A stretch of DNA of 64,000 bases from Methanomassiliicoccus luminyensis B10 (lineage in GTDB: Archaea > Thermoplasmatota > Thermoplasmata > Methanomassiliicoccales > Methanomassiliicoccaceae). Below the pieces are notes generated by a model. The model was given only the letters and a program-made list of their open reading frames with translations, made no database searches and was not told the DNA's origin. Below, one piece after another: positions 1 to 64,000 of this stretch. The stretch is from the NCBI RefSeq assembly GCF_000308215.1, contig NZ_CAJE01000012.1:248001-312000 (forward strand), read 5' to 3'. Numbering within the stretch: position 1 is the stretch's first letter; each line of letters begins with the position of its first letter. A program made the translations under genes and the position numbers.

Positions 1-1
1 G

Positions 2-73
2 TATGACGGGGACGATGACAAGAGGAAAGAGATCGACTGCGAGCTGAGCTACACCATCTCTGCGGTAGGCTGA
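2..73 (+). CDS. C-terminal end of an unidentified protein (5' truncated)
   Basis: Reading from base 2, 23 codons enter the window open and finish at TGA 71-73. The visible residues begin with an Asp/Lys/Arg-rich stretch and end in a short hydrophobic tail. It converges on the next gene with nine bases between the two stops, which fits a real gene end. Too little is present to name a family. Confidence 0.4.
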   Translation, partial: YDGDDDKRKEIDCELSYTISAVG

Positions 74-82
74 GCGCTCCTT

Positions 83-559
83 TCAATCCTTCTTGTCCAT
101 TCGGTCCGCGCGGTCGAGCACGGATTGAAGGAACTTGCTCATGGCCGCGACGGCGTTGTCCCTATTCTGCGGATAGGACTTCACCTTCCCGCGCACCGCG
201 ATGACGTCCTCGTGGTCGGCGAGCTTCAGCCTGCCCTGGTACGCTTCCTGCTTGTCCAGGCGAAGAAAGAAGAACGATTCTTCGTCGACCCTCTTCTCAA
301 GGGAGTCCAGCAGATCCTTGACATCTTCCTTGGGCAGTCCGCTGAAAAACGCCTTGATCCCCTTGGCGTCGGTGACCCTGGCCTCCAGTACGATGATGGG
401 GTTCCCGTGATACCCGACAGTACTGCTCTTTTTGATCTCCTCCGCGCCGGAAGCGAATTTGAGCGCCTGCTCCACCTTGGCCTCGTCCTCGGTGGCATGG
501 GCGAACGTCCTATAGGCCAGGCTGCCGATATCCATCGCGGGAAGATACGCTCGGGCCAT
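83..559 (-). CDS. RNA-binding domain protein (PF01877/COG1325 type)
   Basis: A 158-residue protein starting at ATG 557-559, whose first residues MARAYLP match the usual beginning of this archaeal family; the open frame continues upstream but looks unrelated. The middle holds the conserved pattern YHGNPI followed by an I/V-rich strand, then a charged helix and SFFFLRLDKQ, in which an aromatic strand precedes a Lys-Asp-Gln cluster. Family members are predicted RNA-binding proteins often discussed with the archaeal exosome; no exosome gene lies nearby, so the partner is unknown. It is probably a single-gene unit, convergent with the truncated gene to its left. Confidence 0.72.
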   Translation of the reverse strand: MARAYLPAMDIGSLAYRTFAHATEDEAKVEQALKFASGAEEIKKSSTVGYHGNPIIVLEARVTDAKGIKAFFSGLPKEDVKDLLDSLEKRVDEESFFFLRLDKQEAYQGRLKLADHEDVIAVRGKVKSYPQNRDNAVAAMSKFLQSVLDRADRMDKKD

Positions 560-923
560 AGTTATTGTTTTTCCCCTCGGTGTTCCCGAAGGCCATGTGC
601 CCTCTACGAATATCGTGCTGCCCGGACGGCAGGGCTCGGAGGATGCAAGCTGCCCCCTCCGGAGAAGAGCGATCTGTTCCATCCAGTCGGTTCGAGGCCG
701 GCCCTTGATGGCCCCGAGGAGGTCCGTTCGTGCGTTCGATATTCGGCCTTTACGGTCGCAAATTCCGCGCCCTATCCCCGAACGCGCGCTTCAAATGGGG
801 GCATGGCCGAGCTCGGTTTTTCGATTTCCCCAAAACATCTGGTGCGACCGCCGCTCGCTGGCAAAAATTAAAGAACAGAAAGCGGCTTGATGAACGATCC
901 GCCCCTGCGAGGGGGGCCGACGC
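560..923. other. Intergenic region upstream of iorA
   Basis: These 364 bases separate the divergent RNA-binding protein gene and iorA. Open frames on both strands are short and have no recognisable family. An AT-rich stretch near 863-876 (aaaaattaaagaac) is a possible TATA element for iorA. No tRNA, repeat or other gene was recognised. Confidence 0.4.
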
Positions 924-2756
924 GTGCGGAAGGTGGACCGGTTGGATAAATTATTGGCGGAAGGCGGAAGGCTCCTGTTACTGGGCAACGAAGCGATAGC
1001 AAGAGGCCTCATCGAGGCCGGGGCAGGCCTGGCGGCCACGTACCCCGGGACGCCGTCCTCCGAGGTCGGGGGCGTCCTCGACGACATCGCCAAGGACGCC
1101 GGCATGTACTTCGAGTACTCCGTGAACGAGAAGGTGGCCATGGAGGTCGCCGGGGCCGCCGCCGTGTCGGGGGTGAGGTCCTTTGTCTTCATGAAGCACG
1201 TCGGGCTGAACGTCGCCTCCGATGCCTTCATGTCCCTCTCCTACACCGGAGTGCGCGCTGGCATGGTGGTGATGACCGCCGACGATCCGTCCTGCCACTC
1301 CTCCCAGAACGAGCAGGACAACCGCTTCTACGCCAAGCTCGGCCTGGTGCCCATGCTGGAGCCGTCCACTCCCGCGGAGTGCAAGGACATGGTGATGGAG
1401 GCGTTCCGCGTCTCCGAGGCCCTGGGCACCCCGGTGCTGCTCAGAACGACCACCCGCGTGAACCACGCCCGGGGGGCCGTCGAGTTGGGGACCCCCGCCC
1501 TCGGCAAGAGGAAGAGCGTGTTCGAGAAGGACCCCCGGCGGTTCGTGACGGTGCCCGCCAACGCCCGCCTGGGCCGCGTGGAGCAGCTGAAGCGCATGGA
1601 AAAGGCGCTGGAGATGGCGGAAGCGTCGCCGCTCAACTTCGTGGACGGCAGCTCCGACATCGGGGTCATCGCCAGCGGCGTCGCCTACACCTACGCCAGG
1701 GAATGGCTCGACGGCGTGGCCGTGCTCAAGCTGGGATTCTCCTATCCGGTGCCGGAAAGGATGGTGCTGGACTTCCTGCGCGGCAAGAAGACGGTCGTGG
1801 TCCTGGAAGAGCTAGAGCCCATCCTGGAGGATGAGGTGCGCAGGATCGCGCAGCAGTCTGGCATCAACGTGGAGATACTGGGCAAGAGGACCGGGCATCT
1901 GCCCCGCGCGTTCGAATACTCGCCTGATCTCATTCTCGCTCTGAGATCGGTCCTGCCGGTCCGGAAGGAGAAGGAGCCGCTGCCGATGCCGGCGCTCAAG
2001 GTCCCGTCCCGCCCGCCGGTGCTGTGCGCTGGCTGTCCCCACCGTGCCACCTTCTATGCGGCCAAGAAAGCCGTCGGAAGAGAGGGGGCGATCTACTCCA
2101 CCGACATAGGGTGCTATACTCTGGGGGTCCAGCCGCCGATGCGGACCGCCGACCTCACACTGTGCATGGGCTCGTCGGTCGGTGCGGCTAACGGGTTCTC
2201 CGAGGTCACGGACCAGAAGGTGGTCGGTTTCATCGGCGATTCGACGTTCTTCCATGGCGGCATACCGGGGCTGATCAATGCTGTGTACAACAAGCACAAG
2301 TTCCTGCTGGTCATACTCGACAACCGCACTACCGCCATGACCGGCCACCAGCCCAATCCGGGCACCGGGAGGGACTACGGGGGCATCGAGTCCCCGCCCC
2401 TTCCCATCGAGCCGCTGGTGCGGGCGTGCGGCATACAATACGTCAAGACGGTGGACCCGTACGACCTCCGGACCACCACCGAGGCGATGAAGGAAGCATT
2501 GGCGTTCGACGGCCCCTCGGTCGTCATCGCCGAGCGCGCCTGCCCCCTGGCCATGAAGAAGGGAGGAAAGCTCGCTCCCACCATATATGAAGTGGACCAG
2601 GAGAAGTGCGTGCACTGCTATACCTGCGTGGCCAAGTTCTCCTGCCCCGCCCTGAGCAAGGAGGGCGGCGACGTCAAGGTCGACGCGGCCTCCTGCATCG
2701 GGTGCGGCGGCTGTGCTCAGGTGTGCCCCAAGAACGCCATCGGGGTGGTACAATGA
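924..2756 (+). CDS. iorA: Indolepyruvate ferredoxin oxidoreductase, alpha subunit
   Basis: A 610-residue thiamine diphosphate and iron-sulfur subunit that, with IorB, interconverts aryl pyruvates and aryl-acetyl-CoA using ferredoxin. The N-terminal half is the pyrimidine-binding domain (TYPGTPSSEV near residue 38). LCAGCPHR lies near residue 366, and the thiamine diphosphate motif GDSTFFHGG followed by ILDN lies near 435-465. The C-terminus carries two ferredoxin-like clusters, CVHCYTC and CIGCGGCAQVCP. GTG 924 is chosen because a GAGGGGGG Shine-Dalgarno tract lies 8-15 bases upstream. Its stop overlaps the iorB start (ATGA). In methanogens the enzyme serves aromatic amino acid synthesis or degradation; which one applies here cannot be told. 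Confidence 0.95.
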   Translation: MRKVDRLDKLLAEGGRLLLLGNEAIARGLIEAGAGLAATYPGTPSSEVGGVLDDIAKDAGMYFEYSVNEKVAMEVAGAAAVSGVRSFVFMKHVGLNVASDAFMSLSYTGVRAGMVVMTADDPSCHSSQNEQDNRFYAKLGLVPMLEPSTPAECKDMVMEAFRVSEALGTPVLLRTTTRVNHARGAVELGTPALGKRKSVFEKDPRRFVTVPANARLGRVEQLKRMEKALEMAEASPLNFVDGSSDIGVIASGVAYTYAREWLDGVAVLKLGFSYPVPERMVLDFLRGKKTVVVLEELEPILEDEVRRIAQQSGINVEILGKRTGHLPRAFEYSPDLILALRSVLPVRKEKEPLPMPALKVPSRPPVLCAGCPHRATFYAAKKAVGREGAIYSTDIGCYTLGVQPPMRTADLTLCMGSSVGAANGFSEVTDQKVVGFIGDSTFFHGGIPGLINAVYNKHKFLLVILDNRTTAMTGHQPNPGTGRDYGGIESPPLPIEPLVRACGIQYVKTVDPYDLRTTTEAMKEALAFDGPSVVIAERACPLAMKKGGKLAPTIYEVDQEKCVHCYTCVAKFSCPALSKEGGDVKVDAASCIGCGGCAQVCPKNAIGVVQ

Positions 2757-3355
2757 AGTACAACGTGCAGCTGGTGGGCGTGGGCGGTCAGGGCGTGCTC
2801 TTGGCGTCCGCCGTCCTGGGGGGCGCGGCAGTGGCCGAGGGCCTCGAGGTGGCGATGTCGGAGGTGCACGGCATGGCCCAGCGCGGCGGCAGCGTCCTCT
2901 GCTCGGTGCGCATGGGGCAAGGGGTCATCAGCCCCCTGATACCCGCGGGCGGGGCGGATCTGCTGCTGGGGTTCGAGCCAGCGGAAACGTACCGGCACCT
3001 CGGCACCGTGAACAGGGACAGCTGCATAATCACCAACGTTACCCCGGTCGTGCCGATCAGCGCTTCCATCGGGCAGGACGCCTACCCGCCGGTGGACGAG
3101 ATCATCGCGGCCATGCGGTCCGTCAGCGGTAACGTGATATCCATCGACGCTACCGCCAAGGCGATCGAGGCGGGCAAGGCCATCGCCGCCAACTCCGTGC
3201 TCATCGGCGCGATGTCCGCGGTTAAGGGCTTCCCGCTGTCCCCGGAGAGGATGCTCGATTCCCTGCTGCAGCTCGTGCCTGCCAAGGCCAGGGATATAAA
3301 TGTAAGAGCGTTCGAGATGGGCTTCGACGAGGTCACAAGGTCCGCGAAGAGCTAG
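2753..3355 (+). CDS. iorB: Indolepyruvate ferredoxin oxidoreductase, beta subunit
   Basis: A 200-residue gamma-type subunit of 2-oxoacid:ferredoxin oxidoreductases. The N-terminus GVGGQGVLLAS is the family hallmark, followed by SEVHGMAQRGG, which in this family lies near the coenzyme A/thiamine site. ATG 2753 overlaps the iorA stop by four bases, so translation is probably coupled and the two products are made together. The gene ends in TAG, an uncommon stop in this window. Length is normal for IorB. Confidence 0.95.
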   Translation: MKYNVQLVGVGGQGVLLASAVLGGAAVAEGLEVAMSEVHGMAQRGGSVLCSVRMGQGVISPLIPAGGADLLLGFEPAETYRHLGTVNRDSCIITNVTPVVPISASIGQDAYPPVDEIIAAMRSVSGNVISIDATAKAIEAGKAIAANSVLIGAMSAVKGFPLSPERMLDSLLQLVPAKARDINVRAFEMGFDEVTRSAKS

Positions 3356-3399
3356 GGCACCTATATTTGCCGCATGTCATATATGGACGGAGATCCCGC

Positions 3400-4053
3400 G
3401 TGAGATTCACTGTCTGGGGAGCCTTAGCGGTATGCCTCTTGCTATCGGCATCGAATATGGCCGGTGGCGCTGCCGCGGATTGGGACGGCGATGCGGACAT
3501 AGGCCCGACGAGCGTCACTGGGGGCAAGTTCCAGTGCACCGTGGACCTCACCAATGGCGGGACGGCGGACCTTCACGTGACGGAGGTCGTATACTCTATC
3601 GTCTGGCCGTTCGATCCGATAATGGAGGGGCAGAACCGGTGGATCGAGAAGGTGACGATATTCCAGGGCGAGCAGGTCATCACCCCGGGGGGATCTCATC
3701 TCTTCGTCGGACAGGTCAGCGCAGATGGCAGTGGCGGTTTCAGGTCCGAGGTCTTGGTGACCGCATATGCCGAGGGGGAGCCCCCTTCGGTCCGCGTTTT
3801 CACAGGGGATATCGCCATGGCAGAGTCGGCCCCCGCGGACCCTGTGCCTCTGATGGCTGGCATTCTGGTAGCGTCGCTTGCGTTCATGGGGATGATAATT
3901 TACTACTATGTCAAGAACGACATACCTCTTCATATGCCATTATTGTGGGCTCGGCCTCATGCCAGGATAAAGGTTGTCAGGAACTGCCCGTCCTGCGAGA
4001 GGGAGATACCCAATGACTCGAAGCTGTGTCCATACTGCGGCCGGAAGTTGTGA
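3400..4053 (+). CDS. Membrane-anchored secreted-domain protein with C-terminal zinc ribbon
   Basis: A 217-residue protein of unknown function. GTG 3400 is chosen because GGAG lies 7-8 bases upstream and the predicted protein then opens with a signal-peptide-like segment (residues 1-25, Leu/Ala-rich after RFTVWG). Residues about 30-140 are beta-rich and probably extracellular. A transmembrane segment spans about 150-175. The last 25 residues form a cytoplasmic zinc ribbon with CPSC and CPYC pairs. The arrangement suggests a sensor-like or scaffold role, which is inference only. A TATA-like ctatattt lies at 3361-3368. Confidence 0.7.
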   Translation: MRFTVWGALAVCLLLSASNMAGGAAADWDGDADIGPTSVTGGKFQCTVDLTNGGTADLHVTEVVYSIVWPFDPIMEGQNRWIEKVTIFQGEQVITPGGSHLFVGQVSADGSGGFRSEVLVTAYAEGEPPSVRVFTGDIAMAESAPADPVPLMAGILVASLAFMGMIIYYYVKNDIPLHMPLLWARPHARIKVVRNCPSCEREIPNDSKLCPYCGRKL

Positions 4054-4067
4054 ACGATGCGATCTGG

Positions 4068-4571
4068 TCAGCGGACCGTCGCCACCAGCTGCTTCCCGTA
4101 CTCCACGATGACCCTCTGGTATCCTCGCAGCTCATCGTCCAGCAGGATATCGCCGGTGTCGACCCTCAGCGTCCTGGTCTCCCTCATCTTCAGCGGAGTA
4201 GCCAGCACCACCACGTTCTTCACCCCCGCCTTCCAGATGACCTCGGGGGAGATCTGCTGGTTCCCGCGTCCGAAGATGAAGCCCTGCTGCCCGATGGGTG
4301 TCACCACGATTCGCGCGTCGGGGTAGGAATCCAAAAGCGCCAGCAAGGCGGCCTCGTCGGCGTCCTTGGCCACCTGCTTCCAGTCGTACACCGCGTCCAC
4401 GCCCAACAATGTCTTGTCGATGCCCAGCTTCCGCCCCACCGCCTCCATGGTGGTCCCGGGCCCAAGGATGTACAGCACGCTGGCCTGCATCTCCCCCACG
4501 AAGTACTCTGCCAGGGCGTCCTTCATCTCGTCCTCGGTGCCCCCGCCCCAGGCGACCTTGAACGGCTGCAT
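4068..4571 (-). CDS. ATP-NAD kinase-like protein (COG3199/AcoX), C-terminal part of a frameshifted gene
   Basis: A 167-residue frame that starts at ATG 4571-4569 in the overlap TGATG with the upstream half. It carries the C-terminal part of the COG3199 ATP-NAD kinase-like family: a lid/oligomer domain with GPGTTMEAVGRKLG, a VVTPIGQQGFIFGRGNQ motif typical of the family, and a final beta-rich segment. Homologues are normally one chain of about 370 residues, so this is best read as the second half of a broken gene. Because the second ATG is exactly coupled to the first stop, separate translation of two subunits cannot be excluded. Confidence 0.7.
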   Translation of the reverse strand: MQPFKVAWGGGTEDEMKDALAEYFVGEMQASVLYILGPGTTMEAVGRKLGIDKTLLGVDAVYDWKQVAKDADEAALLALLDSYPDARIVVTPIGQQGFIFGRGNQQISPEVIWKAGVKNVVVLATPLKMRETRTLRVDTGDILLDDELRGYQRVIVEYGKQLVATVR

Positions 4572-5167
4572 CAGGGCCGGCTCCTCGGGGGCAGCATGTA
4601 TCCGTACAGGGACGAGGAGATGCGCCCCCCGCGGAACTGCTCCTCGTCGATGTCCATGACCTCGGTGCGGCGGGAGGGAAGGTCCTCTATTCTCCACCGC
4701 CTGAGCAGCGCCCCGGCGTCGCGGGGGGTGTTGGCGAACACCCCGGACTGCATCTTGACGCCGGAGGGTATGCCGATGACCGGGACGCTCTCCCCAACGG
4801 CGTCCATGACGTCCCTGGCGGTGCCGTCGCCGCCGGTGAACACCAGGATGTCGATGCCCGCCTCCAGCAGCGCCCGGCACGCCTCGCGGGTGTCGGCGTC
4901 ATACGTCTCGGGGCCGGGGCGGCATACCACCAGTGGGTCGGCGCCGAACGTCCTGAGGACATCCTCGCCCATGGCCCCGCCGGCGGTGAGGAACTCGTAC
5001 CCCTCGAGGTCGCCGGCCGCCCGCAGTGCTTCGGCGGTCCGCTCCTGCGAGATCGGAGAGGCGCCCCTGCGCCTCGCTTCGTCCAAGGTCGCGGGGGAGT
5101 CCGTTCCTTTCAGGCCCACCGCTCCGCCCATGCCGGCGATGGGGTTGATGACCAGACCGACGCGCAC
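4571..5167 (-). CDS. ATP-NAD kinase-like protein (COG3199/AcoX), N-terminal part of a frameshifted gene
   Basis: The nucleotide-binding half of the same gene. It has VGLVINPIAGMGG at the start and the kinase motif FTGGDGTARDV in the middle; the GGDGT motif is the signature of the diacylglycerol/NAD kinase fold. The frame ends soon after a run of five C residues (complement of 4587-4591). One additional C would restore the frame into the downstream half. GTG 5167 is preferred because a TATA-like gatatatca lies about 25 bases upstream (5191-5199), suggesting a leaderless transcript; ATG 5200 is the alternative. The physiological substrate is not known. Confidence 0.72.
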   Translation of the reverse strand: MRVGLVINPIAGMGGAVGLKGTDSPATLDEARRRGASPISQERTAEALRAAGDLEGYEFLTAGGAMGEDVLRTFGADPLVVCRPGPETYDADTREACRALLEAGIDILVFTGGDGTARDVMDAVGESVPVIGIPSGVKMQSGVFANTPRDAGALLRRWRIEDLPSRRTEVMDIDEEQFRGGRISSSLYGYMLPPRSRP

Positions 5168-5280
5168 GGGACCATGATTGGCAGCGGAATGATATATCAT
5201 TGCCGAGAACAGGACTGATAGAATATGGAGGGGGCGGGAGGGTCATCCTCCGCGCCCTTTCCTGAGATGTTTTGGAGAGC

Positions 5281-6072
5281 TTATCTTGACATCAGCTCGG
5301 GGGTCATGGCCTCGGCGAAAGGCATCGCAGAGGTCGGAGCGTCCGCATTGATCAGCTCGGCCACGGGGGCAACCGCGGGGCGGGGCATGACCTCGGCACG
5401 GCACTCCGCGCCGTGAAGGGCCTCGGCCATCTCGTCCTTGAACTGGGACATGATGTCCGTGGTGATCTGGGAGGACACCGAGTCGATGATCTTGTTTATG
5501 GACATGTCCATGATGGAGAAGCTCTCGGTCATGGTGTAGTCCCCGGCGATCTGCAGGAGCTTGTCGTTATCCAGGACGACAGTGGTACCGGCGACGCTTT
5601 TCAGCTTCCCGATGCCGGCCCTGGCGGCATCCTGCCTGCAAGCCTCGTAAGAGAACGGGTTGATGGCGATGGCGAACGTCACCGCGTTAAGCCCCTTGGC
5701 GACCTCTGCCACCACAGGAGCGGACCCGGTGCCGGTGCCGCCGCCCATTCCGGCGACGATGAAGACGATGTCGCTGCCGTCGAGGACCCTCTCAAGGGCA
5801 GCCCTGGCATTCTTCGCGCAGCGCTCCCCGACCTCAGGATACCCGCCGGCGCCCACGCCGTGGGTGACGTCCTTGCCGATGAGGACCTTCTTGTGCGCGT
5901 CAACCTTCTCGAGCTTGCTCTCGTCGGTGTTCACCGCGATGGTCTCGACGTTCTTGTTGGCCCAGTAGATGCTGTGCACGACGTTGTTGCCAGCGCCGCC
6001 GCACCCCACCACGGTTATCCTGGGCTCCATAGGCACCTTGTTCAGGTTCGTAACGTTCTTCTCGCTCTCCAT
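5281..6072 (-). CDS. ftsZ: FtsZ-family protein lacking the T7 loop and C-terminal domain
   Basis: A 263-residue tubulin/FtsZ GTPase domain. It has VVGCGGAGNN at about residues 21-30, NTDE near 50, and the phosphate-binding signature GGGTGTG near 107. The protein then follows FtsZ through the long central helix (SIMDMSINKIIDSV) but stops resembling it where the T7 loop, with its NxDFxD catalytic motif, should be; that place reads ITTDIMSQFKDEM. A proline/alanine-rich tail follows. Canonical FtsZ is about 100 residues longer. ATG 6072 is supported by GAGAGGGG a few bases upstream. It lies downstream of a ribbon-helix-helix gene on the same strand. GTP binding is likely; normal self-activated hydrolysis is doubtful. 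Confidence 0.88.
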   Translation of the reverse strand: MESEKNVTNLNKVPMEPRITVVGCGGAGNNVVHSIYWANKNVETIAVNTDESKLEKVDAHKKVLIGKDVTHGVGAGGYPEVGERCAKNARAALERVLDGSDIVFIVAGMGGGTGTGSAPVVAEVAKGLNAVTFAIAINPFSYEACRQDAARAGIGKLKSVAGTTVVLDNDKLLQIAGDYTMTESFSIMDMSINKIIDSVSSQITTDIMSQFKDEMAEALHGAECRAEVMPRPAVAPVAELINADAPTSAMPFAEAMTPELMSR

Positions 6073-6188
6073 TTGTATCGTCCCCTCTCCATATCGACCT
6101 GTGCAGCAGGCGAGCTGACCGGTGTGGATAAAACCGTGCATCCCATCCCTTCTGCCAGACTTGCCCATCTAGCTGAGCTTTATCCCCG

Positions 6189-6563
6189 TTACATCTGCAC
6201 CTGGCTCTGGAAGGCTTCCACTTTCGCTTTCTTGATGGCCTCCAGGGTCTGCTTGGTGTCGATGTACTTCTCCCTTACGCACTCCACGACCGCTTCCTCG
6301 GCGGAATTGTATATTCCTGCCCGTACCGAGCTGACGATAGTGTCGTGCGCCATCCGGGGGATCTCCACGGTGATCACGTTGTCCTTTGCTACCGGAGCGA
6401 CGCTGACCTCCTGGGACCCTCCCTCGAGATTCTCTATGAACGAGCGGAAAGCGATCCTCGCGAAGTGGGAGCGGTTGGAGTACTCCGGGTGTCTCTCGAT
6501 GAACTCATCGAGGAGCACCAGGTCCTCGGCTTCCAATCTCAGTGAGATCCTTTCTCCGTCCAT
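6189..6563 (-). CDS. Ribbon-helix-helix transcription regulator, probable tandem RHH domains (CdrS-like context)
   Basis: A 124-residue protein. Residues 1-45 match a ribbon-helix-helix domain: a basic/polar beta strand (RISLRLEAED) followed by two helices containing EYSNRSHFAR. A second similar unit appears near residues 66-100 (NVITVEIPR followed by helices with GIYNSAEEAVVE). RHH proteins bind short direct or inverted repeats as dimers. The gene sits 116 bases upstream of the FtsZ-family gene on the same strand, which recalls the haloarchaeal CdrS-ftsZ2 arrangement. Its own promoter carries a tandem 10-base repeat, suggesting autoregulation. The link to cell division is inference from context. 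Confidence 0.8.
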   Translation of the reverse strand: MDGERISLRLEAEDLVLLDEFIERHPEYSNRSHFARIAFRSFIENLEGGSQEVSVAPVAKDNVITVEIPRMAHDTIVSSVRAGIYNSAEEAVVECVREKYIDTKQTLEAIKKAKVEAFQSQVQM

Positions 6564-6883
6564 TCGTAGCTCTCCTGCTTGCTCAGGTCTAAACTACCTA
6601 ATAGTATGCCTCGTATTTAAAAATATGTCAAAATATGTCAGTCGTATTATTTTGTCATATCGATGCAGATACTTAGATTTTTTTCTAGCCAGAGAGCCCG
6701 TTTTGGGTATATACGGCTTTGCCCGGGGTGTCCGAAAGTGCCTCCTCCCGCGCGATATGACATACCTGTTCGCACTCGGGCGGCCCGGCGCCCCGCAGGC
6801 ATTGCAAGGGAATCTAGCACCAAAAAGGGCCATCAAATATCCTATTAATACAAGTTGCATATACCTGGCCAAAAGGTGCGCCG
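6564..6883. other. Divergent intergenic region between the RHH gene and leuS
   Basis: These 320 AT-rich bases hold the RHH-gene promoter on the left. On the right, near leuS, TATA-like sequences occur at 6835-6850 (aaatatcctattaata) and around 6856-6866 (gcatatacc). An inverted TGACAT half-site occurs at 6758-6763. No gene was recognised. Confidence 0.45.
6613..6657 (-). promoter_or_regulatory. Promoter of the RHH gene with tandem TGACATATTT repeats
   Basis: On the minus strand two perfect tandem copies of TGACATATTT (plus-strand 6621-6640, period 10) lie directly upstream of and touching a TATA-like tttttaaata. A further TGACA occurs 17 bases upstream, at 6653-6657. The spacing of one helical turn and the overlap with the BRE/TATA region are what an RHH repressor site would look like. 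Confidence 0.55.
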
Positions 6884-9763
6884 ATGTCTGAATGGACAGC
6901 TCAGATAGAAGCAAAGTGGCAGGAGCGGTGGTATGCCGCGAAGATCAATGAGTCCGAGAGGGACTCCAGACCGAAGTTCATGATCATCTTCGCGTACCCC
7001 GGTTTGACAGGCTACCTGCACGTCGGCCACATGCGCGGCTACACCTATGTGGACGCCATCGGGCGCTACATGAGGATGTCTGGCTACAATGTCCTCTTCC
7101 CGGTAGGCACTCACGCCACCGGCAATGGGGCCATCTCCCTGGCGAAAAGAATAAGGGAACGGGACCAGAAGACCATCGACTACCTGCTGGCGAACGGCTG
7201 CCCGCCGGAGAAGATCTCCGAGCTGGACGACCCGGTGTCAGTGGTCAAGTTCTTCAACCAGGTGTACGTGAACCAGTACTGGAAGAGGTTCGGCTTCCTG
7301 TCTGACTGGCGCCGGTTCACCAGCACCATCAATCCCGACTACAGCAAATTCATCCAATGGCAATTCCGGAAGCTTCACGACGCTGGCCTGCTGATACAGA
7401 AGCCTTACTATGCCCCGGCCTGCGTGGAGTGCGGCCCGGTAGCGGTGGACGCATCAGAGACGGACATCTCCAAAGGCGGGACCGCCGAGACCAATGAGTA
7501 CACACTCCTCAAGTTCAAGTGCGAGGACTTCTACCTGGTCGCTGCTACTCTGCGGCCGGAGACGGTGTATGGTCAGGTCAACTTCTGGATCAATCCTGAC
7601 GTGGAATATGTCAAAATAAGGCGCGGCGATGAGACCTGGGTCATAAGCCGCCCCTCCTTCGAGAAGATGAAGTACCAGAAGGACGGCCTCGAGATCGTCG
7701 GCACCGTCGCGGGCGCCGACCTCATCGGCAAGATGGCCCTGGCTCCCGTCATACACCGCCAGATACCGGTGCTGCCGGCATCGTTCGCCAAGCCCGAGGT
7801 CGGCACCGGCCTCGTGACCAGCGTCCCGTCGGACGCGCCGGACGACTGGATATCCCTGAAGATTCTCCAGGATGACGACGCCGCCCTGGCCAAGTACCAC
7901 CTCGATCCCGAGACGGTCAAGGCCATCAAACCGATCCCCATCATCGAGACCAAGGGGTACGGACCCCTGCCGGCGGTGGAGATGATCGAAAGGCTCGGCA
8001 TAACCAGGTCCGGCGACCCCCGGCTGGATGAAGCGAAGAAAGCCATCTACAAGGACGGCTTCCACACCGGGAAGATGAACTCGAACGCCGGGGAGTTCTC
8101 CGGCCTGAAGGTCGAGGAAGCCAAGGAGCTAATCAAGCAGATGATGATCAAGAGCGGCGAGGCCGAGCTGTTCTTCGACCTGTCCGAGGAAGTGGTATGC
8201 CGGTGCGGGCGCCCCGTGGTAATAAAGAAGGTCGATGACCAGTGGTTCATCGACTACGCCAATGCCGCCCTCACGGAGAACACCAAGGCCCACTGCCGCG
8301 CCATGCACATCCTGCCCCAGGAGTACTACGTGAACGTCCAGGGCGTGCTGGACTGGTTCAGGGAGAGGGCCTGCGTGAGGCAGGGCAACTGGCTCGGCAC
8401 GCGCTTCCCGTATGACGACAAGTGGATCATCGAGGCCATCTCCGATTCCACTCTTTATCCGGTATACTACCTTGTAGCGCATTACTACAACTGCGGGCAG
8501 CTGACCGCGGACCAGATGACCGAGGCCTTCTTCGACTACGTGCTCCTGAACAAGGGCGAAGCGTCCGAGGTGTCCAAGAAGACCGGCGTCAGCGCCGAGC
8601 TTCTGGACCGCATCAAGCAGGACGTGTACTACTGGTACCCCCTGGACATCAACCTGGGCGGCAAGGAGCACATGACCGTGCACTTCCCCGCCTTCCTGAA
8701 GAACCACGTAGCCGTCCTGCCGGAGCAGCTGTGGCCCCGGGGCATATTTGTCAACTGGTACGTCACTGGCAAGCTCGGGAAGATCTCCAAGTCCAAGGGA
8801 GGCGCCGAGCCCATCCCGGACGCGGCCGGCCGTTTCGGCGTGGACACCCTGCGCCTCTACTATGCCCACATCGCTGCCCCCTTCGCCGACGTGGAATGGG
8901 ACGAGAGCAATATAGTGAACTATTCCTCCAGGATCGACAGGGTCCTCCGGACCATCGAGGAGCTGAAGGGACTGGGCGGCTCGGAGGTCAAGAGCGTGGA
9001 CCGCTGGCTCCTGTCGCGGATGAGCAATCGCGCCGCAGCGATCCAGAAGGCCATGGAAGAATTCGACCTGCGAAAGCTCGCCAACGAGGTGTATTTCGAG
9101 ACCCTTACCGACCTGCGCTGGTACATGCGCCGGGGCGGGGACAACAAAGAAACGGCGGCCAAGGCGCTGCAGGCGTGGGTCCGCATGATGGCGCCCATCA
9201 CCCCGCACATCGCCGAGGAGATGTGGGAAGGCATAGGGGGCGAAGGCTTCGTCTCCAAGGCCTCCTACCCTGTCGCGGCAGAGGGGGACATCGATCCCCC
9301 AGCGGAGGAGGCCGAGCAGTACCTCGAGGACGTCATGACCGACGTGAACGAGATCCTCCGGGTAACGGGCATAACACCGAAGCGCGTGCTGATCTACACT
9401 ACCACGCAGTGGAAGAAGGACATCTTCGCCATCGCGCTCGACATGGCCAAGGGGAAGCAGCTGTCGGTCCCCGGGGTCACCAAGGCGGTGATGGCTCGCG
9501 ACGACCTCAAGCGCCGCGGGAAGGAATCGGCCGACTTCGCCCGCAAGATCGCCGAGGACCTCCTGAAGCGCTCCGAGAACGAGCTCGCCCGGCTGTCCAT
9601 CGATATCGATGAGCAAGCCTACCTTTCCGACGCGGCGGCGTTCCTCTCCAGCGACATGGGCTGCGAGGTGCGCGTGTGCTCCGCCGACGACGCTTCGGCG
9701 CCGGACCCCCAGAAGAAGTCCCGGGCCGCCCAGCCCCGCCGCCCGGCCATATTCGTGGAGTGA
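6884..9763 (+). CDS. leuS: Leucyl-tRNA synthetase, archaeal type
   Basis: A 959-residue class I aminoacyl-tRNA synthetase that charges tRNA-Leu. The HIGH-type motif is HVGHMR at about residues 46-51 and the KMSKS-type motif KISKSKG lies near 632, with the editing domain (CP1) between them. The anticodon-binding helical domain and an archaeal C-terminal extension follow. Length and the TGYLHVGH context are those of archaeal/eukaryotic LeuRS rather than bacterial LeuRS. ATG 6884 has AAGGTG six bases upstream. It appears monocistronic. Confidence 0.97.
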   Translation: MSEWTAQIEAKWQERWYAAKINESERDSRPKFMIIFAYPGLTGYLHVGHMRGYTYVDAIGRYMRMSGYNVLFPVGTHATGNGAISLAKRIRERDQKTIDYLLANGCPPEKISELDDPVSVVKFFNQVYVNQYWKRFGFLSDWRRFTSTINPDYSKFIQWQFRKLHDAGLLIQKPYYAPACVECGPVAVDASETDISKGGTAETNEYTLLKFKCEDFYLVAATLRPETVYGQVNFWINPDVEYVKIRRGDETWVISRPSFEKMKYQKDGLEIVGTVAGADLIGKMALAPVIHRQIPVLPASFAKPEVGTGLVTSVPSDAPDDWISLKILQDDDAALAKYHLDPETVKAIKPIPIIETKGYGPLPAVEMIERLGITRSGDPRLDEAKKAIYKDGFHTGKMNSNAGEFSGLKVEEAKELIKQMMIKSGEAELFFDLSEEVVCRCGRPVVIKKVDDQWFIDYANAALTENTKAHCRAMHILPQEYYVNVQGVLDWFRERACVRQGNWLGTRFPYDDKWIIEAISDSTLYPVYYLVAHYYNCGQLTADQMTEAFFDYVLLNKGEASEVSKKTGVSAELLDRIKQDVYYWYPLDINLGGKEHMTVHFPAFLKNHVAVLPEQLWPRGIFVNWYVTGKLGKISKSKGGAEPIPDAAGRFGVDTLRLYYAHIAAPFADVEWDESNIVNYSSRIDRVLRTIEELKGLGGSEVKSVDRWLLSRMSNRAAAIQKAMEEFDLRKLANEVYFETLTDLRWYMRRGGDNKETAAKALQAWVRMMAPITPHIAEEMWEGIGGEGFVSKASYPVAAEGDIDPPAEEAEQYLEDVMTDVNEILRVTGITPKRVLIYTTTQWKKDIFAIALDMAKGKQLSVPGVTKAVMARDDLKRRGKESADFARKIAEDLLKRSENELARLSIDIDEQAYLSDAAAFLSSDMGCEVRVCSADDASAPDPQKKSRAAQPRRPAIFVE

Positions 9764-9831
9764 GCGGGGTCGGCCCTTCCAGGGCCTTGCGCCACCCTCT
9801 TCCTATGGCCGGAGATGGTCCGGGCGCCCTC

Positions 9832-10122
9832 TCACTTCATGGACTTTATTGTCCTGTCCAGCTCCATGAGCCGGTCCGCCACGGAAGCCCCCTTCCTGGT
9901 CAGAGAGATAAGATATCGCTTTCGCGGGCGGGTCTCCAGCTCGATCTTCACGAGACCGCTGTTCTCCAGCTGATGGATGATGACCATCATCCTTCCGTAG
10001 TTGGACATCACCTGCCGCAGCTCGGTAGCGATGATCTCCTCTCCCGACCTGGAGCGGAGGAAGGACAAAATGGAGTAGACGTGGTCTATGTCGAGGATGT
10101 TGATATCATCACCATCGTTCAT
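9832..10122 (-). CDS. MarR-like winged-helix regulator
   Basis: A 96-residue DNA-binding protein. It has an initial helix (DHVYSILSFL), a helix-turn-helix (IATELRQVMSNYGRMMVIIHQLENSGLV) and a basic wing (RPRKRYLISLTRKG), followed by a dimerisation helix. It is transcribed divergently from an MFS transporter gene 200 bases away, the usual layout of a local repressor and its efflux-pump target. A symmetrical element between them is a candidate binding site. The ligand is unknown. Confidence 0.75.
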   Translation of the reverse strand: MNDGDDINILDIDHVYSILSFLRSRSGEEIIATELRQVMSNYGRMMVIIHQLENSGLVKIELETRPRKRYLISLTRKGASVADRLMELDRTIKSMK

Positions 10123-10206
10123 ATGCGCTCATGATATTGGCTGATGGGGCAAATAGGTTGCCCTCTTGCGCCCTTTCTTTGGTCCAGGCAACATCCATTG
10201 AGCACC

Positions 10207-10261
10207 TTTTATATAACCGACGGCGATTCGTATACTGCATTCCGTATTCGGTATTCGGAAT
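10207..10261 (+). promoter_or_regulatory. Promoter with inverted-repeat operator candidate for the MFS gene
   Basis: A TATA box (cttttatataacc, about 10206-10218) is followed at the expected start of transcription by a symmetrical element. ATTCCG at 10239-10244 and CGGAAT at 10256-10261 flank a core containing two copies of GTATTCG. Its position over the transcription start would suit a repressor such as the adjacent MarR-like protein. Confidence 0.5.
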
Positions 10262-10327
10262 ACAGGCGGGAAGGCGCTCCCTCTCCGGGGATCGCGGCTT
10301 TCCGTTTCATTGGAGGGTGGAGGGCGG

Positions 10328-11569
10328 GTGGCGGTGGGTAGGGGTAAAAAGGGCGCAAGCCCTGATGGCAAGAAGCGCTCGATGGCGTTCACTTTAGTTC
10401 TGCTGTTCGGGCTGGTCAGTTTGTTCGTTGATGTGGCCAATGAGGGGGCCCGAAGCATCATCGGCCCCTACCTTGGCATCCTGGGAGCCAGCGCGGCCGT
10501 GGTGGGGATAGTCGCCGGCCTGGGCGAGCTCATCGGCTACAGCCTAAGGATTGTCTTCGGCAAACTGGCCGATGCCACCGGGAACTACTGGGCCCCAATA
10601 TTCGTGGGGTATGTCATCAACCTCATCGCCGTCCCCGCCCTTGCTCTCGCCGGTGACTGGCAAGCGGCCGCCGCCCTGATAATGCTGGAGAGGATCGGCC
10701 GGGCCATGCGCTGTCCAGCCCGGGACGCCATGCTGTCATACAGCGGAAAAAAGGCGGGGCGAGGCTGGGCATTCGGGGTCCAGGACGCGCTGTCCTCGGT
10801 GGGGGGCATGCTCGGCCCTGCCGTAGTGGTCATAGTGATGGTCCTCGGCGGCGGCTACCGCATCGGCTTCGAGATGCTGGTGATCCCTTTGCTGATAGCG
10901 ATGGTCGTCCTGGCCCATGCCTATCGCGTAGAGAGCGTCCCGCGCAAGCGGGAGCCCGCTCGCAAGAAGGCGGGCCGGGGAGAGAAGTTCCCCCGCATAT
11001 TCTGGATATATATGGGAGCGGGCGTGCTCATCGCCGCGGGGTATTCCGACTTCCCTCTCATCTCCCTGCACGTGGGGGCGTACACCAGCGTTCCTGAGGG
11101 CTGGATCCCCATCCTGTACGCGGTGGCCATGGCCACCAATGCGATCACGGCGCTGCTGTTCGGGCGGCTCTACGACCATATGGGCATGGGGCCGCTAGTC
11201 ATGATCTCGGCGATCGTCCCGGCGTTCGTGCCGATGGTGTTCTCCGGCGATCTTGAGCTGATACTCCTGGGAATGATGCTGTACGGCGTTGGCTTCGGCG
11301 CACAGGACTCCATGATGAGGGCGGCGGTAGCGGACATGGCCCCGCCCGGGCGGGAGGGCTACGCTTTCGGGCTGTACAACGCGGCGTTCGGGGTGTCATG
11401 GTTCATGGGCAGCGTGACCACGGGGCTGCTCTACGGGGTCTCCGTCATGGCGATGATAGCGCTCTCGGTGGGCTTGCAGCTCATGGCCATCCCGCTCTTC
11501 ATGAAAGTAAGGCGGGGAAGGCAGGAGCCGCGCCCCGGCGGGGCGGGAGAGCCGGTGCCCCAGGCATGA
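10328..11569 (+). CDS. Major facilitator superfamily transporter
   Basis: About 414 residues with twelve hydrophobic segments in two halves joined by a basic cytoplasmic loop (RKREPARKKAGRGEK), as in MFS permeases. The first helix (LVLLFGLVSLFVDVANEGARSI) and the GKLADATG loop between helices 2 and 3 match MFS proteins often labelled multidrug or sugar-phosphate-like; the substrate cannot be read from sequence. The start is uncertain: GTG 10328 or GTG 10334 follows two GGAGGG tracts (10312-10317, 10319-10324), while ATG 10382 begins nearer the first helix. The divergent MarR-like gene suggests ligand-induced expression. Confidence 0.85.
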   Translation: MAVGRGKKGASPDGKKRSMAFTLVLLFGLVSLFVDVANEGARSIIGPYLGILGASAAVVGIVAGLGELIGYSLRIVFGKLADATGNYWAPIFVGYVINLIAVPALALAGDWQAAAALIMLERIGRAMRCPARDAMLSYSGKKAGRGWAFGVQDALSSVGGMLGPAVVVIVMVLGGGYRIGFEMLVIPLLIAMVVLAHAYRVESVPRKREPARKKAGRGEKFPRIFWIYMGAGVLIAAGYSDFPLISLHVGAYTSVPEGWIPILYAVAMATNAITALLFGRLYDHMGMGPLVMISAIVPAFVPMVFSGDLELILLGMMLYGVGFGAQDSMMRAAVADMAPPGREGYAFGLYNAAFGVSWFMGSVTTGLLYGVSVMAMIALSVGLQLMAIPLFMKVRRGRQEPRPGGAGEPVPQA

Positions 11570-11584
11570 CCCCTCAGGCAGTGC

Positions 11585-12127
11585 TCACTCCCACCGCCTG
11601 AACAGGTCATGCTCCTGGCCGAGCTGGTCGAGGACCTTGCCCACCACGAACTTGACCATGTCCTCCATGCCAGCGGGCCCCTGGTAGAACGCCGGGGACG
11701 CCGGAAGTATGACCGCGCCGGCCCGGGCGAGCTTCAGCTCGTTCTCCAGCATGATGACGTTCAGCGGCGTCTCCCTGGGCACCAAGATGAGCTTCCTCCC
11801 TTCTTTGAGGGACACCGTGGCCGCCCTGGTGATGAGGGTGTCGGCGATCCCCGCCGCGATTTTGGCCATGGTGGACTGCGAGCACGGGCATATTATCATG
11901 GCGTCGAACTTGTGGGTCCCGGAGGCGGGCGGGGCGAACAGGTCGTCGTCCTCGTACACCGCCTCGGTGATGGCCTCCAGGTCCTCCAGGTCCAGATCGG
12001 TCTCTTGGTCCAGGACCTTCTTGCCCATCTCCGAAACGATGAGCTCCCGGTCCCCGTCAAGCTCCTCAAGGAGCCTGATGCCATACTGCATCCCGGAGGC
12101 GCCAGTCAACGCCACTACATAACGCAT
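11585..12127 (-). CDS. ubiX: Flavin prenyltransferase UbiX
   Basis: A 180-residue flavoprotein that prenylates FMN to make the cofactor of UbiD-type decarboxylases. It opens with VVALTGASGMQYG, whose GASG (residues 9-12) binds FMN. It continues with a CPCSQSTMAKIAAGI segment and RETPLN, all conserved in UbiX. No UbiD gene is in the window, so the client decarboxylase lies elsewhere. The promoter region carries an AT-rich inverted repeat at 12170-12192. Confidence 0.93.
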   Translation of the reverse strand: MRYVVALTGASGMQYGIRLLEELDGDRELIVSEMGKKVLDQETDLDLEDLEAITEAVYEDDDLFAPPASGTHKFDAMIICPCSQSTMAKIAAGIADTLITRAATVSLKEGRKLILVPRETPLNVIMLENELKLARAGAVILPASPAFYQGPAGMEDMVKFVVGKVLDQLGQEHDLFRRWE

Positions 12128-12169
12128 GCCCCGAATATCCCCGTCACCCTATTTCAAGCCCACTCCGTT

Positions 12170-12192
12170 TTTGAAATATTATTCATTTCAAA
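12170..12192 (-). promoter_or_regulatory. AT-rich inverted repeat in the ubiX promoter
   Basis: TTTGAAAT (12170-12177) and ATTTCAAA (12185-12192) are perfect inverted arms around a 7-base AT spacer, 43 bases upstream of the ubiX start. They overlap the only AT-rich stretch that could serve as its TATA box. It may be an operator or simply a symmetrical promoter. Confidence 0.4.
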
Positions 12193-12329
12193 TATTATCC
12201 TCCCGGTCCCGACACCCCGGGGGCGAAAGGGATATTATCACGGACCGCCTAGGGGCTCCAGCGCATGTATGGAAATGAGGTCGTCCGGACCGGTCCGACG
12301 ACACTTCCAGTGGTCGGATTCTTGAAAAA

Positions 12330-12368
12330 CGCTTAAATACAAGCAGTATATTAATGCCGTCGGCATTA
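12330..12368 (+). promoter_or_regulatory. Promoter and leader hairpin of the S19e operon
   Basis: A TATA box (gcttaaatac, 12331-12340) is followed near the expected transcription start by a perfect hairpin, TAATGCC-GTC-GGCATTA (12352-12368), inside a leader of roughly 55 bases. Such a stem could be an autoregulatory site for a ribosomal protein or a DNA operator. Confidence 0.5.
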
Positions 12369-12412
12369 TCTATCCATACATAGAGCATTAATGTCATTTC
12401 GAGGTAGGTCAG

Positions 12413-12838
12413 ATGGTTACAGTCTACGATGTCCCGCCGGAGAAGCTTATCGCGAAGGCAGCTGCTCAGTTGAAGCAGATCGACACGATCAAGGTTCCGG
12501 ACTGGGCCGAGTTCGCGAAGACGGGAAGGCACACTGAGAGGGCCCCCATACAGGAGGACTGGTGGTTCACCAGGTCCGCCTCCGTGCTGAGGAAGGTATA
12601 CATAAAGGGTCCCATCGGGACCTCCAGGCTCGCCGCCGAGTACGGCGGGTTCGCCGACCGGGGCTCCAAGCCCAACAAGGCGGTCAAGGGCTCCCGGGCC
12701 ATCGCCCGCAGGTGCCTTATCCAGCTGGAGCAGTCCGGCCTGATCGCCAAGGACAAGAAGAACGGCCGTATCATCACCCCCAAGGGGCAGGCCCTTCTCG
12801 ACAACGTCGCCAAGCAGGTCTACGACGAGGCCCACTGA
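12413..12838 (+). CDS. rps19e: Ribosomal protein S19e
   Basis: A 141-residue small-subunit protein found in archaea and eukaryotes. It has the diagnostic DWWFTRSASVLRKVY and GPIGTSRLAAEYGG segments, followed by GRIITPKGQALLDNVA. It leads an operon with the PDCD5-family gene, L39e, L31e and aIF6, an order widely conserved in archaea. A TATA box lies at 12331 and a hairpin in the leader. Confidence 0.97.
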   Translation: MVTVYDVPPEKLIAKAAAQLKQIDTIKVPDWAEFAKTGRHTERAPIQEDWWFTRSASVLRKVYIKGPIGTSRLAAEYGGFADRGSKPNKAVKGSRAIARRCLIQLEQSGLIAKDKKNGRIITPKGQALLDNVAKQVYDEAH

Positions 12839-12866
12839 GGTCCGCCGCCCAATGGAGTTGAAAACG

Positions 12867-13208
12867 ATGCAGGACGCCGAGCTTGAGGAACTTCGCCGCC
12901 GCAAGATGGCCCAGTTGCAGCAATCGCAGGACGCGCAGATGCAGCAACAGGTCGCCATGGCCGAGCGGCAGAAGCAGATGGAGGCAGAGCGTCAGGCGGT
13001 GATGAGGCAGATCCTGACCCCCGAAGCCCGTGAAAGGCTGGGGAAGGTCAGGATGGCATACCCCGATATTGCCGCCGCAGTGGAAGAGCAGCTCATACGC
13101 CTCCTGCAGATGGGCCGCATCCAGAACCAGATAGATGATGAGACCTTGAAGGCAATCCTGAGAAAGGTCTCCCCTCAGAAGAGAGATATCAAGATTGAAA
13201 GGGTGTAA
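12867..13208 (+). CDS. PDCD5-family DNA-binding protein
   Basis: About 113 residues, the archaeal homologue of eukaryotic PDCD5/TFAR19. It opens with a charged helix ([14 protein letters not shown]), runs through a glutamine-rich coiled stretch, and contains [15 protein letters not shown] and the C-terminal [12 protein letters not shown] typical of the family. ATG 12867 is preferred to ATG 12852 because GGAG sits nine bases upstream and family members begin close to this point. Nucleic-acid binding is established for archaeal homologues; the cellular role is unclear, and its place in a ribosomal operon suggests a link to translation. Confidence 0.9.
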
Positions 13209-13212
13209 TCTT

Positions 13213-13368
13213 ATGACCAGGAACAAACCCACCGCTATGAAGGCCCGCCTGATGAGGGCGGAGAAGTCCAACCGCAGGGTCCCTGCTTGGGTAATGATGA
13301 GAACCAACAGGACCGTGCTCCGGCACCCCAAGAGGCGCAGCTGGAGACATGCCAAGCTTAAGGAGTGA
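13213..13368 (+). CDS. rpl39e: Ribosomal protein L39e
   Basis: A 51-residue very basic protein. The frame encodes [12 protein letters not shown] near the start and ends with the conserved [16 protein letters not shown] and KLKE. Length is exactly that of archaeal L39e, which lines the ribosome exit tunnel. It lies four bases after the PDCD5-family gene and five bases before the L31e start. Confidence 0.96.
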
Positions 13369-13373
13369 TAAGC

Positions 13374-13646
13374 ATGGATGAGAAGATCATGAACATCACG
13401 CTCAAGAAGACCAAGATGTCCCCCCGCTCCAAGAGGGCCAAGAGGGCCGTCAACGAAGTTAGGGAGCAGGTCGTCAGGCACATGAAGGCCAAGGAGGACG
13501 ACATTTGGATCGACCACCGCCTGAACGAGGCCCTGTGGTCCCGCGGCATCAGCAAGCCGCCGCTGCGCATCAAGGTGAAGGCGGTCAAGTTCGAGGACGG
13601 ACTGGTAGAGGTCTCCCTCCCCGAAGACTCCACCGTGGAAGAGTAA
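13374..13646 (+). CDS. rpl31e: Ribosomal protein L31e
   Basis: A 90-residue large-subunit protein. ATG 13374 follows an AAGGAGTG Shine-Dalgarno sequence that overlaps the end of L39e. The conserved KRAKRAVNEVREQVVRHMK segment and the IWIDHRLNEALWSRG motif identify it. It is co-transcribed with its neighbours. Confidence 0.96.
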   Translation: MDEKIMNITLKKTKMSPRSKRAKRAVNEVREQVVRHMKAKEDDIWIDHRLNEALWSRGISKPPLRIKVKAVKFEDGLVEVSLPEDSTVEE

Positions 13647-13659
13647 ACCCGGTGGTAAG

Positions 13660-14316
13660 ATGCTGAAGCTCTCCAGCTACGATGGGAATCCCTTCATCGG
13701 AGTCTACTGCGTAGCCAACGAGAGCTATGCCCTGGCCCCCCTCGACGCCCCCGAAGCCCTCATAGATGACATCACCGAGGGCCTGGGTGTCGAGGTGCTC
13801 AGGGCCTCCCTGGCCTCCAGCAGCATCCTGGGCACTCTGGTGGCGATGAACTCGCACGGGGCCATCACCTCAGGCATGGTGGCCCTGTCGGAGATACGCC
13901 CCCTGAGGACTAAGATGACGGTGAAGAGGATCAAGGACCGCCTCAACGCGTGCGGCAACAACATCCTGGTCAACGACAACGCGGCCCTGGTGAACCCCGA
14001 TCTGGAGCGCACCGCGGTCAAGCAGATCAAGGACGCTCTGGGCGTGGAGGTCGTCCAGGGCATGGTGGCCGGGCACAAGACCGTGGGGTCGGTGTGCGTG
14101 GCGACCAACAAAGGGGTCCTTTGCCACCCCAGCACTTCCAAGGCGGAGATGGAGATGCTCCGCTCTCTTTTCAAGGTCCCCGTGGCCATCGGCACTCTGA
14201 ACTATGGGGCGCCGGTGGTCGGCGCATGCATGATCGCCAACAGCAAGGGCGCGGCGGTAGGGTTCCGCTCCACCCCCATCGAGCTCGGCCGCGTCGAGGA
14301 CGCGCTCAACATCTGA
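13660..14316 (+). CDS. eif6: Translation initiation factor 6 (aIF6)
   Basis: A 218-residue pentein-fold protein that binds the large ribosomal subunit and prevents premature joining with the small one. It shows the repeated pentein units: GNPFIGVYCVANE, LVAMNSHGAITSG, GNNILVNDNAALVNP, VGSVCVATNKGVL and VVGACMIANSKGAAVG. It closes the S19e-L31e operon, 13 bases after L31e. Length is normal for the family. Confidence 0.96.
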   Translation: MLKLSSYDGNPFIGVYCVANESYALAPLDAPEALIDDITEGLGVEVLRASLASSSILGTLVAMNSHGAITSGMVALSEIRPLRTKMTVKRIKDRLNACGNNILVNDNAALVNPDLERTAVKQIKDALGVEVVQGMVAGHKTVGSVCVATNKGVLCHPSTSKAEMEMLRSLFKVPVAIGTLNYGAPVVGACMIANSKGAAVGFRSTPIELGRVEDALNI

Positions 14317-14375
14317 CCCTTTCGGACCGAGGTCAGAATAGTTTTCAAATTTTCGAACGGCATACGCCGTGCGAT

Positions 14376-14954
14376 ATGCCGACCTGTACCGACCCCGAGG
14401 GCCTGAGCCGATACTTGCTGAAGCGTGACGACGCCGTTCTGCTGATCATCGATGTCCAGGATCGCCTGGCCGCTGTCATGCCCGAAAAGGACCTGACCGT
14501 GGCAGCCACCGTCCGCCTGGTGGAGGGGGCGAAGCTCATGTCCGTCCCCATCATCGTCACCGAGCAGTATCCCAGGGGCCTCGGCCCCACTCTGCTGGCC
14601 ATCTCCGGCGCGCTCCCGGAGCACCAGAAGTTCGAAAAGCTCAGCTTCTCCTGCTGCGGCGAGGCGGGCTTCGACGAGGTGCTGGACGGCCTTGGGAGGA
14701 AGAGCGTCCTCATCGCCGGCATGGAAGCTCACATCTGTGTGCTGCAGACAGCCCTGGCCCTCCTGGGAAAGGGGCATGATGTTCATATTGCCAGGGACGC
14801 GGTGTGCTCCCGAGTCGAGGAGAACAAGGACGTGGCCCTGGACCTCATGCGGGACGCCGGGGCGGTCATCACCACCAGCGAGATAGCGCTGTTCCAGCTC
14901 CTGGGGCGGGCGGGGGTCCCCGAGTTCAAGGCCATCTCCGCGCTGGTAAAGTAA
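14376..14954 (+). CDS. Isochorismatase-family cysteine hydrolase
   Basis: A 192-residue member of the isochorismatase/nicotinamidase-like superfamily. The catalytic Asp is in LLIIDVQ (D26), the Lys in the FEKLSFSC region, and the Cys in GMEAHICVLQTA. The substrate is uncertain; the short length suits the YcaC/isochorismatase-like group that acts on amides. ATG 14376 is 59 bases after the aIF6 gene; the gene may be read from its own weak promoter or by read-through. It ends one base before the convergent metallo-hydrolase gene. Confidence 0.85.
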   Translation: MPTCTDPEGLSRYLLKRDDAVLLIIDVQDRLAAVMPEKDLTVAATVRLVEGAKLMSVPIIVTEQYPRGLGPTLLAISGALPEHQKFEKLSFSCCGEAGFDEVLDGLGRKSVLIAGMEAHICVLQTALALLGKGHDVHIARDAVCSRVEENKDVALDLMRDAGAVITTSEIALFQLLGRAGVPEFKAISALVK

Positions 14955-14955
14955 G

Positions 14956-15591
14956 TTACTGGGAGAACACCCAATATTCGGTGGGGACGGGCAGCTCTTC
15001 CTTGGTGAAGTCGATCTCGTTGCCCACCCTTAGCACCTGCTCGTCCGGCACGCCCTCCAGGAAAGAGTCCACCGTCTGGATGGAGATGGACAGCCCGCCC
15101 AGCCGGAAATGCATGGGCACCGCGACCCGGGGGCGCACCATCTCCACCACCTCTCTCGCCTCCGCCCCGTCCAGGGTGAAGACGCCTCCCACCGGGAGGA
15201 AGAGTATGTCCACCGTTCCGATGGCCTTCAGTTGTTCCTCGCTGGGCAGGTGGCCCAGGTCCCCGCAGTGGCAGAACCTGATGCCGTCGAGTTCGAAAAC
15301 ATATATCGTGTTGCGGCCCCTCTTATCGCCGCTCTCCTTGTCGTGGAACGTCGGAATGCCGGTGACCTTCAGCCCCTTGAGGGTCTTCTCCCCAGGCTCC
15401 CGCATCACCATGGGCTCGCCCTTGATGATCCTCACGCAATTATGATCAAAATGTTCGTGGCTTATCAGGACCACATCGGCGCGGGCCACCGGGGGCTTGA
15501 TGCCGATGGATTTCCCGTCATGAGGGTCGGTGACCACGCCGATGCTCTCGCGTATCTCGAAGCAAGAATGTCCGTGCCAGACGATCTTAAT
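14956..15591 (-). CDS. Metallo-beta-lactamase-fold hydrolase (UlaG-like), apparent ATT start
   Basis: About 211 residues of the UlaG/COG2220 metal-dependent hydrolase group. The family N-terminus KIVWHGHSCFEI is intact in frame, but the only codon available for its first residue is ATT (15591-15589). GGTGA lies four bases before it, correctly placed for the anti-Shine-Dalgarno. The next start (GTG 15537) would remove the first strand and the conserved HGHS. Metal ligands are seen in SHEHFDHN, near FHD, in CGDLGH and in the late PMHF. The gene begins 14 bases after the upstream zinc-ribbon gene and is probably co-transcribed. Substrate unknown. Confidence 0.85.
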   Translation of the reverse strand: MKIVWHGHSCFEIRESIGVVTDPHDGKSIGIKPPVARADVVLISHEHFDHNCVRIIKGEPMVMREPGEKTLKGLKVTGIPTFHDKESGDKRGRNTIYVFELDGIRFCHCGDLGHLPSEEQLKAIGTVDILFLPVGGVFTLDGAEAREVVEMVRPRVAVPMHFRLGGLSISIQTVDSFLEGVPDEQVLRVGNEIDFTKEELPVPTEYWVFSQ

Positions 15592-15604
15592 TCGCTCACC
15601 GCCC

Positions 15605-16294
15605 CTAGTTCCCCGGCTCGGCCTCTTTGCCTTTCTTGCGGGAGGGCAGGGCCTCGGTCAGCTCGGGAAGCAGCCTGCTGATCCCTAACACCGCCAGGAA
15701 CGCGCCCACGATGGAAACGATCCATCCCACCGGCTTGTCCAAGGAACCGCTGGTGACCAGAAGCAGCGCGGCGGCCAGGCAGCCGATCCCCGCTACCAGC
15801 AGGGCGGCGTCGATCGCAAATGGGAGCTCGAGCTTGAACGAGGCCTTATGTCCTGCGGCAGGCTCCGCCTCGGCGGCTGCCAGCTTGGCCTTCGCTTTAG
15901 GCCGTTCCGGTCCCGTCCCCACATATGGGTCCGGGATGGCCTCGGCGATGGTATCGTCCGATGGAATGGCGCTGTCGTAGATCGGCTTGGCCACCGCGGC
16001 GGTGCCGCCAAGATCCAGCTCTTCGAACAGGGGCACGTCGTCCGCAACAGGGGGCAGGTCATGTCCCTGGACCTCTGCGGGCTTTTTCATGGTCATCTCG
16101 ATCTTGGAGGCGGTGCTTTCGTCCACCGACGGGGCATCGATCTCCTGCCCCAGCTTCTCAAGGTCGCTGATCTGCCCCATCCAATCGTCGGAGGCAACTC
16201 CAAAGTCCCACCCGCAGAACTCACATTGGTAGGCTCCAGGGCGATTCCGCAACCCACAGCGAGGGCATTCCTTAAGACCGGACGGTTTCTCCAT
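15605..16294 (-). CDS. Zinc-ribbon membrane protein of unknown function
   Basis: 229 residues: an N-terminal zinc ribbon (CPRCG at about 10-14 and CEFCGWDF at about 24-31), a long acidic, proline- and alanine-rich linker that is probably disordered, two transmembrane helices at about 160-205, and a basic tail. The layout, with ribbon and linker in the cytoplasm anchored by a hairpin of helices, recurs in uncharacterised archaeal proteins. The gene ends in TAG and precedes the metallo-hydrolase by 13 bases. Confidence 0.7.
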   Translation of the reverse strand: MEKPSGLKECPRCGLRNRPGAYQCEFCGWDFGVASDDWMGQISDLEKLGQEIDAPSVDESTASKIEMTMKKPAEVQGHDLPPVADDVPLFEELDLGGTAAVAKPIYDSAIPSDDTIAEAIPDPYVGTGPERPKAKAKLAAAEAEPAAGHKASFKLELPFAIDAALLVAGIGCLAAALLLVTSGSLDKPVGWIVSIVGAFLAVLGISRLLPELTEALPSRKKGKEAEPGN

Positions 16295-16461
16295 GATAAC
16301 AGCCTAGCTGAGGATTACTGTCCCTGGTTATATTTGTTTCACCCCTGCGTTCATAAATAAAAATACGACGATGTATTCCGTGGCGAGGGGAAATTGCAAC
16401 TAAAAATGTTGTAGGACCACGCTGAAACCTTTTATAATCGAAAACTGGATAGGCAACTCAG

Positions 16462-17610
16462 ATGAAGACCCTCGTTCTCTGCGTGGACCGGGACGACGAT
16501 TTCGGGGCCAAGGCCGGCCTTAACAGTCCGTTCATCGGCAGAGAGGAGAACCTCAACGCGGCGATGACCCTGGGGCTCAAGGACGCCGAGGACTCCGACA
16601 TCAACACCCTCTTCGCGGCGATATGCCTGTACGACGAGATGACCAAGAAGGGCATGTCCGTGGAGATCGCCACTATCTGCGGGGACACCGACGTCGGCTA
16701 CGAGAGCGACCTGGTGCTGGCGACCCAACTGGAGACCGTGCAGGAGGTCGTGCATCCGGACCGGGTGGTGCTGGTGTCCGACGGGGCCGAGGACGAGTAC
16801 ATCTACCCCATGATCTCATCGAGGATCAAGGTCGATTCGGTCCGCAAGGTCTACGTGAAGCAGGTGCCAACGGTCGAGGGGACGTACTATATCCTCATCA
16901 AGATGCTGAACGACGACAAGATCCGCAAGAGGATCCTGGTGCCCATCAGCCTGGCCCTCCTGGTGTTCGGCCTGTTCGCCCTCATCGACCCATTATATAA
17001 ACTGTGGAACAGCGACCCAGACGTTTCGTTCACCAGCATCGGCCTGGCCATGATCTGGCTGGTGGTCGGCATGTATCTGTTCTCGTTCGCGTACAAAGCG
17101 GGCGACAAGATGCGCGTATGGATGGACGAGATGGGGAAAGCGGTCCGCTCAGGCAGCCAGCTAATACCGTTCGCCATACTCTCGGGCCTGCTCGCGGTGC
17201 TCGGCGTGCTGTACGGCTGGGACGCCGCCACCATGGACCCCGACGCGGAGCTGGTGCAGCAGTTCCTGCTGTTCTCCAGCACCACCCTGTGGATGTGGGT
17301 GTTCGCCTACTTCGCGTACCAGGTGGGGCTGTTCATAAACCACTGGCTGTCCAAGGGCACGGTGTCATACACGTTCATCATCGCTTCCCTGACGGTGTTC
17401 GCGGCGGGCTTCATACTGCAGGGGGCCCTGGACGCGACCGCGGTGTTCTTCGACTACCGGCACTACGATCAGGTGGTTGTGATCCTGGAGATCGCGGCAG
17501 GCTTCCTCCTGGCGGTGTTCGGGGGCCTGCTGAACTCCTCGCTCCGCGGCTCCTCCGAGGACGGGGACAAGGGGGCCGAGAAGGGCGAGGCCGCCGAGAC
17601 CACGGAGTAA
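16462..17610 (+). CDS. DUF373 family membrane protein
   Basis: A 382-residue archaeal protein of the COG2237/DUF373 type. The soluble N-terminal domain (residues 1-150) begins TLVLCVDRDDDFG, a motif characteristic of the family, and includes an Asp-rich segment (SDGAEDEYIYP). Six or seven transmembrane helices follow from about 155, and the tail is acidic. The function is unknown; the Asp-rich domain suggests metal or nucleotide binding, which is inference. A TATA box (ttttataatc) lies about 30 bases upstream. It is followed after seven bases by mptE. Confidence 0.85.
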   Translation: MKTLVLCVDRDDDFGAKAGLNSPFIGREENLNAAMTLGLKDAEDSDINTLFAAICLYDEMTKKGMSVEIATICGDTDVGYESDLVLATQLETVQEVVHPDRVVLVSDGAEDEYIYPMISSRIKVDSVRKVYVKQVPTVEGTYYILIKMLNDDKIRKRILVPISLALLVFGLFALIDPLYKLWNSDPDVSFTSIGLAMIWLVVGMYLFSFAYKAGDKMRVWMDEMGKAVRSGSQLIPFAILSGLLAVLGVLYGWDAATMDPDAELVQQFLLFSSTTLWMWVFAYFAYQVGLFINHWLSKGTVSYTFIIASLTVFAAGFILQGALDATAVFFDYRHYDQVVVILEIAAGFLLAVFGGLLNSSLRGSSEDGDKGAEKGEAAETTE

Positions 17611-17617
17611 GGGGCCC

Positions 17618-18286
17618 ATGGACTTCTCGGAGTGGGAGCCGTACTATCGGGAGATCGTGTCGCAGCTCCATTATTCCGTGGCGGAGGACGAGCGGGCGGC
17701 GCGGGTGCTGGCGCAGGCCGCGGTCGGCAAGACGCTGTGCAGCCCGGCCTGCCTGGCCCAGAAGATCGGACCGGAGGTCACGGTGTGCGGCTGCGGCCTC
17801 GATCTGGAGGATGCGCTGCGGTCCTCGGAGCCGCGGGGCACCCTCATTGCCGCCGACGGCGCCACCTCGGTCCTGCTCCACCAGGCCGGGCGGGTCCCCG
17901 ATATTATAGTCACCGACCTGGACGGAGCGGTGGAGGACCAGATCTCCGCCAACGCCCAGGGCGCCATCGTGATCGTGCACGCTCACGGGGACAACGTCCC
18001 CGCCATCGAGCGGTTCATGCCCTGGTTCACCGGGAGGGTCGTCCTGACCACTCAGGCCCGGCCCCTTCCTACGGTCCGCAACTTCGGCGGCCTTACCGAC
18101 GGCGACAGGGCGGTCATGCTCGCCCGCCACTTCGGCGCGAAGAGGATACATCTGCTCGGCTTCGACATGAGCGAGCCGAGGGAAAAGAAGGGCCGGGACC
18201 CCGCCGTGAAGAAGGAGAAGCTCAAGTGGGCCCGCAAGCTGATATGGGACCTCAATCCTCCCGGGGTCGAGCTGTCGAGCCCGTGA
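17618..18286 (+). CDS. mptE: 6-hydroxymethyl-7,8-dihydropterin pyrophosphokinase MptE
   Basis: A 222-residue archaeal enzyme that pyrophosphorylates 6-hydroxymethyl dihydropterin on the way to tetrahydromethanopterin. It is unrelated to bacterial FolK. Family motifs are seen: LIAADGATSVLL, PDIIVTDLDG with its Asp pair (metal/ATP site), IVHAHGDN, and NFGGLTDGDRAVMLA. Length is typical. It follows the DUF373 gene closely and overlaps the convergent cutA gene by 35 bases. It supports a C1 metabolism using methanopterin-type cofactors. Confidence 0.9.
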   Translation: MDFSEWEPYYREIVSQLHYSVAEDERAARVLAQAAVGKTLCSPACLAQKIGPEVTVCGCGLDLEDALRSSEPRGTLIAADGATSVLLHQAGRVPDIIVTDLDGAVEDQISANAQGAIVIVHAHGDNVPAIERFMPWFTGRVVLTTQARPLPTVRNFGGLTDGDRAVMLARHFGAKRIHLLGFDMSEPREKKGRDPAVKKEKLKWARKLIWDLNPPGVELSSP

Positions 18287-18581
18287 TCCATTCGAGGTAG
18301 GGGGCGTGGCCCTCTGCGATGTCATAGCGGACCACGCAGGGCACCTCATAGGGATGCAGGCGCACCACCGCATCCTTGAAGGCCTCGAAGTCAGAGGACG
18401 CGATCTTGTAGATGACGGCCACCTCCGGCTCGTCCAGCACTTCCTCCTTCCAGCGATAGATCGACCGGACGGGGAAGATGTTGGCGCAGGCCGCCATCCT
18501 CCTGTCCACCAGCTCTCTTGAGATCTTCGCCGCCGTCCCCTCATCGGGATATGTGACCAGGACCGTGGATGCGCGGGTCAT
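18252..18581 (-). CDS. cutA: CutA1 divalent-cation tolerance protein
   Basis: 109 residues of the trimeric CutA1 family. Hallmarks are TYPDEGTAAKISRELVDRRMAACANIFP near the start, YRWKEEVLDEPEVAVIYK in the middle and HPYEVPCV near the end, in that order. Homologues bind copper and other divalent ions and have a ferredoxin-like trimer fold, but their role is unsettled. Its 3' end overlaps mptE on the other strand. Confidence 0.93.
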   Translation of the reverse strand: MTRASTVLVTYPDEGTAAKISRELVDRRMAACANIFPVRSIYRWKEEVLDEPEVAVIYKIASSDFEAFKDAVVRLHPYEVPCVVRYDIAEGHAPYLEWITGSTARPRED

Positions 18582-18735
18582 GACGTTGCCTCGGGATCTC
18601 CAAAATGCTAATCCTGCCTATCGCGCCCCGTTTATTAATAATCCTGCCGATATGTGTGCGATACTCATTTATATTGACCAGCCGATTTCCCCGCCAGTGG
18701 CTATGAGAATGCGACCCTTGGGTTGGTGAACTGTT

Positions 18736-21084
18736 ATGAACTCGGCTACCGATCGCCCCCTTCCCGAAGAGCCTCGTTCCGGCGGGAGCTACCCAAAATT
18801 GGCATCGCTCGTCCTGGTGGCCGTTATGGTCGTGGCGAGCCTGGGCAGCGTCCTTCTGCTGGGCAAGGGGGGCGACACTCCCTCGGCGTCGTTCGCGGCC
18901 AGCAAGACCTCGGTGTCCGTTGGCGAAACGGTGCAGTTCGACGCCTCCGGCAGCAAAGCGCCTTCCGGGACGATACTTTCATATGTATGGAACTTCGGCG
19001 ACAACACGCGGGTCACCACCAGCGGGCCGCTGATAGATCACACTTATTCCATTCCCGGCGCCATAATCGTCGGGCTCACCATCACCACCGACAAAGGCAC
19101 ATACGCGACCTCTGACGTTGTCAGGATCACCGTCAACCCGTCCACCGCGGACGCGGCCAACGACTCGGCCCCGGTGGCGTCCATCACTTCCTCCATCGAG
19201 CTGGCGGGAAACACTCTGGCCCCCGGGGCCTCCGCGATCTTCGACGGAAAGAACTCCTATGCATACACCTGGAACGGAACCGGCTTCGAGGCCGACGGGG
19301 CGGCCATCACCGGCTACGCTTGGACGTTCGGGGACGGCGGAGAGGCCTCCGGGATCAGCGCTACACACTCCTGGTCCCAGACGGACATATACGGGGTGGT
19401 GCTCACGGTGACCAAGGAGGGGAGCGTCAACACCACCTCGCAGTCGATGGTCTCGGTGTGGGTCAAGTCCTCCTCCCTTCTGCCGTTGACGAGGGCCGAC
19501 ACCTTTGTGAAGGCCACCAACGCCGAGCCGAGGACCGTTGATCCGGCCGTCTGCACCGACACCGCCGGAGGGGAGATAATCCAGAACGCGTACCAGACCC
19601 TGGTATGGTACGACGGGGCCAGCGCCACCGAGCTGAGGCCGGTCCTGGCGACCAACGTCCCCAGCCTGGAGGACGGGACCATATCCGACGATGGGCTGGT
19701 CTATACTTACCACATCCGCACTGATGTCAAGTTCCATTCTGGAAACATCCTCACCCCGGAGGATGTGGAGTACTCGCTGGAACGGGTTCTCCTGATGGGG
19801 CAGGCTCCCGCCTGGATCCTCGCCCAGTTCGTGGTGCCGGACTGGAGCACCGGCACCCCGGTCACCCCGGCCCAGGCCGACGCGGCCATCGAAGTGGAGG
19901 GGAACGACGTGATCATCACCCTGGTGAGGCCATACCCCGCGTTCAACTACGTCATGGCCACCACGGTCACGTCGATAGTGGAGAAGGCCCAGGTGGAGGC
20001 CCACGGGGGCGTCGAAGCGGGAGAGACCAACGCTTGGATGTCGAGGAACGACGCAGGTACCGGGCCGTTCACCCTGGCGGAATGGGTCCCCAATCAATAT
20101 GTGCGGATGGACCGGTTCGACCAGTACTGGGAAGCCCCCGCCTCGCTGAAGCACGTGTTCATCAAGCAGGTCAAGGACCTTGGCACCCGCGAGATGATGC
20201 TGTTCTCGGGCGACGCCGATACCGCGTATATCGATCGCCAGCACGCCTCTGACGTGGCCGGCCGTACCGAGCTGAAGTCCGTGGTGGGCCTTCCTTCGTT
20301 CAGCATAAACTTCGTCGGACTTAACCAGAACATCGTGGCCTCGGACCTGAACGTGGGGGTGCCCTCCGACTTCTTCTCCGATGTGCACGTGAGGAGGGCG
20401 TTCGCCTACGCCTTTGACTATGCCAGCTTCATCAACGACTACATGCTGGGCACGGCGTCGCAGCCCAACAGCGCCATACCTGAAGGGATGCTGCACTACA
20501 ATGCCTCCCTCCCGGTGTACCAGCTCGACCTGGAAAAGGCCAGGGAGGAGCTCCGGCAGGCCTCCGACGGGAAAGGCGGCAACTACTTCGACGCCGGGTT
20601 CACCATAAGCATCTATTACAACGTGGAGAGCCCGGAGCGCCGGGCGCAGTGCGACCTGCTGAAGACGGGCCTGGAAGCCATCAGCGACCGGATCGAGGTC
20701 AACGTGGTGGCGCTGTCATTCTCCTCGTACTACAGCCACCTGCTGGCGAACCACTTCTCCGCCTTCATCGGGGCGTGGCAGAGCGATTATGCCGATCCCG
20801 ACGACAACGTCCTGCCATTCTACCACATCGGAGGCACCTACGCCGCCGCGGTCGGATTGGACAACGAGACCCTGAGCGGCATGGCAAAGCAAGCCTCGGA
20901 GACGCTGGACTATTATGAGAGGCAGCAGCTGTACGACGCCATCGCCATGTCCAGCTACGAGAACGCCTACTACATTTTCACCTCCCAGCCGGACGTGTTC
21001 CATGTGGAGCGGGCATGGGTGCAGGGCTATCACTACAATCCCATGCATATGGGCCTGTACTACTACGCGCTGTCCAAGGGATGA
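18736..21084 (+). CDS. Membrane-anchored PKD-domain fused oligopeptide-binding protein (SBP family 5)
   Basis: 782 residues. An N-terminal hydrophobic anchor (about 23-45) is followed by two PKD-like domains: the first at about 50-135 (YVWNFGDN), the second at about 150-245 (YAWTFGDGG). The rest is a family 5 extracellular solute-binding domain (SBP_bac_5): PRTVDPAVCTDTAGGEIIQNAYQ, then FHSGNILTPEDVEYSLER, the class signature region. It heads a complete ABC importer operon. The PKD repeats may act as a stalk or as carbohydrate/protein-binding modules between membrane and receptor. Ligand: peptide or similar, not determined. A TATA box (catttatatt) lies near 18666. Confidence 0.9.
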   Translation: MNSATDRPLPEEPRSGGSYPKLASLVLVAVMVVASLGSVLLLGKGGDTPSASFAASKTSVSVGETVQFDASGSKAPSGTILSYVWNFGDNTRVTTSGPLIDHTYSIPGAIIVGLTITTDKGTYATSDVVRITVNPSTADAANDSAPVASITSSIELAGNTLAPGASAIFDGKNSYAYTWNGTGFEADGAAITGYAWTFGDGGEASGISATHSWSQTDIYGVVLTVTKEGSVNTTSQSMVSVWVKSSSLLPLTRADTFVKATNAEPRTVDPAVCTDTAGGEIIQNAYQTLVWYDGASATELRPVLATNVPSLEDGTISDDGLVYTYHIRTDVKFHSGNILTPEDVEYSLERVLLMGQAPAWILAQFVVPDWSTGTPVTPAQADAAIEVEGNDVIITLVRPYPAFNYVMATTVTSIVEKAQVEAHGGVEAGETNAWMSRNDAGTGPFTLAEWVPNQYVRMDRFDQYWEAPASLKHVFIKQVKDLGTREMMLFSGDADTAYIDRQHASDVAGRTELKSVVGLPSFSINFVGLNQNIVASDLNVGVPSDFFSDVHVRRAFAYAFDYASFINDYMLGTASQPNSAIPEGMLHYNASLPVYQLDLEKAREELRQASDGKGGNYFDAGFTISIYYNVESPERRAQCDLLKTGLEAISDRIEVNVVALSFSSYYSHLLANHFSAFIGAWQSDYADPDDNVLPFYHIGGTYAAAVGLDNETLSGMAKQASETLDYYERQQLYDAIAMSSYENAYYIFTSQPDVFHVERAWVQGYHYNPMHMGLYYYALSKG

Positions 21085-21163
21085 TGCCTGATTCCCGGGA
21101 CCATTTCGCGGTCCGCAAGCCATTTTATACGGTGACCCCGTTTTTCTGGCCGGTGGCGGTACC

Positions 21164-22192
21164 GTGAGGATCAGCGTCTACATCGCCAGGAGGCTGCTGC
21201 TGATGGTCCCGGTCCTGTTCGGGCTGTCGATATTCATCTTTTCTCTCACCCGCATCGGAGGGGACCCAGCCTACGCATACGTCACCGAAGGCATGTCCGC
21301 GGCGCAGATCGACGCCATCAGGGAGACTTACCACCTCAACGAGCCGCTGCATGTCCAGTACGTCTACTGGCTCAACGGGGTGGTGCACGGGGATTGGGGC
21401 GTTTCCCCCACCAACGGGTATCTTCCGGTCACGGACAGCATCGCCATGTTCTTCCCCGCCACGCTGGAGCTTGCGCTCTTTGCCATCGTCATCGCCGTCG
21501 CGGTGAGCGTGGTCATGGGGACCCGCTCCGCGGTCAAGAAAGACCGCGCCTTCGACCACGCCACCAGGCTCGCTACTCTGGCCAGCATTTCAGTCCCCAT
21601 CTTCGTTCTGGCGCTGGGGCTACAGTATGTCTTCTACTACCAGCTGCACCTGCTCCCCGCCACCGGCCGCTACGACGAGTTCCTGTTCATGATGCACTCG
21701 TCCGGCTACCATGAGTACACCGGGCTCCGCCTGGTCGATGCCCTGCTCAACGGGGATGCCGAGCTGTTCTGGGACGCCTTGAAGCACATCATCCTGCCAG
21801 CCACCGCCCTGGGGCTGGGGACCGCGGCCGCGCTGACCCGGATCATGCGCGTGAGCATGCTGGAGGTTCTGAGCCTCGATTATATACGCACCGCCCGGGC
21901 CAAGGGGCTGGAGGAAGGGGCCGTGGTCCGCGACCATGCCCGGCGCAACGCCCTCATCCCCACGGTGACGATGTCGGGGATGCTGTTCGCGTCCCTGCTG
22001 GGCGGCGCCGTCCTCACGGAATGGATCTTCGCGTGGCCCGGGCTGGGGTACTGGTCCGCCAGCGCGATAGCGGGCAGCGACTCCGTTTCCGTGGTGGGCT
22101 TCGTGATGTTCTTTGCCATCGTGTTCGTGATCGTCAACCTTGCCGTGGACATACTGTACGCGTTCCTGGACCCCCGGATGGAGCTGAGGTGA
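21164..22192 (+). CDS. Oligopeptide-type ABC transporter permease (DppB-like)
   Basis: 342 residues with six transmembrane helices. The N-terminus RISVYIARRLLLMVPVLFG is typical of DppB/OppB. The EAA-type loop appears around SLDYIRTARAKGLEEGAVVRDHARRNAL. GTG 21164 has GGTGGCGGT upstream, and a TATA box (cattttatacgg) lies near 21120. It is followed by the second permease after one base. Confidence 0.92.
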   Translation: MRISVYIARRLLLMVPVLFGLSIFIFSLTRIGGDPAYAYVTEGMSAAQIDAIRETYHLNEPLHVQYVYWLNGVVHGDWGVSPTNGYLPVTDSIAMFFPATLELALFAIVIAVAVSVVMGTRSAVKKDRAFDHATRLATLASISVPIFVLALGLQYVFYYQLHLLPATGRYDEFLFMMHSSGYHEYTGLRLVDALLNGDAELFWDALKHIILPATALGLGTAAALTRIMRVSMLEVLSLDYIRTARAKGLEEGAVVRDHARRNALIPTVTMSGMLFASLLGGAVLTEWIFAWPGLGYWSASAIAGSDSVSVVGFVMFFAIVFVIVNLAVDILYAFLDPRMELR

Positions 22193-22193
22193 C

Positions 22194-23204
22194 ATGGCCA
22201 CGGTGAACGAGCGCGGTCCCGGGGCGGGGGAGAGGAGGTTCGGCGGGGCACGGTCGTCCCTGGCCCCCGTGCTGAGGGAGCGCCGGCGCTGGTTCGCCGC
22301 CCTGAGGAAGAACAGGCTGGCCATGGCCGGCCTCGCGCTGGTGCTGTTCATCCTGGCTATCGCCGTGGCCGCGCCCCTGCTGGCCCCGCCGGTGGGGGAC
22401 GGGAACCCCCTAGAGGTGCCCAAGGACATGGAGCGGCCCGCTCTCCCCAAGCCTCCGGGGGCCCAGGGGATAATCGACGGGAAGACCACCACCTTCATCT
22501 TCGGCACCGGGCAGTACGGTGAGGATATCTACTACGGCATCGTGTGGGGCGCGAGGACCTCGCTGTACATCTCCATGGCGGTAGTGGGGGCGGCCCTGTT
22601 GCTCGGCATCGCCGTGGGAGCGCTCGCGGGGTACCGCGGCGGGCTGGTCGACGAGGTGCTGATGCGCCTCACCGACGTGTTCATGGCCCTGCCCGCCCTG
22701 ATAATGGCCCTGGCCATCGTGGCGGTGCTGGGGAACAGCATCGAGAACGTGATACTCGCCCTGGTCATCACGTGGTGGCCCGCTTACGCCAGGATCATGC
22801 GCGGCCAGGTGATGTCGGTGAAGAACAGCGGGTACGTGGAGGCAGCGAGAGCGATCGGGGCCGGCCGCGGGAGGATACTGTTCCGCCATATCGTGCCGAA
22901 CTCCATTTCCCCGCTGATGGTCCAGGCCACCATGGACATCGGCATGGTGGTGCTGGTGGCCGCGGCCCTTTCCTTCATCGGCTTCAACCATCCGGACATG
23001 GCGGAATGGGGCCGCATGGTCGCTTCAGGACAGAGCTATATCCTTTCCCAGGTCCCCTACCCGTACCCTGACGGAGCGATGCACAACCCCTGGTGGATGT
23101 GGGCCATACCGGGGGCGTTCATATTCATCATGGTGATGGGCTTCAACCTCCTCGGGGAGGGGCTGAGGGACGCCATGGACCCCCGGAGGGTGAAGAGGAG
23201 ATGA
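22194..23204 (+). CDS. Oligopeptide-type ABC transporter permease (DppC-like)
   Basis: 336 residues with an N-terminal cytoplasmic segment, then six helices. The DppC N-terminal region (RRWFAALRKNRLAMAGLALV) and the EAA loop (SGYVEAARAIGAGRGRILFRHIVPN) identify it. An extracellular loop of about 50 residues between helices 1 and 2 (ending FGTGQYGEDIYYGIVWGART) is usual for the family. The stop overlaps the next start (ATGA). Confidence 0.92.
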   Translation: MATVNERGPGAGERRFGGARSSLAPVLRERRRWFAALRKNRLAMAGLALVLFILAIAVAAPLLAPPVGDGNPLEVPKDMERPALPKPPGAQGIIDGKTTTFIFGTGQYGEDIYYGIVWGARTSLYISMAVVGAALLLGIAVGALAGYRGGLVDEVLMRLTDVFMALPALIMALAIVAVLGNSIENVILALVITWWPAYARIMRGQVMSVKNSGYVEAARAIGAGRGRILFRHIVPNSISPLMVQATMDIGMVVLVAAALSFIGFNHPDMAEWGRMVASGQSYILSQVPYPYPDGAMHNPWWMWAIPGAFIFIMVMGFNLLGEGLRDAMDPRRVKRR

Positions 23205-24412
23205 GCGGGACGGTGCTGGAGGTCAGGGAGCTGAGGGCGGGGTTCGACACCCCCGACGGCAGGCTGGAGGCTCTCGACGGGGTGTCCTTCGAGGTCCGGA
23301 GGGGAGAGGTCTTCGGCATCGTCGGCGAGTCGGGGTGCGGGAAGAGCGTCACCGCCTCCTGCATCCTGCGCCTTCTTCCGCCCTCGGGCAGCATAGGCTC
23401 CGGCACGGTGCTGTTCGCCGTCCCCGAGGAGACCATGGACCTCATCAGGGAGCTTCGGGCGTCCGGCAAGGATAACGGCGGGCTCAGGATGCTGGTGGGA
23501 GAATGGGACCTCCTGGGGCGCTCGGAAGGGTACATGCGCCAGATACGCGGGGACCACATATCCATGGTGTTCCAGGACCCCGCCTCCGCACTGAACCCCG
23601 TGCTCACCGTCGGGAGGCAGATCTCCGAGGTGGTGCTCGCCCACCGCGGCAAGGAGCTTGCCGAGGCCGTGCTGGCGAAGGCCGATTCCGGAGAAGGGAA
23701 GAGGCACCGACTGGTACGCCCGTTCATCGCCCGCATGAAGGAAGATCCCGACAGCTTGATGCTCAGGGCGGCGCGTCGAATCCCCGTCCTCCGCAGGTAC
23801 CGGCGACCGGTCGAGGAAGAGGCATGGTCCCGGGCCGAGGAGATGCTCCGCCTAATGCAAGTTCCCGACCCGCCCAGGATGATGAACTCGTACCCATTCG
23901 AGCTGTCGGGGGGAATGCAGCAGCGCGCTACCATCGCCATGGCCCTGATAAACCGGCCCAGGCTGCTCATCGCCGACGAGCCCACCACATCGCTGGACGT
24001 GACGATACAGGCCCAGATCCTGGAGCTGATGAGGCGCCTGCAGAAAGAGATGGGCAGCTCCATCCTGCTGATCACCCACAATCTGGGGGTGGTGGCGGAG
24101 ACCTGCGACCGGGTGGGGGTGATGTACGCCGGGTCGATGGTGGAGATCGGCCCGGTGGACAGGGTGCTGAAGGACCCCCTGCATCCGTACACCCGGGGCC
24201 TCCTAGACGCCGTCCCGAGGCTGGACCGGAGCGAGAGGCTGAGCACCATCCAGGGGAGCGTGCCCGATCCCCTCGACCCCCCGTCCGGCTGCCGGTTCCA
24301 TCCGCGCTGTCCCAGGGCGATGGACATCTGCAGGACGGAAAGGCCGGCCCCCGTCAGCATCGGCCCGGACCGCCAGGTGTGCTGCCACCTCTGCGCTGGG
24401 GTGAGGGAATGA
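23201..24412 (+). CDS. Oligopeptide-type ABC transporter ATPase (DppD-like)
   Basis: 403 residues. Walker A is GESGCGKS, the Q loop is in SMVFQDP, the signature is LSGGMQQR and Walker B is [12 protein letters not shown]. The C-terminal oligo-HPY region ends in a Cys-containing GCRFHPRCP motif. The domain is longer than usual: there is an insertion after Walker A (about residues 70-115) and a basic insertion (about 150-205) before the signature helix. ATG 23201 overlaps the dppC-like stop. It pairs with the next ATPase. Confidence 0.92.
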
Positions 24413-25497
24413 GCGAGATGCTCATGGAGGCCAGGGGTCTGGTCAAGCACTTCCCGGTGCGCTCCGGCGGCCTGGCCGGCCGGGATGTGGTAAGGGCGGT
24501 GGACGGCGTGGACCTCGCCGTGCGCAAGGGGGAGACGGTCGGGCTGGTCGGCGAGTCCGCCTGCGGGAAGACCACCTTGGGAAGGATGGCGCTGCATCTG
24601 ATCGCGCCGACCGAGGGCAATGTGTACTGGAATATGCCCCCGGAGGTCCGGGAGAGAATGCTCGAGCTGGAGCCCGGACCGGAGAGGAAAAGTCCGTCCA
24701 GGGAGCTGGAGGTCATCAACCGGGAGTACTCGCTGGGCCGGATGGGAGCTAAGAAGCTTCGCCTCATCAGGAAGGACATGCAGATGGTGTTCCAGGACCC
24801 CTACGGCTCCCTGGACCCCCGCATGCTGGTGAAGGACATCGTGGGCGAGCCCCTGGTGGTTCACAAGGCGGCCAAGGGCACGGAGCTGCGCTCCAGGGTC
24901 CTGGATCTCCTGGGGACGGTGGGCCTGGGCCCGGAGCACCTATATCGCTACCCTCACGAGTTCTCGGGAGGGCAGAGGCAGAGGGTCGGCATCGCCAGAG
25001 CGCTGGCCCTCGACCCGGAGTTCCTGGTGCTGGACGAGCCGACCTCGGCCCTGGACGTCTCGGTGCAGGCGCAGACGCTGAACCTTCTGAACGATCTCCA
25101 GGACCGCCTGGGCCTGAGCTACCTGTTCATATCCCACGATCTGTCGGTGGTCCGCTACATGTGCGACCGCGTGAACGTCATGTACCTCGGCAAGATCGTG
25201 GAGTCGGCGCCGAAGGAGGAGCTGTTCGCTCATCCCCGCCATCCGTACACCGGGGCGCTGCTCTCCTCCATCCCCGACCCGGAAAGGCCGCGGGCCCACG
25301 CGCCCCTGCCCGGGGAGGTCCCCTCGCCCGCCGATCTCCCGGTGGGCTGCCGCTTCCGCACCCGGTGCCCCTGCCGCCAGCCGATATGCGAGAGGGAGGA
25401 GCCGGGGCTTTGCGAATGCAAGCCCGGGCACTGGGTGGCCTGCCACTTCTGGGATCGGGCGGACCCGCCGCTGACGGACGGCAGGGACCGAGGTTAA
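24409..25497 (+). CDS. Oligopeptide-type ABC transporter ATPase (DppF-like)
   Basis: 362 residues. Walker A reads GESACGKTT, with Ala where Gly is usual, the Q loop [14 protein letters not shown], the signature FSGGQRQR, Walker [13 protein letters not shown] and the H-loop FISHDLSV. The C-terminal domain has GCRFRTRCP. An insertion of about 45 residues (near 75-120) mirrors that of its partner. It closes the five-gene importer operon and overlaps the preceding stop by four bases. Confidence 0.92.
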
Positions 25498-25597
25498 GGA
25501 GGCGATGAGGGGGCACCGTTCCGGCGACGGCCTTTATACTCTACGCAGAATTATTAGAGAGAAAGATATATAAACGAGCTGTTCGAATGCAATAATC

Positions 25598-25993
25598 ATG
25601 TCGGTGGTGAGCATGGAGGAGCTAGTCCTAGCGTTGAAGAACACGCTGGGGAAGAAGGGGATGCAGGAGAACGACATTGGCCGCTTGGCCGAGTACATCA
25701 TGAGCTTTTTCGGTTACACTGACGCGGTGATCGACAACCGCCTTACCTCCGAGGACCGGGACGTGTTCTACATGCTGGAGGAGGAGGGACTGGTGACGAC
25801 CACCGAGGAGGAAGTGCACCTCAAGAAGGGCAAGATGTGGAGGATCCACTACTGGATCCTCAAGAAGGACCAGATCTTCCGCCTGGCCGCGATCCCGGAG
25901 GAGAAGAGGCCGGAGGAGGACGAGCTGGCATCCATCTACGAGCGGATGTCCCAGGAGGTCTGGAGCAGCAGGGGATCGAGCCAGGCCGAGTGA
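25598..25993 (+). CDS. Small acidic protein of Thermoplasmata type (DUF6015-like)
   Basis: 131 residues, no catalytic motif. It is predicted mostly helical at first (MEELVLALKNTLGKKGM, then IGRLAEYIMSFFGYTDAVIDNRL), followed by a winged-helix-like portion (EDRDVFYMLEEEGLV, then a two-strand WRIHYWIL) and an acidic tail. It resembles small hypothetical proteins of Methanomassiliicoccales and relatives; the family number is from memory. A strong TATA box (agatatataaac, about 25563-25574) gives a very short leader, so it is probably well expressed. It may be a DNA-binding protein. Confidence 0.6.
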   Translation: MSVVSMEELVLALKNTLGKKGMQENDIGRLAEYIMSFFGYTDAVIDNRLTSEDRDVFYMLEEEGLVTTTEEEVHLKKGKMWRIHYWILKKDQIFRLAAIPEEKRPEEDELASIYERMSQEVWSSRGSSQAE

Positions 25994-26057
25994 GGCCGCA
26001 AACACTTTCCACCAAGCCTTTATAGTTTTACAGTATTAGAGCGTTCCGAGGAAGTGG

Positions 26058-27623
26058 ATGGACGGCCTGCTTATAGCGCTCTTCGTCATCATTGGATATG
26101 TTATCCTGGTGTATGCCCTGAAAGGCATGGGCATCCTGGAAAAGTACAACATGAGCAACTGGGGCCCCTTCGTCATGTGGAGGACCAAGAGAGGCAGGGC
26201 CCTTATCGATAGGCTCGCCCGTCCCAAACGGTTCTGGGAAGCTTACGCTTTCGTTGGCAAGTTCATCGTAATCGGCGTGATGATCTCCATGCTCGCCCTC
26301 CTGCTGTGGGAGGCGACCATAGTGCCTACCATACCCGCGGAGAGCGCGCCCTCTCCCGAGATGATGCTGGGCATACCGGGCCTGAACCCTATCATCCCGA
26401 TCTGGTACGGCATCCTGGGCCTGGTCATCGCCGTCCTGGTGCACGAGTTCGCGCACGGCATTCTCACGCGGGTGGGGGACATGAAGGTCAAGGCCATGGG
26501 CATCGTGTGGATGGTCATACCCATGGGCGCCTTCGTGGAGCCGGACGAGGAAGCGCTGGCTACTACCACTAAGAAGAAAAGGACCTCCGTGTACACGGTC
26601 GGTCCGTCCACTAACATAATCCTGGCGTTCATCTGCGCCATCCTGTTCTCCACCGTGATGGTGGCCTCCGCGGTACCGGCGCAGGACGGCCCGGTGGTGT
26701 ACCAGGTGGAGGACGGCTCCCCTGCGTCCATGGGCGGCCTGGTGTACGGCTCGCAGATAATCTCGATCAACGGCACCGCCGTCGCCTCGGATGGTTTCGA
26801 GACCTTCGACGCGCCATATCCAGGGAATAGCGTTCCTGTGGTGTACTATTTAGAGGGCGAACAACGAGAGACCACGGTCGCGGCGGGAGTATACATCAGT
26901 AGTTTGGTCTCCGGTCTCCCCGCGGAACAGGCCGGGGTCCGCGCGGGCATGATACTGGAATCTCTGAACGGGGTCACCATAACCAACCTCGCCACCTTCC
27001 GGGAGGTTCTGGCGAGCATCGCGCCCGGCACGGAAGTGAGCATCACCGCCCTGACCTACGACGCCGGCACCGGCGGCTACGTCAGGACCCTGGACAGCAC
27101 CATCACTCCCATCAGCAGAAGCGGGTCCGGAACGACCGATGCCTACATCGGGGTGTACATGTCCTATATGGGCGCGAGCGCCAACTCTCCCCAGGCGATA
27201 GTGGACCTGATGGCCCATCCCTTCGCCGGGGCGGACTCGGTCAGCGGCTTCACCAGGGGCATCTTGACCTACATCTCCCTGCCCTTCCAGGGCCTGCAGC
27301 CCCTCCAGTCCCCCATGTCCGACCTGTTCGTGCCCACTGGCATATTCGCCTGGATGTCCCCGGACCTGTTCTGGATAGTGGCCAACTCCCTGTACTGGAT
27401 CTTCTGGATAAACCTGATGCTGGGCATGACCAACGCTCTGCCGGCCGTGCCGCTGGACGGGGGCTACCTGTTCCGGGACTGGTTCGACACCATCGTCAGC
27501 AAGGTCAAGAAGAGCGCGAGCCAGGAGCAGAGAGACACCGTGGTGAACTCCATCACCTGGGCGCTGGCCTTCCTGGTGCTGTTCCTGGTACTGTGGCAGC
27601 TGGTGGGCCCGCGGATCCTGTGA
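26058..27623 (+). CDS. Site-2 protease family membrane metalloprotease with PDZ-like domains
   Basis: 521 residues of the M50 family. The zinc-binding HEFAHG motif is in a membrane helix at about residues 129-134 and the third ligand motif LDGG near 465. Between them lie about 250 extracellular residues with two PDZ-like units (near 205-280 and 280-350; PAEQAGVRAGMILESLNG is typical). The first helix and three or four others surround the active site. Such proteases release membrane-anchored regulators. A TATA box (ctttatagtttt) lies around 26018, and GAGGAAG precedes ATG 26058. The stop abuts that of the convergent zinc-ribbon gene. Confidence 0.92.
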   Translation: MDGLLIALFVIIGYVILVYALKGMGILEKYNMSNWGPFVMWRTKRGRALIDRLARPKRFWEAYAFVGKFIVIGVMISMLALLLWEATIVPTIPAESAPSPEMMLGIPGLNPIIPIWYGILGLVIAVLVHEFAHGILTRVGDMKVKAMGIVWMVIPMGAFVEPDEEALATTTKKKRTSVYTVGPSTNIILAFICAILFSTVMVASAVPAQDGPVVYQVEDGSPASMGGLVYGSQIISINGTAVASDGFETFDAPYPGNSVPVVYYLEGEQRETTVAAGVYISSLVSGLPAEQAGVRAGMILESLNGVTITNLATFREVLASIAPGTEVSITALTYDAGTGGYVRTLDSTITPISRSGSGTTDAYIGVYMSYMGASANSPQAIVDLMAHPFAGADSVSGFTRGILTYISLPFQGLQPLQSPMSDLFVPTGIFAWMSPDLFWIVANSLYWIFWINLMLGMTNALPAVPLDGGYLFRDWFDTIVSKVKKSASQEQRDTVVNSITWALAFLVLFLVLWQLVGPRIL

Positions 27624-27890
27624 TCAGCGGCCCACGTTAACCCTTTCCACCCCTTTTTCATTGCACTTCTGGCACAGACTGTAGTCCAGCGCCCGGAAGT
27701 TCGAGGACACCTCGAACACCTCGCCGCAGCACTCGCACTTCTTGAAGGCCATCAGGATGGGGGTGAACTTGTCGCACTCCGTCACCCTGCCTCCCTTGTT
27801 GTACACGCACAGCTCGGCGGTGCAGTTGTCGCAAAGACTGCGCCTGCTGATGTTCATCCACCGATGCTCGCCGACCTTAACCTTAGCCAT
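27624..27890 (-). CDS. Small zinc-binding protein, unknown function
   Basis: 88 residues with four Cys pairs or singles arranged as two small metal sites: CDNCTAELCVY and CDKF in the first half, CECCGEVFEV and CQKCNEKG in the second. ATG 27890 has GGAGTGG upstream. It may bind nucleic acid or act in protein contacts, which is inference only. The gene ends exactly where the convergent protease gene ends. Confidence 0.65.
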   Translation of the reverse strand: MAKVKVGEHRWMNISRRSLCDNCTAELCVYNKGGRVTECDKFTPILMAFKKCECCGEVFEVSSNFRALDYSLCQKCNEKGVERVNVGR

Positions 27891-27992
27891 GATACCACTC
27901 CAGGCCGACGTCTGCCTATGTGGCGGTTTGGTATTTAACATTGGACCCGCGAAACGCCGGGGTTGACGAATGACTCGCTGGAACGAGCGGAA

Positions 27993-28015
27993 CGTTACAA
28001 AAGGAAAAAGAAGAG
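27993..28015 (-). terminator. Oligo-T terminator of nrdD
   Basis: On the minus strand, soon after the nrdD stop, the transcript runs into pyrimidine tracts containing TTCTTTTTCCTTTT. Archaeal termination typically occurs in such T-rich stretches. Confidence 0.6.
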
Positions 28016-28032
28016 GGGTAAAGGGGTTTGTT

Positions 28033-30150
28033 TCATCCGATGTTGTTGCGGACGCGGTCCTTGAGCTCGCCCATCTTGCCCTTGTTCCAGCCCCTGGTCT
28101 TGGAGAAGAAGCCGGTGACGCGGGTGATGCCCTCTATGTCGGGAGAGCCGCACTTGGGGCACGACTCCTTAAGGCCCCTGACGGTCTGGCCGCAGCTCAG
28201 GCAGGAGGTGAACTCCGGGCTGAAGGCGATCTGGGCGTTCTGGGTGCCCTCGAAGGTCTTCTTCACGAACGCGGCAATGCTCTCCGCCGGGGGTTTGGAC
28301 TCGCCAAGCCACACGTGGGTGAGCGACCCGGCGTCGATGAGCGGGTGGAACCGCCCCTCGCTCTTGACCCTCTCGATGGCGGAGATCTGCGCCCCCACGT
28401 TGAGGTAGGTGGAGTTGGTGTAGTAGATCTCCCCATTGGACTTGTTGCCCCTGATGACGGTCGGAGACTGGAGCGGGAAGTACTTCATGTCCAGCTTGGC
28501 GAAGCGGTACGCAGTTGATTCCGCCGGCGTCTGCTCCAGTGGCATCTTGAGCCCGTACTCCGCGCCGATGCGCTCGGCCTCGTTCTTCATGTAGGAGATG
28601 ACCTTGAGGCCGAACTTCATGGCCGCGGTGGACTCGTGCAGCTGCTCCCCGGTGTGGTACTGGACCATCTCGTTGAGGCCGACCATGCCCACCAGGAAGG
28701 AGGACTTGTGGATGCGGTAGTAGGGCTCCCCGTCGATGTCCATGGTTAGGAGCGAGAGCGGTCCGCTCTTGCCCATGCTGAACAGCTGGGTGATGAACTC
28801 CCTCTTCTGGATGTGCGCCTGGGCCACCATCTCGATCCTCTGGGTGAGGAGATCGAACAGCCTGCGGTCGTCCTGGTGGGCCTCGTAGGCGACCCTGGGC
28901 AGATTGAGGGTCACGTTCTGCATGGCGCTGTACCTCATCTTCCACGGCGTCTTCGCGTCATCCAGGTCCGACTGGTCCAGCTTGAAGGTGAGGCGGCAGC
29001 ATTCGCTGATCTTGGCGGTGTCGCCGCGGTCGAACACGTAGTAGGTGTTGCCCTTCTCGCTGCTGACCTTCGCCAGCTTGAGCAGGAACTCCTCGTGCCC
29101 CTCGCTCTGGAAGAACCGGTCGGTCATGTGCACGTTCGGCTTGGGGAAGAAGAACGGCCTTCCCATCGCGTCGCCTTCGAGGTACACGTCCATGAGGGAG
29201 CTGAGGAACCTCTGTGCTTCTGGTAGGTAGTCCTTGTAGGTCTGCCCGGTGAACTTGCCCTCAGGACCGATGGCCTCCACGTCCAGGAAGTGCTTGGGGC
29301 ACTCCCAGTACAGGTTGAGGTCCGAGAAGATGGACTGTCCGCCGCGGGCCACGGCCTGCTGGGCGAACTCATAGATGAGGATTTGAGCGAGCTGCTTCAT
29401 CCTCTTGTCGTCCACGTTCTCCAGGTATGGGGCAAGGAACAGGTTGAAGGCGTCCCAGCCGATCGCTCCGGAGAAGTGGCCCTGCAGGGCCGCCGAGAAC
29501 TTGATGATCTGCTCTATGAGCACTTCGGGGTGGCGGGCCGGCTTGGCGATGCTGAGCGCGTTGGGAAGGTTGAGGCCGAACTTCTTGACATATTCTATGC
29601 TCTGCCCGCTGCAGTACGGTCTATCGACCATGCCCAGGTCATGAAGGTGAATATCCCCGCGCATGTGCGCGTCGGCGAGGTCCTGGGAGAACACCTCGAG
29701 GAGGGCGAACTCCTTCTTGATGTTCTCCGCCAGAGTGAGGTTGGTGGCCTCGGGGTTGTGGGGAACGTTGGCGTTCTCCTTGTTGGGCATCATGATGATC
29801 TGCCGGGCGTCGTACAGCGGCACGCCTAGGCGGGTATGCTGCTTGCGGATCTTGGAGAGCCCGTACTCTACCAGCTTAGCGTTGGTGAGCTCCCTGATGA
29901 GGGGCGCGGTGATGACATCGATCTCCAGCTCCGTCATCATCTTTTCCACCTCGCGGGACACAATGGCCGCGGCATCCTCGCTGATGGTGGTCTCCCGCAT
30001 CAAGGCGTCAAAGATCTTGGCCCGGTCCCACTTCTTGAGCTCCTCATCAGAGGTGCGGACGAACAGTGACAGTTCGGTCGACTCCTTGTTATCCCCATAC
30101 AGCTCTCCCGTCCTCTGTACAACATCTGTCGCCTTCATTATATCACACAT
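28033..30150 (-). CDS. nrdD: Anaerobic (class III) ribonucleoside-triphosphate reductase
   Basis: About 705 residues. An N-terminal ATP-cone domain (about 1-90) is followed by the large glycyl-radical barrel. Near the C-terminus, CLSCGQ and CPKCGS form the zinc site, then RVTGFF carries the radical glycine. The enzyme makes deoxynucleotides without oxygen. No NrdG activase is in the window. ATG 30150 is used; ATG 30138 is also possible. A TATA-like ttgttttaaag lies near 30217-30227. The 5' region carries a hairpin and, further upstream, an operator-like site shared with the neighbouring winged-helix gene. Confidence 0.95.
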   Translation of the reverse strand: MCDIMKATDVVQRTGELYGDNKESTELSLFVRTSDEELKKWDRAKIFDALMRETTISEDAAAIVSREVEKMMTELEIDVITAPLIRELTNAKLVEYGLSKIRKQHTRLGVPLYDARQIIMMPNKENANVPHNPEATNLTLAENIKKEFALLEVFSQDLADAHMRGDIHLHDLGMVDRPYCSGQSIEYVKKFGLNLPNALSIAKPARHPEVLIEQIIKFSAALQGHFSGAIGWDAFNLFLAPYLENVDDKRMKQLAQILIYEFAQQAVARGGQSIFSDLNLYWECPKHFLDVEAIGPEGKFTGQTYKDYLPEAQRFLSSLMDVYLEGDAMGRPFFFPKPNVHMTDRFFQSEGHEEFLLKLAKVSSEKGNTYYVFDRGDTAKISECCRLTFKLDQSDLDDAKTPWKMRYSAMQNVTLNLPRVAYEAHQDDRRLFDLLTQRIEMVAQAHIQKREFITQLFSMGKSGPLSLLTMDIDGEPYYRIHKSSFLVGMVGLNEMVQYHTGEQLHESTAAMKFGLKVISYMKNEAERIGAEYGLKMPLEQTPAESTAYRFAKLDMKYFPLQSPTVIRGNKSNGEIYYTNSTYLNVGAQISAIERVKSEGRFHPLIDAGSLTHVWLGESKPPAESIAAFVKKTFEGTQNAQIAFSPEFTSCLSCGQTVRGLKESCPKCGSPDIEGITRVTGFFSKTRGWNKGKMGELKDRVRNNIG

Positions 30151-30194
30151 GCCCCATCCATTTTCAATCAATTTTTTCAATCGCGGTTGAAGCA

Positions 30195-30219
30195 AAAGGG
30201 ACTATCTACAGGTCCCTTT
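30195..30219 (-). promoter_or_regulatory. Inverted repeat at the nrdD transcription start
   Basis: AAAGGGAC (30195-30202) and GTCCCTTT (30212-30219) are perfect 8-base arms around a 9-base spacer, just downstream of a TATA-like sequence on the minus strand. It could be an operator or form a hairpin at the 5' end of the nrdD mRNA. Confidence 0.5.
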
Positions 30220-30286
30220 AAAACAATTTTTTGAACGCGGTCTGGTACAGATAATCCTTGATTCTGGGTTCATTCTTGGACATGTG

Positions 30287-30304
30287 TTACCATATCTGTT
30301 ATCA
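30287..30304. promoter_or_regulatory. Operator-like direct repeat upstream of nrdD (copy 1)
   Basis: TTACCATATCTGTTATCA: two half-sites TTACCA and TTATCA start 12 bases apart. An almost identical 18-mer recurs at 30665-30682, 378 bases away, next to the start of the winged-helix gene. Confidence 0.5.
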
Positions 30305-30411
30305 GATGATGGGACCAGCGTAAGACTATCATCCGAGATATCAAATCTTAATGAGCGTTTAGGAAAGAAAAACACATTCTGACTATTGATAGAAATAATG
30401 CTTGCCGCCCT

Positions 30412-30592
30412 CGATTAAGGTCCGTTAATCGCTGTCGTCGGCCCGCCCCGGCCCCTCCGTCGAGATCGTCAAGGGCGGGCCGCTCGATAGGGGCCGAAAC
30501 GTCCTTTCGAGCTCGTTCCGTGGACGGTTAGGAAGCGAGGGGACGCCGAGGGTCCGTTCGTTCCGCGGCTCTTTGCCGAATGGCCCCCATAG
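30412..30592 (-). ncRNA. Candidate structured non-coding RNA with an H-type pseudoknot
   Basis: A GC-rich island in an AT-rich intergenic region, with no convincing reading frame. GGCCCGCCC (30440-30448) pairs perfectly with GGGCGGGCC (30473-30481). The bases between and after them form a second stem, CGGCCCCU (30449-30456) with AGGGGCCG (30489-30496), extended by UCGAG (30460-30464) with CUCGA (30483-30487). Together these define a pseudoknot. Further stems are at 30412-30431, 30513-30549 and near 30570-30582. The strand is uncertain; minus is preferred because a TATA-like tgtataac lies near 30612-30620 and a T-rich tract at 30363-30375. It matches no RNA family I recognise. Confidence 0.5.
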
Positions 30593-30664
30593 CTCAAATA
30601 ATTCATTTGCCAGTGTTATACACAAAGTAAAATTTTTAGAGAAGATATTTATTTATCATGTTTG

Positions 30665-30682
30665 TTACCATATTGATTACCA
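30665..30682. promoter_or_regulatory. Operator-like direct repeat at the winged-helix gene (copy 2)
   Basis: TTACCATATTGATTACCA repeats the half-site TTACCA with a 12-base period and ends two bases before ATG 30684. It matches copy 1 upstream of nrdD at 14 of 18 positions, including the first half-site and following TAT. A site here would block transcription of a near-leaderless gene. Confidence 0.55.
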
Positions 30683-30683
30683 A

Positions 30684-31271
30684 ATGTTTCATCCTGAGAG
30701 GGATCTGAGGGAAATAATATACGAGATACTCAAGGCCGATGGCAAATCCATCAGCGCACTGTCCAGGGACTTGGAGGCGCAGGGGATCAGCATCCACCGC
30801 CTCATCCTCACCGGGTATCTGAGAGCCCTCACCGACCTGAATATCCTGAAGGAAAAGGACGTCCCTCCGGCCAAGGTCTATGTTCCCGCCCGGCCCAAGG
30901 AGAAGGATGTCTACGAGATCATCGGGGACGGTTCGAGGAAGGTAGCGGGCGGTACGGAGGCGGACAAACTGGCCCTTTATGCTCTGGGCAAGCTGTTCCG
31001 CCGCCCCATCTTTATCGACGAGCTCAGGCGGGCCGGGGTAAGGGACCCGGTAGGTCGGCAAGCCTCTCCCGAGGAGCGGGCCGACGCGAAGAAGACCCTG
31101 CAGAAGAGCGGGATGAAAGTCCCCGACAGCAGCCCCGCTTTCGTCGCCGAGGACAACGGCGCTCCGGGCAAGTTCGAAGACCTCCTGAGCGCGACAATCA
31201 TCGAGCTCCTAGACGTTTCTTTCTTGGTCCGCGAGACAAAGCAGACCAAGCTGCTCAAGGATGGCATGTGA
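30684..31271 (+). CDS. Putative winged-helix DNA-binding protein
   Basis: 195 residues. The N-terminal 75 residues resemble a winged helix: HPERDLREIIYEILKADG, then a helix-turn-helix (SISALSRDLEAQGISIHRLILTGYLRAL) and a short wing with LKEKDVPPAKVYV. A second helical region with YEIIGDGSRKVAGG follows, then a linker with zinc-free helices and an apolar C-terminal helix. ATG 30684 is chosen over frames extending upstream, which lack family features. The operator-like repeat just before the start suggests autoregulation, and its copy near nrdD suggests control of deoxynucleotide synthesis; both are inferences. Confidence 0.6.
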   Translation: MFHPERDLREIIYEILKADGKSISALSRDLEAQGISIHRLILTGYLRALTDLNILKEKDVPPAKVYVPARPKEKDVYEIIGDGSRKVAGGTEADKLALYALGKLFRRPIFIDELRRAGVRDPVGRQASPEERADAKKTLQKSGMKVPDSSPAFVAEDNGAPGKFEDLLSATIIELLDVSFLVRETKQTKLLKDGM

Positions 31272-31360
31272 CATCGGGGCGTGCCGCCATCTCCCATTTC
31301 GCGCCACGGTGGGCAAGATATTTTACCATGCCGGGCATCTATGGGCGATAAGGTCGTAAA

Positions 31361-32083
31361 ATGGACGCCGCTAGTGGGAGCCCCCTCGTCAGCATCGTGA
31401 TACCGACGTACATGGAGGAGAAGTACCTCCCGGACACCCTCGCCTCCATCCGGGCCCAAAAGGTGAGCTTTTCCTACGAGATACTGGTGGCCGACGCCCA
31501 CAGCCCCGACCGCACCCAGGCCATCGCCGAAGAGTTCGGAGGCAAGGTGGTCCTGTGCCCCAAGAGCACGGTGGCAGAAGGCCGCGTGCTGGGCGCCAGA
31601 GAGGCCCGGGGCGACATATTGATATTCACCACCGGGGACAACCGGTACGTGGAGGGCTGGCTGGAGAACATGGTGAAGCCCTTCGAGGACGAATCGGTCG
31701 CGGTGGTGATAGGCAAGATCATGTTCAACGGGGGCACCAAGTACGAGGACCTGTTCAGCGAGAAGGTCCTCTTCCCGGCCTCGGTGTTCTTGTCCAAGAT
31801 CGGCATCTATTATGCTCATGGGGAAGCGTTCGCCATCAGAAGGTCGGTGTACGATAAGGTCGGGGGGATCGATCCCGCCCTGGTCACCGCCGACGATACT
31901 GACCTTGCGATGAAGTCGGCCAAGGTCGGCAAGATCATGTACTCCGAGGTAGCGACGGTGCTCACTTCCAGGCGGCGCATCGAGGAGTGGGGGACCGCGT
32001 ACTTCCTATGCTTCCACGTCACCAACTTCTTCCTGACCAATCTGTTCAAGAAGCCGCTGGGGACCTACGAGGTCATCCGATGA
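31361..32083 (+). CDS. Family 2 glycosyltransferase
   Basis: 240 residues with a GT-A fold. It begins VSIVIPTYMEEKYLPDTL, the nucleotide-sugar-binding strand. ADAHSPDRT matches the region near the first Asp, and ADDTDLAMK is an ED/DD motif for acceptor or catalysis. A hydrophobic stretch near the end (YFLCFHVTNFFLTNLF) may attach it to the membrane. The sugar and acceptor are unknown; roles in lipid or protein glycosylation are usual. A TATA box (gatattttacc) is about 45 bases upstream. Confidence 0.85.
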   Translation: MDAASGSPLVSIVIPTYMEEKYLPDTLASIRAQKVSFSYEILVADAHSPDRTQAIAEEFGGKVVLCPKSTVAEGRVLGAREARGDILIFTTGDNRYVEGWLENMVKPFEDESVAVVIGKIMFNGGTKYEDLFSEKVLFPASVFLSKIGIYYAHGEAFAIRRSVYDKVGGIDPALVTADDTDLAMKSAKVGKIMYSEVATVLTSRRRIEEWGTAYFLCFHVTNFFLTNLFKKPLGTYEVIR

Positions 32084-32173
32084 GCCCCGAGGCATCCTGC
32101 TGACTTGCTGGATTATTCGCGGAAAGGAGCGCGGGGGTAGTGTTTATTTAAGTGCTCGCTCTATACTCGCCGC

Positions 32174-33181
32174 ATGAACGTTCAGTCCCTGGTGGCTGAC
32201 CTCAAGAAATATCCGGGGATAACCAGGAAGAAGACAATCTCAGATGTCATAGGGTTCTTCCCCTCGATCTCTCATCCCGAGGTCCTGGCCGCTTACGGCG
32301 AGGATGCCGCGGTCATAGCGCACAACGACGATGTTCTCCTGCTCGCGGCCGACGGCATAATGGAATCGCTGATGAAGTCCAACCCCTACTACGCGGGGTA
32401 CTTCGCCGTGCTCGTCAACGTCAACGACATCGCCGCCATGGGCGGGACGCCCCTGGCCATGGTAGACATCATATCCATGAAGGACGAGAAGGTGTGCGGG
32501 CAGGTCATGAAGGGCATGGAAGCGGCGGTCAAGAAGTTTGGCGTTCCGATCGTGGGCGGACACACCCACCCGGACTGCGCCTACAACGCCATCGACGTGG
32601 CCATACTCGGTACCGCCAGGAGGTCTGGGGTAATTTACTCCCATACTGCCGAGGCGGGGGACGACATCATCATGGCCATGGACCTGGACGGGTTCTTCCC
32701 CCTTACCCTGCCGTACGCTTGGGACACTACCACCAGGAAGGACGCGGCCATCTGCCGGCAGCAGGTGTGCCTGATGAGCGAGATCGGCGGCCGCGGGCTG
32801 GTGCACGCGGGCAAGGACATCAGCAACCCCGGGTGCGTCGGAACTCTCGGCATGCTGCTGGAGACCAGCGGCAAGGGCGGCATAGTGGACATCGGGAGGA
32901 TCCCCCGCCCGCCCAAGGAGGACCTCGCCCAGTGGCTCAAGGCCTACCAGGGATGCGGGTTCGTCCTCGCCTGCGATTCCTCCAGGTCCAAGGATGTGAT
33001 CGACCTCTACTCCACCGTAGGCGTGACCGCCGCGGTGGTGGGCAAGGTTGACGCTACCAAGAAGCTGGTGCTGCGCCAGGATGGGGAGGAGGCGGTCCTT
33101 TTCGACTTCGCCTCGGAAAAGATCACCGGCTGCGACCCCAATATGGTGCCGGAATGCGCCAAGAGAACAGGGAAGTGCTAG
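32174..33181 (+). CDS. AIR synthase-related protein, methanogenesis marker 2-like
   Basis: 335 residues of the PurM/AIR synthase fold. The N-terminus shows ISDVIGFFPSIS and YGEDAAVI, with a long glycine-free nucleotide-binding loop followed by NVNDIAAMGGTPLAMVD, the AIR synthase signature. VGGHTHPDCAYNAIDVAILG is typical of the subgroup that includes methanogenesis marker protein 2. The assignment to that marker is from memory of the family. Its biochemical role is not established. A TATA box (gtttatttaag) about 30 bases upstream gives a leaderless or nearly leaderless transcript. The gene ends in TAG inside the region complementary to the SRP RNA 3' end. Confidence 0.75.
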   Translation: MNVQSLVADLKKYPGITRKKTISDVIGFFPSISHPEVLAAYGEDAAVIAHNDDVLLLAADGIMESLMKSNPYYAGYFAVLVNVNDIAAMGGTPLAMVDIISMKDEKVCGQVMKGMEAAVKKFGVPIVGGHTHPDCAYNAIDVAILGTARRSGVIYSHTAEAGDDIIMAMDLDGFFPLTLPYAWDTTTRKDAAICRQQVCLMSEIGGRGLVHAGKDISNPGCVGTLGMLLETSGKGGIVDIGRIPRPPKEDLAQWLKAYQGCGFVLACDSSRSKDVIDLYSTVGVTAAVVGKVDATKKLVLRQDGEEAVLFDFASEKITGCDPNMVPECAKRTGKC

Positions 33182-33492
33182 GCCACGAAGGTTGACGCTC
33201 GGATCAGCTCGAGTTATCCTGACAGCTTCTCGGCCTCGCTCCCCTTTGAGCGTTGGTAATCCACGGTAAGGCTGCTCCCGTCAGGGCCTGACCCGTTCCC
33301 CATGATTAGGGCAGGGCGCGCGACCCTCCGATCGCGCCTCCCAGCCGCTTCCAACCCCATAGGACAAGGCTTCATCGTCGTTGGCAGGGCCCGAGCCTCT
33401 CCGGTTACGCCGTCCTCCGCTGTCACCCCCGCTATCGACGTCTGCGATGTATAAGGGCGTGCCGAACGTCCCGGTCGAGCCTAGCACCCCTC
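33170..33492 (-). ncRNA. ffs: Signal recognition particle RNA (7S)
   Basis: The minus strand of 33261-33297 contains the universal SRP54-binding hairpin: GGUCAGGCCC, the tetraloop UGAC, then GGGAGCAGCC. It aligns base for base in length with the E. coli 4.5S core. The two ends pair: GUGCUAGGC near the 5' end (complement of 33479-33487) with GCCUAGCAC at the 3' end (complement of 33175-33183), forming helix 1. A TATA box (atgatatatagg) is about 25 bases upstream of the deduced start near 33490. The length of about 320 bases fits archaeal SRP RNA. Exact ends are approximate. The 3' end overlaps the end of the gene on the plus strand. Confidence 0.9.
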
Positions 33493-33544
33493 CTAAGTTC
33501 TAGTACCTATATATCATTTAGCCAAAGGATATGGCTCTCTGGCC

Positions 33545-33826
33545 TCAGAATCGCTTGGGGGCGGTGCTCTCCCCGCCCCTGGTGCAATAATGAAGCTTCC
33601 GGAACCCGAACTCATCGTGCACCGGGCACTTGGGGCAGATACACTTCAGCTCCCTGGATATGCAGTCGGGGGAGCGCCCGTAGAAGCAGAACAGCTTTTC
33701 GTCGCGGTCCCCGGCGCACTCGGTGTAGGTGGGGCATTTCTGGCACGGGCACCTGGTCCGCATGGCCGCGATCTCGGCCTTGCGCTTCTCTGGGGTGAGC
33801 CTGTTGAGGTCCTGAAGGCTTCGCAT
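33545..33826 (-). CDS. DUF2769 cysteine-rich protein
   Basis: 93 residues. Eight or more Cys are arranged as CPCQKCPTYTEC, FCFYGRSPDC and CICPKCPVHDEF, the DUF2769 pattern seen in methanogens and relatives. It probably binds metal, perhaps an iron-sulfur cluster or zinc; no function is known. ATG 33826 is used rather than the adjoining GTG. It is a tandem paralogue of the next gene, 18 bases away on the same strand. Confidence 0.8.
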   Translation of the reverse strand: MRSLQDLNRLTPEKRKAEIAAMRTRCPCQKCPTYTECAGDRDEKLFCFYGRSPDCISRELKCICPKCPVHDEFGFRKLHYCTRGGESTAPKRF

Positions 33827-33844
33827 CACATCACTCGCCGGCGC

Positions 33845-34138
33845 TCACTTGCGAGCGCGCATTTCCTTCTCGGAACCGGATGTGCAATAATAAAGGTTCA
33901 CCAGTTCGTTCTCGGCGGCCACCGGGCAGTCGGGACATACGCACCCCAGCTCTTCCTGTATGCATTCGGGGCTCCTGCCGTGGAAGCAGTAGAGGAGCTC
34001 CTTCTTGTCCCCTGCGCATTGGTTGTACGACGGACAATCGGGGCAGGTGCATTCAGACTTCATCTTGGAGAAGATGCATTCCTTCTCCTCCTGCCCCATC
34101 TCGCCGAGGGCCTTGAGCAACTTCTCGAAAGCGTCCAT
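33845..34138 (-). CDS. DUF2769 cysteine-rich protein, paralogue
   Basis: 97 residues. It repeats the cysteine scaffold of its neighbour: CTCPDCPSYNQC, YCFHGRSPEC and CVCPDCPVAAEN, after a helical N-terminus (FEKLLKALGEMGQEEK). ATG 34138 is preferred; a GTG at 34174 is possible. The close pair points to a recent duplication in an operon. It is divergent from the fumarate reductase operon. Confidence 0.8.
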   Translation of the reverse strand: MDAFEKLLKALGEMGQEEKECIFSKMKSECTCPDCPSYNQCAGDKKELLYCFHGRSPECIQEELGCVCPDCPVAAENELVNLYYCTSGSEKEMRARK

Positions 34139-34238
34139 AGTGTCCCGCTCTTTTTTCAGGACTATGGTCTCCACGCCTTAATAGTACCTACCTTCGCACG
34201 GCAACGAATATGATACCCGAACTGCCAAAGATAATGGT

Positions 34239-35939
34239 ATGGCCATCGGGACGCCCGGTCATGCCGCCAGCTTCGACGTCGTGGTGATAGGCGGAGGGCT
34301 GGCCGGCCTGAGGGCCGCGCTGGAAGCTTCGCTGGGCGGTTCCGTGGCGGTGGTGAGCAAGGTGCATCCGCTCCGTTCCCACTCCGTGTCGGCCCAGGGA
34401 GGGATCAACGCCGCCCTCGGCCACGCCGATCCCTCGGACTCGTGGCAGGAGCACGTCCGCGATACCATCGAAGGGTCGGACGACCTTGCGGACCCTGAGG
34501 CGGTGGAGGTAATGTGCCGCGCCGGGCCGGAGGCGGTGCGCGAGCTTGAGCACATGGGGGCGGTATTCTCGCGCACCCCCGACGGGCGCATCGCCCAGCG
34601 GCCGTTCGGCGGGGCCGGCTCTCCCCGCACCTGCTACTCCTCGGACCGCACTGGGCACGACCTCCTGCACACCCTCTACGAGCAGGCCATGGGGCGCCCC
34701 ATCGAGTTCTGCGATGAGTGCTTCGTGACCTCCCTGGTGCACCACCGGGGAAGGTGCGTTGGCTGCTTCGCCTGGGATATGGCGGAGGGAGGGATGTTCG
34801 CCCTCTCCGCCCGCTCCACCGTGCTGGCGTGCGGCGGCCACGGGCAGATCTATCAGCACACCACCAATTCCTACAACTGCACCGGCGACGGGGCCGCCCT
34901 CGCTCTCAACGCCGGGGCGGCGGTGGAGGACATGGAGTTCGTGCAGTTCCACCCGACCGCGCTTGCAGGTACGGACATCCTCGTCTCCGAAGCCTCCAGG
35001 GGAGAGGGCGGGAAGCTGATCAACGGGGAGGGGGAGAGGTTCATGAGGAGGTACGCGCCGGAGGAGATGGACCTGGCCCCCCGCGACGTGGTGGCCAGGA
35101 GTATACAGACCGAGATCGACCAGGGCCGGGGGGTGGACGGCCACGTGCTCCTCGACATCACCGGGCTGGGAGAGAGGCTGATCGAGGAACGGCTCCCCGG
35201 CACCAGGCGCATCTCCGTCGACTTCGCCAGCGTGGACCCCGTGAAGGAGCCGATGCCGGTGCATCCAGCGCAGCACTACTCCATGGGTGGGGTGGCAGTG
35301 GACGTGGAAGGGCGGACCTCCCTGCCGGGCCTCCTCGCCGCCGGGGAGTGCGCCTGCGTGAGCGTGCATGGGGCCAACCGGCTGGGCGGCAACTCCCTGC
35401 TGGAGGCGGTGGCGTTCGGGCGCATCGCCGGCCGCACCGCTTTGAGGGTGGGTGGGCCCGATGACCCTGATCTCGTAGCATCCCGGCTGCCGGCGGAGGC
35501 GGAGAGGCTGGAGGCCCTGTTCCGCCCGGGCGGCCCTGGAGATGTCCCCGCGCTGCGGGAAGAACTGCAGAGGACCATGTCCGAGCGGTTCGGCATCTTC
35601 CGCTCCGGGGAGGACATGCTGGGGGGGCTGGAGCGGATCAGGAGCATCGCCCGCAAGGCGTCCCGGTCCACGGTGCGCGACGGCGTCAGGACGTACCGCC
35701 AGGACCTGATATCGCTCCTCGAATTGAGGAACATGGCGCTGGTGGCGGAGGCGGTGGCCCTGGCGTCCCTGTGGAGGGAGGAGAGCAGGGGGTCGCACTG
35801 CCGCACCGATCGCCCTGAGCGTGACGATGGCCGGTTCCGGCGCCACAGCCTCATCCGTCTTGACGGCGGCAAGTGCGCTCTGGCATCGGTCCCGGTGGGC
35901 GCGAGCGGCATCAGGGCGGTGAAGGGGAGGATGGCGTGA
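34239..35939 (+). CDS. frdA: Fumarate reductase/succinate dehydrogenase flavoprotein subunit
   Basis: 566 residues. It has the FAD-binding VVIGGGLAGLRAALEA at about 15-30, the covalent flavin motif region RSHSVSAQGG (His followed by SVSAQGG), and the active-site stretches EFVQFHPTAL and LLAAGECACVSVHGANRLGGNSLLE. The catalytic Arg region lies in HPAQHYSMGG. It interconverts fumarate and succinate with the B subunit. A TATA-like gaatatgata about 30 bases upstream suggests a leaderless start. The following gene overlaps its stop (GTGA). No membrane anchor genes follow. Confidence 0.93.
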   Translation: MAIGTPGHAASFDVVVIGGGLAGLRAALEASLGGSVAVVSKVHPLRSHSVSAQGGINAALGHADPSDSWQEHVRDTIEGSDDLADPEAVEVMCRAGPEAVRELEHMGAVFSRTPDGRIAQRPFGGAGSPRTCYSSDRTGHDLLHTLYEQAMGRPIEFCDECFVTSLVHHRGRCVGCFAWDMAEGGMFALSARSTVLACGGHGQIYQHTTNSYNCTGDGAALALNAGAAVEDMEFVQFHPTALAGTDILVSEASRGEGGKLINGEGERFMRRYAPEEMDLAPRDVVARSIQTEIDQGRGVDGHVLLDITGLGERLIEERLPGTRRISVDFASVDPVKEPMPVHPAQHYSMGGVAVDVEGRTSLPGLLAAGECACVSVHGANRLGGNSLLEAVAFGRIAGRTALRVGGPDDPDLVASRLPAEAERLEALFRPGGPGDVPALREELQRTMSERFGIFRSGEDMLGGLERIRSIARKASRSTVRDGVRTYRQDLISLLELRNMALVAEAVALASLWREESRGSHCRTDRPERDDGRFRRHSLIRLDGGKCALASVPVGASGIRAVKGRMA

Positions 35940-36673
35940 AACAGCTCACGGTGCTTCGGAACAACGGGACAGGGACTTGGGAACAGGCCTATCGGGTCGA
36001 GGAGGGGGAGGGCATGACGGTCATGGACGCCTTGCTGGAGGTGCAGGAGGGGCAGGACCCCACCCTGGCGTTCCGCTATGCCTGCCACTGGGGGGTGTGC
36101 GGGAGCTGCGCCATGCTCATCAACGGAGTGCCCCGGCTGGCCTGCCGGACCAAGCTGGATAGGGCCCATGAAGGACCGGAGCTGGCCCCGATGCCCGGGG
36201 CTGCCGAGAGCAGGGGCCGCCAGGACATCTTCCTCGAGCCGCTGCCGAACTTCCCAGTGATCAGGGACCTAGTGGTGGACATGCGCCCGTTCTTCGGAAC
36301 ATATCGTTCGGTCCGCCCATGGTTCAGTCCCAAAGAGGACGGGCCGGGAGCGGAGAGGACGCTGTCCCCAGAGAGGGCCGGGGCGATAGGCCGGTACGCC
36401 GGGTGCATATTGTGCGGCGCATGCCACGGCTCCTGCCCCGAAGTGGCAAGGGAGCCGTCGTTCCTGGGCCCCGCCGTCCTGGCGAAAGTGTACCGCTTCG
36501 CCGAGGACCCCCGAGAGGGACGGAGAGGGGAACGATTGAGATCATGCGATGGTCCGGAGGGGTGGTCCCGCTGCCGCTTCTACGACAACTGCCGGAAGGT
36601 GTGCCCCGCGGAGGTGGCCCCGGACCGCGCCATCGGGAGGGCCAAGGCCGAGCTCAAGAGGTCGGGACGATGA
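35936..36673 (+). CDS. frdB: Fumarate reductase/succinate dehydrogenase iron-sulfur subunit
   Basis: 245 residues. It has the 2Fe-2S ligands in YACHWGVCGSCAML and RLAC, a 4Fe-4S motif CILCGACHGSCP, and the third cluster motif GWSRCRFYDNCRKVCP. It therefore resembles the simple SdhB/FrdB form and lacks the extra heterodisulfide-reductase-like domain of the thiol:fumarate reductase TfrB of other methanogens. GTG 35936 overlaps the frdA stop; its own stop overlaps the fumarase start. With no anchor gene here, the electron donor is open. Confidence 0.92.
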   Translation: MKQLTVLRNNGTGTWEQAYRVEEGEGMTVMDALLEVQEGQDPTLAFRYACHWGVCGSCAMLINGVPRLACRTKLDRAHEGPELAPMPGAAESRGRQDIFLEPLPNFPVIRDLVVDMRPFFGTYRSVRPWFSPKEDGPGAERTLSPERAGAIGRYAGCILCGACHGSCPEVAREPSFLGPAVLAKVYRFAEDPREGRRGERLRSCDGPEGWSRCRFYDNCRKVCPAEVAPDRAIGRAKAELKRSGR

Positions 36674-38052
36674 GGATAGAGCGAGACACCATGGGTGAGG
36701 TGGAGGTGCCCGACGACGCCTACTACGGCGCCCAGACCGCCCGGGCGATGATCAATTTCCCCATCTCGGGAAGAAGGCAGGACTCCCTGCTCATCAGGGC
36801 GTACGGCGCGGTGAAGAAGGCCGCCGCACGGGCCAACATGCAGCTGGGTGTCCTGGACGAAGAGCGGGGGAACGCCATAGTGCAGGCGGCGGGAGAGGTG
36901 CAGGAAGGCAGGTTCGCCGACCAGTTCCCGGTGGACGCGTTCCAGGCGGGGGGAGGGACCTCCACCAACATGAACCTCAACGAGGTCATCGCCAACCGGG
37001 CGCTGGAGATTCTGGGGCGTCCCAGGGGAAACATCGACCACATCCACCCCAACGACCACGTGAACCGCTCGCAGTCGAGCAACGACACCTATCCCAGCGC
37101 GGCGCACATCGCCGCGGTGTGGGCAATATCCGGCCTGGAGAGGGAGGTGGCGGCGCTGTCCGCGGCGTTCTACGCGAAGGGGCGGGAGTTCGCGGACATC
37201 CCCAAGGCCGGAAGGACCCATCTCATGGACGCCCTGCCGGTGACGCTGGGCAGCGAGTTCGCCGCCTACGGGCTCGCCCTGAAGAGAGCGAACGGCCGCC
37301 TGCGGTACCGCAAGGACGAACTCCTGGAGCTGGAGGTCGGCGGGACCGGGGTCGGCACCGGCGCGGAGGCCCCCGAGGGGTTCAAGGAAAGGACCATAAC
37401 GCTGATCTCGGAGGACCTGTCCCTTCCGTTCTGGCCCTCCCTGGACGGACAGGAAGCGCTGCAGAGCCGGGCCCCCCTGGGCACGGCGATGTCCTCGCTC
37501 AAGGGGCTGTCGGTGGAGCTGCTCCGCGTATGCAACGACCTACGGCTCCTGAACTCCGGGCCGGAGGCGGGCATCGGGGAGATCGCCCTGCCGCCCGTGC
37601 AGCCGGGCTCGTCGATCATGCCGGGGAAGGTGAACCCCTCGGTCCCGGAGTGCCTGACCATGGTGTGCTTCCAGGTGATCGGGAGCGAGCTCGCGGTGAC
37701 GATGGCCTGGCAGGCCGGACAGCTGGAGCTGAACGTGTTCGTGCCGAGCATCACTTACAACGTGCTCGAATCCGCGCGTGTGCTGACCAATGCGGTCCAC
37801 GCCATGCGGGCGAGGTGCGTGGAGGGGATACAGGCGCGGCCGGAGCGGTGCCAGGAGCTGCTGCGAAAGGACGCCTCGCTGGTGACGCTGCTCCTCCCCT
37901 CCCTCGGCTACCGCAAGGCCGCGGAGGTGTGGAACGAGACGGTGCGTTCCGGCGAACCGCTGGAGGATGTGGTGGAGCGTATGGGGATAATGGGCAGGGA
38001 GGACGCCATGAAGCTGCTGGGACCGTGGCTCCGGCCGGTGAAGGGGAAGTGA
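36670..38052 (+). CDS. fumC: Class II fumarase (aspartase/fumarase superfamily)
   Basis: 460 residues. The superfamily signature GSSIMPGKVNP lies near residue 315. GRTHLMDALPVTLG and SQSSNDTYPSA carry the fumarase-type His and SSND. Other parts (FQAGGGTSTNMNLNE and the VPECLTMVCFQVIG following the signature) are closer to aspartate ammonia-lyase, so that activity is the alternative. Either enzyme would supply fumarate to the upstream reductase. The start overlaps the frdB stop (ATGA), so all three proteins are translated from one message. Confidence 0.85.
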   Translation: MRIERDTMGEVEVPDDAYYGAQTARAMINFPISGRRQDSLLIRAYGAVKKAAARANMQLGVLDEERGNAIVQAAGEVQEGRFADQFPVDAFQAGGGTSTNMNLNEVIANRALEILGRPRGNIDHIHPNDHVNRSQSSNDTYPSAAHIAAVWAISGLEREVAALSAAFYAKGREFADIPKAGRTHLMDALPVTLGSEFAAYGLALKRANGRLRYRKDELLELEVGGTGVGTGAEAPEGFKERTITLISEDLSLPFWPSLDGQEALQSRAPLGTAMSSLKGLSVELLRVCNDLRLLNSGPEAGIGEIALPPVQPGSSIMPGKVNPSVPECLTMVCFQVIGSELAVTMAWQAGQLELNVFVPSITYNVLESARVLTNAVHAMRARCVEGIQARPERCQELLRKDASLVTLLLPSLGYRKAAEVWNETVRSGEPLEDVVERMGIMGREDAMKLLGPWLRPVKGK

Positions 38053-38098
38053 GCCCGCTCTAAGATATACAGTAAGGCGTTGCCTTTTTCATGGGGCG

Positions 38099-38995
38099 AT
38101 GATATCTCTGTACGATGGGGGTCTGAGCATATTGAACGCAGCGAAGCCCGAGTGGCTCAAGGTCCGCGCCCCGGTGGGTGAGGGCTTCCTCAAGGTGAGG
38201 GCGGTCACCAAGTGCTTTGGTGTGACCACGGTATGCGACGCATCCCATTGCCCCAACATCTCCGACTGCTGGTGCCGCGGGCATGCCAGCTTCATGGTCC
38301 TCGGCGACGTGTGCACTCGGAGGTGCGCCTACTGCGCCGTACGCTCGGGGGAGCCGAAAAAGGTCGACCTGGACGAGCCGGAGAGGGTGGCCGAGGCCGT
38401 CAACTCCCTCGGCTTCGACTACGTGGTCATCACCTCCGTCACCAGGGACGACCTCCCCGACCAGGGGGCGTCGCATTTCTCCGCGGTCGTGAGCGCGGTG
38501 CGCGAAAGGTGCCCCGGCACCCGAGTGGAGCTGCTCATACCGGACATGCAGGCCGATGCCGAGGCCCTGTCCATAGTGGCGGACAGCCGCCCCGACGTAC
38601 TGGGGCACAATATCGAGACGGTGCGCCGCCTCCAGCCCATCGCCCGGGACCGGCGGTGCTCCTATGAGCGGTCCCTGCAGGTCCTGCGGACCATCAAGAG
38701 GCTGGACAGCACCATCGTGACCAAGAGCTCCATGATGCTGGGCCTGGGGGAGAAGCGGGAGGAGGTATCGCAGACCCTCCGCGACCTCCGGGGAGCGGGG
38801 GTCGACATCGTGGCGATAGGCCAATATCTCAAGCCGACCGGGAACCGGCTGGAAGTGGAGGAGTACGTGACCCCGGAGGTCTTCGAGGACATCCGAGAGG
38901 AAGCGGAGGGGATGGGGTTCCGGTACGCCTCCTCCGCGCCGATGGTCCGCAGCTCATATAATGCCCACGAGGCATTTATGGACAGGGGACGTTGA
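38099..38995 (+). CDS. lipA: Lipoyl synthase
   Basis: 298 residues, radical SAM. The auxiliary-cluster Cys are C46, C51 and C57 in CDASHCPNISDCW; the radical-SAM cluster is C72, C76 and C79 in CTRRCAYC; the C-terminal RSSYNA provides the serine ligand. It inserts two sulfurs into octanoyl groups on lipoyl domains. A TATA box (aagatatacag, about 38062-38072) 25-30 bases upstream starts a new unit, lipA-E1 alpha-E1 beta-E2. The stop overlaps the E1 alpha start (TGATG). Confidence 0.95.
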   Translation: MISLYDGGLSILNAAKPEWLKVRAPVGEGFLKVRAVTKCFGVTTVCDASHCPNISDCWCRGHASFMVLGDVCTRRCAYCAVRSGEPKKVDLDEPERVAEAVNSLGFDYVVITSVTRDDLPDQGASHFSAVVSAVRERCPGTRVELLIPDMQADAEALSIVADSRPDVLGHNIETVRRLQPIARDRRCSYERSLQVLRTIKRLDSTIVTKSSMMLGLGEKREEVSQTLRDLRGAGVDIVAIGQYLKPTGNRLEVEEYVTPEVFEDIREEAEGMGFRYASSAPMVRSSYNAHEAFMDRGR

Positions 38996-40077
38996 TGCTC
39001 TACGATGATCTTGACCTCTTGAACGGGAAGATGCTGCGGGTCCTGGATGCGGACGGAAAGGTGGTCGAGCCGTCGCTGGAGCCGGAGATCGACCCCTCTA
39101 TTCTGAAGGAAGCGTACCGCACCATGGTGCTGGCCAGGACCGCCGACGAGAAGGCGGTGCTGCTGCAGCGCCAGGGACGGCTGGGAGCGTACCCGCCCAA
39201 CCGGGGGCAGGAGGCCGCGTCGCTCGGTCCGGCGATGGCCATCGGAGGAGATGACTGGCTGGTATGGGCGTTCCGCGAGCTCGCCGGCCTGCTGTGGAAG
39301 AAGGTCCCCCTGCGAAGCTACTATCTGTACTGGATGGGCAATGAGGAGGGGAGCCGCTACCCTCAGGGGGTGAGGGCGACCCCGGCCTGCGTGCCGGTGG
39401 GCTCCCAGCTCCCCTATGCGGTCGGGATCGCTCTGGCCTCAAAGTACCGGAAGGAGAGGTCGGTCACGCTGGCATACTGCGGGGACGGGGCCACCTCGGA
39501 AGGCGATTTCCACGAGGCCCTGAACGCCGCGGGAGTGTACAAGGCGCCGATGGTGTTCGTCATCCAGAACAACCAGTGGGCCATCTCGGTGCCGCGGTCC
39601 CGTCAGACCGCCTCCAGGACCCTGGCCCAGAAGGCGGTCGCCTACGGGATGCCGGGGATCCAGGTGGACGGGAACGACCTGCTGGGCATGTACGTTGCCA
39701 CCAGGGAGGCGGTGGAGAGGGCCCGGCGCGGCGAGGGCCCCTCGCTGATCGAGGCGTATACCTACCGCCTCGGGAACCACACCACTTCCGACGATGCCAG
39801 GAAGTACCGGGAGAACCGGGAGCTGCAGGAGTGGGAGTCCCGAGACCCCCTGGTGCGCCTCAGATCGTACCTCCTCGCCAAAGGAGTGATCGACGAGGAG
39901 GAGGACAGGGCCATCAGGGAAGAGATGACCGATCTCGCCGAAAGAGCGGTGCAGGAGGCCGAGGCGCATCCCAAGCCCACCCTGGATGACGTTTTCGCCC
40001 ACACCTATGCCGAGGTCCCGGCGGAGCTGAAGGAGCAAATGGACGACCTCCGGAAGGAGCTGGGGGGTGAGGAGTGA
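38995..40077 (+). CDS. pdhA: 2-oxoacid dehydrogenase E1, alpha subunit
   Basis: 360 residues. It has the thiamine diphosphate motif GDGATSEGDFHEALN followed by IQNNQWAISVP, and a phosphorylation-loop-like segment TYRLGNHTTSDD. It decarboxylates a 2-oxo acid and passes the acyl group to the lipoyl arm of E2. Whether pyruvate or branched-chain oxo acids are the substrate is uncertain; the GAYPPNRGQEA stretch occurs in both groups, and Thermoplasma homologues favour branched-chain acids. ATG 38995 overlaps the lipA stop, and its own stop overlaps the beta-subunit start. Confidence 0.92.
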   Translation: MLYDDLDLLNGKMLRVLDADGKVVEPSLEPEIDPSILKEAYRTMVLARTADEKAVLLQRQGRLGAYPPNRGQEAASLGPAMAIGGDDWLVWAFRELAGLLWKKVPLRSYYLYWMGNEEGSRYPQGVRATPACVPVGSQLPYAVGIALASKYRKERSVTLAYCGDGATSEGDFHEALNAAGVYKAPMVFVIQNNQWAISVPRSRQTASRTLAQKAVAYGMPGIQVDGNDLLGMYVATREAVERARRGEGPSLIEAYTYRLGNHTTSDDARKYRENRELQEWESRDPLVRLRSYLLAKGVIDEEEDRAIREEMTDLAERAVQEAEAHPKPTLDDVFAHTYAEVPAELKEQMDDLRKELGGEE

Positions 40078-41054
40078 TGGCGGTCATGAACATGGTGCAG
40101 GCCATCAACTCAGCTTTGGCGAACGAGCTGGGAGCGGACCCGAACGTGGTGGTGTTCGGCGAGGACGTGGGCAGGGACGGCGGGGTGTTCCGCGTCACCG
40201 AAGGCCTCCAGGACCGCTTCGGGCAGGACCGGGTGTTCGATACCCCGCTGGCGGAGAGCCTCATCGCCGGGATGGCGCTGGGGATGGCTATGAACGGCCT
40301 CCGGCCGGTGGCGGAGATCCAGTTCATGGGCTTCTCCTATCTCGCCCTCCCCATGATGATCTCCAATGCCGCCAGGATGCGCACCCGGACCAGGGGCGCG
40401 CTGACCGCCCCCATGGTGCTGCGGATGCCCTACGGCGGCGGGGTGAAGGCGCTGGAGCACCACTCCGAGAGCACCGAGGCGCTGTACGCCCAGATACCTG
40501 GGATCAAGGTGGTGGTGCCTGCCGCTCCGAGGGAAGCGAAGGGACTGCTGATATCTTCAATCAGGGACCCCGACCCGGTGGTGTTCCTTGAGCCCACCCG
40601 CAGCTACCGCCTGATCAAGGAGGAGGTGGAGGAAGATGAGTTCACCATACCCCTGGGCAGGGCCCGGACGGTGCGGGAGGGAGACGACGTCACCGTGGTG
40701 GGCTGGGGGGCCATGATGCCCCTCATCGCCAAGGCGGCCGAGGCGGCCGGGAACGAGGGGATATCGTGCGAGGTGATCGACATGAGGACCCTCTCTCCCA
40801 TGGACGCCGGCGCGGTGATATCGTCCGTCAAGCGCACCGGCCGGTGCGTGGTGGTGCAGGAGGCCCCCCGGACCTGCGGGGTGGCCGCGGAGATCGTGGC
40901 CAGGATAAACGAGAAGGCCCTGCTGTCACTGGAAGCGCCGGTGGAAAGGGTCACCGCCCCCGACATCACCCCTCCCCTGCCGCAGGGGGAAAATTATTAT
41001 TACCTAAGCCCGGATAGAATTTACAATGCCATAAAGAGGGCCGCGGCCTTCTGA
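40077..41054 (+). CDS. pdhB: 2-oxoacid dehydrogenase E1, beta subunit
   Basis: 325 residues of the transketolase-like beta subunit. VVVFGEDVGRDGGVFRVTEGL and VFDTPLAESLIAGMALGMAMNG are characteristic, and VPAAPREAKGLL lies at the substrate-binding side. The C-terminal transketolase domain follows (VTVVGWGAMM). ATG 40077 forms a TGATG overlap with the alpha subunit; a GTG three bases upstream is possible. It forms an alpha2beta2 E1 with its neighbour. Confidence 0.93.
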   Translation: MAVMNMVQAINSALANELGADPNVVVFGEDVGRDGGVFRVTEGLQDRFGQDRVFDTPLAESLIAGMALGMAMNGLRPVAEIQFMGFSYLALPMMISNAARMRTRTRGALTAPMVLRMPYGGGVKALEHHSESTEALYAQIPGIKVVVPAAPREAKGLLISSIRDPDPVVFLEPTRSYRLIKEEVEEDEFTIPLGRARTVREGDDVTVVGWGAMMPLIAKAAEAAGNEGISCEVIDMRTLSPMDAGAVISSVKRTGRCVVVQEAPRTCGVAAEIVARINEKALLSLEAPVERVTAPDITPPLPQGENYYYLSPDRIYNAIKRAAAF

Positions 41055-41074
41055 GGCACCGCGAGGTCATCAAC

Positions 41075-42298
41075 ATGGAGTACAAGTTCCCGGACCTCGG
41101 CGAAGGGGTCGCCGAAGGAGAGGTAAAGAAATGGCTGGTCAAGCCAGGTGATCAGATCAAGAAGGACCAGTCCATCGCGGAGGTGGAGACGGACAAGGCC
41201 GTGGTGGAGATGCCGTCGCCGGTGTCCGGGCGGGTCCGGGAGACAAGGTTCCCCGAGGGCGGCCTGGTCAAGGTGGGCGAGGTGCTGGCCGTCATCGACG
41301 AGGAGGGCGCTGCTGCACCGGCGGAGAAAGAATCGGTGTCCGTGGTGGGCGAGCTGCCGGAGCACGAGGAGGCCATCATCTCCAAAGGGCCGGCGGAGAA
41401 GCGCGCGCCGGCGGCCCCACCGGTGCAGGCGACGCCGGCCGTGAGGAAGCTGGCCAAGGACCTGGGCGTGGACCTCTCCGCGGTGAAGGGCACCGGGCCC
41501 GGCGGCAGGGTGACCGAAGGTGACGTGAAGAACTCCCAGAAGCCCGCGCCGGAAGCGAAGGCCCCCCGGGTCCAGCCCAGGTTCGACATCTACGGCTTCG
41601 TGGAAAGGGAGCCGCTGAGGGGGATCAGGCGGACCACCGCCAGCCACATGGTGGAGGCGAAGGCCCATGCCGCGCTGGTGACGGTGACCGACAAGGCCGA
41701 CGTCACCGAGCTGGCGAGGCTGCGGGAGAAGGTCAAGAAATATGCCGAGGAGGCCAAGGGGCTCAAGGTCACCTACCTGCCGTTCATCATGAAGGCCGCC
41801 ATCGCCGCGCTTAAGAAGCACCCCTATCTGAACTCGGAGCTGGACGAGGAGCGCCAGGAGATCGTCCTCAAGAAGTACTATAATCTGGGCGTCGCCGTGG
41901 CCATCGAGGACGGCCTCATCGTCCCGGTGGTGAAGCTGGCGGACCAGAAGGACATCTTCACTCTGGCGAAGGAGCTCAAGGACCTGTCCGCCCAGGCCAC
42001 CGAGCGCAAGATAGATATGGCCGATCTCAGGGGAGGGACCTTCACCATCACCAACTACGGCTCGTTCGGCGGGGAGTACGCTACCCCCATACCGAACTAC
42101 CCGGAGGTCGCCATACTGGGGGTCGGGCGCATGACCGAGCAATCCCTCGTCATCGGCGGCGAGGTGAAGGTGCGCAAAGTGATCCCCCTGTCGCTCACCT
42201 TCGACCACCGCGTGCTCGACGGAGCGGAGGCGGCGCAGTTCATGAACGAGCTGGTGATGTTCATGCAGAACCCCGAGCTGGCTCTGCTGGAGCCGTGA
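41075..42298 (+). CDS. pdhC: 2-oxoacid dehydrogenase E2, dihydrolipoyl acyltransferase
   Basis: 407 residues. One lipoyl domain (1-77) has the modified Lys41 in ETDKAVVEM. An Ala/Pro/Glu linker leads to a peripheral subunit-binding domain (about 118-150; TPAVRKLAKDLGVDL), then the catalytic domain (180-407) with the active-site motif DHRVLDG near 376. It transfers acyl groups to CoA and forms the core of the complex. No E3 gene follows: the next genes are lplA/lplB on the other strand, converging at its stop. Confidence 0.94.
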   Translation: MEYKFPDLGEGVAEGEVKKWLVKPGDQIKKDQSIAEVETDKAVVEMPSPVSGRVRETRFPEGGLVKVGEVLAVIDEEGAAAPAEKESVSVVGELPEHEEAIISKGPAEKRAPAAPPVQATPAVRKLAKDLGVDLSAVKGTGPGGRVTEGDVKNSQKPAPEAKAPRVQPRFDIYGFVEREPLRGIRRTTASHMVEAKAHAALVTVTDKADVTELARLREKVKKYAEEAKGLKVTYLPFIMKAAIAALKKHPYLNSELDEERQEIVLKKYYNLGVAVAIEDGLIVPVVKLADQKDIFTLAKELKDLSAQATERKIDMADLRGGTFTITNYGSFGGEYATPIPNYPEVAILGVGRMTEQSLVIGGEVKVRKVIPLSLTFDHRVLDGAEAAQFMNELVMFMQNPELALLEP

Positions 42299-43045
42299 TC
42301 ACCTCGAAAAGGTCCAGTCCCGGTTGTTGTACCTCGTCCGGGACAGCTCCTCGGCCCTCGCCAGCTCCTCATGGTCTAGCCGGTCCTCGTACCACTCCTT
42401 GCCCCGGCAGAACGAGCGCTGCAAAGCGGCAAGCAGGGTTCCCAAGCTCGCTCCTCCCAGGGATGCTATGCCGGTGACCCTTTCATCCGACGAGCTTAAT
42501 CCTTTATCGGCAAGCTTGGCCGGGTCGACCCTGAGCACGGAGAACATGGCCTCCCGGTCGGGGGCGTACAGCACCGTGCCGTGCTGGAGGAACACCCCGT
42601 CCCGGCGGGTCTGGGCGCACCCCGACACCTTCTTGCCGCCGACGGTGACGTCGTTGATGGGCGCGAACTCCGCCGGCAGCCCGATCTCGGCCAGAGCATC
42701 GATGACCCACCCGCATACCCTGCGATATGAGCCGACGATGTCGCTCCCCATCACCTCCTCCGGGGCGATGACGCTGTAGGTGATCTCCCCCTGGGAATCG
42801 TGAAACACCGCCCCGCCCCCGGTGCGGCGGCGGACCACTCCCACACCTCTCCTGCGGCATTCGTCCAGGTCGACCTCGTCGCCGACGGACTGGAAGCAGC
42901 CGATGGAGACCGCCGACGGCTCCCAGCCGTAGAAGCGCATGGTGGCGTCTTGGCCGGAGCGGGCGATGGCCTCCGCCACCGCCTCGTCGATGGCCATGTT
43001 GAGCCCGGCGTCGAAGCGGGCGTACGGCACCATCCTCCACCTCAC
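42299..43045 (-). CDS. lplA: Lipoate-protein ligase, catalytic subunit
   Basis: 248 residues of the biotin/lipoate ligase fold. It has RRRTGGGAVFHD (lipoyl-AMP site) and the GGKKVSGCAQTRRDG stretch with the catalytic Lys. It lacks the C-terminal domain of bacterial LplA, which is encoded separately by lplB just upstream, as in Thermoplasma acidophilum. GTG 43045 overlaps the lplB stop and has GGAGG seven bases upstream. It charges scavenged lipoate onto E2. Confidence 0.92.
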   Translation of the reverse strand: MRWRMVPYARFDAGLNMAIDEAVAEAIARSGQDATMRFYGWEPSAVSIGCFQSVGDEVDLDECRRRGVGVVRRRTGGGAVFHDSQGEITYSVIAPEEVMGSDIVGSYRRVCGWVIDALAEIGLPAEFAPINDVTVGGKKVSGCAQTRRDGVFLQHGTVLYAPDREAMFSVLRVDPAKLADKGLSSSDERVTGIASLGGASLGTLLAALQRSFCRGKEWYEDRLDHEELARAEELSRTRYNNRDWTFSR

Positions 43046-43326
43046 CACGACGCCTCCGATATCAGCTCGGCGAGGTCCCGGGGCTCGAAGCCCACTATGA
43101 CCAGGCCGGACGCCCTTATCAGCGAGTTCAGGCGGGACAGCAGTCTCTCGGCCCCCTCTCCCAGCGGGGTGCCGGCCAGCCCTTCTTCCAAGGAAAGCAG
43201 TCCTTCCTCTGGGTATACGAAGAAGTCCCCTGTAATGGACACTCGGGTTATCCGGGAGCCGTCGTCGTCCACCTTCACGCGGACCAGCTTGCCCCCCTTG
43301 ACCTTTCTCTGGGCCGTTCTTGTCAA
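43042..43326 (-). CDS. lplB: Lipoate-protein ligase accessory subunit
   Basis: 94 residues corresponding to the small C-terminal domain of single-chain LplA. RKVKGGKLVRVKVDDDG opens it, ITGDFFVYPEEGLLSLEEGLAG is the family motif, and an apolar Leu-rich helix follows. In Thermoplasma acidophilum this protein is required by LplA for lipoate activation. Its stop overlaps lplA (GTGA), so both are made together. Confidence 0.9.
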   Translation of the reverse strand: MTRTAQRKVKGGKLVRVKVDDDGSRITRVSITGDFFVYPEEGLLSLEEGLAGTPLGEGAERLLSRLNSLIRASGLVIVGFEPRDLAELISEASW

Positions 43327-43344
43327 ACCGTCCCTGCTCCGTCC

Positions 43345-43638
43345 TTACTCCGAAGCCCAGGTGACTATCTGCTCCTTGGTGGTCCTCATGCCGCACAGGG
43401 CTTTTTTCGTTCTTTCGTTATAGAACGCCGGCACTCCCAGCGAACCGCCGCAGGCCTGCTTCAGCACGTCGCCGTACGAGCGCATCAGCTTCTGGTTCTC
43501 CTCGGAATGCCAGACCTCCAGCTCGGTGATCTCCTTCCCCATCTCCTTGGATACCTCTCCGACCAGCGGGTGGATCTTCGCGCAATGGGGGCATTCCCTT
43601 CCCCAGAAGAATATCAGTCTCTGTCCTTGTTCGGCCAT
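43345..43638 (-). CDS. Thioredoxin-like protein with CPHC active site
   Basis: 97 residues of thioredoxin fold. The redox motif C16-P-H-C19 follows LIFFWGREC, and the cis-proline appears in GVPAFYN. The CPHC dipeptide is typical of DsbA or glutaredoxin-like proteins rather than thioredoxin itself. It begins seven bases after the rubredoxin-FTR gene, which may reduce it. No signal peptide, so it acts in the cytoplasm. Confidence 0.85.
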   Translation of the reverse strand: MAEQGQRLIFFWGRECPHCAKIHPLVGEVSKEMGKEITELEVWHSEENQKLMRSYGDVLKQACGGSLGVPAFYNERTKKALCGMRTTKEQIVTWASE

Positions 43639-43645
43639 GTGTTGT

Positions 43646-44071
43646 TCACCTCTTGACGAAAAGGCCGCACCAGCATTCCCCGGTCTCCTTGTACACCGGC
43701 TGAATGAAGAAGTTGCAGGGGCAGATCAGGTTGAGATCCTCCTCCGGTTCTCCCGCGGTGATGCGGCATGGGCAATATTTCAGCCCATGGTTCTTGAGGT
43801 TTTCCAGTTCGCCCTTCGCCAGGGTCCTGACGAACTCCTTGTCGGGGTTCACTTTGAACGGTTTTCCCTCCGCGAACTTTTCCCATGTATCCATGAGCTT
43901 CTCCTCGGTGTCGAGCCTCTCGCCCTTGTCCAGGATGACCTTCTTGGTCTCCGGGTAGTCGATAAGGGTGTAGGCGTTCTTGACCCCGCAGGTAGGGCAC
44001 ACGGTGGGAGGTCTGATCCCGTAATGCACGTCATTGCAAACGTTGCACCGCCAAAGCTTCTTTACCGCCAT
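43646..44071 (-). CDS. Rubredoxin-domain ferredoxin:thioredoxin (disulfide) reductase
   Basis: 141 residues. A rubredoxin-like N-terminal domain has C9, C12 and the later CPTC pair (C25, C28). The FTR catalytic domain follows, with the cluster/disulfide Cys in YCPCR, CPCNFF and ECWCGLF. Methanosarcina has a similarly fused ferredoxin:disulfide reductase. It uses electrons from ferredoxin to reduce disulfides, here probably those of the adjacent thioredoxin-like protein. A TATA box (tttatatttg) about 30 bases before ATG 44071 gives a short leader. Confidence 0.88.
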   Translation of the reverse strand: MAVKKLWRCNVCNDVHYGIRPPTVCPTCGVKNAYTLIDYPETKKVILDKGERLDTEEKLMDTWEKFAEGKPFKVNPDKEFVRTLAKGELENLKNHGLKYCPCRITAGEPEEDLNLICPCNFFIQPVYKETGECWCGLFVKR

Positions 44072-44179
44072 AATGGACCCGTTAACACTATGATTTCGGG
44101 CAAATATAAATCTCGCTGTCGCCCGGAAGCTTTTCCCCAACGCAGCTGCGAATGGCCAGACCCGATGGGCAAAATCTGC

Positions 44180-44286
44180 AAGTTATAAATGGGATGCGGT
44201 CCAGAATAGACGTGGGCGGCCCGGTGGCGGCAATGTGGCCTGCCAGGGAGCGGGGCAGGGATGGGATGCCTGTCCCTCAGCGCTCC
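44180..44286 (+). promoter_or_regulatory. Promoter and long hairpin leader of the zinc-finger operon
   Basis: A TATA box (agttataaatg, about 44180-44191) precedes a leader of about 125 bases, unusually long for this window. It contains a hairpin at 44251-44286: AGCG and CGCT at the ends, GGCAGGGA and TGTCCCT inside. It could be a regulatory leader. Confidence 0.45.
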
Positions 44287-44331
44287 ACCAGGCACCGCTG
44301 CGCCACCCCCGCCGCGGAGAGGTGATGGAGA

Positions 44332-44805
44332 ATGGTATCGGTGAGGTGCCCGTGGTGCGATGCCCGGATGAGCGAGGGCGACAGCGAGGCGCTGTCGTCC
44401 GCCCTGATGGTACATTTCGTAAGGACGCACGGCCTGGTGCTTCCCGATGACAGCCTCCTCCAGGGGGGAAGGGAGGGGCACCTTTCCACGCTGGCGGAAG
44501 TGCCTGACGAAACGGGTGAATACGAGGTCCGGTACGGTGCGGAAAGGTACGGAGCTGAGCTGACGCAGAGGGAGACAGACCTCTACGGGGTCCTGGGGCC
44601 GCCCCGCACCATCAATGTCCAGCGGGGAAAGGAGCTGCCGGCGGTGCAGTGCCCCCTGTGCGGGTTCGAGGTGAGGGGGAGGAACGAGAACGACCTCACC
44701 GCCGAGCTGACGCGCCATATGGCGCAGAACAACGAGCTGGAGAGCGGCCGGGAAGCCATTCCGCCGGAGAAGGATGAGCGTTCCGATTACGACAAGAGGT
44801 TTTGA
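44332..44805 (+). CDS. Zinc-finger protein, first of three tandem paralogues
   Basis: 157 residues with two C2H2-like fingers. The first has CPWC and, after a Leu-containing helix, HFVRTHG; the second, near 107-140, has CPLC and a shorter helix with one clear His (THMAQ). The fingers resemble those of small DUF1059-like proteins, in which C-x2-C is followed by about 20 residues and a His pair. A linker rich in charged residues joins them. ATG 44332 has GGAGAGGTGATGG upstream. It leads an operon with two related genes. Nucleic-acid or protein binding is possible; no function is known. Confidence 0.65.
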   Translation: MVSVRCPWCDARMSEGDSEALSSALMVHFVRTHGLVLPDDSLLQGGREGHLSTLAEVPDETGEYEVRYGAERYGAELTQRETDLYGVLGPPRTINVQRGKELPAVQCPLCGFEVRGRNENDLTAELTRHMAQNNELESGREAIPPEKDERSDYDKRF

Positions 44806-44806
44806 C

Positions 44807-45484
44807 ATGAACTCGGTCAGATGCCCGGTGTGCAACGCGAGGCTGACAGGCGAGGATTGCGACGATCTCACCGTGGGCCTGCGGGAGCACCTCGAGAGGG
44901 AGCACAACATCCAGGAGCTGTGCAATTCCCCCACCGGGGGAGTGCCGCCGTCCACGGTGGCGAGGTCCTACGAGCCCCCGGAGGAAATGGAGCCGTACCG
45001 CGAGACCGAGATGGACCGGGAGCGGCTGAGGCGGGGGAGCGAGCTGAGGGAGGCGGAGCTGAGGGATGAGACTGGGTCCTGGGGTCCGCCTGCTGGCGAG
45101 GCCTCCCTGCGCGCCCATGGGGTGGGCGGATGGTTCAGGAAGACCCTGGGCCTGGGGTATGGGGACCGGCCCGACCAGGGGGGCGAATGGGCCCGCGGCG
45201 GGAGGTATTCCGGCGCGGACGTCGCGCCCCGCCATCCGGCCCCGGAAGGCTCCTCCGTCAGGGAGGAGTATGGTAAGGAGAGGGGCCGGAGAAGAGAGAG
45301 GGTCCCAGGCAGGGAGCCGGCCGGTCCGTCGATGGGGCTGGCCCACGGGGACCACGTCGACTGCCCCATGTGCGGCATGCACCTGAGCGGGGCGGACGAG
45401 GACGAATTGTCGGTCGCGCTGAGGGAGCACATGATCTCCATGCACGAGGTCGCGCCCCTCATGACCATGAGGCCGAGGGCGTGA
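44807..45484 (+). CDS. Zinc-finger protein, second paralogue, with long charged linker
   Basis: 225 residues. The N-terminal finger is CPVCNARL followed by REHLEREHN; the C-terminal finger is CPMCGMHL followed by REHMISMHE. In both, Leu-x-x-x-Leu-x-x-H places the helix. Between them about 130 residues are rich in Glu, Arg, Gly and Pro and probably disordered. ATG 44807 lies one base after the first gene's stop. The wide spacing of fingers could let it bridge two sites or partners. Confidence 0.65.
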   Translation: MNSVRCPVCNARLTGEDCDDLTVGLREHLEREHNIQELCNSPTGGVPPSTVARSYEPPEEMEPYRETEMDRERLRRGSELREAELRDETGSWGPPAGEASLRAHGVGGWFRKTLGLGYGDRPDQGGEWARGGRYSGADVAPRHPAPEGSSVREEYGKERGRRRERVPGREPAGPSMGLAHGDHVDCPMCGMHLSGADEDELSVALREHMISMHEVAPLMTMRPRA

Positions 45485-45486
45485 CC

Positions 45487-45789
45487 ATGACGGCCCTGAG
45501 ATGCCCGATGTGCCCTGAGGTCCTGGAAGGCGAAGGGGTGGCTCTAACGCACTCCCTGAGGGACCACCTCTCCGACGTCCACGGCATGGCGGACCTATGC
45601 ATGGACCCAGAGAGGCTGCGCTCCAGCCCCCCGGCCGTTCTGGAAGGGTATGTGGGGGTGACGTGCCCGGTGTGCGCGGCAAGCATCGCCGCCGCGGACG
45701 ACCGGCTGCTCTCCGAAGGGCTCCGGGCGCACTTCGGTAACGTGCACGGCATAAGGTCGTCGAGCCTGCTGGAGCGGCTCCGCCGCTGA
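45487..45789 (+). CDS. Zinc-finger protein, third paralogue
   Basis: 100 residues, again two fingers: CPMCPEVL with RDHLSDVHG, and CPVCAASI with RAHFGNVHG. It is the most compact of the three, with a 25-residue linker. ATG 45487 follows the previous gene by two bases. The third gene ends where the convergent flavin reductase gene ends. Tandem triplication of a two-finger protein points to local duplication and divergence. Confidence 0.65.
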   Translation: MTALRCPMCPEVLEGEGVALTHSLRDHLSDVHGMADLCMDPERLRSSPPAVLEGYVGVTCPVCAASIAAADDRLLSEGLRAHFGNVHGIRSSSLLERLRR

Positions 45790-46332
45790 TCACTCCATCT
45801 TCCTGATGACCTTGGAAGCGGTCCTGAACTCCCCATCCCAGTAGAGGAGCATATTGCCGCGGTCGTAGTCGGGATGAATGTCGCAGTGCACGATCTTCCC
45901 GATGACCCAGATGTGGTCCCAGTCGCTCCGGTCGATGATCTCCTGCTTCTCCACCTCCAGGTTCAGGGGGCACTCCTGGATGGTCGGGGACCTGGTCCTC
46001 GTTCCCGGCTTTGGAGTAAGGCCCACCTCGGCGAACTTGTTCATCTTGCTCCCGGAGACCTCGCCGATCTTGATGACCTTGTCCACCAGGTCCTTCCCGG
46101 GTATGTTGAGAGTGAAATCGGGGGTCTCCTCGAGCAGCTTGTATGTCCACCTCGATGATTTGACCGCTACCCCTACCCGGGGCTTGTCCACCGAGAACAC
46201 GTTGAACAGTCCGATGGTGCTAACGTCGGGGTCCTTCTCCCCCACCGCCAGAAGGAACACGGGGAAGGGGGGCAGGCTCATCAGCGCGGGGAGGGCGCCG
46301 CGGTCCAGCTTTTCAGGGTCATCGTTGGCCAT
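45790..46332 (-). CDS. Flavin reductase-like FMN-binding protein (flavoredoxin family)
   Basis: About 180 residues of the split-barrel flavin reductase family. PPFPVFLLAVGE begins the barrel; STIGLFNVFSVDKPRVGVAVKSSRWTYKLLEET is the FMN-binding region; a C-terminal segment with VIGKIVHCDIHPDYD completes it. It probably binds FMN and moves electrons between NAD(P)H or ferredoxin and acceptors. ATG 46332 is preferred because a TATA box (aaatatatatcgg, 46368-46380) lies about 40 bases upstream; ATG 46350 is possible. Confidence 0.82.
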   Translation of the reverse strand: MANDDPEKLDRGALPALMSLPPFPVFLLAVGEKDPDVSTIGLFNVFSVDKPRVGVAVKSSRWTYKLLEETPDFTLNIPGKDLVDKVIKIGEVSGSKMNKFAEVGLTPKPGTRTRSPTIQECPLNLEVEKQEIIDRSDWDHIWVIGKIVHCDIHPDYDRGNMLLYWDGEFRTASKVIRKME

Positions 46333-46401
46333 TCCAATCACTGAGAACATATCCGTCGCCGGACCGATATATATTTCCCCGTCACGGAATGGCATGGGGG
46401 G

Positions 46402-46836
46402 TCACACGATCTCGGGCGCCCTTTCCTGCCTCTCCGGGGGAAGCCCCATCAGCTTCCTCCAGGTCCTCCTGTCAACATGGATTATCTTTCCGTCCTCGTC
46501 GTAGCAGTGGAGCTGGTAGTAGAACAGCCAGTGCCTGTTGAGATCCAGGAGCTTGAGCCGGACCTTGGCGGCCCGGTCCCGAGGCACCACCAGGACCAGC
46601 CGGCTACGGCCCATCAGCACTCTGGCGTACTCGCCCATGCGGTTCTCCCGGAGGCTGTCGTCAGTTTCCACGAATTCCTTGCTGACGACGAACCTGTCGT
46701 CCAGGACGGTGACCACGCCCCTCCCGCCGGCCGTCTCGTAGCGGACGGTGGCCTGGGGGTATACGTCGGCTATCTCGTCCCGGGCCTGCTCCGCCCTGGC
46801 GCGGGTAACCTTCTTCAGGAGGTCGTTGTCCGGCAT
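46402..46836 (-). CDS. Uncharacterised protein
   Basis: 144 residues, not recognised. A helical N-terminus (LLKKVTRARAEQARDEIAD) is followed by beta strands: VRYETAGGRGVVTVLDDRFVV, RLVLVVPRDRAAKVRLKLLDLN, and WLFYYQLHCYDEDGKIIHVDRRTW. ATG 46836 lies about 25 bases after a TATA box (catatacctgg region, 46855-46864), which supports a leaderless start and rules out longer frames. It is divergent from a membrane protein gene. Confidence 0.6.
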   Translation of the reverse strand: MPDNDLLKKVTRARAEQARDEIADVYPQATVRYETAGGRGVVTVLDDRFVVSKEFVETDDSLRENRMGEYARVLMGRSRLVLVVPRDRAAKVRLKLLDLNRHWLFYYQLHCYDEDGKIIHVDRRTWRKLMGLPPERQERAPEIV

Positions 46837-46929
46837 AGGTCCGAATCGTTCCGCCAGGTATATGAACGTGGCCCGGCCCTGCCGCGACGGACGTCGCTCC
46901 CGATAATCAGGAGCGGCGGACCAATCATT

Positions 46930-47406
46930 ATGACATGCAGCGGTGTTCCCGCGCCGATGGGAACCACGACGAAGAGGACGTCGGCGGGCAAGGCGACCCC
47001 CCGGAAGAGGTCCACCATCAAGCGGAGGCGGAGGAAGCCGAAGAACAAGCCCTCTCTGGAGCCGGTGTTCTCCGCGTTCGTATGGGGGGCGCTGACATTC
47101 ATTGGCATCAGCCCGATGCAGATGATCTTCGAGGCCACCGTAATCGAGATCAGCCCCTACATACAATTCGCATCTCTCGCCATCCTGCTCCTGGTGGTGT
47201 ACTTCACCTATGACCCGGTCATAGAAGGGCTGCACCGAGCCCGCAAGGCCTACCGAATCTGCGGGTTCCTGGGAGTGGTGGCGATACTCATGGCCGTCCT
47301 CTCCGGCTTCTTCGTGTACGTGGAGCCGAGGGCGGTGATGGCCCAGCTGGTGGCGGTGGTGCTGTGGCTGGCTGCCACGTGGAACGGAGAAAAGGCCCGG
47401 CGGTGA
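46930..47406 (+). CDS. Small membrane protein with basic N-terminus
   Basis: 158 residues. The first 45 are very basic (KRTSAGKATPRKRSTIKRRRR) and probably cytoplasmic, possibly contacting nucleic acid or lipid head groups. Four transmembrane segments follow, including ASLAILLLVVYFTYDPV and FLGVVAILMAVLSGFFVYV. The start could be ATG 46930 or ATG 46960. No family recognised. Confidence 0.6.
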   Translation: MTCSGVPAPMGTTTKRTSAGKATPRKRSTIKRRRRKPKNKPSLEPVFSAFVWGALTFIGISPMQMIFEATVIEISPYIQFASLAILLLVVYFTYDPVIEGLHRARKAYRICGFLGVVAILMAVLSGFFVYVEPRAVMAQLVAVVLWLAATWNGEKARR

Positions 47407-47426
47407 CGCCGGGAAGGAGTTTTACC

Positions 47427-47708
47427 TCACTGGGTATCGATGATCTTGATCAGGTGGTAGCCGAACTCGGTCTTGACCGGGCCGACCACCTCGCCCTTCT
47501 TCCCGTTGAAGGCGGCGTCCTCGAACTTCTTGACCATCTGTCCCTTTCCGAAGGTGCCCAGGTCCCCTCCCTTGGCCTTGGAGGGGCACATGGAGTACTC
47601 CTTGGCTATCGTCTCGAACTTCTCGCCGGCCTTGATCCTGGCGAGCAGTTCGTACGCCTTGTTCTGGTCCTTCACAAGTATATGAGCAGCGTGAACTTTG
47701 GTTGCCAT
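47427..47708 (-). CDS. Parvulin-type peptidyl-prolyl isomerase
   Basis: 93 residues, a single free parvulin domain: AAHILVKDQNKAYELLARIKAGEKFETIAKEYS, then GGDLGTFGKGQMVKKFEDAAF and the C-terminal FGYHLIKI. The HILV, GGDLG and GYHLI motifs are diagnostic. It catalyses cis-trans isomerisation of proline bonds in the cytoplasm. ATG 47708 begins the domain directly. It converges with the membrane protein gene upstream. Confidence 0.93.
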   Translation of the reverse strand: MATKVHAAHILVKDQNKAYELLARIKAGEKFETIAKEYSMCPSKAKGGDLGTFGKGQMVKKFEDAAFNGKKGEVVGPVKTEFGYHLIKIIDTQ

Positions 47709-48237
47709 GAGAAGGCCAGAGAAAGGTGGGCGGATAAATACATTGTTGTCGTGGAATATCCAGTGGGACGAAAGAGAACGAGGAGTGAAGAAAGTCGCCC
47801 CCTCGTTCGACCAATGCTTCGCGCGGGAACGGTGTTCCGGGCAGAGGATGATGGTCACTGCCGTCCCCGCCTCTCCTCTCAGACCACTGAGTATTCGGCG
47901 ATTTTTCCCTGCGCCTCGGCGATCCGATCCCTTATCTTGTCGACAGTGGGCACCCTGCCCTGCGCCATCGCCCTTCCATTGAGGAGAGGGCGGGCGAGGC
48001 CGCCACCCCTTTCTCCTTGGCCTCCCCCATGCTACGGTATCTTCTCTATTTCGACGTTCAGCCCCATATCCTCAAGCGCTGCGTGGGTGGCCACCTCGAT
48101 GAACCTGCATCTCGCGCATCCGATGGCGACGATATCGACCTCCATGTTCCCACGCTCATAGGGTGGGTCTTTCACCATATGGTGTGGGAGCAAAAAGAAG
48201 AGAAAAATTAATGTAATGATTTACAGTCACAGGCTGG
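47709..48237. other. Intergenic region around the thioredoxin-like pseudogene
   Basis: Apart from the broken gene at 47879-48145, the region holds the parvulin promoter on the minus side and, at 48173-48184, the perfect palindrome CACCATATGGTG upstream of the pseudogene start. An AT-rich stretch near 48203-48215 may be the TATA box of the next gene. No intact gene was seen. Confidence 0.5.
47879..48145 (-). pseudogene. Decayed thioredoxin-like (redox-active disulfide protein) gene with two frameshifts
   Basis: Three frames together spell one small thioredoxin-fold protein. From ATG 48145: VDIVAIGCARCRFIEVA (CxxC site), ending at TAG 48034-48032. A second frame from about 48030 gives GEAKEKGVAASPAL. 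After a two-base discrepancy near 47980 a third gives NGRAMAQGRVPTVDKI to TGA 47881-47879. These match the CxxC, SPAL.NG and GRVP parts of redox-active disulfide protein 2. Two independent frame changes indicate a pseudogene. Confidence 0.7.
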
Positions 48238-48918
48238 ATGGCGCCCGCGCCAATAAAACCGTTCGAACCGTTCATCCAGCATCTGGGACCCACCGCGGCC
48301 CTCCAGGAGACCATCTATGGCCTGGTCATGGTGCTGGCGACGCTTAGCGCGTTCTCGGTCGCGTTCGGCCTGAACGAGGAGACCAGATGGACCGTAGTCT
48401 TCGCATCCCTGGCGGTCAGCGTCGCCTGGGGCTTCGTGGATATGGTGATGTGGATCTTCACCCGCAACTTCGACCGGCTAAGGCAGCATTACCTGGCGGC
48501 ATCGCTGAAGAAGAACCCTGGAGAGAGTGGGACCGTGGAAGCTGTCCAGGACGATCTCTCCGACACCATCGTCGGTACCCTGGCCCCTGCGGATCGGGAG
48601 CGTATCTACAAAGACGTTCTCGAAAGCGCCAAGCGTGCGCCGCCGATGTCCCACGGCATCGAGCGGGGGGCGTTCTGGGGCGGGCTCAGCGCATTTCTCA
48701 TCACCATGATCGCCGCCGTCCCGGTGCTGGCGCCGGTCGCCCTGGTCGATCCTCCCATGGTGGGCCTCCGGATCGCCAACATCATGAACGTGGTCCTGCT
48801 GTTCGTTGTGGGGTACTCGTGGGCCTCCTACGCCGGGCTGAAAAAGTGGAAGGTAGGCATCACCCTGGCGGTGATCGGCACGGCGGTCACCCTGACCACC
48901 ATTGCGCTGGGCGGATGA
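48238..48918 (+). CDS. VIT1/CCC1-like membrane protein
   Basis: 226 residues with five transmembrane helices: two near the N-terminus (ETIYGLVMVLATLSAFSVAFG; VVFASLAVSVAWGFVDMVMWIF), a cytoplasmic acidic/basic region (about 75-140) and three at the end. The arrangement is like that of VIT/CCC1 iron or manganese transporters, whose cytoplasmic domain binds metal, but its conserved Glu pattern is not obvious here. Transport is therefore a tentative call. An AT-rich promoter lies near 48203-48215. Confidence 0.6.
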   Translation: MAPAPIKPFEPFIQHLGPTAALQETIYGLVMVLATLSAFSVAFGLNEETRWTVVFASLAVSVAWGFVDMVMWIFTRNFDRLRQHYLAASLKKNPGESGTVEAVQDDLSDTIVGTLAPADRERIYKDVLESAKRAPPMSHGIERGAFWGGLSAFLITMIAAVPVLAPVALVDPPMVGLRIANIMNVVLLFVVGYSWASYAGLKKWKVGITLAVIGTAVTLTTIALGG

Positions 48919-48963
48919 GAGGCTGCGCAACATTAAATCTTTCATCGCTGTTACCATCTTCCG

Positions 48964-50211
48964 ATGTGGAAGCAGCTGGACGTGGAACAGTGGACCTCCC
49001 GCCGCAGGGGCACTTTGTCCGAGGTCCGTAGGTCGGTAGAGGATATCATCGCCAAGGTCAGCAAGGAGGGCGACGCCGCCCTGTATGAGCTGACGCAGAA
49101 GTTCGACAAGGTCCAGCTCGACCATTTGAGGGTAACGAGGGAGGAGATCGAGGACGCCTACGCCAAGGTCGACGATTCCCTCATCGACGCGCTCAAGAAG
49201 GCCAAGGCCAACATCGAAGCGTTCCACCGGATGCAGCGCCCCGCGGACATGTGGACCAGGGAGGTCGCTCCCGGGCTGACCCTCGGCGTGAAGAACACCC
49301 CTCTCGATCGCATCGGGGCGTACATCCCGGGCGGGCGCGCCGCTTATCCGTCCACGGTCCTCATGTGCGCCATCCCCGCCAGGGTGGCGGGGGTCGTGGA
49401 CGTCGTAATGTGCACTCCTCCCCCCATCAACCCCCTGACGCTGGTAGCAGCGGACCTGGCGGGAGTGGACGAGGTCTATCAGGTAGGGGGGGCGCAGGCC
49501 ATCGCGGCGATGGCGCTGGGAACCAGGAGCATCGCCCCGGTGCAGAAGATCGTGGGGCCCGGGAACGTGTACGTCACCGAAGCGAAGATGCTGATGCGGG
49601 ACCGTGCCGAGATCGACTTCCCGGCGGGACCATCGGAGATAGCCATACTGGCCGATGGATCAGGCGAGGAGGAGTTCATCGCTGCCGATATATTGGCGCA
49701 GGCCGAGCACGACCCCAACGCCGCATGCGTGCTGGTCACCACCGACCAGGTGCTGGCGAACAAGGTCGGCAGGGAGGTCGAGAGGATGGCCGCCAAGGCC
49801 GAGCGCAAGGAGATAATCGATAAAGCGCTGGGTAACGCCGGGTACGTTCTCGCCAGGGACATAGCCTCGGCCGTGGAGCTGGTCAATTTCATCGCCCCGG
49901 AACACCTGTCCATACAGGTCAAGGATCCCATGGCCGCGCTGCAGGGGATACGGAACGCAGGCTCCATCTTCGTTGGCAAGTACGCGCCGGTAGCTTGCGG
50001 CGACTATGCCTCCGGGACCAATCACGTGCTCCCCACCGCCGGCTATGCCAAGACCTATTCGACCCTGGACGTCGGCCACTTCATGAAGCGCTCCTCGGTG
50101 CAGATCGTGGAGAGGGACGGATTGGAGGGCATCGGCGATGTCGTGGAGACCCTGGCGAAGGCCGAAGGGCTGCACGCCCACGCCAACTCGGTGAGGGTAC
50201 GCCGGAAGTGA
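48964..50211 (+). CDS. hisD: Histidinol dehydrogenase
   Basis: 415 residues. It catalyses the last two steps of histidine synthesis with NAD and zinc. Hallmarks: RIGAYIPGGRAAYPSTVLM, GPGNVYVTEAK, DFPAGPSEI, LAQAEHDPNA, and late in the chain FIAPEHLSI and GDYASGTNHVLPT. It stands apart from other his genes. A TATA box (cattaaatc) about 30 bases upstream of ATG 48964 suggests a leaderless message. Confidence 0.96.
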   Translation: MWKQLDVEQWTSRRRGTLSEVRRSVEDIIAKVSKEGDAALYELTQKFDKVQLDHLRVTREEIEDAYAKVDDSLIDALKKAKANIEAFHRMQRPADMWTREVAPGLTLGVKNTPLDRIGAYIPGGRAAYPSTVLMCAIPARVAGVVDVVMCTPPPINPLTLVAADLAGVDEVYQVGGAQAIAAMALGTRSIAPVQKIVGPGNVYVTEAKMLMRDRAEIDFPAGPSEIAILADGSGEEEFIAADILAQAEHDPNAACVLVTTDQVLANKVGREVERMAAKAERKEIIDKALGNAGYVLARDIASAVELVNFIAPEHLSIQVKDPMAALQGIRNAGSIFVGKYAPVACGDYASGTNHVLPTAGYAKTYSTLDVGHFMKRSSVQIVERDGLEGIGDVVETLAKAEGLHAHANSVRVRRK

Positions 50212-50225
50212 CGGCCCTTATCATT

Positions 50226-50232
50226 TTTTTAA
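50226..50232 (+). terminator. Oligo-T terminator of hisD
   Basis: A run of seven T (within atcatttttttaatt) 15 bases after the hisD stop, followed by more T-rich sequence, is the kind of tract at which archaeal transcription ends. Confidence 0.6.
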
Positions 50233-50352
50233 TTACATTTCTTTATTTCCATAATTAAATAGGCAGAAGCACAAGAAATAGGCCATTGACGGGTAGCGAT
50301 CACGTGCTCATCATCTCGCCGACCCCAGGCCTCCCAAGAAGGTTGAAAGAGT

Positions 50353-50372
50353 AAAAAGAAAGAATTTGAGGC
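50353..50372 (-). terminator. Oligo-T terminator of the YhfC-like gene
   Basis: On the minus strand, just past the stop at 50385, the sequence contains TTCTTTCTTTTTACTCTTT, a T-rich tract fitting archaeal termination. Confidence 0.5.
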
Positions 50373-50384
50373 GCCTTTCCTCCC

Positions 50385-51197
50385 TCAGACCACGAGTTTT
50401 GTTTTCGGAGCTTGAGCGGGGGTTTCGTCCCGGGGCCACTGGGTCCTGAGATAGTACAGCGAACCCAGTGCGAACACCACGATGAACGCTTCGGCCGCCC
50501 ATACCCCCATGGTGCTGCTCAGGTACACCGCGCCAGCGTCGAGCGCCGTGTGCGCGGCGATGGCCGCGACCACCAGTATCGGCCGGCCTTTCAAGATCGC
50601 CAAGCCTACCAACAGCGTAAACGCGATCTGGGCGGTGAACGCGGCCATCCTCTCCACTGGAGCGGGCACCAGGTCCAGCGGGGTCAGGCTCTTCAGGGCC
50701 TCGATCTGCTCGTTCAAGGCTTCGCTGTCCCCGCCGATCTGCGCGGTCTGCTCGGGGGTCAGGGAAGTAAGCGAGACATAGGAGATTAGTTGCAAAAGCA
50801 GGACGAGCCCGATGAGAACGCTTTCGATCGCACCCCAGCCCGCGCCGAAGAACAGGACCTTCTTTACATCAAGGCGCCACTGCTTGTTCTTCCACCTCAT
50901 TACCAGATACTTGCCCACGCTCTCGAAGGCGCCTGCCAGGAAGCCCAGGACAACAGAAAGTACGACCAATGCGCCTGCTGCGCCCAAAGCTTTCGTCAAT
51001 GAGCTTCCCAAAGGCGCCTGCGTGAAGGTCACCAGTGGATAGTGGATCACCTGCACCAGAACGAACCCGATCATCCCCCACGCGAAGATGGCCCACGACA
51101 GATTGAATTTTTTCCTCATGTAGGCGCCCACGAGCAAAGGCACCCCTACCATTGCGGCGGCCGCAATCAGATATGCCAGAACTACGAACAGGTCCAT
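50385..51197 (-). CDS. YhfC-family intramembrane protease-like protein
   Basis: 270 residues with seven or eight transmembrane helices. Conserved features of the YhfC family are visible: an E/SVGKYLVMRW segment with Glu in AFESVGKY, FGAGWGAIESVLIG with a second Glu, and AAHTALDAGAV with His. The family belongs to the wider CPBP/glutamic-type intramembrane protease group; activity here is inferred. A loop of about 45 acidic residues lies between helices. GGGGAAG precedes ATG 51197. It is probably co-transcribed with the upstream gene. Confidence 0.7.
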   Translation of the reverse strand: MDLFVVLAYLIAAAAMVGVPLLVGAYMRKKFNLSWAIFAWGMIGFVLVQVIHYPLVTFTQAPLGSSLTKALGAAGALVVLSVVLGFLAGAFESVGKYLVMRWKNKQWRLDVKKVLFFGAGWGAIESVLIGLVLLLQLISYVSLTSLTPEQTAQIGGDSEALNEQIEALKSLTPLDLVPAPVERMAAFTAQIAFTLLVGLAILKGRPILVVAAIAAHTALDAGAVYLSSTMGVWAAEAFIVVFALGSLYYLRTQWPRDETPAQAPKTKLVV

Positions 51198-51244
51198 TTT
51201 TCTTCCCCCTTGAGATTCATACTATTACAAACGGTGCAATGTGA

Positions 51245-51856
51245 TCAGGCCCCTCTCACCTGCATGAGGTCGAGGTAGAACCGCTCCGTCTTCGACAATG
51301 AATCGAGATTGAACACTAGGGTGCCGCCGTTGTGATGCACTATGATGCACTCGTCCGTTGATCGATGGACGGCGAGCTTGTAGCTCCCGAACTCGTTGTT
51401 CCTGTAGTTGCCGCTGAGCATGCTATCGCCCGCGTAGCCTGCTGTTCGTGAACCATAGCTCACGCCGCTCCTCAGCTCCACTTTGCTTATGTCCGAGTAC
51501 TGGACGGACTCATCGACGAACGGCGCTTCGACCCTGAGATCGCCGGCGTTCAGCTCGGCGGACACGGACTCCGAGCCGAGTGTGAATAGCATGCCGACCA
51601 CGCAAACCGCCAGCATCACGCCGGTGAATGCGATGATGATCCTGGGAACGCGGGACATGGCCCTCTGAACAGGGCCCTTGTTCTTCAGAAAGTACGCCGC
51701 GAGCATGATGGGCGGCAGGACGGCGTACGCCACGATCCCATACAGAAAGGCATTGCTGAGGCTGGTCCCCCAGGCGATGAGCACTATCAGGACGGCCGTC
51801 GGGAGCAGGATGGCGGCGGCGATGTAGTACAGGCCTGCTTTCGAACCCTTATCCAT
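51245..51856 (-). CDS. Membrane protein with PH-like C-terminal domain
   Basis: 203 residues. Three transmembrane helices at the N-terminus (about 8-32, 38-58, 75-95) are followed by a beta-rich domain of about 105 residues: VSAELNAGDLRVEA, DISKVELRSGVSYG, YKLAVHRSTDECIIVHHNGGTLVFNLDS. This resembles bacterial PH-like domains with membrane anchors. ATG 51856 has GAGGTGTGA upstream. It lies 47 bases before the YhfC-like gene on the same strand. Confidence 0.6.
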   Translation of the reverse strand: MDKGSKAGLYYIAAAILLPTAVLIVLIAWGTSLSNAFLYGIVAYAVLPPIMLAAYFLKNKGPVQRAMSRVPRIIIAFTGVMLAVCVVGMLFTLGSESVSAELNAGDLRVEAPFVDESVQYSDISKVELRSGVSYGSRTAGYAGDSMLSGNYRNNEFGSYKLAVHRSTDECIIVHHNGGTLVFNLDSLSKTERFYLDLMQVRGA

Positions 51857-51932
51857 GCTCACACCTCAAGACGATCTTAGAACGCCGCAACATCATCCCC
51901 CAGCTTTCCCCGCCGGTGAAATGGCCTCACGG

Positions 51933-51956
51933 AATAATATTATTTGCTTCAAATAA
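51933..51956 (-). promoter_or_regulatory. Overlapping palindromes in the promoter of the PH-like/YhfC-like genes
   Basis: AATAATATTATT (51933-51944) is a perfect palindrome and overlaps a hairpin-type repeat TTATTTG-CTT-CAAATAA (51940-51956). They lie about 80 bases upstream of ATG 51856 in the only AT-rich patch there, so they may combine TATA box and operator. Confidence 0.4.
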
Positions 51957-52140
51957 GATTTTCAACGGGTCAGCGAGGGGCATCAGGCGCAGTGTTGCCG
52001 CGCGGCCGCGGGGAACGGTCCGGGCGCCTTTGTTCAGAACTTATCGGTCGACCTCATTTTTCACGGCAAGATCCGGATCACGCGCGAGGATGAGGCAGCA
52101 ACGCATGGCTCAGTCCGTGCGTTGCCCAGGGCCCATGTAT

Positions 52141-52176
52141 CAAATATAATTATGACCATCTACGGTCCAATGGACC
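52141..52176 (+). promoter_or_regulatory. Promoter with palindromic operator candidate for the sheath gene
   Basis: A TATA box (caaatataat, 52141-52150) is followed about 25 bases later, over the expected transcription start, by GGTCCAATGGACC (52164-52176), an inverted repeat with 6-base arms. The leader to the TTG start is about 75 bases. Confidence 0.5.
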
Positions 52177-52246
52177 ATGGGGGACGCGCCCTTCCGCCGT
52201 ATGGTTTTCAGGTTCTAGCGCATTCCATGAGCAGGAGGCATCGGGA

Positions 52247-53506
52247 TTGGACAGATTGAGCTATCCGAGCGTTCACGTTCAGCAGATACCTTGTAATGCA
52301 CAGCCCCTTACCGGAGCGCCCACGTCCGTCGCGGCGTTCATAGGCCGCACTTCCACCGGACCGGTGGACAAGGCGGTTCGAGTGCGTAGCTGGAGCGAGT
52401 TCACCAACACCTTCGGGGGAGCGCTCCCCGGGAGCGAGCTGAGCGTGAGCATCCGCCTGTTCTTCGAGAACGGGGGGACCGAATGCCAGGTGGTCCGGGT
52501 GGGAGGGGACGAGCCGATAGCGGCCGACGTCCTTGGCAGCAAGAGCGCAAGGACCGGCATGTACGCGCTGGACGCGGTCAGCGACGTCAACATATTGATC
52601 CTTCCGAGCGATACCGAGATCGACCTATCCGGGGCATGGGCCCCGGCATCCCAGTACTGCGCCCGGCGGGGCGCCTTCCTTCTCATAGATCCCCCGGCCG
52701 GATGGACCAGGGCCGGACGCGCCGAGGCGGCCCACAACCCGTACCTTGTCGACGAACTCCGTCGCGGGGCCGATCAGGACCATTGCGCGGCGTTCTATCC
52801 CCGCCTGATGGTAAGTGATGAAGGTGAGGCAAGGGCCGTGGGCCCCTCTGGAGCGGTGGCCGGGCTGATGGCCAGGACCGACGCCGAAAAGGGAGTATGG
52901 GCTTCCATGGCCGGCCTGGGGGCCGACCTGCGCTCCGTCGACCGCCTGGAAGTGGAGCTGGACGAACGGGAGGTCAACAATCTCACCGTCCAGGGAGTGA
53001 ACCCTCTGCTTCGGAAGAACGGCAAGTGCGTATCGTGGGGCAATTTCACCTTCCGCAGTCTCTTCGAACCCCCCACCGGGCTGAGGTACATCCCCGTTGC
53101 CCGGACCAAGATGTTCTTAGAGGGATCGGTGCGCCGCGGGACCCAGTGGACAGCGTTCGAGCTGAACGACGAGGTGCTGTGGGCCAAGGTCAGGACCCAT
53201 GTCACCGAGTTCATGCTGCGGCTGTGGCGCTTCAACGCGTTCGTCGGGGATGCTCCCAGCCAGTCGTTCTACGTCAAGTGCGACGCCGAGACCACTGCCA
53301 TCGAGGACCGGGCCCGGGGGGTCCTGAACCTCCAGGTCGGCTTTGCCCCACTGAGGCCCGCCGAGTTCCTGGTGATCAGGGTTCAGTGCCAGGCCGTTCC
53401 CGCCGCGCCCCCTGCGCCGACGGTGGTCAGGCCCACGCTGAACGTCGGAAGGGTCATATCTTCTTCCGGCAGAACCACCAATCCAGGCAGCCGGACCTAT
53501 CCTTGA
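52247..53506 (+). CDS. Contractile tail sheath protein (phage/eCIS type), isolated
   Basis: 419 residues. The N-terminus is typical of contractile sheaths: YPSVHVQQIPC, TSVAAFIGRTSTGPVDKAVRV and a FTNTFGG segment, then FFENGGTECQVVRVGG. The C-terminal domain is also clear: SGAVAGLMARTDAEKGVW, VNPLLRKNGKCVSWG, RRGTQWTAFELNDEVLWAKV and FAPLRPAEFLVIRVQ. Such proteins form the contracting sleeve of phage tails and extracellular injection systems. No tube, baseplate, spike or ATPase gene is nearby. TTG 52247 is supported by GGAGG eight bases upstream. Its 3' end overlaps the convergent peroxiredoxin gene by 53 bases. Confidence 0.88.
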   Translation: MDRLSYPSVHVQQIPCNAQPLTGAPTSVAAFIGRTSTGPVDKAVRVRSWSEFTNTFGGALPGSELSVSIRLFFENGGTECQVVRVGGDEPIAADVLGSKSARTGMYALDAVSDVNILILPSDTEIDLSGAWAPASQYCARRGAFLLIDPPAGWTRAGRAEAAHNPYLVDELRRGADQDHCAAFYPRLMVSDEGEARAVGPSGAVAGLMARTDAEKGVWASMAGLGADLRSVDRLEVELDEREVNNLTVQGVNPLLRKNGKCVSWGNFTFRSLFEPPTGLRYIPVARTKMFLEGSVRRGTQWTAFELNDEVLWAKVRTHVTEFMLRLWRFNAFVGDAPSQSFYVKCDAETTAIEDRARGVLNLQVGFAPLRPAEFLVIRVQCQAVPAAPPAPTVVRPTLNVGRVISSSGRTTNPGSRTYP

Positions 53507-54125
53507 TGGCCATGGCGCCCTTGACGTCGGTGGGCGGGCGCTCCAGGACATCGGAGCCGATGAACTCGTTCTCGGGCCAGTTGGCCGGGGTGACCACGCC
53601 GTGCTCCTCCACCACTTTGAGGGCCTTGACGACCCGAAGGAGTTCCTCGATGTTCCGCCCCACGCCCTTGGGGTAGAACAGCACCGAGGCGATCTTGCCC
53701 TTGGGGTTCACGAAAAAGCACGCCCTTATCGCCCCTCCGTCCGGGTGGGGGTGGATGGTGCCGAACATGCTGGATATCTCTCTGAGGGAATCTGCGATGA
53801 TGGGAAAGGTGATCTCCACGTCCAGCTTCTCCTTGATCCACTCCACCCACTTTATGTGCGAGAATAGGGAATCAGCGGACAGCCCGATGAGCTCGCAGTT
53901 GAGCTCGCGGAACTTCTGGTGGTTCATGGCAAACGAGGAGAACTCCGTCGTGCACACTGGGGTGAAGTCCGCGGGGTGGCTGAACAGCAGGAACCACTTT
54001 CCGGCGAAATGGTCCGGCAGGGATATGGGACCCATCGTGGTCTTCACCTTGATCTTCGGGAACGCCTCCCCTATGCTGGGGATGCACACTCTCTGAAGCT
54101 TTGGTTCGGCGGCATCTTCGGACAT
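53454..54125 (-). CDS. Peroxiredoxin, Prx6-like
   Basis: 223 residues. The peroxidatic Cys58 is in FTPVCTTE, with the following AMNHQKFRELNCELIGLSADS. FVNPKGKIASVLFYP leads to the C-terminal dimer arm. A pair C213/C219 in GCLDWWFC probably supplies the resolving cysteine, as in archaeal Prx6-type enzymes. It reduces hydrogen peroxide and organic peroxides, and is fed by thioredoxin-like donors such as those at 43-44 kb. ATG 54125 is clear. Confidence 0.95.
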   Translation of the reverse strand: MSEDAAEPKLQRVCIPSIGEAFPKIKVKTTMGPISLPDHFAGKWFLLFSHPADFTPVCTTEFSSFAMNHQKFRELNCELIGLSADSLFSHIKWVEWIKEKLDVEITFPIIADSLREISSMFGTIHPHPDGGAIRACFFVNPKGKIASVLFYPKGVGRNIEELLRVVKALKVVEEHGVVTPANWPENEFIGSDVLERPPTDVKGAMAIKDRSGCLDWWFCRKKI

Positions 54126-54261
54126 CAGCTGTTCTATGGGGTTCTTGAATAATAATAGGTTTCCCGAAACATATTGCGCTGCGATCCGTTACAGACCGTG
54201 CCCTGGGTTAGCCCGGATGTAGCGGCAAGTCCCATAACCTCGCAAGCGGTCGAAACTTTCC

Positions 54262-54917
54262 TTGAGCGAAGTCGGCAGCGGTCACGGGCATAATTCGATC
54301 ATCATTCTCCTGGACGAGTGCGGGGACCTGGGGCGCTCTCCGAACAGTTCACGGCATTTCGTCGTAGCGGCCATGATGGTCCGGGACCCCCACGAGCTGG
54401 TCCAATCGATAAAGAACGCCCGAAGGAAGCTGGGCAAGAGGGGGACTGGAAAAGAGAGCTCAAGTTCAACAACACGGTGGACCCGATAAAGGAGCTGATA
54501 CTGGAAGGCGTGGCAGAGCCAGATCGCCTGGGTATCATTCGAAAAGGACAAGATGGCATCGGCGCTGCTGAAGAATGAGAAGCTTCTGTATCTGATGGCC
54601 TGTGACCCGGTGCTCGGCGAGATATTTCGACGCACACCGACAAAAAGAATGCACGTGATAGACAAGCGTTACACGAACAAAGTGGAACGCGATAGGATCG
54701 ATGAGCATATTTGGGACCTGGTCGAGGATAACCACGCTGGATACCTCATACTGCAGATCCTGGTGAACCAATATGATTCAAAACTGAGCTGAGCAAAGAG
54801 TTGCAGATCCATGATTTTGCGGTAGGCGCTATTTATCAGCGCATTGAAAGAGGCGTTGACAAATATTTTGATCTCATCAAAAGCAAAATCGTTTTTCATC
54901 AAGAACTAAAAATATGA
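54262..54917 (+). pseudogene. Decayed DUF3800 gene
   Basis: Segments in several frames read as one DUF3800 protein. The first, from 54262, has the family start IIILLDECGDLGRS and SSRHFVVAAMMV. A second frame gives KELKFNNTVDPIKEL or similar near 54450-54500. A third (54553-54792) gives KRMHVIDKRYT and an LQILV end. A fourth gives LQIHDFAVGAIYQRIERG to TGA 54915-54917, the conserved DUF3800 tail. At least three frame changes show it is broken. The right-hand half is more AT-rich than its surroundings, which may reflect transfer. Confidence 0.72.
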
Positions 54918-55028
54918 GGCAGCCCCTGGCCGGAATCTTGCAGCGATCATAGTCGACAGTAGGATTCGAACGGTGGTTGGGGCGATAAGTTAGAGTAGAG
55001 GCCGAACGTTGGTCCTGACGGGACTTCG

Positions 55029-55559
55029 ATGGCAGAGGTAAAGGATTTCGCCGGAAAGACGCTTGAGTGGGCCCGGAAGGGCATCATGGACCGCAACTAC
55101 GAACTGCGAGGCGGGAACGAGATCGTCGCCACTATCACCTGGACAAAGATATGGGGGACCCTGGCGGAGGGCACCATAGGCGGCATCAAGTACACGCTCA
55201 AGCGCAACGGGTTCTTCAACCCCTACATTACCGTGAGGAAGCCGCCCTTCGACGAGGACGTGGCCCGCTTGGACATGAAGATCGGCGGCAACGGGACCCT
55301 GCAATTCCCGAACGGCAAGAGGTACTCTTTCCAGAAGATGTCCTTCTGGGGGTTCAAGTGGTCGTTCACCAACGAGAACGGCGATCTCATCATGACGGTG
55401 GGCGCGCCGTCGCTGGTGAAGAGCAAGGGAGAGATCGTCATCGAGCCGGGAGCGGCCTCGGACCGGAACCTGCCCCTGCTGGTCCTGCTGTGCTGGTACA
55501 CCGCCGTGCAAATGATCGAAGAGGCCACCACGGCCGCGGCGAGTTCGGCCGGTGCGTGA
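55029..55559 (+). CDS. Tubby C-terminal/LURP-one-like domain protein
   Basis: 176 residues, mostly beta strands with a hydrophobic C-terminal helix (LPLLVLLCWYTAVQM), the pattern of LURP-one/scramblase-like barrels. Repeating strand pairs include YELRGGNEIVATITW, GIKYTLKRNGFFNPYITVRK and SFTNENGDLIMTV. No catalytic motif. It may bind lipid or membranes. A related gene follows after nine bases. The family call is from fold pattern, not strong motifs. Confidence 0.5.
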   Translation: MAEVKDFAGKTLEWARKGIMDRNYELRGGNEIVATITWTKIWGTLAEGTIGGIKYTLKRNGFFNPYITVRKPPFDEDVARLDMKIGGNGTLQFPNGKRYSFQKMSFWGFKWSFTNENGDLIMTVGAPSLVKSKGEIVIEPGAASDRNLPLLVLLCWYTAVQMIEEATTAAASSAGA

Positions 55560-55568
55560 GGTCATCCC

Positions 55569-56039
55569 ATGGACCTGACGGGAGCGCTGACATGGGCGAG
55601 GCCGAGCAGGGTGAGCATGAAGTGGGAGCTGAAGAAGGGGGACGATGTGATCGGCGCGATGTCCCCGCCCCACACCTTCGGCACCAGCGTGACGGCGTCG
55701 TTCGGCGCGGATGGCTATAATATCAGGAAAGGGGGGATAAGGCACTCAGGCGCGGCCATCTGGAAGGTCGGCAGCGAGGACAAGCTGGCCACGATGGTGG
55801 TGGGCTCGCTGGGGAAGGACACCGTGATCGCGCAGGATGGTTCCACCTATCAGCTGTCCCAGCTCGGGTCGCCGGACGACTGGATACTGTCCACAGCGGA
55901 CGGGAAGGATATCTTCAGCGTGCACCGGGAGACCGCGGGGAAGAAGCCCGGCGGCGTGGTGGACGTGAAGTCCCCGGACCCGCATCTGTCCGAGCTTCTC
56001 CTCCTTTGCTGGTTCGTGATCTCGACCTCGGAGCGCTGA
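55569..56039 (+). CDS. Tubby C-terminal/LURP-one-like domain protein, paralogue
   Basis: 156 residues. It repeats the plan of its neighbour: MKWELKKGDDVIGAM, YNIRKGGIRHSGAAIW, DDWILSTADGKDIFSV and an apolar tail LSELLLLCWFVIS that mirrors the first protein's end. The two are clearly paralogous but diverged, perhaps forming a heteromeric barrel pair. It is followed after three bases by a methyltransferase gene, so the three are one operon. Confidence 0.5.
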   Translation: MDLTGALTWARPSRVSMKWELKKGDDVIGAMSPPHTFGTSVTASFGADGYNIRKGGIRHSGAAIWKVGSEDKLATMVVGSLGKDTVIAQDGSTYQLSQLGSPDDWILSTADGKDIFSVHRETAGKKPGGVVDVKSPDPHLSELLLLCWFVISTSER

Positions 56040-56042
56040 GGG

Positions 56043-56660
56043 ATGAGGCACTCGCCCTCGGAGGCGTGGGACCGAGAATATTCGAAGCCTGATCCATTGT
56101 GGAAAGGGCCCCCGCAGGCCGATGTGAGCGTTTCTCAGGGGGCGAGGGTGCTGGAGCTGGGCTGCGGGAACGGCAAGGCCATCGCCGCCCTCGCCAAGAA
56201 CGCCTCGGAGGTGGTGGCCGTGGACATCTCGCGGGTGGCGCTGAGGGCATGCGGCGCGGCCGTTCCCTCCAAGGTAAGCTTGGCCCGGGCGGACGTGCTC
56301 CATCTCCCCTTCGCGGACCGGAGCTTCGGCGAGGTGGCGGCGTTCCACGTGCTGGAGCATATCTCCCAGCATGATCGCCCTCTCGCCGTGGAGGAGGTCC
56401 GCAGGGTCCTGGTCCCGGGCGGCATCGTGCATGTCCGAGCGTTCTCCACCAGGGACATGCGGTGCGGGAAGGGCGAGGAGATCGAGCCGATGACCTTCAT
56501 GCGCGGGAACGGGATCCCGTACCACTACTTCACCGCGGACGAGCTCAGATCGCTGTTCAACGGGTTCGAGGAGGTGGAGATGAGGGAAGCGACCTCGCCC
56601 AAAAGGTTCGACGGGAAGGATTACCTCCGAGCGGAGCTGGTGGCCAAGTATCGGGCGTAG
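56043..56660 (+). CDS. Class I SAM-dependent methyltransferase
   Basis: 205 residues of the Rossmann methyltransferase fold. Motif I is VLELGCGNGKAIAALA; the acidic end of strand 2 is VVAVDIS; motif IV region ADVLHLPFADRSFGEVAAFHVLEH; and LVPGGIVHV follows. It belongs to the Methyltransf_11 type. The substrate is unknown. It is the last gene of a three-gene unit with the LURP-like pair and ends in TAG. Confidence 0.88.
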   Translation: MRHSPSEAWDREYSKPDPLWKGPPQADVSVSQGARVLELGCGNGKAIAALAKNASEVVAVDISRVALRACGAAVPSKVSLARADVLHLPFADRSFGEVAAFHVLEHISQHDRPLAVEEVRRVLVPGGIVHVRAFSTRDMRCGKGEEIEPMTFMRGNGIPYHYFTADELRSLFNGFEEVEMREATSPKRFDGKDYLRAELVAKYRA

Positions 56661-56676
56661 GGGTGGTCTGCGCCGG

Positions 56677-58047
56677 TCATCGAAGCCCCGCAGGGGAGAT
56701 CGCATGCTCCGGCCGGAACATGCTCCCCGGGTCGTATTTCGATTTCAGCTCCTGAAGGCGGCCCTGGTTGCCCTTGAAGAGGCGCGCCGGCGAGCCCTCG
56801 CTCCTGGAGGTGAAGCCCGCGTAGCCCGCCCCGGTCAGGTGATGCTTCATCTCGCCCCACCCCCGGTTGGCCCAGGCGGTGTTCCGGGTATTGCTGCGCG
56901 GCTCCTTCCAAGCGGCCGCAAGATGCACGTTGAACTGCTTCTCCCGGTGAGGGAACGCGGCGGCGTCAGGGCGCGGCCTGCACACCTTTCCGTGATGGCA
57001 CCATATGTGAAGGGCGGACTCGTCGGACGGGAGGGATCTGGCCATCGAGACCAGGGCCTTGATGGAGTCGTCGCTCAGCCCGGTCATGAACCCGCTTCTC
57101 CAATAGTTGATCAGGCCAGTCGGGACCGCGGGTTCGGCCACCTTGGACAGGCCATGGTACGAGGTCATCTCCAGGGAGTCGATATCCGGCCGGCCCACCC
57201 TTATCAGGGGGTCCAAGGCCTTCTCCCCCTGCTTTGCTTCTCCGTTGTAGCATATCAGCCCGGCCACGGCCGGCCCGAGGGCGGGGACCTCGGTGAGAGT
57301 GAGGATGATGTCCAGCTCGTCCGGTATGGTCTTCATGAGCCGGCGGGCCCCTCTCAGCACCTCTATGGCCATGCTCATGGGCCATGCCACCGTTCCCCCG
57401 TAGACCTTGCTGACGCTGTGGAGCTTGTACGTGAATGACGTGACAGCCCCGAAGTTACCGCCGGCCCCCCGGAGGGCCCAGAACAGGTCAGGGTGGTCCT
57501 CGGCACTGGCGGCAACAAGCTCGCCGTCCGCGGTGACGACATCGGCGGAGACGAGGTTGTCGGCGGTCAGCCCGTAGGAGCCCATCAGCCACCCCACTCC
57601 TCCATCCAGGGTGTGGCCGGAGATGCCGGCGGAAGAGAACACCCCGCAGGGGACCGCGAGGTGTGCGGCTTGGGCCTTCTTGTTCAGCTCCCCCCAGGTA
57701 AGCCCGGGGCCGACCCTGGCGGTCCGGCCGTCCTCGTCGATCACGATGTCCTTCATGAGGCCGAGGTCCAGGACCATGCCGTCCTCCTGGATCGATGAGC
57801 CGCTTACAGAGCCTCCGCCCGCCTTTACGGAAAGCAGCACGTCGTGCTCGCGGGCGAAGGCTACGCCTTCCGCCACGTCGCCCGGGCCGTTGCATCGAAG
57901 GATGAGCGACGGGCGATGGTCCACCGAACCGTTGAAAACCCTGCGAAGCTCGTCATACTCCTCGTCCCCCGGGAGGATGATCCTCCCTTCCACGCTTCCC
58001 TCGAGGCTTTCAAGATCGGCACGAGCGAGCGGACTGTCCTTCCCCAT
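56677..58047 (-). CDS. FAD-linked oxidase with berberine-bridge-like domain, lacking covalent flavin residues
   Basis: 456 residues. The FAD-binding PP-loop domain is seen in LILRCNGPGDVAEGVAFAREH and RVGPGLTWGELNKKAQ, and in SADVVTADGELVAASAEDHPDLFWALRGAGGNFG; a BBE-type C-terminus ends in KYDPGSMFRPEHAI. The usual GGH that links FAD is GGG here (residues 77-79), and the cysteinyl position is Phe. FAD is therefore probably non-covalent. ATG 58047 has GGGAG upstream. Substrate unknown: such enzymes oxidise sugars, alcohols or aromatic side chains. Confidence 0.85.
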   Translation of the reverse strand: MGKDSPLARADLESLEGSVEGRIILPGDEEYDELRRVFNGSVDHRPSLILRCNGPGDVAEGVAFAREHDVLLSVKAGGGSVSGSSIQEDGMVLDLGLMKDIVIDEDGRTARVGPGLTWGELNKKAQAAHLAVPCGVFSSAGISGHTLDGGVGWLMGSYGLTADNLVSADVVTADGELVAASAEDHPDLFWALRGAGGNFGAVTSFTYKLHSVSKVYGGTVAWPMSMAIEVLRGARRLMKTIPDELDIILTLTEVPALGPAVAGLICYNGEAKQGEKALDPLIRVGRPDIDSLEMTSYHGLSKVAEPAVPTGLINYWRSGFMTGLSDDSIKALVSMARSLPSDESALHIWCHHGKVCRPRPDAAAFPHREKQFNVHLAAAWKEPRSNTRNTAWANRGWGEMKHHLTGAGYAGFTSRSEGSPARLFKGNQGRLQELKSKYDPGSMFRPEHAISPAGLR

Positions 58048-58116
58048 TTGATCTCCCATCATCCAGCTGGGTATTTGGATTGAGGAATATAATATGGTTC
58101 CTCATACTGTCAGTAT

Positions 58117-59901
58117 TCATTTCTTGATGATCTTGCGTTCGGTGCCGGGGAGCTTGCGCAACTTGCCGTTGTCGAGGGCCCATTGAAAGTTCGCCTTTTC
58201 CGAAGGGGCGACGAGCACCCTGTCCCCCGGCGCGTACTTCCTGTGGGAGGCCCACTCGGTGAAGCCGGCGATCACTTTGTACACCTCGGCCTCCTCCACG
58301 GCGTTGCGGCCGGTCCTGACGCCCTTGTATTGTGAGTAGCTGCCGTTGAACACCGTCAGCTCGCCGCCCCTCAGCTCGGCCACCTTGCTGCACACCGAAT
58401 CCAATAGGTAACGATCATGGGTGACGATAATGAAGGTGCCGGGGTACTCCGCCAGGGACATCTCCACAGCGTGCTTGGCCATGATGTCCAGATAGTTGGT
58501 CGGTTCATCGAGGACCAGGAAGTTGAGGTCCGAGGACAATAGGAGAGCGAGGCCGACCCGGGCCCTCTCCCCTCCGGACAGCGTGGATATCGGCCGCCCC
58601 GCGGCGGCCTGGTCGAGCTGGAAGCGGTAAAGGTACGAGCGCGCCTTGGTGCGAGCCTCACCCTCTAGGGACTTGTTGATCTGCTCAAGGGAAGTGAGCT
58701 TGGGGTCCATCATGTCATGGCCCTGGGCGAAGTACCCTATCCTCGCCCCCGGCGCCACCCAGAGGTCCCCCCGGGAGGGCAGGTCCCCCAGGATCGCTTT
58801 TATCAATGTGGTCTTCCCCGCCCCGTTCGGTCCGAACAGGCCGAGCTTGTCGCCGGTGTCCACGTCGAGGTCCAGGTCGTCAAAGATGGCCCTGCCTCCC
58901 AGCTTGACCCTCAGCTTCCGGGCGATGACCATGTTCTTCCCCGACTTCTGCGCGGCGTTGATGTCGATGGTGAGGTCCTTCTTCTTGTCCGGCGCCTCCT
59001 TGATCTCCATCCTCTCCAGCATCTTCAGGCGGGTCTTGTGGGTGGAGGAGAACCACAGCATGCGGTGCTGCTCGTCGGCGATCTTGGCCTGCCTGTCGCG
59101 CTCCCTTGCGTTCTTCTCGAACTCCTTGCGCTGCCGCTCCAGCTCCATGGCCTTCTTGTCGACGAACTGCGAGTAGTTGCCGTCGTAGTGCTTTATCTTG
59201 GCGCTCTCCAGCTCGATGACCTGGGTAACGGTCCTGTCGAGGAAGTAGCGGTCGTGCGATACGATGAGCACGGCGCCCTTGAAGTTGAGAAGGTAGTCCT
59301 CCAGCCATTCCACCGCGTCGATGTCGAGATGGTTGGTAGGCTCGTCCAGTATGAGGAGGTCGGCCTTCTCCGCCTGCGCCAGGACCTTGGCGAGCATCAC
59401 CTTGGTCCTCTCGCCCCCGCTGAGTTCGGCCACTTTTCCCGCCATCTTATCGTCGATCCCGAAGGTCTTGAGGTGGTCAAGTGCGCGCTCGGCGCCGCTC
59501 TTGTTATCCGCACTGGCCTCCTCGGTCAGCTTGGCGTACTCCAGCGATATCTCGTTCCAGTCCATCCCCCGGGGCAGCTCGCCGGAGGTCATGATGGCCT
59601 CCAGCTCTTCCATCCGCTTCTGCGCCTCGCTCTTGGGCGCGGCGCTGAGGGTCTCATGGACCGTGGTGTCCTGGTCGAAGGTGGGGAATTGCGACAGGTA
59701 CACTATCTTGTTCGTTCGAACGGTGAGATCTCCGGAATCCTGCCTCACCTCTCCCATTATCATCTTGAGGAGGGTGGTCTTCCCCGCCCCGTTGGGACCT
59801 ACCAATCCGATGCGGTCGTTGTCGTTGATCTGGAAGGAGACGTTCTTGAGGATGTCCTTGGGCCCGAAAGCTTTTGATACTCCCTCCGCGCGGACGAGCA
59901 T
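58117..59901 (-). CDS. ABC-F family ATPase
   Basis: 594 residues with two ABC domains and no membrane segments. Domain 1 has GPNGAGKTT, LSGGERTKV and LLILDEPTNHLD; domain 2 has GPNGAGKTT, LSGGERARV and [12 protein letters not shown]. They are joined by a charged linker (MELERQRKEFEKNARERD) of the type that contacts the ribosomal P-site tRNA in ABC-F proteins. A C-terminal extension of about 75 residues (YKVIAGFTEWASHRKYAPGDRV) is less usual. It probably acts in translation. ATG 59901 has GGAG upstream. Confidence 0.92.
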   Translation of the reverse strand: MLVRAEGVSKAFGPKDILKNVSFQINDNDRIGLVGPNGAGKTTLLKMIMGEVRQDSGDLTVRTNKIVYLSQFPTFDQDTTVHETLSAAPKSEAQKRMEELEAIMTSGELPRGMDWNEISLEYAKLTEEASADNKSGAERALDHLKTFGIDDKMAGKVAELSGGERTKVMLAKVLAQAEKADLLILDEPTNHLDIDAVEWLEDYLLNFKGAVLIVSHDRYFLDRTVTQVIELESAKIKHYDGNYSQFVDKKAMELERQRKEFEKNARERDRQAKIADEQHRMLWFSSTHKTRLKMLERMEIKEAPDKKKDLTIDINAAQKSGKNMVIARKLRVKLGGRAIFDDLDLDVDTGDKLGLFGPNGAGKTTLIKAILGDLPSRGDLWVAPGARIGYFAQGHDMMDPKLTSLEQINKSLEGEARTKARSYLYRFQLDQAAAGRPISTLSGGERARVGLALLLSSDLNFLVLDEPTNYLDIMAKHAVEMSLAEYPGTFIIVTHDRYLLDSVCSKVAELRGGELTVFNGSYSQYKGVRTGRNAVEEAEVYKVIAGFTEWASHRKYAPGDRVLVAPSEKANFQWALDNGKLRKLPGTERKIIKK

Positions 59902-60036
59902 GCTTCTCCAATAAGGCCAAGCAACATAAGCTTTGCTTCCGATATGGCCGCACACTCAGCACGGCCACGATATGATATTATCGGATATGGGCTGATATAT
60001 CTCCCTTAGGATCAAGATGATCAGGATGGACGATCG

Positions 60037-61002
60037 TCACTTCTTCGGCCTATTCAGGCGCTTCAGCATGCTGAGGGACCGGTACGTTACCCACCTCGAC
60101 GGTCTGCCGTTCGGCTCCACGGACACCAGGAAGCGGCCGTTGTAGCTCCTCTCCATAGTCCACCGCCCCTCATCATCCTGTTTGGACAGCAGGATGTCCA
60201 GGGCCGGCGTCATCCTCTCGTCCCATACTCCCAGCCTCGCCAGGATGTCCAGCATCTCCAGTATGTCGGTCTCGTACATGTGAGGGTAGCCAAGCTCGAG
60301 CCACTCCGGCCGGGCGGGGTCAATCCCCTCCTCGGACACGGGCAGGCACTCCGTGAGCAGCGCTTCCGTCAGCGCGGCCGCCGCCTTCTTCTCCGCCGGG
60401 GTCCGTTCCTTGGGATGAAGCTCTGCCAAGGCCTTCAGCACCTTGACCTTGCCAGACCGGCACCCCCCGCACAGATAGTACATCTCTTGGGCATCGTCGT
60501 CGTAGGCGTGGGCGATGTAATCCCTGGCCCTGCGCATTTCGGGGCCGTCCCCGAAGCCCAGGCGGGTCATGGCATAGACCATGTTCGCGGTCAGACTGGG
60601 CATTGACGGCTTGGTCCCTCCGTCAGGGCCGCCCTTATAAGTGAACCCTCCCGACGGGGCCTGGGCCCACTGGCATATGAACTCGCAGGCCTTCCCGAGG
60701 CGCGGATTGCCCGGCATCGCGCCGAGCTCGGCCAGGAGGATGAGGTTCCACATGGTCCCCTTGTACTTGGTCCGCTGGTAAAAATCATCGGGATTACCCC
60801 AGTGCCCTCCCTCCTCCTGCACCGAGAGGATCCTGGCGATGGGGCCGTAGTCAAGTTCGGCCATCCCGTCGCTGTTGACCTGCTCTCTGCCCGAGGGGAG
60901 GTCCAGCAGGTCGACGGATACAGCGCGGCGCAACGCCGGGTCCTTGGACTCCATCAGCCACTCAATGGGGTCGGCCTTCAGGAGGCTCCTCCAATCCCTC
61001 AT
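60037..61002 (-). CDS. Prenyltransferase/squalene-cyclase-repeat-like protein
   Basis: 321 residues, helical. It contains repeats with the pattern of terpenoid cyclase/prenyltransferase toroids: ILSVQEEGGHWGNPDDF, ICQWAQAPSGGFTYKGG and ILLSKQDDEGRWTMER. The catalytic DxDD of cyclases was not seen, so it may only share the alpha-alpha fold. A CGGC motif (about 197) may bind metal. ATG 61002 lies about 25 bases after a TATA box (ctttatttaac), indicating a leaderless start. Function unknown. Confidence 0.65.
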   Translation of the reverse strand: MRDWRSLLKADPIEWLMESKDPALRRAVSVDLLDLPSGREQVNSDGMAELDYGPIARILSVQEEGGHWGNPDDFYQRTKYKGTMWNLILLAELGAMPGNPRLGKACEFICQWAQAPSGGFTYKGGPDGGTKPSMPSLTANMVYAMTRLGFGDGPEMRRARDYIAHAYDDDAQEMYYLCGGCRSGKVKVLKALAELHPKERTPAEKKAAAALTEALLTECLPVSEEGIDPARPEWLELGYPHMYETDILEMLDILARLGVWDERMTPALDILLSKQDDEGRWTMERSYNGRFLVSVEPNGRPSRWVTYRSLSMLKRLNRPKK

Positions 61003-61136
61003 TGGCCGGTGTCCATCGATTGCTGTTAAATAAAGCAAACCGACAAATGTAGCCCACCATTCTCGATGTTCAGCATGCTCGCGGTCAGTGACCAAAACAA
61101 TTTTATCGTGCGCTTCAGGTCACGTCACTGATAACC

Positions 61137-61358
61137 ATGAAGATCACCCGGAGCGCCTTATTCGAGCATGTGAAGAGCTATGAGGGAAAGGACAACTTCG
61201 AAGGTTTCCTCGGGTTCATCGATAGCCCCATCAGGGACTTGAGGGTCATCAAGATGCCCCAGGGCCGCGTCCGCCTGAAGTATATCGATCAGCACGACAA
61301 CATTCACCGCGTGGACGTGGGGCCGGGCGAGGAAGAGGAGATAAGCTTCCCTTTTTAG
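61137..61358 (+). CDS. Small protein of unknown function
   Basis: 73 residues: an amphipathic first helix (SALFEHVKSYEGKDNFEGFLGF) and two or three beta strands (LRVIKMPQGRVRLKYIDQHDN). Acidic at the end (GPGEEEEISFPF). A TATA-like acaattttatcg about 40 bases upstream supports expression. It ends in TAG four bases into the convergent cyclase gene. No family recognised. Confidence 0.55.
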   Translation: MKITRSALFEHVKSYEGKDNFEGFLGFIDSPIRDLRVIKMPQGRVRLKYIDQHDNIHRVDVGPGEEEEISFPF

Positions 61359-62017
61359 AGCGGGTCCACCCACGCCACCACCGGGGTGGCGTCCAGTCTC
61401 TCCCGTATCATCGGTGCCACGGACAGCTGCCATACCCGGTCCGGCAGGTTCTCCGCCGACAGGTCGCAGTCCTCCATCAGCAGGACGACCCGCGATCCGA
61501 GCAGCATCTTTTTATGGACCTCGCCCCCCTCCTCCGGACGGCTCGGCGACGCTGCTGACAGCACGTCGATGCCCAGGATCTCCAAGTGAGGAAGGTGCTC
61601 CATAAGCGCGTCCGCGAGCGATGGGTCCAGCCAGGGGTGGGCGCTGATGTACCGTTCCTCATCATCCCGGTGGCGGTGCCACCCCGTTCTCAGCAGCAGG
61701 GCCCTGGCGTCGGCCATGGTCCCGGCCTGCGGGGCGAGATGCTCCCAGGTGATGCCCTCGTCATCGTCAACGCGTATATCGATGCAGTAGGCGGGCTCGA
61801 AGGTTCTCAGCGGGGGGATCAGGTCGCTCACCGTCGCCCCTTGCTCCGAGAAATGCTTCGGCAGGTCGATATGGGTCCCGTGGTGAGTGTTCAGCACGAC
61901 GGTCGTGGATGCCGAGCCGTCCCTCTGCGTGGTCTGGAACGCTTCCAGCTTCACCGGCGGGGTGCCCGGGAACAGCGGGATGTCGGCCGACAGCGGGCGC
62001 GATATCAGCAGGCTCAT
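61355..62017 (-). CDS. Cyclase-family (kynurenine formamidase-like) metal-dependent hydrolase
   Basis: 220 residues. The zinc-binding HxGTHxDxPxH motif is seen as HHGTHIDLPKHF, preceded by ADIPLFPGTPP, the usual opening. LLLRTGWHRH and the LGIDVLSAASP segment are also family features. Members hydrolyse formylkynurenine or related amides and lactones; the substrate here is uncertain. ATG 62017 begins the domain directly. It converges with the small gene on its left. Confidence 0.88.
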   Translation of the reverse strand: MSLLISRPLSADIPLFPGTPPVKLEAFQTTQRDGSASTTVVLNTHHGTHIDLPKHFSEQGATVSDLIPPLRTFEPAYCIDIRVDDDEGITWEHLAPQAGTMADARALLLRTGWHRHRDDEERYISAHPWLDPSLADALMEHLPHLEILGIDVLSAASPSRPEEGGEVHKKMLLGSRVVLLMEDCDLSAENLPDRVWQLSVAPMIRERLDATPVVAWVDPL

Positions 62018-62149
62018 GGGCTTGCAGTTGGGAGCTGGTAGTTCAAGACCTTGACGCCCGGCGATCCCGCTGCAACAAGGCCAGCATAGCTTGATTACTG
62101 CCCACGCCATCGGATGGCCCGCGTATGCCTTTTTCAGGAGGCACCGCCC

Positions 62150-62992
62150 ATGACCGACGAGACAGGAACCAATCCGGCGCTGGAAAGCGCCATCGAGCTG
62201 CTCCGCGACGAGCGGGCCACCACCAGGAGGAAGGCCGCCCACGCCATCGGCCAGATGGCACTGGTCGATGCGTTCGACAGTAAGAGCGTACCCCGCCTCC
62301 TGGAGCTTCTGGACGACGATCTGGCCAGGCGGAACGCCGCCTTTGCCCTCAGGGTCCTGGCCGACAAAGGGGCGTTCAAGCCATCGCCCCAGGAGCGCGA
62401 GGCCATCGGCGACTGGAACGCGCCTGGTACGTGCCCGTACTGCGGCAGCGAGGACGTAATGGAGGTTCTCAGCTTCATCAAGCGGCCCGGCCGGGACATC
62501 GCCCTCCCGGAGCCGGCGGAGGTCCGCCCGTGGACCTATACCACCGCCCACTGCGTCAAATGTCGCCACGACTTCCCCGCGGACCCTTGGGAAAAGGAGC
62601 CCCGGTGCGGCCGGTGCGCCGACGCCGCCGGCCAGCTGGAGCTGCGGTTCCACTGTCCCGGCCTGAAGTACCTGGACTTCAACTCTCCGGCCTTCGACAA
62701 GAGCATCTTCGGCCGGGATTTCCGCTCTCTTTACTGGCAGTGCAAGAGCTGCCTGCGGACCTGGAGCCCGGTGAACGATCACGATCTGGCCAAAAAATGT
62801 CCCCGGTGCGGAATGAGGGCGCTGGTCCCCGTGGCGAGGGGCTTCCCCAGCGGGGTCCTGATGGCCGCGTCGGAGAGGAAAGAGGTCTTTATAGGGGCCA
62901 GCATCGCCATCGGTGATGAGCCGGAACGGGCCTGTACCGAATGCGGCTTCCGCTGCAATGAGTCCGACATGAATGACGGCCTCAGGGAATGA
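62150..62992 (+). CDS. HEAT-repeat protein with several zinc ribbons
   Basis: 280 residues. The first 85 are HEAT-like helices (ATTRRKAAHAIGQMALVDA; ARRNAAFALRVLADKG). Several metal-binding Cys pairs follow: CPYCG (about 100), CVKC and CGRC (about 138-160), CKSC and CPRCG (about 203-225), and CTEC with a later Cys at the end. AGGAGG lies nine bases before ATG 62150. It may be a scaffold in transcription or RNA metabolism; that is inference. Confidence 0.65.
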   Translation: MTDETGTNPALESAIELLRDERATTRRKAAHAIGQMALVDAFDSKSVPRLLELLDDDLARRNAAFALRVLADKGAFKPSPQEREAIGDWNAPGTCPYCGSEDVMEVLSFIKRPGRDIALPEPAEVRPWTYTTAHCVKCRHDFPADPWEKEPRCGRCADAAGQLELRFHCPGLKYLDFNSPAFDKSIFGRDFRSLYWQCKSCLRTWSPVNDHDLAKKCPRCGMRALVPVARGFPSGVLMAASERKEVFIGASIAIGDEPERACTECGFRCNESDMNDGLRE

Positions 62993-62996
62993 GGGC

Positions 62997-63353
62997 TCAG
63001 AGGTACGTCTTCTCGCCGACCAGGGTCGACTCGTCCACTATCTCCGGCCCAGCGGTCCTCCCCACCAGCCTGGCAGTGGAGGGCCTGCTGTCCTCGCAGT
63101 ACGCGCGCATCCGCATCATGTACTCCTTGAACTTGGGATCGCCCCTAAGCCTTTGCACTCCCATCTCGGACTCGAACGGCCAGAACGCGAAGAACCTCCT
63201 CGGCTCCGCCATGTCCTGCACCAGGGTGCCTTCGTCCGCGCCAACGTTCATGTCCTCCGTCCAGAGAGCCAGGTCCTGCCAGGTCGCGATGAACTCCGCT
63301 TCGCGACCCGGCTTCACCAACCATGTCCCGATCGAGTATGTAATGCCGCTCAT
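62997..63353 (-). CDS. Antibiotic-biosynthesis-monooxygenase-like (ABM) domain protein
   Basis: 118 residues of ferredoxin-like fold. The first strand is ITYSIGTWLVKPGREAEFIATWQ, followed by RRFFAFWPFESEMGVQRL and a helical stretch with EYMMRMRAYCED. The pattern fits ABM-like small enzymes or heme-degrading relatives, without their specific catalytic residues. ATG 63353 has GGAGG a few bases upstream. Function unknown. Confidence 0.6.
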   Translation of the reverse strand: MSGITYSIGTWLVKPGREAEFIATWQDLALWTEDMNVGADEGTLVQDMAEPRRFFAFWPFESEMGVQRLRGDPKFKEYMMRMRAYCEDSRPSTARLVGRTAGPEIVDESTLVGEKTYL

Positions 63354-63492
63354 CGTTCCTGCCTCCATTAACAATAGATAATTGCTCTCCAAAGGTATAA
63401 TCCTTCTTTTCGAACGTAACGTAGGGGAGCGAATTAACGGCCCCGAAGGGCGGGAAAAGCATTAAGTTGAGCAAGGCCGAAGTCATACCCCT

Positions 63493-63822
63493 ATGCAGCA
63501 AGAGATCCACCCGCCCAGGGAATCCATCGTCGACCTGGCTCTGCTCCTGGAGGAGCACCTCCGGCGGGAGGGCGAGGACTGGTACACCGGCGACCAGGTG
63601 ATGGACATCCACGCCCTGAAGAAACGGCTCAAGGAGGAGCACGGGGCGCTGGAGTCATCGCTGGACCGTGTCAGGCTCCAGGGCTGCAGGGCCGTTCTGA
63701 CCAGGCCTCAGAAGGAGGCGGTGCGCCGCGACGCCGTGGCGCTGGCGGGGCTGTGCATGCATATCCTGCAGGCCACCAGGCTCCTCGACCCCCTGGAGGA
63801 CATTGAGGCCCCTGGGCGATGA
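63493..63822 (+). CDS. Small helical protein of unknown function
   Basis: 109 residues, predicted all-helical: ESIVDLALLLEEHLRREGEDW, ALKKRLKEEHGALESSLDRVRL and a C-terminal apolar helix with ALAGLCMHILQATRLL. No metal or catalytic motif. It stands alone, divergent from the ABM-like gene. It may be an adaptor; no further evidence. Confidence 0.55.
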   Translation: MQQEIHPPRESIVDLALLLEEHLRREGEDWYTGDQVMDIHALKKRLKEEHGALESSLDRVRLQGCRAVLTRPQKEAVRRDAVALAGLCMHILQATRLLDPLEDIEAPGR

Positions 63823-63888
63823 ACCCGCCGCTGTTACGAAGATTCAAATAAATCCGGCTCCGAAGTGTGCCCCGGAGGACGACCGCAT

Positions 63889-64000
63889 ATGCTGGAGCAA
63901 CATAGAGCCGTTGAACGGCCCGACCGCGACCTCGAGATCGAGGTGGAAGGCGGCACCATGCCGTCGGCGGAAACATGCGAAGGTCCGGATTATACTCCGG
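63889..64000 (+). CDS. N-terminal end of an unidentified protein (3' truncated)
   Basis: ATG 63889 follows GGAGG by ten bases and a TATA-like ttcaaataaatc (about 63842-63853). Thirty-seven codons remain open to the window edge, encoding a charged segment (RPDRDLEIEVEGG). Too short to identify. Confidence 0.5.
   Translation, partial: MLEQHRAVERPDRDLEIEVEGGTMPSAETCEGPDYTP

Follow-up and report, generated by a model that had tools for sequence, protein, structure and literature searches.

A contractile-injection-system sheath gene standing alone in Methanomassiliicoccus luminyensis and in related archaea

The window analysed here, a stretch of 64,000 nucleotides from Methanomassiliicoccus luminyensis B10, lies within a 765-kb contig (C12) of a 2.62-Mb genome that is 99.7% complete. 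At 52247-53506 on its plus strand, it carries an open reading frame that starts with TTG, stops at 53504-53506 and encodes 419 amino acids. We confirmed that this is a real gene for a complete sheath of a contractile injection system (CIS). The features of the locus are listed below.

52142-52149, plus strand: TATA-box-like AAATATAA, a candidate promoter element by motif, 97 nt 5' of the start codon
52233-52238, plus strand: Shine-Dalgarno-like AGGAGG (motif), 8 nt 5' of the TTG
52247-53506, plus strand: lone CIS-type tail sheath gene (profile, PDB and structure-model matches)
52247-52327, plus strand: N-terminal arm, residues 1-27, with 6 conserved residues changed (alignment, model)
52328-53350, plus strand: sheath wall domains, residues 28-368 (model, structure matches)
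53351-53395, plus strand: C-terminal arm region, residues 369-383, with a strand at 375-382, ...PAEFLVIRVQ (alignment, model)
53396-53503, plus strand: C-terminal extension, residues 384-419, a low-confidence coil (model)

In profile searches, the product matched PF17482 at 30.7 bits (cut-off 26.9), while its score against PF04984, 29.5, fell slightly below the cut-off of 31.4. The tail sheath family phrog_23 of PHROG was matched with an E value of 4.4e-43, and the Streptomyces CIS sheath in PDB entry 8bky with one of 8.1e-54, in two stretches covering residues 6-98 and 89-379. An AlphaFold model with a 42-sequence input reached a pLDDT of 86.9 and a pTM of 0.84, and its top Foldseek matches in the PDB were CIS sheaths in the extended and contracted states (best E value 1.8e-28). 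Across Pfam, PHROG, PDB and the model, sheath fold and sequence profile extended over the whole protein. Phage proteins matched less well, the best among the matches listed having an E value of 1e-21 with 28% identity and 72% query coverage, so that the sheath is akin to those of injection systems and not of phages. In known sheath structures, the N-terminal arm joins adjacent subunits (PMC8894135). A first-pass annotation of the window had described both end domains as intact; this holds for their folds but not for the conserved arm residues, G8, Y10, E13, G17, K370 and Q381 being changed.

The same annotation credited the gene with strong Shine-Dalgarno and TATA signals. Motifs of the AAATATAA type occur three times in the window versus 0.16 expected. 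AGGAGG followed by TTG at a distance of 4 to 10 nucleotides was seen three times against 4.4 expected, and by itself is no rarer than chance; the TTG start is instead backed by a matching protein start in relatives.

The gene is surrounded by hisD and genes for a YhfC-type metalloprotease, a bPH_5-domain protein and a peroxiredoxin, the last being convergent (53454-54125, minus strand) and overlapping at its 3' end the end of the sheath's C-terminal extension. These are the housekeeping, non-prophage surroundings that had been claimed for it. On the evidence of tail genes and tRNAs, a prophage was rejected, there being no tail-gene matches near the sheath and no tRNA in the window. Contamination of the assembly is unlikely, because the gene lies inside the 765-kb contig and its GC3, 0.80, matches that of its neighbours (0.77-0.86). 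Elsewhere in the window, adjacent genes at 44332-45789 encode small proteins with paired Cys/His motifs (CxxC...H repeats) that appear zinc-finger-like and match zf-BED and DUF1059 weakly. Two adjacent genes at 55029-56039, of 176 and 156 amino acids and with no Pfam match, appear to share the ending LLLCW and are possibly paralogues.

The absence of partner genes from the 64 kb, also noted earlier, was borne out, and extends genome-wide for the parts searched, namely sheath, tube, gp25, Phage_base_V and Baseplate_J, the CIS ATPase family being too general for such a search. The window sheath is the only one in its genome. No tube was found there by PF06841 or by a model built from the nearest relatives; the PF06841 search does ring in relatives, G002 and G004 among them, and hence works. 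The gp25 baseplate family gave no match above its cut-off in the genome (one at 11.5 bits, cut-off 27.2), and neither the spike family Phage_base_V nor Baseplate_J was found there. A search with Pvc16_N, the tail terminator, had no match, but its positive controls were silent as well. When proteins of 13 related CIS loci were compared with the window, they matched the sheath only, besides places hit by a single protein, all of which were matches to one flanking protein of ABC ATPase appearance. No other CIS protein match, and thus no multi-gene cluster, was seen in the window, at L217 or near the lone sheaths of related genomes. The searches for sheath, tube, gp25, Phage_base_V and Baseplate_J likewise gave no second CIS cluster elsewhere in the genome; a full cluster with its own sheath, which the first-pass annotation had named as evidence against an orphan, did not turn up. 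That the sheath acts together with a particle whose genes lie elsewhere, as it also suggested, is improbable, since searches of the genome yielded neither tube nor baseplate nor spike.

Several known systems resemble this sheath. That of the Streptomyces coelicolor CIS (8bky, 8bl4, 9gtp, 9gts) has the same fold, matched by structure with an E value of 1.8e-28, and its N- and C-terminal regions align with those of the window protein; however, it is about 530 amino acids long, is clustered with tube and baseplate, and keeps the residues that are changed in the window. The sheath of the archaeal CIS, or T6SS-like system, of Halogeometricum borinquense (PDB 9ezm; PMC11566945) matches with an E value of 2e-48 and is archaeal too, but forms part of a contractile system that is complete and functional, whereas no partner that was searched for lies in the window. 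The nearest sheaths in the tree, those of Plasticicumulans (L024), Cellvibrio (L028), Bacteroidetes (L027) and Chloroflexi (L026), are at most 48% identical. They measure about 800-980 amino acids, carry a large outer insert in the wall and have a tube directly downstream; the window protein lacks both the insert and such neighbours. On lone or domesticated sheaths and on CIS in this archaeal class, the literature consulted, with few subscription papers in it, gave only a listed Thermoplasmata sheath.

Sheaths of the CIS type were found in 8 of 101 genomes of the group, i.e. in 7 of 100 relatives. At the loci fetched, each of the relatives' sheaths is alone, in several unrelated neighbourhoods, with metabolic or unrelated genes and no tail gene around it; a prophage setting was rejected here too, no phage genes being seen. 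Intact lone sheaths are present in G004, G008, G010, G040 and G054 besides the window's genome, and the copy in G002 is cut by a contig end. In genus g3, the sheath faces an AMP-binding acyl-CoA synthetase in G002, G004, G010 and G012; in G008 one gene lies between the two, and G006, also of g3, has the synthetase locus without the sheath. The enzyme-adjacent copy in G012 (L020:2654-4169, minus strand) has decayed to a pseudogene, its frame being broken by four internal stops and two frameshifts. Decay in relatives, which had been put forward as counting against the orphan, is therefore partly seen, in this pseudogene and in the many relatives without the gene, although most copies are intact. 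A functional tie to the acyl-CoA synthetase was considered and rejected: the adjacency is limited to g3, the window's nearest such gene being some 20 kb off, and is probably a trace of rearrangement.

Between G004 and G002, the sole pair close enough for dN/dS (lineage g3; the window copy lacks a relative this close), the sheaths are 82% identical with a dN of 0.088, a dS of 0.43 and a ratio of 0.21, versus a dN of 0.019, a dS of 0.42 and a ratio of 0.045 for the flanking enzyme. Judged from these sequences, the sheath in this pair is under purifying selection, weaker than that on the enzyme, and the gene is dispensable. Neutral drift simulated to 48% identity left about seven stops, and at least five in every run, so that an open frame at such divergence is not expected from neutrality. 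Lone copies of g3 remain open reading frames after deep divergence.

In two of these genomes, a tail-tube gene likewise stands alone, on a contig other than that of the sheath: L103:9479-9982 (minus strand) in G004 and L104:9667-10170 (plus strand) in G002. The tube is intact, 168 amino acids long, and matches PF06841 at 58 bits in G004; its structure was modelled with moderate confidence (pLDDT 71). The two copies share 67% identity with a dN/dS of about 0.25, and 24-27% identity with clustered tubes. The lone tube faces a paralogue of the acyl-CoA synthetase, a different one from the paralogue faced by the genus's lone sheath.

Lone sheaths are not confined to archaea. Among the 80 best genome matches, most other sheath loci have a tube directly downstream, but none was found in the fetched flanks (about 4-8 kb) of the sheaths of Achromobacter, Reyranella, Lysobacter, two Agromyces and a gammaproteobacterial bin. 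The positions are as follows.

L023, L025, L034, L036 and L046, about 8001-9150, and L033, 5001-6116: tube-less sheaths of these six bacteria

Around the two lone sheaths of Agromyces, the stretches that match are not collinear.

In a tree of 124 sheath sequences, the window protein groups with the full-cluster sheaths of Plasticicumulans, Chloroflexi, Cellvibrio and Bacteroidetes (support 99 in an 11-row set), the g3 copies group with the lone sheaths of Agromyces and Nitrospira, and those of G040 and G054 take a third place. The window branch is long (1.59), which makes its position uncertain. A single ancestral lone sheath for the whole order, with all archaeal copies in one clade, was rejected (AU p=0.0148), while one clade for the window and g3 copies was not (p=0.366). 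At least two introductions thus took place; three separate placements are suggested by the tree but not proven. The window sheath was probably acquired horizontally, and is related to bacterial CIS sheaths.

Lone sheaths also share a change in sequence. A reference set was made up of sheaths from clusters and from viral contigs; 99 of its columns are at least 85% conserved. The window protein keeps 70 of the 99, other archaeal lone sheaths 75-80 and bacterial ones 75-83, while reference members, each left out in turn, mostly keep 91-99 of 99-101. Five divergent reference members keep 91-93 of 120-122, about 75%, and the lone sheaths therefore overlap with them in residue retention; part of the divergence of the window sheath may predate its lone state. 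Both arms of the window protein are present and aligned, yet 9 of their 17 conserved residues are changed, versus 20 of 82 elsewhere (p=0.037, uncorrected). The common shift of lone sheaths off near-invariant residues fits a release from the machine.

What might a sheath do by itself? When tube and baseplate are lacking, sheath proteins form stable tubes of contracted-state subunits, the polysheaths (PMC6357053; PMC6088184), or rings. Those of T4 gp18, phiKZ and FV3 gp053 (PMC6357053) offer a model for a sheath without these partners, although they are phage proteins over-expressed in the laboratory. By analogy, the default activity of the window protein, if it has any, would be self-assembly. 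We tentatively favour, with a probability of about 0.45, the reading that a CIS sheath has been kept as a stand-alone two-domain gene, outside an injection machine, and works by self-assembly. The gene would have arrived by horizontal transfer from bacterial-type CIS kin and been kept alone in a minimal form, pared down to the wall domains. Its product would no longer serve an injection machine, and may assemble in the cell into a static tubule, ring or scaffold, not a contracting weapon. Lone retention in relatives, purifying selection where testable and the altered residues lend such a recruitment indirect support. Against a retained function count the G012 pseudogene, the many relatives without the gene and the ratio of 0.21 for the sheath versus 0.045 for the enzyme; against self-assembly counts the loss of conserved residues in the very arms that would mediate it.

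The main rival, which we regard as somewhat less likely, is that CIS genes entered by horizontal transfer, the cluster was lost, and the sheath is a slowly decaying remnant without function. In its favour are the pseudogene of G012, the clean lack of the gene in G006 and in most relatives, a scattered distribution that goes back to at least two origins, the looser constraint on conserved residues and a lone, diverged tube in two relatives. Less easily reconciled with a remnant are the frames still open in six genomes, the purifying selection between G004 and G002, the lack of stops where drift should leave several, and the several independent lone cases. Both of the remaining explanations are less likely than this. 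Interference, in which a lone sheath co-assembles with or blocks the sheaths of contractile-tailed viruses or foreign injection systems as a decoy, is improbable: a protein of this fold could in principle enter a foreign sheath, and retention of a single part, patchiness and fast change would be accounted for, but no lone locus has a defence-island context, and the kinship is to CIS and not to phage sheaths. Least probable is a dispersed machine, with tube and baseplate encoded elsewhere and too diverged to detect; the constrained lone tubes of G002 and G004, which like the sheaths face a synthetase paralogue, indicate that CIS genes can disperse, but they are distant from clustered tubes, the window's genome has no tube by either search, and neither Baseplate_J nor an above-cut-off Phage_base_V was found in the nine genomes searched, G002 and G004 included.

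A wider form of the self-assembly reading is that CIS sheaths standing alone were turned on more than one occasion, in both archaea and bacteria, into self-assembling tubules or scaffolds, or else into poisons against contractile tails of foreign origin, without injection function, and so make up a class of domesticated sheaths; this we consider rather doubtful. What is new here is the occurrence of lone sheaths in 7 of 100 relatives, mostly intact, with one pair under purifying selection and one copy decayed. In surveys, an injection system is recognised by its cluster of core genes, e.g. at least 10 (PMC8213781), and by that definition lone parts go uncounted. If functional, lone sheaths would be a natural counterpart of laboratory polysheaths, and an example of an injection-machine component taken over for a different task. 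Even as relics, they would show that CIS genes arrived in these archaea on more than one occasion, and that a sheath domain by itself should not count as a marker of injection systems, unlike the use made of PF04984 (PMC12352652).

A minor observation concerns the gene directly downstream of the Nitrospira lone sheath (L029:4132-4716, plus strand), which has no Pfam match and whose product starts with FSGRLLSADDF. This start presumably resembles those of proteins near CIS clusters.
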